A stretch of 5,585 nt of DNA from Nitrospinota bacterium (lineage in GTDB: Bacteria > Nitrospinota > Nitrospinia > JACRGO01): assembly GCA_016212295.1 (NCBI GenBank), contig JACRGO010000062.1, forward strand, positions 1 through 5,585. Direction: 5' to 3'. Within the stretch, counting starts at the first letter, position 1; each line of letters begins with the position of its first letter. Shown here in pieces: positions 1-5,585 of the stretch. The notes beneath the pieces were generated by a model. It was not told the DNA's origin and did no database searches. It saw only the letters and a list, made by a program, of their open reading frames with translations. The position numbers and the translations under genes were made by a program.

Positions 1-36
1 AAATTATACCGCCGACGATTAAATTTTTTTCTTCTG

Positions 37-59
37 AAAAATTCCCCTCTTGAGAGGGG
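37..59 (-). terminator. Probable intrinsic terminator behind the radical SAM gene
   Basis: Read on the minus strand, a hairpin with arms CCCCTCT and AGAGGGG (6-7 bp, very short loop) is followed by AATTTTT, the layout of a rho-independent terminator. It sits about 20 nt after the stop codon of the radical SAM gene. The hairpin is also the distal half of the repeat at 44-82, so the terminator role may be incidental to the repeat. Confidence 0.5.
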
Positions 60-82
60 TGGCCGAAGGCCGGGGTGTGTCA
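44..82. repeat. Dispersed double-hairpin repeat at the end of the radical SAM gene
   Basis: Two adjacent palindromes are visible: 44-59 (CCCCTCT/AGAGGGG) and 61-71 (GGCC-GAA-GGCC), followed by GGGGTGTGT. From general familiarity, sequences of this form (a CCCCTC palindrome, a short GC hairpin, then GGGGTGTG) recur as intergenic repeats in many environmental bacterial genomes, often near DUF559-type endonuclease genes. I cannot confirm copy number here. The radical SAM stop codon (80-82) lies at the repeat edge, which suggests that the repeat, or a rearrangement at it, set the present end of that gene. Confidence 0.6.
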
Positions 83-898
83 GCGGGCTTCATATTCCAA
101 CCGCATGCTTGGATAAACATTTTTTTCAAGACAGCTTCTTACAGAGAGGGGGACACTACCACGATATCCGTTTACCCAATTCTGTAAGTTTATGGTAGTA
201 TCAAGGTTTATGCCGCCACCTCGCCTTATAGGCTCCTCGGGCAATAATAAGAACTCAGCTGCTCCTAACTCTGTGGCAAGGTGAACTGCGGTTTCGATAT
301 CCCCAATGGTTTTTGAGTTGACTAAAAAATTGATTCCAAAAGGAACAATTTTTCTGAGTGCAACGATTTGCTTAATTAGAGCATCAAAAGACCTGCATCG
401 GATGGATTCATAGGTGTCCTCAACCCCATCCATGCTTACTCTGACAAAATGCAAATTCCCAGCAAGGTCGTCCAAAAGTTGGCTGCTTATATTATGAGCG
501 TGAGTAGTCATAGTAACAGCCAAGTTTGTTTTATTGGCAGTAAAGAAACAAAGTTCCGCAAGTCTTCGGTAGAGAGTCGGCTCCCCTCCCCCAAAACCCA
601 CACCAATGCAACCATTAGCATCTAACTCTATAAGCCAGCCTATTACACGTTCGAAGCTCAGCATAGCAAGGTTCTTAGGCGTAGGTGCGTAGCAGTGAGG
701 GCAAGTAAGATCGCAAGCATTTGTCAATGCAATCGAAACTTGTCGTGGAGCGGTTGACCATAGACTATATGGAGGCATGAACTCATCGATCAAAAGGTTT
801 ATTCCAGTTTTTCGATTGAAAAAGTGCAAGCCTGCTAATCCAATACGGATTTTCATGTGGGAATTTACATCATTAGGAGGTTGATTATCTGTGCCCAT
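80..898 (-). CDS. Radical SAM domain protein, probably C-terminally truncated
   Basis: Predicted radical S-adenosylmethionine enzyme, 272 residues. The cluster motif CxxxCxxC is at C62, C66 and C69 in the context LTNACDLTCPHCYAP and would bind the SAM-cleaving [4Fe-4S] cluster. The glycine-rich SAM-contact motif GGGEP is at 103-107, and VRVSMDG at 152-158 is a typical later strand of the partial TIM barrel. The barrel therefore looks complete. The protein ends at ...LEYEAR on a stop at the edge of the 44-82 repeat. Relatives I recall continue into a C-terminal segment, often with a substrate-recognition (SPASM-like) region, and no such tail is visible. Substrate unknown. The start is uncertain: the ATG at 896-898 gives the longest frame, while M15 (854-856) begins the part that resembles the family (MKIRIGLAGLHFFNRKTG). 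Neither has a clear Shine-Dalgarno sequence. Codon use appears more AT-rich than in the hisH-rsmD block, consistent with separate acquisition. The gene stands alone. Confidence 0.72.
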   Translation of the reverse strand: MGTDNQPPNDVNSHMKIRIGLAGLHFFNRKTGINLLIDEFMPPYSLWSTAPRQVSIALTNACDLTCPHCYAPTPKNLAMLSFERVIGWLIELDANGCIGVGFGGGEPTLYRRLAELCFFTANKTNLAVTMTTHAHNISSQLLDDLAGNLHFVRVSMDGVEDTYESIRCRSFDALIKQIVALRKIVPFGINFLVNSKTIGDIETAVHLATELGAAEFLLLPEEPIRRGGGINLDTTINLQNWVNGYRGSVPLSVRSCLEKNVYPSMRLEYEAR

Positions 899-919
899 AG
901 TTACGGCTTGGCCATAACT
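899..919. repeat. Inverted repeat abutting the radical SAM start codon
   Basis: Arms AGTTACGGC (899-907) and GCCATAACT (911-919) are complementary at 8 of 9 positions around a TTG loop. In the minus-strand transcript this forms a hairpin ending directly before the ATG at 896-898. It could hinder initiation at that ATG and favour the internal start at 854-856, or be an operator-like dyad. Function is not shown. Confidence 0.4.
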
Positions 920-978
920 TCAATATTTTGAGTTCAGCATATTTTATAAACCTCAATAATGCATGAATATAATGTACA

Positions 979-1005
979 ATTATCCATCGCGCATAGAATT
1001 TTCAA
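979..1005 (-). promoter_or_regulatory. Weak sigma70-like promoter candidate for the radical SAM gene
   Basis: On the minus strand TTGAAA (1000-1005) and GATAAT (979-984) resemble -35 and -10 hexamers, but the spacer is 15 nt, shorter than the usual 16-18. A start near 972 would leave a leader of about 75 nt before the first ATG. In AT-rich DNA such matches arise easily. Confidence 0.25.
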
Positions 1006-1029
1006 GGGTTACGGGTATTATTTGGGCGT

Positions 1030-1062
1030 TTCACAAACCGTACTAAAAGGACGCTTTGTGAA
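1030..1062. repeat. 12-bp inverted repeat
   Basis: TTCACAAACCGT (1030-1041) and ACGCTTTGTGAA (1051-1062) pair at 11 of 12 positions around a 9-nt spacer. No T-run follows on the plus strand, and there is no convincing T-run on the minus strand either, so it is not an obvious terminator. It lies in the stretch that replaces the missing body of hsdM and could be a recombination or repeat element end, or a dyad operator. Confidence 0.55.
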
Positions 1063-1113
1063 GTAACCTTATTATAACGCTCCGAGCTGGTAAATACGAT
1101 AATTCCTATAGAT

Positions 1114-1281
1114 TCATTGTCTACTTTCACGCATAATTGAGGATAAATATTGTGAAAGACACATAAGGAATATGATACCCATGATGGGAATAAAGTATTC
1201 GTTGCTGGCCAGGTCCGCGTTGGAGCGGAGCTGGTCCGCTGAATTCCAGAGGCGCTTTTCCAATTTTTCGATGTTCAGCAT
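1114..1281 (-). pseudogene. hsdM: N-terminal remnant of a type I restriction-modification methyltransferase (HsdM)
   Basis: This 55-codon frame starts at ATG 1279-1281, preceded by a purine-rich GGATGGGA. It begins MLNIEKLEKRLWNSADQL, and residues 21-39 read NADLASNEYFIPIMGIIFL. That is the recognisable opening of HsdM, the N6-adenine methyltransferase subunit of type I systems, where LEKRLW.AAD.LR and the SEY..P.LGLIFLR pattern are hallmarks. Intact HsdM is roughly 500 residues or more and carries the SAM motif and the NPPF/NPPY catalytic motif, all absent here. After residue 39 the expected RHA-type continuation is replaced by unrelated sequence, which stops 16 codons later. No other hsdM, hsdS or hsdR piece is seen. 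It follows the DUF3800 remnant in the same orientation, fitting a former defence cluster. The peptide should have no methyltransferase activity. Confidence 0.75.
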
Positions 1282-1308
1282 TTTCCCATCCAAGGTGGTT
1301 AAAAAGCC

Positions 1309-1337
1309 TTGACTTTCCCCCTTCTTTCGCTTTAAAT
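1309..1337 (+). promoter_or_regulatory. Candidate plus-strand promoter facing the folded element
   Basis: TTGACT (1309-1314), a 17-nt spacer and TTAAAT (1332-1337) match the sigma70 hexamers at 5 of 6 and 4 of 6 positions with ideal spacing. Transcription would begin near 1344, run through the folded element and stop at the T-run at 1435-1440, giving an RNA of about 95 nt. No plus-strand protein gene exists to explain a promoter here. This is inference from consensus matching only. Confidence 0.33.
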
Positions 1338-1349
1338 TAATAGCATATT

Positions 1350-1437
1350 AAAGGCGCCATTAAATCCGAAAACCGCGATGATGTCGCGGAAACCGCTCGA
1401 CGGTCGCCCTCCGGGGCCTAGGATTTAAGGCGCCTTT
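1350..1437. repeat. 88-bp multi-hairpin element with long closing stem and terminator-like end
   Basis: The outer arms 1350-1367 (AAAGGCGCCATTAAATCC) and 1421-1437 (GGATTTAAGGCGCCTTT) pair over 17 bp with one bulged A. Inside are a perfect 6-bp hairpin CCGCGA-TGATG-TCGCGG (1373-1389) and a second weaker GC-rich fold around 1392-1418, including CCC-TCC-GGG. On the plus strand the closing stem runs into six or more Ts, an intrinsic-terminator layout; on the minus strand only TTTAAT follows. The element starts about where the DUF3800 coding sequence stops: the T-run encodes its last two lysines. Options are a dispersed palindromic repeat (the best guess, given the elaborate and GC-rich symmetry), a bidirectional terminator, or a small structured RNA driven by the hexamers at 1309-1337. 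It lacks the core sites expected of an integron attC. Confidence 0.6.
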
Positions 1438-1438
1438 T

Positions 1439-1892
1439 TTATTTTTTAAACCTGAAATGCCATATGGAAAAATCTTTTTTTCGGTAAGGCGTCTCCTGCA
1501 TCAGGTTCACCAACCCCGCCTTTTGGGCAATATACTCGCTTAACAACACCTTTCCCCTTCTGGCATTGGACTTCAAGTGGCAATGGTTCAGTTCATACCC
1601 GATGGCCCCCATTAAAACATCCGCCACTTGAAGCAGGTTGGTCTTCTTCGAGTCCTTGGGTTCAATATTTCTAATGATATCGTTGATTATTTTTCCCTTG
1701 AATTTCTTCTTCAAACCTCTGTTCAGAATAACTTTCAGTGTGCCAAGGGAGTAGGAGCTATCTCTTTGATCAAGATAAACTATGTATTTATCGTCATTTC
1801 CCGCATATGGGCCAAAAGAATGCAAAAGGAACTGATACATAATATCGGTCCTGGGTTTGCCTGCTTTCATCGCAATAAATGTGATAGAGCAT
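1439..1892 (-). pseudogene. DUF3800 protein gene with internal frameshifting deletion
   Basis: Two minus-strand frames together represent one DUF3800 gene. The first (1794-1892) starts at ATG 1890-1892 and reads MLYHIYCDESRQTQDR, the typical N-terminus of the family with the acidic DES motif; it then drifts into unrelated residues and stops after 32 codons. The second, shifted by one base, resembles the family from about 1840 (YQFLLHSFGPY) to its end at 1439, including YIVYLDQRDSSYSLGTLK and the hallmark DSKKTNLLQVADVLMGAIGY. The two parts meet at about 1836-1845. Family members of this type run to roughly 220-240 residues, so some 75-95 codons of the middle are missing as well as the frame. 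A 143-residue product could start at ATG 1868-1870, but it would lack the DES motif. DUF3800 proteins have a predicted nuclease-like (RNase H-like) fold, and the genes are common in defence islands. The ATG lies 65 nt beyond the hisH stop with no strong terminator between them. Confidence 0.8.
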
Positions 1893-1957
1893 ATCCTTGT
1901 TCTTTATAAGTCTACGACACGGCCACAGGCTTACTTGAAAGCTGTTATTTTATAGAA

Positions 1958-2581
1958 TTATTTTCCGGCCATACCCCCGAACTTCCTTAAAACGGCCAGC
2001 CCGTCCTCCTGGCTCTTTTCCGGATGGAATTGAACGGCCAGGATATTGTCCTTCCATATCGCGGAGACAAAGGGCGCGCCGTATTCCGTTGTGGCCAACA
2101 CCACGTCCTCTTCCTCCGGGACCACATAATAGGAATGCACGAAATAGAAATATTTTTCCCCGCGGCCCAGAAACGGGGAGTCCTTGCAAGGCCGCGCAGC
2201 GTTCCAACCCATGTGCGGCACCTTGAGTCCGCCCGCTGCTCCGAATCCCTCGCCTTGAAAGGGGACCACTTTGCCGGGGATGACGTCCAGTCCCTCGGAC
2301 TCCCCGAACTCAAACCCCTTTGTGAAAAGGAGGTGCAGGCCCAGGCATATCCCAAGAAACGGCTTGCCCTTGGATATCGAGGAGCGTATCACCTCGATTA
2401 ATCCGGCGCGTCCGAGGTTCTCCATGGCCTCCTTGAAGGCCCCGACTCCCGGGAGGACCAAGGCGGCGGCGTCCTCTATTTTTTTTCTGTCGCTGGTGAT
2501 AAAGGCTGGACATCCCACGCGCTCAAACCCCTTTTGAACGCTTCGAAGGTTCCCCATTCCGTAATCGATGATTGCTATCAT
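1958..2581 (-). CDS. hisH: Imidazole glycerol phosphate synthase, glutaminase subunit HisH
   Basis: Class I glutamine amidotransferase subunit. It hydrolyses glutamine and passes ammonia to HisF, which makes imidazole glycerol phosphate and AICAR in histidine biosynthesis (cytoplasm). The 207 residues are full length for HisH. Visible motifs are the start MIAIIDYGMGNLRSV, the oxyanion-strand motif PGVGAF (44-49), the nucleophile elbow GICLG with catalytic C79, PHMGWN (122-127), HSYY (149-152), and QFHPEKS (184-190) with H186 and E188 completing the triad. At C79+4, where HisH usually has glutamine (GICLGMQ), this protein has H83; activity is still likely. The start codon lies 2 nt after the rsmD stop with GGAA just upstream, so it is the last gene of the operon. 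No hisF or hisA follows, although these are frequent neighbours; degraded DUF3800 and hsdM sequences follow instead. A specialised HisH paralogue working with another synthase partner is possible but less likely. Confidence 0.93.
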   Translation of the reverse strand: MIAIIDYGMGNLRSVQKGFERVGCPAFITSDRKKIEDAAALVLPGVGAFKEAMENLGRAGLIEVIRSSISKGKPFLGICLGLHLLFTKGFEFGESEGLDVIPGKVVPFQGEGFGAAGGLKVPHMGWNAARPCKDSPFLGRGEKYFYFVHSYYVVPEEEDVVLATTEYGAPFVSAIWKDNILAVQFHPEKSQEDGLAVLRKFGGMAGK

Positions 2582-2583
2582 AA

Positions 2584-3165
2584 TTATTCCGTCTCTTTCC
2601 TGAACAAGGAAAAGCTGGTGTCCCCTGACCTGGCCACTCTAAACGGCTTGAGGCCTATCTCCGGCAATTCAAGCCTTTCCTTGGAATCGTGTTCGGCTAT
2701 GGTCCAGCTATCCGGTTTCAATATGGAGCTCTTCCAGATCAAACTCAAAACAGGCTGGTAAAGGCCCTCCCTGTATGGCGGGTCCAGGAAGATAAAATCA
2801 AAACTTTTTTTTTGCCTTTCCAGGTCCCGTATGCCGGGCACAACCTCTTTTTTGATTAGAAAAATCGAGGAAGATTCGACGTCATGAGCCCGTATGTTTA
2901 ATCCGCAAATTTCCGTGTTGGCGGATATGAGCTTACAGGCGGAGGGGCTTGATTCAATGAAGACCGCTTCGCTCGCGCCCCGGCTTAGGGCCTCTATCCC
3001 CACGGCCCCGGTCCCTGCGAAGAGGTCAAGAAAAGAAGATTCAATGATGGAGTCGCCGATAATGTTAAAAAGCGACTCCCTGGCCCGGTCCGGGGTGGGC
3101 CTGATGGCGTGTCCCTTGAAGCTCTTAAGCCTTCGGCCCTTCAGCTTGCCGGCGATGATCCTCAT
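2584..3165 (-). CDS. rsmD: 16S rRNA (guanine966-N2)-methyltransferase RsmD
   Basis: SAM-dependent methyltransferase that converts G966 of 16S rRNA (E. coli numbering), in helix 31 near the P site, to N2-methylguanosine during 30S assembly. At 193 residues it has the family length. It starts MRIIAGKLKGRRL, typical of RsmD, followed by RPTPDRARESLFNI (22-35), motif I FLDLFAGTGAVGIEALSRGA (45-64) for SAM binding, the acidic residue E71 after the second strand (VFIES), and the catalytic motif IV DPPY (128-131). The start overlaps the end of the aminotransferase gene by 4 nt (ATGA), indicating translational coupling; no strong independent ribosome binding site is visible. rsmD is often found beside coaD, but here hisH follows after 2 nt. 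All key motifs are intact. Confidence 0.95.
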   Translation of the reverse strand: MRIIAGKLKGRRLKSFKGHAIRPTPDRARESLFNIIGDSIIESSFLDLFAGTGAVGIEALSRGASEAVFIESSPSACKLISANTEICGLNIRAHDVESSSIFLIKKEVVPGIRDLERQKKSFDFIFLDPPYREGLYQPVLSLIWKSSILKPDSWTIAEHDSKERLELPEIGLKPFRVARSGDTSFSLFRKETE

Positions 3166-4331
3166 GCCCGGTTTTTTTCCACCGTGTCCATTGCCATGTC
3201 GATCACGTATTGGACGTCTGAATCCTCCATCGTGGGATAGAGCGGCAGGGTGAGAATCCGTTCGGAGAAAGATTCGGCGATAGGGACGGTGCCCACGCTC
3301 TCGGAAAAATGCTCCCTGTAATAAGACTGCAGGGTCAAGGATCTGAAGTGGATCGCCAAACCCACCTTTCTTTTCATCATTTCGTTGATGAAATCGTTTC
3401 TGGAAATACTGAGACGGTCCGGCTCCAGGGCCAGGACATAAATATGATAGGCGCTCTTTACGTCCTTGCTGACCTCAAGGGACCTGACTTCATGGACGTT
3501 TTTAAAGGCCGCGTCGTATTTCGCGCAAATGGCCTTTCTTCTTTCCCAAAAGAGGTCCACCTTCCTTAACTGGTGAATGCCAAGGGCGGCCTGGATATCA
3601 AACATGTTGCATTTATAACCCAAGGAGACCTGTTCCCAGTACTTAAAGCCCTCGGTTCCGTACCTTTTCCATGCGTCCCTGGTAATTCCGTGCAGGCGCA
3701 AGGCGCGGGCCTCGTCAGCCAGTTTTTCATTGTTGGTGGTCAGCATGCCGCCTTCCCCGGTTGTGATGTTCTTGGTTGCGTAAAAACTGAAACACGTGGC
3801 GTCTCCTATAGCGCCTATCTTCCGGCCCTTGTATTCCGCCTCAATGGCGTGGGCCGCGTCTTCAATTATCACCAGGCCATGTTTTTGGGCTATGGCCTGG
3901 ATCTCGTCCATGTCGCAAGGGTGTCCGGCAAAATGCACTGGGAGGATGGCCTTTGTTTTTTCCGTTACCTTCTCTTCTATTTTGCCGGCGTCCATATTAA
4001 GGGTCCCCGGCACCACATCAACAAAAACCGGTTTTCCTCCCAAATGGATTATTTCATTCACCGCGGCTGGAAAGGTTATGGGAGTTGTTATGACTTCATC
4101 GCCGGGCCCTATGCCCAATCCGGCCAGGGCAAGCGTAAGGGCGGATGTGCAGGAATAGACCCCGACGGCGTGGGAGCATCCTATGTAACGGCGGAAATCA
4201 TCTTCAAATTTTTGCGTCTTCGGCCCTAGTGTGATCCATCCCGAACGGAGCGTGTCCACCACCTCATTGATTTCCTCATCGCCAAAGGAGTATTGGTGAA
4301 ACTTCAGCATTTCCGGCCTGGTCACAGTCAT
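3162..4331 (-). CDS. DegT/DnrJ/EryC1/StrS family PLP-dependent sugar aminotransferase
   Basis: Predicted to transfer an amino group, usually from glutamate, to a keto-sugar nucleotide, making amino sugars for LPS, O-antigen, capsule or glycoprotein glycans in the cytoplasm. The 389 residues are standard for the family. Features in order: SGWITLGPKTQKFE (30-43), the cofactor-phosphate loop near SCTSALTLAL (60-69), ITTPITF (81-87), IIEDAAHAIEA (155-165) with D158 expected at the pyridine nitrogen, the Schiff-base lysine K187 in CFSFYATKNITTGEGG (180-195), GYKCNMFDIQAALG (238-251), and the C-terminal substrate-side segment AIHFRSLTLQSYY (326-338). The wording around K187 resembles ArnB/PglE-type enzymes, but the sugar cannot be named. 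The first ATG overlaps the upstream stop by 4 nt and has AAGGA 9 nt before it, so it is preferred to M8. No other sugar-nucleotide gene is in the window, so the substrate must come from elsewhere in the genome. Confidence 0.93.
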   Translation of the reverse strand: MTVTRPEMLKFHQYSFGDEEINEVVDTLRSGWITLGPKTQKFEDDFRRYIGCSHAVGVYSCTSALTLALAGLGIGPGDEVITTPITFPAAVNEIIHLGGKPVFVDVVPGTLNMDAGKIEEKVTEKTKAILPVHFAGHPCDMDEIQAIAQKHGLVIIEDAAHAIEAEYKGRKIGAIGDATCFSFYATKNITTGEGGMLTTNNEKLADEARALRLHGITRDAWKRYGTEGFKYWEQVSLGYKCNMFDIQAALGIHQLRKVDLFWERRKAICAKYDAAFKNVHEVRSLEVSKDVKSAYHIYVLALEPDRLSISRNDFINEMMKRKVGLAIHFRSLTLQSYYREHFSESVGTVPIAESFSERILTLPLYPTMEDSDVQYVIDMAMDTVEKNRA

Positions 4332-5320
4332 AGGGTAAAATCCTTTTTAATTTTTTCCAGTTCCTCCCGTTTTAATTTAATCTTTTCCGGGGTCCAGGAG
4401 TCCGACAATGTGAACCCCATGCTATCAATCATTTCTCTTTGCTCCAGAAAGGCATTCCACTGTTCCACTTTTTCCAGCACTGCCTTTGCAGCCAAATCCT
4501 TTATGGCCTTGTCCTTCATGGGTATCCTGGCATAAGTCTCAAATGGCCTCAATGCCGCGGCGCCGAGGTATTCTCTTCCGGCCTCCTCTTTTTTACCGGC
4601 GAAGTACAGTCTCCCGGCCTTTTTAAGCTTGTAGTCGATGATTTTGCCCAAAGGGACAGTTTCATATTGGATATCCGGTCCAGGCGGCTTTCTCATTCCG
4701 GAGATGGGACGATAATCCCACCGGTTTAATTGGACGCGCCATTTCCCGTCCTCAAAGTCCCAATAATCCGCCCGGCTGAAAATATCCATCCAAATGGTTG
4801 TCGTCATCCACTGCACGTCCATATCCACTTGCGTCCTGGCATGTTTCCCGTCAGAACTGATTTGGACCTGGTCCCAGAATTCAAATTTCGAGACCCTGCC
4901 CGGGAAAGCGCCACCCACGAATTCATACGCGGGTTTTGTATCTTCAATCCTGGCGCGCATTTCTTCAATGGAGGGAACCGGGACCCTTAAACCGGAAATG
5001 GTTACGGTGGTTTCTTTCTCGGCGTATTCCTTCCAGTCAGAAGTCCTCTTCCCTCCGAAATAAACAAATTCCTCAAAAGGGATCTTCTTTTTGTAATGCG
5101 CCGTTTGAAATTCATAGACCGTTTTCCAGTCGCTTTTTCTCCTGGCGTTAAGGTAGTCCGCCTCCGCGTCCATCAAAACCGCCGCCCGTTCCAATAAGGA
5201 TATTTCAGGCAAGGGCTTATCAGCCGCCGGCTTAACAGGCATGGCGCATCTGTTTAATAGCGCCAGCGAGACAGCAATCAGCGGAAAGACCGCGATCAGA
5301 TGCATTACCTTTTTCTTCAT
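4328..5320 (-). CDS. Exported or lipoprotein-like protein of unknown function
   Basis: I do not recognise a named family. The 330 residues begin with a signal-like sequence: a basic MKKKVMH start, a hydrophobic core at about 8-22 and a cysteine at 25. The residues before it (LLNRC) are a poor lipobox because arginine is at -1, so lipidation is doubtful; an uncleaved anchor or an ordinary signal peptide is also possible. Residues about 45-90 (LLERAAVLMDAEADYL, DWKTVYEFQ) and the strand-rich part to about 205, with KWRVQLNRWDYRP (193-205), suggest an NTF2/SnoaL-like cone fold. Residues about 230-260 (LKKAGRLYFAGKKEEAGREY) look like one TPR-like helical hairpin, and the lysine/glutamate-rich C-terminus (about 305-328) may form a coiled coil. 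GGAG with 8-nt spacing precedes the ATG. As first gene of the operon it overlaps the aminotransferase gene by 4 nt, so a role in envelope or surface-glycan biology is conceivable but unproven. Confidence 0.75.
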   Translation of the reverse strand: MKKKVMHLIAVFPLIAVSLALLNRCAMPVKPAADKPLPEISLLERAAVLMDAEADYLNARRKSDWKTVYEFQTAHYKKKIPFEEFVYFGGKRTSDWKEYAEKETTVTISGLRVPVPSIEEMRARIEDTKPAYEFVGGAFPGRVSKFEFWDQVQISSDGKHARTQVDMDVQWMTTTIWMDIFSRADYWDFEDGKWRVQLNRWDYRPISGMRKPPGPDIQYETVPLGKIIDYKLKKAGRLYFAGKKEEAGREYLGAAALRPFETYARIPMKDKAIKDLAAKAVLEKVEQWNAFLEQREMIDSMGFTLSDSWTPEKIKLKREELEKIKKDFTL

Positions 5321-5328
5321 AATAAAAT

Positions 5329-5332
5329 CTCC
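5329..5332 (-). promoter_or_regulatory. Ribosome binding site of the first operon gene
   Basis: GGAG on the minus strand lies 8 nt from the ATG at 5318-5320, good Shine-Dalgarno spacing. It supports this start and is the clearest ribosome binding site in the window. The downstream operon genes rely on overlap and weaker sites. Confidence 0.65.
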
Positions 5333-5418
5333 AATGCAATTTGCTGTTAATTTTTCCGCCTAAAAGCGGCGCTATGAACCTGGGGGCTTTGCCCATTTCT
5401 TGCTCGTTACAGGTTTGT
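5333..5418 (-). other. Leader/promoter region of the operon, no assignable promoter
   Basis: The operon promoter should lie here or within the repeat beyond it, but I find no convincing -35/-10 pair at a usable position. Two small hairpins are visible: CCGC-TTTTAG-GCGG around 5356-5369 and GGGC-AAA-GCCC around 5384-5394. Neither has a T-run, so they are not terminators. They could structure the leader RNA. Confidence 0.4.
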
Positions 5419-5584
5419 ACCTAAAAATTGCATTTAGCCGCAGATTAACGCGGATTAACGCAGATTTTTCAATAACTTGCAGCCAATAAGGATTTCACCC
5501 TTTAAGTGAAAGATGAAGTCGTAAAAATTCTTTGTTTTATCTGCGTTTATCTGCGTTTATCTGCGGCAAATGAAAAATTTAGGT
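5419..5584. repeat. Facing copies of a repeat built on a 10-bp unit
   Basis: The arms 5419-5465 and 5539-5584 are inverted copies. The 29-bp cores (5437-5465 and 5539-5567) differ at only three positions, and the outer flanks also match (ACCTAAA at the ends, CATTT near the core). Each core contains tandem 10-bp units of the type GCAGATTAAC or GCAGATAAAC. The 73 nt between the arms is AT-rich with a small TTTCAC/GTGAAA dyad (5493-5511) and no gene. Strings of CTGCG.TTATCTGCGGC are, to my knowledge, a widespread intergenic repeat type in environmental bacteria. It could be a MITE-like element or a cruciform-forming site. The right arm reaches the window edge, so the element may continue. Confidence 0.75.
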
Positions 5585-5585
5585 T

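What the first reader, a model, noticed from the sequence alone, without database searches (positions are those of the whole stretch)
1309..1440. Possible small structured RNA or undescribed dispersed element between two dead genes
The 88-bp element has a 17-bp closing stem with one bulge, a perfect inner 6-bp hairpin and a second GC-rich fold. On the plus strand it ends in a T-run and is preceded at ideal spacing by promoter-like hexamers. While the neighbouring genes have decayed, the long stem is nearly perfect, which suggests recent insertion or selection on the fold. No protein explains it.
Basis: partly seen in the sequence, partly recalled or inferred. Interest (0 to 1): 0.6.

Follow-up and report, generated by a model that had tools for sequence, protein, structure and literature searches.

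The report
Structured RNA paired with DUF3800 gene
Between two broken genes of an uncultured bacterium sits an intact gene for a small folded RNA, and a distant relative of it lies head-on against the same kind of nuclease-like gene (DUF3800) in a phage, so it is most likely the RNA half of a little-understood RNA-plus-nuclease pair.

Summary
The fold is real: window 1350-1440 folds at -46.9 kcal/mol, z -5.8, 0 of 200 shuffles. It is a 17-bp closing stem with one bulged A, enclosing three hairpins and ending in a U-run. It is not a dispersed repeat: one copy in its genome, homologues in 2 of 77 genomes of its class. A covariance model made from this one sequence found a homologue in a Nitrospina MAG (49 bits, E 1e-8) with seven compensated pairs and the same CTTGACTTTC upstream. 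A two-sequence model then found a third copy in Moorella phage MCACPph1 (25.7 bits, E 1.6e-5). That copy abuts, head-on, the 3' end of a DUF3800 gene, the closest hit to the broken DUF3800 gene abutting the window's RNA (40% identity). DUF3800 proteins model as an RNase HII-like fold and DUF3800-associated ncRNAs are a published class (PMC10910872), but no Rfam model matches. Best reading: a new DUF3800-associated small RNA, binding or restraining the nuclease (inferred), orphaned by decay of its partner.

The parts
1308..1317 (+). CTTGACTTTC, -35-like box conserved in the Nitrospina homologue at the same distance from the RNA
1332..1338 (+). weak -10-like AT-rich stretch (TTAAATT); not clearly conserved
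   Evidence: inspection
1346..1440 (+). small structured RNA, about 95 nt
1350..1367 (+). 5' arm of closing stem P1 with bulged A1359 (GGCGCC-A-UUAAAUCC)
   Evidence: bulge and GGCGYC recur in L043 and L228
1368..1372 (+). conserved junction GAAAA
1373..1389 (+). hairpin P2
1392..1404 (+). hairpin P3 (ACCG/CGGU)
1406..1417 (+). hairpin P4; UCCG loop here, GAAA loop in the homologue, two stem pairs compensated
1421..1440 (+). 3' arm of P1 plus U-run, terminator-like
1439..1870 (-). 3' part of a broken DUF3800 gene, head-on to the RNA; its stop codon (1439-1441) overlaps the RNA's 3' end
   Evidence: PF12686 3e-7; PDC-M04A 1e-15
1830..1900 (-). remnant of the DUF3800 N-terminus (IYCDESRQTQDRYYV) in another frame (limits approximate)
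1114..1293 (-). N-terminal fragment of a type I DNA methyltransferase (HsdM)
   Evidence: PF12161; MTase_I 1e-16

Best explanation
Window 1346-1440 (+) is an intact gene for a DUF3800-associated small RNA. It is transcribed from its own promoter (near 1309) towards the 3' end of the DUF3800 gene. It folds into a closing stem with a bulged A that encloses a multi-helix junction, and it ends at the U-run that follows the stem. Shown: the fold, its conservation with compensated pairs, the upstream box, the head-on DUF3800 arrangement in two unrelated genomes, and the RNase HII-like fold of DUF3800 relatives. Inferred: the RNA is made, and it binds the DUF3800 nuclease as cofactor or restraint in a mobile, probably phage-defence-related pair. 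Here the protein gene and the nearby restriction-modification gene have decayed and the RNA is left over.
For: Fold z -5.8 in the window and -7.9 in the Moorella phage copy. One-sequence model finds the Nitrospina copy at E 1e-8 and nothing else at E <= 0.1 in 100 relatives beyond the window itself. Seven of 32 pairs changed on both sides, 98% of cells paired. Same CTTGACTTTC upstream. Two-sequence model finds the phage copy within 3 nt of the DUF3800 stop, on the opposite strand, as in the window; that DUF3800 is the best hit to the window's (40%, E 1e-17). Bulged A after GGCGYC in all three independent folds. DUF3800 relatives: AlphaFold2 pLDDT 80, best PDB match RNase HII, E 6e-6. Published association of DUF3800 with ncRNAs and RNase H fold (PMC10910872).
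Against: The Nitrospina copy has no DUF3800 gene on its 6.2-kb contig or elsewhere in its MAG (82% complete). Only three homologues, so covariation cannot be tested rigorously. The phage copy has two inner hairpins instead of three. Most DUF3800 genes in restriction-modification operons show no RNA. No transcript data. Model E-values are rough.
Confidence: 0.72

Rival explanations
1. A stand-alone trans-acting small RNA unrelated to DUF3800; its adjacency to DUF3800 genes is coincidence of mobile, defence-rich regions.
For: Nitrospina copy sits between a TPR gene and a tRNA-Ala gene without DUF3800.
Against: Two of three copies abut, head-on and within 3 nt, the stop codon of DUF3800 genes that are each other's close relatives.
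Confidence: 0.15
2. Only an elaborate bidirectional transcription terminator of the convergent genes.
For: GC-rich stem followed by a U-run, located exactly at a gene end.
Against: A terminator needs no conserved junction (GAAAA, GGAAACCG), no three inner hairpins and no conserved upstream -35 box. The Nitrospina copy lacks a clean U-run.
Confidence: 0.08
3. A miniature transposable element (palindromic MITE-like insertion) or an integron attC site.
For: Imperfect long inverted repeat in a decayed region.
Against: Single copy. No direct repeat at the two ends and no attC core-site sequences by inspection. Internal sequence conserved across genera while the repeat arms change with compensation.
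Confidence: 0.03

Closest known systems
DUF3800-associated RNA motifs (Weinberg et al. 2017; Rfam e.g. RF02969 DUF3800-I, RF02968 DUF3800-IX)
   Same: Structured ncRNA encoded next to a DUF3800 gene
   Different: No Rfam model matches the window, and no DUF3800 model matches the Nitrospina copy, even at E <= 10 on a 150-base search. The gene arrangement of the published motifs could not be compared because the paper is not held.
Type III toxin-antitoxin systems (ToxIN-like), from general knowledge
   Same: Small structured RNA paired with a nuclease in phages, plasmids and defence regions
   Different: No tandem RNA repeats upstream of the toxin gene; RNA lies head-on at the 3' end; the nuclease fold is RNase HII-like, not ToxN-like
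Bacterial Y RNA (YrlA), from general knowledge
   Same: Paired ends with a single bulged base and a U-rich 3' tail
   Different: No Rfam match; here the inner part is at least as conserved as the stem; presence of a Ro/TROVE gene was not tested

Membership tests
DUF3800-associated RNA | Encoded next to a DUF3800 gene | tested here: met
   Window and Moorella phage; not so in the Nitrospina copy
DUF3800-associated RNA | Conserved secondary structure with compensatory changes | tested here: met
   7 of 32 pairs between two sequences; 4 of 14 stem pairs in three sequences; few sequences
Rfam DUF3800 families | Match to an existing Rfam covariance model | tested here: not met
DUF3800-associated RNA | RNA is transcribed and works with DUF3800 | not testable with these tools
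   no expression or binding data
Intrinsic terminator | GC-rich stem followed by a U-run | tested here: met
   sequence 1421-1440; the simple hairpin scan missed it because of its long interior
MITE / repeat element | Multiple copies in the host genome | tested here: not met
Integron attC site | GTTRRRY/RYYYAAC core sites at the stem ends | tested here: not met
   stem ends read AAAGGCGCC / GGCGCCTTT
Bacterial Y RNA | Match to Y RNA models and a Ro/TROVE protein | tested here: inconclusive
   No Rfam match; TROVE gene not searched

The most novel reading that the evidence does not exclude
DUF3800 and its head-on RNA form a two-part RNA-nuclease module that spreads with phages, plasmids and restriction islands, in which several unrelated-looking RNAs (this one and the lambdoid prophage one) direct or restrain one RNase HII-like nuclease; solitary RNA copies such as this one persist after the protein is lost, for example to neutralise incoming modules.
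Probability: 0.2. Interest if true: 0.8.

Novelty: new variant of a known kind. Interest (0 to 1): 0.52.

Why it matters
DUF3800-associated RNAs are computational orphans of unknown function. A new motif with a defined geometry (RNA gene head-on, ending at the DUF3800 stop codon) and a small 20-kb phage carrying both parts gives a directly testable pair, and the RNase HII-like model suggests what the protein does to nucleic acid. If it is an RNA-controlled nuclease, it would be a new type of RNA-protein module in phage-bacterium conflict.

Tried and rejected
Blastn for copies in the genome, 100 relatives, plasmids and phages: chance-level pieces only. Motif scans of IMG/VR and of 84,980 species genomes: only the Nitrospina copy was real, the others failed the covariance model (14 of 94 loci were not loaded and so not tested). 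Orthologues of the TPR gene beside the Nitrospina copy have no RNA or tRNA next to them. One pattern search was mis-spaced by me and missed even the window: it is no evidence. DUF3800 searches with the window protein found nothing else in the class; an alignment-based search found 12 genomes, mostly operon-type DUF3800 genes without a gap for an RNA. Tried and dropped: MITE, attC, Y RNA and hammerhead-like readings. Weak Rfam names (XIST_A_REPEAT, serC, Srn266) are far below their cut-offs.

Full report
OBSERVATION. Window 1346-1440 folds, on its own, into a closing stem of 9 + 8 base pairs interrupted by one bulged A (1359), which encloses three hairpins (1373-1389, 1392-1404, 1406-1417), with A-rich junction strands (GAAAA, AA) and a run of T at the 3' end (-46.9 kcal/mol, z -5.8, 0 of 200 shuffles as stable; 132-nt version z -4.6). 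The promoter-like hexamers alone are no better than chance.

NEIGHBOURS. The gene that touches the RNA's 3' end, on the other strand, is the C-terminal part of a DUF3800 protein (PF12686, 3e-7; PADLOC PDC-M04A, 1e-15). Its N-terminus (IYCDESRQTQDRYYV) survives in another frame and the middle is missing, so it is a pseudogene. On the other side is an N-terminal stub of a type I methyltransferase, HsdM. Further right are intact hisH, rsmD and an aminotransferase gene.

COPIES. Blastn and a covariance model built from this single sequence find only one copy in the window's own 3.7-Mb genome. The model finds one further place among 100 relatives, a MAG of an uncultured Nitrospina (49 bits, E 1e-8; identified, contig CATMOP010000125.1). 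The class of the window's genome is therefore Nitrospinia (inference from shared class). The two copies share TCCGAAAACC, GGAAACCGC..G.CGGT and GCC.AGGA, and they differ in stems with compensation: 98% of cells paired, 7 of 32 pairs changed on both sides, and sliding the partner by one column drops pairing to about 50%. Hairpin P4 changes from GCCC-UCCG-GGGC to GCUG-GAAA-CAGC, one stable tetraloop type for another. The 10-mer CTTGACTTTC lies 37-38 nt before the element in both; as an unconstrained local alignment this match is not significant (35 of 500 shuffles score as well), its weight comes from the same offset. A two-sequence model finds nothing else in 387 genomes or in candidate IMG/VR and species-genome loci.

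THE LINK TO DUF3800. The closest DUF3800 homologue in the phage collection is in Moorella phage MCACPph1 (40% identity, E 1e-17). Searching three DUF3800 loci with the two-sequence model gave one clear hit, exactly there: 25.7 bits, E 1.6e-5, L228 2387-2472 on the strand opposite the gene, whose stop ends at 2390. The window has the same geometry: RNA end 1440, DUF3800 stop 1439-1441. The phage RNA folds with z -7.9. It has the same 6 + 8 bp closing stem with the same bulged A after GGCGUC, then UUCCGAA, but two inner hairpins instead of three. Allowing for some 30 DUF3800 loci inspected in all the hit remains significant (my estimate, about 1e-4). A plasmid of Candidatus Megaera has a head-on multi-helix fold after its DUF3800 gene too (stem GCGUUACU..AGUAACGC, z -3.8), which the model does not recognise. 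DUF3800 genes inside restriction-modification operons overlap the next gene and show no such RNA.

WHAT DUF3800 IS. AlphaFold2 on ten IMG/VR relatives (pLDDT 80, pTM 0.83) matches RNase HII in the PDB (Foldseek E 6e-6, probability 1.0; TM about 0.46, so fold-level similarity only). This agrees with a published RNase H-fold assignment and with the statement there that DUF3800 is associated with putative ncRNAs (PMC10910872). The 2017 paper that defined those RNAs is not held, so the arrangement of the known motifs was not compared.

MECHANISM. Shown: a conserved folded RNA gene, head-on to and ending at a DUF3800 gene in two unrelated genomes. Inferred from sequence: own promoter, termination at the U-run. 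Inferred from known biology: the RNA binds the nuclease-like protein as cofactor or restraint. The RNA could also act by overlapping the end of the DUF3800 mRNA, since the two transcription units meet at the stop codon. In the window the protein partner is dead while the RNA is intact, and the Nitrospina copy also lacks a partner; an orphan RNA retained for its own sake, or simply recent decay, are both possible. My confidence that this is a DUF3800-associated small RNA is 0.72; that the RNA acts on the protein itself rather than on its mRNA or elsewhere is only about one in two given that.

NOVELTY. It belongs to a known kind (DUF3800-associated RNA) but to no described family in Rfam 15, so I call it a new variant of a known kind.

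Noticed in passing
L230:2345-2460 (minus strand); also L229 and L245: A second, different conserved structured sequence lies head-on after DUF3800 genes of lambdoid prophages (GGCGG..CCGCC, GTTGG..CCAAC, GTCGGC..GGTCGAC; 4 compensated pairs in 3 sequences). It has no Rfam match and is found, unannotated, in 44 of 5426 E. coli genomes.
   Followed up: partly
L244:1154-1330: Candidatus Megaera plasmid: head-on multi-helix fold (z -3.8) directly after a DUF3800 gene, closing stem GCGUUACU/AGUAACGC followed by UUUUAUU.
   Followed up: partly
   Followed up: no
window 1023-1064: Inverted repeat GGGCGTTTCACAAACCG / GGACGCTTTGTGAAG just beyond the point where the HsdM reading frame breaks off; could be the end of a mobile element.
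   Followed up: no
window 5434-5570: 32-nt inverted repeat built of GCAGATTAACGCGGATTAACGCAGAT-type units flanking 73 nt.
   Followed up: no
window 80-898 (-): Radical SAM protein with weak similarity to prokaryotic viperins (pVip 1.5e-14) and to SPASM-type maturases; function not resolved.
   Followed up: no
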